DNA from: Anaerolineales bacterium
Lineage (GTDB): Bacteria > Chloroflexota > Anaerolineae > Anaerolineales > Villigracilaceae
Length of the DNA: 5,902 nucleotides
Assembly: GCA_015489255.1 (NCBI GenBank)
Contig: WGAD01000225.1
Span: 1-5,902 of the forward strand
Reading direction: 5' to 3'
Under the pieces are notes generated by a model. The model saw nothing but the letters and a program-made list of their open reading frames with translations, was not told where the DNA came from and searched no databases. The position numbers were made by a program, and so were the translations under genes. Each line of letters begins with the position of its first letter. The first letter of the stretch is position 1. Shown here piece by piece: positions 1-5,902 of the stretch.

Positions 1-470
1 GCACCATCCAGTTCGACTTCAACCTGCCGGAACGCTTCGATCTGGAATTCATCGGTTCGGATGGCGAGCGTTACCGCCCCTACATGGTGCACCGGGCGCT
101 CTTTGGCTCCATTGAGCGTTTCTTCGGCGTGCTGCTGGAGCACTATGGCGGCGCTTTCCCGGTCTGGCTGGCGCCGGTGCAGGCGGTGGTCATACCGATT
201 ACCGATGAACACGTGGCTTATGCCCGCCAGGTAGGAGAAGAATTGCAGGCCGCCGGTTTGCGCGTGGAGGTGGACGACGACAAAGCCCGCATGAACGCCA
301 AGATCCGCAAGGCGCAGAAACAAAAAGTGCCGTATATGTTGATCGTCGGTGAACGCGAAAAGGAGACCGGCCAGGTGGCCCTGCGTCTGCGCAGCGGGGA
401 GGACCTGGGCGCAATGCCCGTGACAGACTTCATCGCCCGCGCGCAAGAAGCCATTGCCAACAAGCGCTGA
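1..470 (+). CDS. thrS: Threonine--tRNA ligase, C-terminal part (5' end outside window)
   Basis: The product charges tRNA-Thr with threonine in the cytoplasm (class II aminoacyl-tRNA synthetase). The reading frame is open from base 3, giving 155 visible residues, about the last quarter of a typical ThrRS. Visible residues 1-27 hold the family stretch TIQFDFNLPERFDLEFIG. Residues 28-41 (MVHRALFGSIERFF) are class II motif 3, with the ATP-binding arginine of the GSIERF core at about residue 39. WLAPVQ near residue 55 leads into the anticodon-binding domain (about 58-155), with the typical DDDKARMNAKIRKAQ and PYMLIVGERE segments. The gene ends in TGA at 468-470 and is followed by a hairpin terminator. 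It converges with the malic enzyme gene. Nothing is broken in the visible part. Identification rests on recognising family motifs and is very secure; promoter and any T-box leader lie outside the window. Confidence 0.97.
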   Translation, partial: TIQFDFNLPERFDLEFIGSDGERYRPYMVHRALFGSIERFFGVLLEHYGGAFPVWLAPVQAVVIPITDEHVAYARQVGEELQAAGLRVEVDDDKARMNAKIRKAQKQKVPYMLIVGEREKETGQVALRLRSGEDLGAMPVTDFIARAQEAIANKR

Positions 471-488
471 ATCCCCCTTGTGAAAGCG

Positions 489-517
489 CAGCCCCCCGTC
501 AGTCTGGCGGGGGGCTG
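489..517 (+). terminator. Intrinsic terminator after thrS, possibly bidirectional
   Basis: CAGCCCCCC (489-497) pairs perfectly with GGGGGGCTG (509-517). G498/C508, T499/G507 and C500/G506 extend the stem to 12 pairs around a 5-nt loop. It starts 18 nt after the thrS stop. The T-tract on the + strand is short (ATTTGCG). The malic enzyme gene ends 26 nt away on the opposite strand, so the hairpin may serve both transcripts, although the minus side has only CGCTTTC after the stem. Confidence 0.8.
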
Positions 518-542
518 ATTTGCGTCGGGGGGGGCGGTGCGC

Positions 543-1892
543 TCAGTCTTCGGTATAGGAGACGAAATCTTCTCGCGCCAGGCCTTGCCGAAAAGCCGTC
601 TGTGCGACGGCGCGGGCGACGGCCTGGTGTACCTCGCGGTTGAGCGGATCGGGGACGAGCTCCCCGGGCGGGGTGTTGGCTGCGATGGCCTCGGCGGCGG
701 CCAGCAGCATCTCCGGCGTGACGCGGGGAGCGTCGGCATCTACCAGGCCGCGGAAGATGCCGGGAAAGCCCAGCACATTGTTCACCGATTTACCATCGGC
801 GGCAAAGGCTGCGCCGGCGGCCAGGGCCGCCTCGGGGGTGATTTCCGGGTTGGGGTTAGAAAGCGCCAGGATGATCTGCCCCGGGCGCACCATTTCCGGT
901 TTGATCAACCCAGGGGCGCCGGTGGTCGCCACAACGATATCGCAGGTGCGCATGATGTCTTCCAGCGTGGCAGCCTGTCCGCCGTTGGCCTCGTGCCGCG
1001 CCAGGGCTTGCGGGTCCAGGTCGGCGCCCAGGACCGGGTTTTGGGTATAGGCCATCAACATGCGGGCAGTGGCGTTGCCGGCGGCGCCCAGGCCGATCTG
1101 CCCGATGCGAGCCTGTTTCAGGTCGCGGCCGGCCTCGCGGGCGGCCACCATCAGCGCGGCGGTGGTCACCACAGCCGTTCCGTGCTGGTCGTCGTGCATT
1201 ACGGGTTTGTCCAGCTGTTCTTGCAGGCGGCGTTCGATTTCAAAGCAACGCGGGGCGGAGATGTCTTCCAGCTGGATGGCGGCGAAGGTCGGCGCGATGT
1301 GGACGATGGTTGCGACGATTTCATCCACATCCTGGGTGTTGAGCAGAATGGGGACGCCAGACAGACCGACCAGGGTTTCCATCAGCATGGCCTTGCCTTC
1401 CATCACCGGCATTGCACCCAGGGGACCGATGTCGCCCAGACCGAGCACGGCGCTGCCGTCGGTGACGATGGCGATCAGGTGGCTGGTGATGGTGTAATGC
1501 CGCGCCAGGGCCGGGTCTTCGGCGATCATCAGGCAGACTTCGGCCACGCCCGGCGTGTACACCCGCCGCAGGGTTGCCAGAGAGTCGATCTGGTAGCGGC
1601 TGCGAATGGCGATCTTCCCTTTTTGGTGCAGTTCCAGCACTTCGTCGCGGACCTCCAGCACGCGGGTGCCGGGGTTGTTTTCTATGGCCTGCAATACTTG
1701 TTCAATAGATTGCGGGCTGTCGGCGTAGATGGTGATATCGCGGATGACGGAGGCCGAGGTTTCGGAGAGCAAACGAATGCCGCCGACAGAGCCGCCGGCG
1801 GCGGAGATGGCGGTCAGCAGGCGGGCCAGCGTGCCGACCTGTTGCCGGTTGCGGACGCGCACCGTGCGCATCAGCTTACGTTCCCAGGCCAT
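543..1892 (-). CDS. NAD-dependent malic enzyme with N-terminal ACT domain
   Basis: Oxidative decarboxylation of L-malate to pyruvate and CO2 with reduction of NAD(P)+; cytoplasmic, links the TCA cycle to pyruvate. 449 aa. Residues about 8-85 look like an ACT regulatory domain (TVRVRNRQQVGTLARLLTAI, then an RDITIYA strand). The catalytic core follows: YTPG with the general-acid Tyr112, TDGSAVLGLGDIGPLGAMPV (144-163), EGK with catalytic Lys167, QLED (207-210) and HDDQHGTA (233-240) for metal and substrate. A Rossmann GLGAAG sits at 267-272, with Asp291 at the end of the next strand favouring NAD over NADP (inference). SNPNPE (345-350) and NNVLGFPGIF (371-380) complete the signature. The length is normal for ACT plus core. 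The start ATG has GAGGAGG 4 nt upstream and overlaps the HAD 3' end by 17 nt, implying translational coupling. A later ATG (codon 8) lacks a good ribosome binding site. The ACT ligand cannot be read from sequence. Confidence 0.95.
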   Translation of the reverse strand: MAWERKLMRTVRVRNRQQVGTLARLLTAISAAGGSVGGIRLLSETSASVIRDITIYADSPQSIEQVLQAIENNPGTRVLEVRDEVLELHQKGKIAIRSRYQIDSLATLRRVYTPGVAEVCLMIAEDPALARHYTITSHLIAIVTDGSAVLGLGDIGPLGAMPVMEGKAMLMETLVGLSGVPILLNTQDVDEIVATIVHIAPTFAAIQLEDISAPRCFEIERRLQEQLDKPVMHDDQHGTAVVTTAALMVAAREAGRDLKQARIGQIGLGAAGNATARMLMAYTQNPVLGADLDPQALARHEANGGQAATLEDIMRTCDIVVATTGAPGLIKPEMVRPGQIILALSNPNPEITPEAALAAGAAFAADGKSVNNVLGFPGIFRGLVDADAPRVTPEMLLAAAEAIAANTPPGELVPDPLNREVHQAVARAVAQTAFRQGLAREDFVSYTED

Positions 1893-2601
1893 ATTTCCTC
1901 CTCAGGAGCGGGAGCAGATCGGGGAAGGCGTAAAAAACGGGACAGCCGGGGTCGTCGTACAGGCGGCGCCGGTCGAAGAGGATGGCTTCCATGCCCACGC
2001 GGCGGGCGCCGACGACATCGGCAAAGTAGTTATCGCCGATGTAGAGGCTTTCTTGTGGCTGGGCCTCTGCCAGCCGCAGGGCTTCATGAAAGGGCTGAGG
2101 GTCGGGTTTCCAGTGTTGCAGGTCGCCGGCGGCGATGATGAATTGAAAGAAATCTGCCAGCCCCAGGTCGGCGACCTCCTGGCTGTAATCCTGACGGCGG
2201 TTGGAAAGGATGCCGAGCGTCAGGCCGGCGTTGCGCAGGGTTTGCAGGGTTTCTGTCACCCCGGCGGGCAGACGGCTGGCGTATTCATAGCTGGCGGCCA
2301 TGAACTCACTGGCCAGGTCTGCCAGTTCGGCGGCCAGCGGTCTCCCCAACCCGTAGGCTGTCAGGCGGCGGCGGGCGTAGTTTTTCCAGAAATCCTGGCT
2401 GCCGAATTCATAGCGTGCGATATCCGCCAAAAGTTCGGGCGATTGTGCCCAGTAATATTGTTCCCAGCGGGCAGCGCGGCGGCGGTCTTCCTGGCTGGCG
2501 GGCCAGCCGATCTCGGCCAGGAAACCGGCGAAGGTGTCGGCTGGTTCGCGTTGGTTCAGGCGCAGGGTGCCGTCGAAGTCAAAGATCACGGCGCGTAACA
2601 T
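1876..2601 (-). CDS. HAD-superfamily hydrolase (probable phosphatase), substrate unknown
   Basis: A cytoplasmic phosphohydrolase of the haloacid dehalogenase superfamily, 241 aa from the ATG at 2601. Motif I DFDGTL gives the nucleophile Asp8 and the acid/base Asp10. Motif II LSNRR (Ser133, Asn134), motif III Lys165 in HWKPDPQPF, and motif IV GDNYFADVVGA with Asp190 and Asp195 binding Mg2+ are all present, so the active site looks complete. The region between motifs I and II (about 20-95) is rich in Trp, Tyr, Arg and Ala and would be the helical C1 cap that sets specificity. This places it near the phosphoglycolate phosphatase-like branch, but the substrate cannot be named. A TTG at 2610 is an alternative start, but GGAGG would then touch the start codon. 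The ATG at 2601 has GGAGG 9 nt upstream and gives the usual short N-terminus (MLRAVIFDFDGTL). It sits 5 nt after the moaA stop and overlaps the malic enzyme start, so all three are probably co-transcribed. Confidence 0.92.
   Translation of the reverse strand: MLRAVIFDFDGTLRLNQREPADTFAGFLAEIGWPASQEDRRRAARWEQYYWAQSPELLADIARYEFGSQDFWKNYARRRLTAYGLGRPLAAELADLASEFMAASYEYASRLPAGVTETLQTLRNAGLTLGILSNRRQDYSQEVADLGLADFFQFIIAAGDLQHWKPDPQPFHEALRLAEAQPQESLYIGDNYFADVVGARRVGMEAILFDRRRLYDDPGCPVFYAFPDLLPLLRRKYGLGT
1897..1903 (-). promoter_or_regulatory. Ribosome binding site of the malic enzyme gene
   Basis: The minus strand reads TGAGGAGGAAATATG. GAGGAGG is a near-perfect anti-16S match, though its 4-nt spacing to the ATG is on the short side. 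It lies inside the last codons of the HAD gene and supports the overlapping start at 1892. Confidence 0.8.
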
Positions 2602-2606
2602 CAAGT

Positions 2607-3587
2607 TCAACCTCCAATTTCACTCATAACGCGGTTCACAGGGATTTCGCCCGCCGCCAGGCCATGCCCCCAGGGCTTTTGCCAGATGGCCTCGAGGATC
2701 AACCGCCGCAGGGTTTCATCGGTTGCGCCGCGACGCAACGGGGTGAGCAGGTCGATCTCTTTTTCGCGCAAGAGGCACATACGCAGGACCCCGTCCGCGG
2801 TCAGGCGGGCGCGGGTGCAAGAAGCGCAGAAGGGCTGGCTCACCGAGGCGATCAATCCGATCTCACCGCGCGCGCCGGGCAAACGGTAGAGGCGGGCCTC
2901 GCCATCCAGCCGTCCGCCGTCTACGGGTTGCAGCGGTCCCAGCCGGGCCTCGATACGGGCGCGGATTTCTTCGGCGCGGATCGTCTGCTGCAGCTGAAAC
3001 TCGGTGGCTCCGCCAAAGGGCATCATCTCGATGAAGCGCACCTGCCAGGGGTATTCCCGGGTGAGGGCCGCCAGATCCACGACGTCGGTTTCGTTGTAGC
3101 CGCGGACGACGACGGCATTGATTTTGATGGGCGTCAGGCCGGCTTCTTCGGCAGCGCGGATGCCTTCCATGACCTCCTCCAGGCGGCCCCAGCGGGTCAG
3201 GCGGCGAAATTTTTGCGGATCGAGGGTATCGAGGCTGATGTTCACCCGTTTCAACCCGGCGGCGGCCAGATCGGCGGCCAATTTGCCCAGCAGGATGCCG
3301 TTGGTGGTCATGGTTACGCTGCGAATGCCGGGGGTAGCTGCGATCTCCCGCACGAGTTCTGTCACCCGGGCGCGGATGGTAGGTTCGCCGCCGGTCAGGC
3401 GGATTTTGTCGAAGCCTATGCCGGAAAAGAGCCGCACAAGGCGCAGGATTTCATCGTCTTGCATCAGGGCGTCTTGCGGGCGAAAGGTCATATCCTCTGG
3501 CATGCAATAAACGCAGCGCAAGTTGCAATGGTCTGTCAGGCTGAGGCGCAAGTAATGGATGGGGCGGCCAAAGCGGTCTAGGGCCAT
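2607..3587 (-). CDS. moaA: GTP 3',8-cyclase MoaA, molybdenum cofactor biosynthesis
   Basis: A radical SAM enzyme that, with MoaC, converts GTP to cyclic pyranopterin monophosphate, the first step of molybdopterin synthesis. 326 aa, the normal length. The N-terminal SAM cluster motif is Cys21-x3-Cys25-x2-Cys28 (CNLRCVYC). TGGEP (65-69) is the SAM-binding GGEP motif, MTTNG lies at 93-97 and NISLDTLDP at 116-124. FIEMMPFG (185-192) is a family signature. The second, C-terminal 4Fe-4S cluster uses Cys254, Cys257 and Cys271 (CASC, then 13 residues to the third Cys). The protein ends in Gly-Gly, the conserved MoaA tail needed for catalysis in studied homologues. The ATG has TGGAGG 7 nt upstream. 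It is first in the operon with the HAD and malic enzyme genes, and no other Moco gene (moaC, moaE, moeA) is visible here. Every catalytic feature is intact. Confidence 0.97.
   Translation of the reverse strand: MALDRFGRPIHYLRLSLTDHCNLRCVYCMPEDMTFRPQDALMQDDEILRLVRLFSGIGFDKIRLTGGEPTIRARVTELVREIAATPGIRSVTMTTNGILLGKLAADLAAAGLKRVNISLDTLDPQKFRRLTRWGRLEEVMEGIRAAEEAGLTPIKINAVVVRGYNETDVVDLAALTREYPWQVRFIEMMPFGGATEFQLQQTIRAEEIRARIEARLGPLQPVDGGRLDGEARLYRLPGARGEIGLIASVSQPFCASCTRARLTADGVLRMCLLREKEIDLLTPLRRGATDETLRRLILEAIWQKPWGHGLAAGEIPVNRVMSEIGG
2611..2615 (-). promoter_or_regulatory. Ribosome binding site that decides the HAD start
   Basis: GGAGG lies within the last codons of moaA. It is directly adjacent to the TTG at 2610 (zero spacing) and 9 nt from the ATG at 2601. 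This is why the ATG is preferred. Confidence 0.75.
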
Positions 3588-3594
3588 GAAAATA

Positions 3595-3600
3595 CCTCCA
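3595..3600 (-). promoter_or_regulatory. Ribosome binding site of moaA
   Basis: TGGAGG, 7 nt before the moaA ATG. Its first base is also the last T of the six-T run that follows the leader hairpin. Confidence 0.8.
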
Positions 3601-3624
3601 AAAAACGCTGCGATTGGAAATCGC
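3600..3624 (-). promoter_or_regulatory. Leader hairpin plus T-run before moaA (possible attenuator)
   Basis: On the minus strand GCGATT-TCC-AATCGC (3624-3610) forms a 6-bp stem with a triloop. After 4 nt comes a run of six T (3605-3600) that abuts the moaA ribosome binding site. This has the shape of a weak intrinsic terminator or a structure that stages access to the ribosome. The leader is far too short for a Moco riboswitch. The stem is weak, so function is uncertain. Confidence 0.35.
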
Positions 3625-3640
3625 GGGCGTGCAGGCCCCT

Positions 3641-3646
3641 ATTATA
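3641..3646 (-). promoter_or_regulatory. Candidate -10 box of the moaA operon
   Basis: The minus strand carries a perfect TATAAT about 54 nt before the moaA ATG, in the context CTTTATAATAGG. No convincing -35 is present at 16-18 nt: that position holds a CCAAAA-like sequence within the loop of a hairpin. Transcription would start near 3634. Confidence 0.5.
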
Positions 3647-3650
3647 AAGT

Positions 3651-3674
3651 AGAAAGCCGCTCTTTTTGGGCGGC
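3651..3674 (-). terminator. Weak intrinsic terminator-like hairpin upstream of moaA
   Basis: On the minus strand GCCGC (3674-3670) pairs with GCGGC (3660-3656) across a 9-nt A-rich loop, followed by TTTCT (3655-3651). It could end the right-to-left transcript arriving from 3825-5902, just before the moaA promoter. The stem is only 5 bp. Confidence 0.4.
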
Positions 3675-3719
3675 AGGCAAACTCTTACTACGGTTTAATT
3701 GAGGCCGACGCAGCCAGTA

Positions 3720-3761
3720 GGCAGCGTTGGCTGAGTAGCCTGCTACTCAACCAGCGCCGCC
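3720..3761 (+). repeat. Long imperfect inverted repeat (hairpin)
   Basis: The centre is GAGTAGCCTGCTACTC (3733-3748). Pairing continues outward through T3732/A3749, G3730-G3729-T3728 with C3751-C3752-A3753, and 3724-3726 with 3755-3757, out to about 3720/3761. There are two mismatched positions (3731/3750 and 3723/3758) and one G-T pair (3727/3754). There is no T-run on either side, so it is not a standard terminator. Confidence 0.6.
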
Positions 3762-3770
3762 GCGCGGCGG
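3757..3770 (+). repeat. Perfect 14-bp palindrome
   Basis: CCGCCGCGCGGCGG is a perfect palindrome overlapping the right arm of the larger hairpin. The two structures are partly mutually exclusive in RNA. Confidence 0.55.
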
Positions 3771-3793
3771 ACGTCACCACCGCGGCGGGGAAA

Positions 3794-3820
3794 GGCTGGT
3801 TCAGGAAGGGGGCGCCAGCC
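3794..3820 (-). repeat. Inverted repeat just downstream of the 28-aa ORF
   Basis: On the minus strand GGCTGG (3820-3815) and CCAGCC (3799-3794) form a 6-bp stem with a 15-nt loop, followed by TTTCCCC. It starts 4 nt after the small ORF stop. It could act as a weak 3'-end structure; the large loop makes this tentative. Confidence 0.3.
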
Positions 3821-3824
3821 CAAC

Positions 3825-3911
3825 TTACGGTTTTGGTTTCCGCCGCCTGCGCCAGAGCCACATCCCAATCCACGCCCCAACAATGCCTGCCAGCACCATC
3901 CAGCCGCTCAT
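3825..3911 (-). CDS. 28-aa putative single-pass membrane protein
   Basis: This short ORF runs from ATG (3911-3909) to TAA (3827-3825). It begins MSGWMVLAGIVGAWIGMWLW and continues with RRRRKPKP: one hydrophobic segment (about 4-20) rich in Gly and Trp, followed by a strongly basic tail. By the positive-inside rule the C-terminus would face the cytoplasm. The minus strand reads AGGAGGAAGAATG, a perfect Shine-Dalgarno with 4-nt spacing, which is the main support for translation. In the sequence before the IS insertion, its ATG overlaps the stop of the upstream membrane gene as ATGA, implying translational coupling. The IS now separates it from that gene, so it may have lost its promoter. I do not recognise the family; tiny membrane subunits or regulators are possible. 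A chance ORF cannot be excluded at this length. Confidence 0.55.
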   Translation of the reverse strand: MSGWMVLAGIVGAWIGMWLWRRRRKPKP

Positions 3912-3945
3912 TCTTCCTCCTGCGCCCAGGGACGGTTATCCCAGA

Positions 3946-3952
3946 GATATAT
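3946..3952 (+). repeat. Target-site duplication, left copy (GATATAT)
   Basis: GATATAT directly abuts the left inverted repeat and is identical to 5047-5053 beyond the right inverted repeat. Confidence 0.9.
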
Positions 3953-3977
3953 TGTACTCTAACCCTTCTTTCTTGAC
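3953..3977 (+). repeat. Left terminal inverted repeat of the IS
   Basis: It begins TGTACTCT and ends TTCTTTCTTGAC. Compared with the reverse complement of 5022-5046, 21 of 25 positions match; the mismatches lie between the two blocks. The inner TTGAC is -35-like and faces inward, but no matching -10 at proper spacing was found. Confidence 0.93.
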
Positions 3978-3999
3978 GGTGATATGATATAGGCAAGTC

Positions 4000-4005
4000 A
4001 AGGAG
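4000..4005 (+). promoter_or_regulatory. Ribosome binding site of the transposase
   Basis: AAGGAG lies 8 nt upstream of the ATG at 4014, which fixes the start. Confidence 0.75.
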
Positions 4006-4013
4006 AAAAAACG

Positions 4014-5039
4014 ATGAATACCGATCCGGCAACAAAATTGGCTCGTCAACGGCTGAGCGTCCTGGAACTGGCGGAAGCGCTGGGCAACGTGAGCGAAGCC
4101 TGTCGGCGGCGCGGGATCAGCCGCACGACGTTTTACGAATACAAAAAGCGCTATGAAGCCCATGGGCTGGAAGGGTTGAAAGACCTGCCACCGATTCCAA
4201 AATCGCATCCATTTACCACCCCGCCGGAAGTAGTTGAGCGGATTCTGGAAATCAGCTTGGAAGACCCGGCGCGAGGCTGCAATTGGATCAGCGACCGGTT
4301 GAAACTGGAAGGAACACCCGTCAGTTATCCCACCGTACAGAAAATTTTGAACAAACACGGCATGGGGACGCGCTACGAACGCTGGCTGCGGTTGGAAGAG
4401 AAAGCGCAGGAAAAAGGCTTTGCTTTGAATGCAGCACAGCAGCAATTTCTGGAGAAACAGAACCCGCAGTGGCGTGAAAAACACATTGAAAGCCAGGCGC
4501 CAGGCGAATTATTGTCCCAAGATACGTTTTACGTGGGGCGCATGAAGGGTGTGGGGCGCATTTACCTGCATGTGGTGGTGGACACCTACTCCAGTTTTGC
4601 CTTTGGTTTTCTGTATACGTCCAAGCAGGCGGAAGCGGCGGTATCGGTGCTGCACAATGATGCCTTGCCTTTCTACAAACAGCATGAGATTCCGGTGAAG
4701 GCTGTGCTAACGGATAACGGCACGGAATTCTGTGGCACGCCCGAACATCCGTATGAGTTGTACTTGGCATTGAACGAGATTGAACATCGCCGCACCCCGG
4801 TGCGTCGTCCACAGAGCAATGGCTTTGTAGAGCGCTTCAACCGGACAGTCAACGAAGAGTTCTTCCAACGGGCATGGCGCCAGAAGTTATACACTTCGTT
4901 GGAGGAATTGCAGGCGGACCTGGATGAATGGCTGCGGTATTACAACTACGAACGACCGCATCAAGGATACCGCAACATGGGCCGCCGACCGTTCGATACC
5001 ATTCAGTTGTTCTTAAGAAATGTCAAGAAAGAAAACTAA
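4014..5039 (+). CDS. IS481-family transposase (DDE, rve integrase core)
   Basis: Cuts and joins the element's ends during transposition. 341 aa, full length. The N-terminus (about 14-47) is a helix-turn-helix for binding the inverted repeats (NVSEACRRRGISRTTFYEY), followed by a second helical DNA-binding region up to about 125. The rve core begins near 163. The likely catalytic triad is Asp170 (LLSQDTFYVG), Asp234 (LTDNGTEFCG) and Glu273 (NGFVERFNRT). VDTYSSFAFGFLYTSK, RRPQSNG and the C-terminal YNYERPHQGYRNMGRRP stretch are characteristic of IS481 members. No frameshift or stop is seen. The TAA stop lies inside the right inverted repeat and overlaps, on the opposite strand, the TAG that now ends the neighbouring membrane gene. 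Codon use is less GC-biased than the moaA operon, consistent with an acquired element. Confidence 0.96.
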   Translation: MNTDPATKLARQRLSVLELAEALGNVSEACRRRGISRTTFYEYKKRYEAHGLEGLKDLPPIPKSHPFTTPPEVVERILEISLEDPARGCNWISDRLKLEGTPVSYPTVQKILNKHGMGTRYERWLRLEEKAQEKGFALNAAQQQFLEKQNPQWREKHIESQAPGELLSQDTFYVGRMKGVGRIYLHVVVDTYSSFAFGFLYTSKQAEAAVSVLHNDALPFYKQHEIPVKAVLTDNGTEFCGTPEHPYELYLALNEIEHRRTPVRRPQSNGFVERFNRTVNEEFFQRAWRQKLYTSLEELQADLDEWLRYYNYERPHQGYRNMGRRPFDTIQLFLRNVKKEN

Positions 5040-5046
5040 GAGTACA
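5022..5046 (-). repeat. Right terminal inverted repeat of the IS
   Basis: The minus strand reads TGTACTCT, five variable bases, then TTCTTTCTTGAC, mirroring the left end. It contains the stop codons of both the transposase and the truncated membrane gene. Confidence 0.93.
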
Positions 5047-5686
5047 GATATATAGAGAGACCTGGCGTTACAAGAAACACAAGTGTCCAAGCCAAAAGAC
5101 CCATTATCAAAACCGCTAAGCGCGTCTGCCCATTTCTATGAAAGTACATTCCAAGTGCTGCGCTCGCCGTACCAAATACACCTAAAAGGGAAAAGAGATG
5201 TCCGCTCAGTTGTATGGGTATTTGAGATAATTTCTTAGCTCTAGAATAAGACAAGATTGGCATAAACCATAGCAGAATATGCAACATGATCAGAGTACCA
5301 TTCACTACAAGATTCCTTGGATAGTTTATTGTTGCGCCCAATAATGATACTGCAGACCACACCGCTCCAATGTACAAATACACCATTGTAAATAAAGTGG
5401 ACAGCCATCGGCGCCAAAATTGTCGCGAGTGCCACGCCCAACGCGTTAAGAATATGGACAACAAAATTCCACTCCCTACAAAGATTTCATCTGTCGTCAA
5501 GGGAGGAAAGATTGGCGGATCACTTCTAAAACCAGGATAGCGACCAGGGTTTCTTACTTCAAGAAGGATCAAATCAAGCCACCAGCACACCGAAGTAACG
5601 AATACCCACATGATCAATCCCAAAGTTATTGCTCTCCACAGAGGAAGAGAAACGACTTTAGGCGCTGAATCTTTCTCTAGCGACAT
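5036..5686 (-). CDS. Six-helix membrane protein of unknown function, 3' end replaced by the IS
   Basis: 216 aa as it stands. About six hydrophobic segments can be read: 17-42, 68-82, 97-118, 126-146, 160-182 and 189-212. The short N-terminus carries charged residues, and WAWHSRQFWRRW (83-94) is an Arg/Trp-rich loop, so N- and C-termini are probably cytoplasmic. I recognise no family and see no catalytic motif. The last three codons (Leu-Tyr-Ser) and the TAG come from the IS right end. Removing the IS and one GATATAT copy gives Tyr213 followed by LWDNRPWAQEEE and TGA, a 225-aa protein. All helices survive, so the truncated form may still fold. The start ATG has AAGGAG 5 nt upstream. It follows the upstream gene by 27 nt, consistent with an operon. 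The region is visibly AT-richer than the moaA side, suggesting horizontal gain. It might be an immunity or transport-like protein; neither is shown. Confidence 0.75.
   Translation of the reverse strand: MSLEKDSAPKVVSLPLWRAITLGLIMWVFVTSVCWWLDLILLEVRNPGRYPGFRSDPPIFPPLTTDEIFVGSGILLSIFLTRWAWHSRQFWRRWLSTLFTMVYLYIGAVWSAVSLLGATINYPRNLVVNGTLIMLHILLWFMPILSYSRAKKLSQIPIQLSGHLFSLLGVFGTASAALGMYFHRNGQTRLAVLIMGLLAWTLVFLVTPGLSIYLYS
5047..5053 (+). repeat. Target-site duplication, right copy (GATATAT)
   Basis: Identical to 3946-3952. It lies within the coding sequence of the membrane protein gene on the minus strand. Confidence 0.9.
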
Positions 5687-5691
5687 CGTGT

Positions 5692-5697
5692 CTCCTT
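5692..5697 (-). promoter_or_regulatory. Ribosome binding site of the membrane protein gene
   Basis: AAGGAG on the minus strand, 5 nt before the ATG at 5686. It supports this start and lies in the 27-nt gap after the upstream gene. Confidence 0.7.
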
Positions 5698-5713
5698 ACC
5701 AAAGATTTGCTAT

Positions 5714-5902
5714 TTACTTATACCACCAGGCATTAAGTCTTGTTTTTGCCCACGCAGGGAACCCAATTGCATCCACACCTATCCCAATTCCAAAGCCTAC
5801 AAAAGTAGTAAGGGTGAGAGCAACAGCAGGAGTAGCAATGAATGTGACCGCAGATGTCGGCAAGATGATAGGCGCTGCTGCAATCGCCCCGGCCACCAAT
5901 GC
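5714..5902 (-). CDS. C-terminus of an unknown protein with a Gly/Ala-rich hydrophobic tail (5' end outside window)
   Basis: The frame is open to the window edge, so the 62 visible residues are the end of a longer protein, or most of a small one; a TTG at 5899 is the only internal start-like codon near the edge and has no visible support. The visible part is hydrophobic: an Ala/Ile/Val-rich stretch (about 2-31) with prolines at 11, 15 and 25, then TTFVGFGIGIGVDAIGF (32-48) with alternating glycines, and a short polar, aromatic end (AWAKTRLNAWWYK). Such Gly-rich hydrophobic regions occur near the C-termini of membrane-inserting and secreted effector proteins, but also in ordinary membrane proteins. 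It stops 27 nt before the six-helix protein gene, so the two probably share a transcript. No family is recognised. Confidence 0.6.
   Translation of the reverse strand, partial: ALVAGAIAAAPIILPTSAVTFIATPAVALTLTTFVGFGIGIGVDAIGFPAWAKTRLNAWWYK

Follow-up and report, generated by a model that had tools for sequence, protein, structure and literature searches.

Which gene did an insertion sequence interrupt in this Anaerolineales genome, and what might the intact gene have done? The locus lies in a stretch of 5,902 nucleotides (positions 1 to 5,902 of contig WGAD01000225.1, assembly GCA_015489255.1; hereafter the window), where an element of the IS481 family occupies positions 3953..5046 (+). Its 341-aa transposase (4014..5039, +) scored 282.1 bits against model NF033577, above the family cut-off of 224, and matched the rve and HTH Pfam domains. 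The inverted ends of the element (25 nt, 3953-3977 and 5022-5046) are 84% complementary, and exact copies of the 7-bp target repeat GATATAT stand to its left (3946..3952) and right (5047..5053), in keeping with the simple insertion that the original prediction had proposed from the letters of the window. In transposase model, terminal inverted repeats and target repeat the element agrees with other IS481 members, with no notable difference. The host assembly (86% complete) holds one copy, and a survey of 150 genomes of the family including the host, with up to three first-look candidates scored per genome, found the element in the host genome only (E ≤ 1e-20).

The element cuts a membrane-protein gene on the minus strand (5036..5686), a candidate immunity gene, which now reads 216 codons with six hydrophobic segments and ends in SIYLYS, the last three codons and the TAG stop being supplied by the end of the insertion sequence. 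With the element and one GATATAT copy removed, the flanks join in frame, 213 codons being followed by 12, to give a gene of 225 codons ending SIYLWDNRPWAQEEE. The severed end, made up of the 12 codons LWDNRPWAQEEE and a TGA, lies at 3908..3946 (−), its first base within the target repeat. This TGA (3910-3908) overlaps the ATG (3911-3909) of a 28-codon open reading frame (ORF), forming an ATGA stop/start overlap (3908..3911, −); the sequence at this point is AGGA in genome G060. The coordinates of the original prediction were all exact, and its exact rebuild of the pre-insertion gene stands, the tail being in frame and the scores against a profile of relatives rising on joining. Both the insertion and the reconstruction of the gene can be taken as all but proven.

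The predicted product, a six-helix protein of 225 aa, is also supported. Hydropathy places six membrane segments in the joined protein and in two of its relatives (P0003 and P0006) and five in a third (P0005), and the structure model of P0003 (pLDDT 62.8) contains six long helices and one split helix. Judged by eye from the basic loops, the acidic C-terminal tail is predicted to lie on the cytoplasmic side. Because the end of the insertion sequence provides a new stop, a shortened protein lacking just this tail could still be made.

Relatives of the protein are few and distant. The cut protein matched only itself among 5.8 billion proteins, so a profile that included a relative from genome G185 was needed. 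Searched against whole genomes, it matched 2 of 61, the host included, with a weak match in G060; among 18 genomes of the family of G060 it matched two, G060 itself and G185. The G185 relative has 211 aa, ends FEVWQTRPWAKEKE and has the stop context GAATGAG. Its tail match is independent, because the severed tail of the window was absent from the query that found it. A two-row profile then retrieved P0002-P0005 from the protein database and a six-row profile P0006-P0008, giving eight relatives: the one in G185 and these seven database proteins. To the rest of the family the window protein is distantly related, its identity to P0003 being 21%.

The tails of these relatives are conserved. The original prediction had named homologues with a LWDNRPW-like tail as a check on the rebuilt gene, and a WQT-type tail is present in all eight, with PW in seven and RPW in six; the joined window protein has WDN where its relatives have WQT, and its last 12 residues otherwise follow the WQT.PW..E tail type of the family. 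The distance from the W to the end is 11 residues in 7 of the 8, equal to that of the joined protein. The exceptions are P0005 (SR instead of PW), P0008 (CPW) and P0004 (shorter by one residue).

Scores against these relatives indicate that the join is more than chance. Against a five-relative profile from which the window was excluded, the cut protein scored 30.2 bits and the joined protein 40.5 bits, a value reached by none of 2,000 random window tails (best 37.7). Against the eight-relative profile the joined protein scored 43.2 bits; of 11,744 tails, one started at each window position on both strands, three reached this score, all of them the severed tail itself in the same frame, and the best other tail (41.0 bits) was a stretch of the membrane protein's own gene. 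The GC content, 43% within the membrane gene, is 61% across 3825-3945, as might be expected if a rearrangement had placed an unrelated left flank beside the membrane gene and the join were a coincidence; the exact 7-bp repeats, the match of the relatives to the severed tail and the side-by-side order in G060 make this exceedingly improbable. The original prediction had also argued that in-frame read-through, the ATGA junction and a strong ribosome-binding site are together unlikely by chance. The tail does outscore random window tails, but the three are not independent of one another, because the acidic tail, itself conserved, already spells AGGAGG and supplies the A of ATGA through its codons (GAG GAA GAA TGA).

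Loci without the element were seen in two other genomes, G060 and G185. On contig C52 of G060, membrane-gene matches at 8793-9199 are followed, 41 nt behind, by a match to the 28-codon ORF (9240-9308), and preceded by an ORF resembling the one upstream of the membrane gene in the window (50% over 40 aa, E = 2.6e-12, pairwise). At the DNA level, window and G060 share 71 nt at 77%, spanning the stop/start and the small frame. The G060 membrane gene is in pieces in different frames, through decay or sequencing error. G060 nonetheless keeps the gene order, so an uninterrupted relative with an adjoining small frame exists, and the left flank stays beside the membrane gene, as the rebuilt gene predicts. 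G185 repeats the ATGA overlap behind its membrane gene. Left-flank DNA matched 145 of the 150 family genomes at E ≤ 1; because none of the matches listed outside the host is long, the best spanning 26 nt (E = 9.5e-5), no empty site was found in this close kin.

Whether the 28-codon ORF (3825..3911, −) was a gene of the original operon is a separate matter. The original prediction had paired the membrane protein with a translationally coupled 28-aa peptide preceded by a perfect Shine-Dalgarno. The ATGA overlap and the AGGAGG both exist, and 23 residues of the ORF agree at 78% with the beginning of a longer frame in G060 (E = 3.6e-7, the best match outside the host among 301 genomes; next best 0.0026), with AAAGGAG ahead of an in-frame ATG. 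Yet that G060 frame continues into TPR repeats; behind the G185 membrane gene there is no such peptide, the ATG at the overlap opening 15 unrelated codons (by eye); and the AGGAGG, spelled by tail codons, is not independent evidence of a ribosome-binding site. Moreover, the last four codons and the stop of the ORF fall in a repeat common to host contig C58 (3782..3841, −; 60 nt at 83%), whose first 22 nt (3841-3820), the KPKP codons and the stop among them, are identical. A real coupled peptide gene is accordingly improbable, and because the G060 frame is longer, G185 lacks the peptide and the end codons lie inside the C58 repeat, we favour reading the ORF as a remnant, what is left of the start of a membrane-anchored protein. 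A Transgly_assoc match of the 28-aa ORF (E = 0.0011; 19.6 bits against a cut-off of 25.3) was judged low complexity and set aside.

The membrane protein resembles no named family in the searches made. Pfam gave no match for the cut protein (P0001), and NCBIfam gave none for P0003 and for P0001 just MusI, which at 17.4 bits against a cut-off of 160 was judged chance. Foldseek with the P0003 model yielded no fold match (best E = 0.53), the profile found a single chance-level match (E = 0.84) among the sequences of solved structures, and PADLOC reported none on eight proteins. A search of genome contigs with one pattern returned the G185 record alone, and viral contigs, plasmids and phages yielded nothing. 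In a search of 400 genomes, 14 matched at E ≤ 0.1, all of them weak (E = 7.9e-4 or worse) besides the host, G185 and G060; six weak loci (L027-L032) were inspected by eye and discarded, the tail being seen in none. With the six-row profile, 3 of 396 genomes matched: the host, G441 (E = 1.1e-4) and G472 (E = 0.005), the last of which was discarded as a relative. The G441 locus (L073), from the same class, encodes a membrane protein in which WHLSDPPWRMAEK stands close to the end; this protein may be a remote relative with the tail retained, and was left out of all relative counts. Together these results point to an unnamed membrane-protein family.

What the family might do is suggested by its surroundings, which are readable for the G060 and G185 relatives, P0002-P0008 being known as proteins alone. 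Immediately upstream of the membrane gene, an ORF cut by the contig end (5714..5902, −; its last 62 codons) carries two hydrophobic segments and a putatively toxin-like tail, and it resembles the ORF in the same position in G060. The membrane gene lies directly behind a two-helix ORF in the window and in G060. This arrangement was not seen in G185, where no such two-helix ORF was recognised upstream and inspection by eye showed only a short ORF with a single hydrophobic stretch. Downstream, the repeat at 3757..3813 (−) has two further copies in host contig C44, one in C246 and a partial one in C58. The C44 and C246 copies read as a protein prefix (APFLN..F.AAVVTSAA.R), with the sequence APFLNRLFHAAVVTSAA.RVKAAWERRQAR or nearly so, and the window copy may be where the next cassette remnant begins. 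In C44 the prefix runs into an ORF of 401 aa that contains an HHH domain and, judged by eye, has a hydrophobic end; in C246 it soon meets a stop. An imperfect inverted repeat of 42 nt (3720-3761, 81%), located between this prefix remnant and moaA, could form a hairpin. The stretch 543-3587 (−) encodes a malic enzyme with an ACT-like stretch, a HAD-type hydrolase and MoaA; GC content is 63.3% in moaA and 43.3% in the membrane gene, a contrast in keeping with a cassette setting for the latter.

The G060 and G185 relatives are both situated in arrays of polymorphic-toxin type, that is, rows of ORFs that share a prefix and differ behind it, a context that the original prediction had missed. G060 ORFs share a QAASGRTPQPGP module (71 aa at 77%; 82 aa at 44%), one of which has Ntox44 at its end (38.8 bits, cut-off 24) and another of which carries a C39-like peptidase (26.1 bits, cut-off 24). 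The G185 contig has a prefix related to the G060 module (62 aa at 55%) and a second, proline/threonine-rich piece (27 aa at 89%, low-complexity filter off). The same plan of a common prefix with differing continuations is seen in the host repeat in C44 and C246. The ORF row at 1-9600 of G060 contig C52 (L022) also includes one with a HELGHA metallopeptidase-like motif (by eye). The gene behind the C44 prefix ORF is related to that behind the G185 membrane gene (26% over 381 columns, E = 4e-22, pairwise); these ORFs of about 450-470 aa (L062, 2667-4010; L023, 341-1747), which have no Pfam family above cut-off, are possibly another partner family of the cassettes. Directly ahead of the first prefix copy in C44 stands an ORF (L062, 609-1430) with an FGE-sulfatase (formylglycine-generating-enzyme-like) domain. 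The scanned ORFs of the host genome contained no toxin family, and the G060 prefix ORF had no match in the host assembly, where no full-length parent gene was seen. The window contig ends inside the upstream ORF, so a prefix joined to it is not visible there; in G060 the two-helix ORF (8533-8775) is separated by other ORFs from the nearest prefix (7008-7427), and in G185 a 248-aa ORF stands between prefix pieces and membrane gene.

The setting is most likely a toxin/immunity cassette. Our reading, which on balance we favour, is that the insertion sequence cut a conserved tail from a six-helix gene that was probably the immunity gene of an orphan cassette of polymorphic-toxin type, a kind of weapon between bacteria. 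The product of the two-helix ORF immediately upstream, itself hydrophobic, would be the end of a toxin that inserts into the membrane, where the six-helix protein would block it as its immunity partner. That the membrane protein has some other role and merely lies in a toxin-rich island, with insertion and rebuild unaffected, would agree with the lack of any domain or fold match and with the intervening ORFs in G185. We consider this rather unlikely, given the toxin-type prefix modules on the same contig in both readable outside genomes and the cassette prefix of the host genome found behind the membrane gene in the window. The gene order common to the window and G060, and the hydrophobicity of both proteins, would also suit a joint membrane toxin or secreted-peptide system in which the six-helix protein is no antidote; but the G185 gene has no recognisable two-helix partner (by eye), and immunity genes typically stand behind toxin ends in such arrays, in the account of orphan modules in PMC3150448, which makes a joint system very unlikely.

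The immunity reading draws on known systems by analogy. Orphan toxin/immunity modules of CDI and Rhs systems are described as tandem fragments that start with parent-gene sequence and are followed by candidate immunity genes, and disruption of such modules by insertion sequences is reported (both in PMC3150448). The arrays described here follow that plan, and the window has its own insertion sequence; they differ in their prefix sequences, in that no full-length parent gene was seen in the host genome, and in that the immunity role here is a prediction. Ntox44, whose holders include chloroflexi, is shared with the G060 array, and Tox-WTIP, a two-helix domain of polymorphic toxins, makes two-helix hydrophobic toxin ends a known idea (both in PMC3482391); the two-helix tail of the window is likened to Tox-WTIP by description, not by sequence. 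In Tse5/Tsi5, a pore-forming toxin end is paired with an integral-membrane immunity protein; Tsi5 has two predicted membrane segments (PMC9637101) against six in the window family. Through Tox-WTIP and Tse5/Tsi5 together we infer the pairing of a membrane toxin with its immunity protein. The glycine-zipper toxin TelE (PMC10434224) is a looser parallel to the proposed membrane toxin end.

The gene as it stood before the insertion, deduced from a single raw sequence, was thus borne out by relatives found later, and the locus points to a prefix-led array of toxin cassettes in Anaerolineales-type bacteria. More tentatively, an undescribed six-helix immunity family with a W..RPW..EEE cytoplasmic tail might guard Anaerolineales against cassette-borne two-helix toxins, and the insertion would then be a natural removal of that tail. 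If the immunity role is true, these cassettes would extend the known polymorphic toxins by a pair of membrane type.
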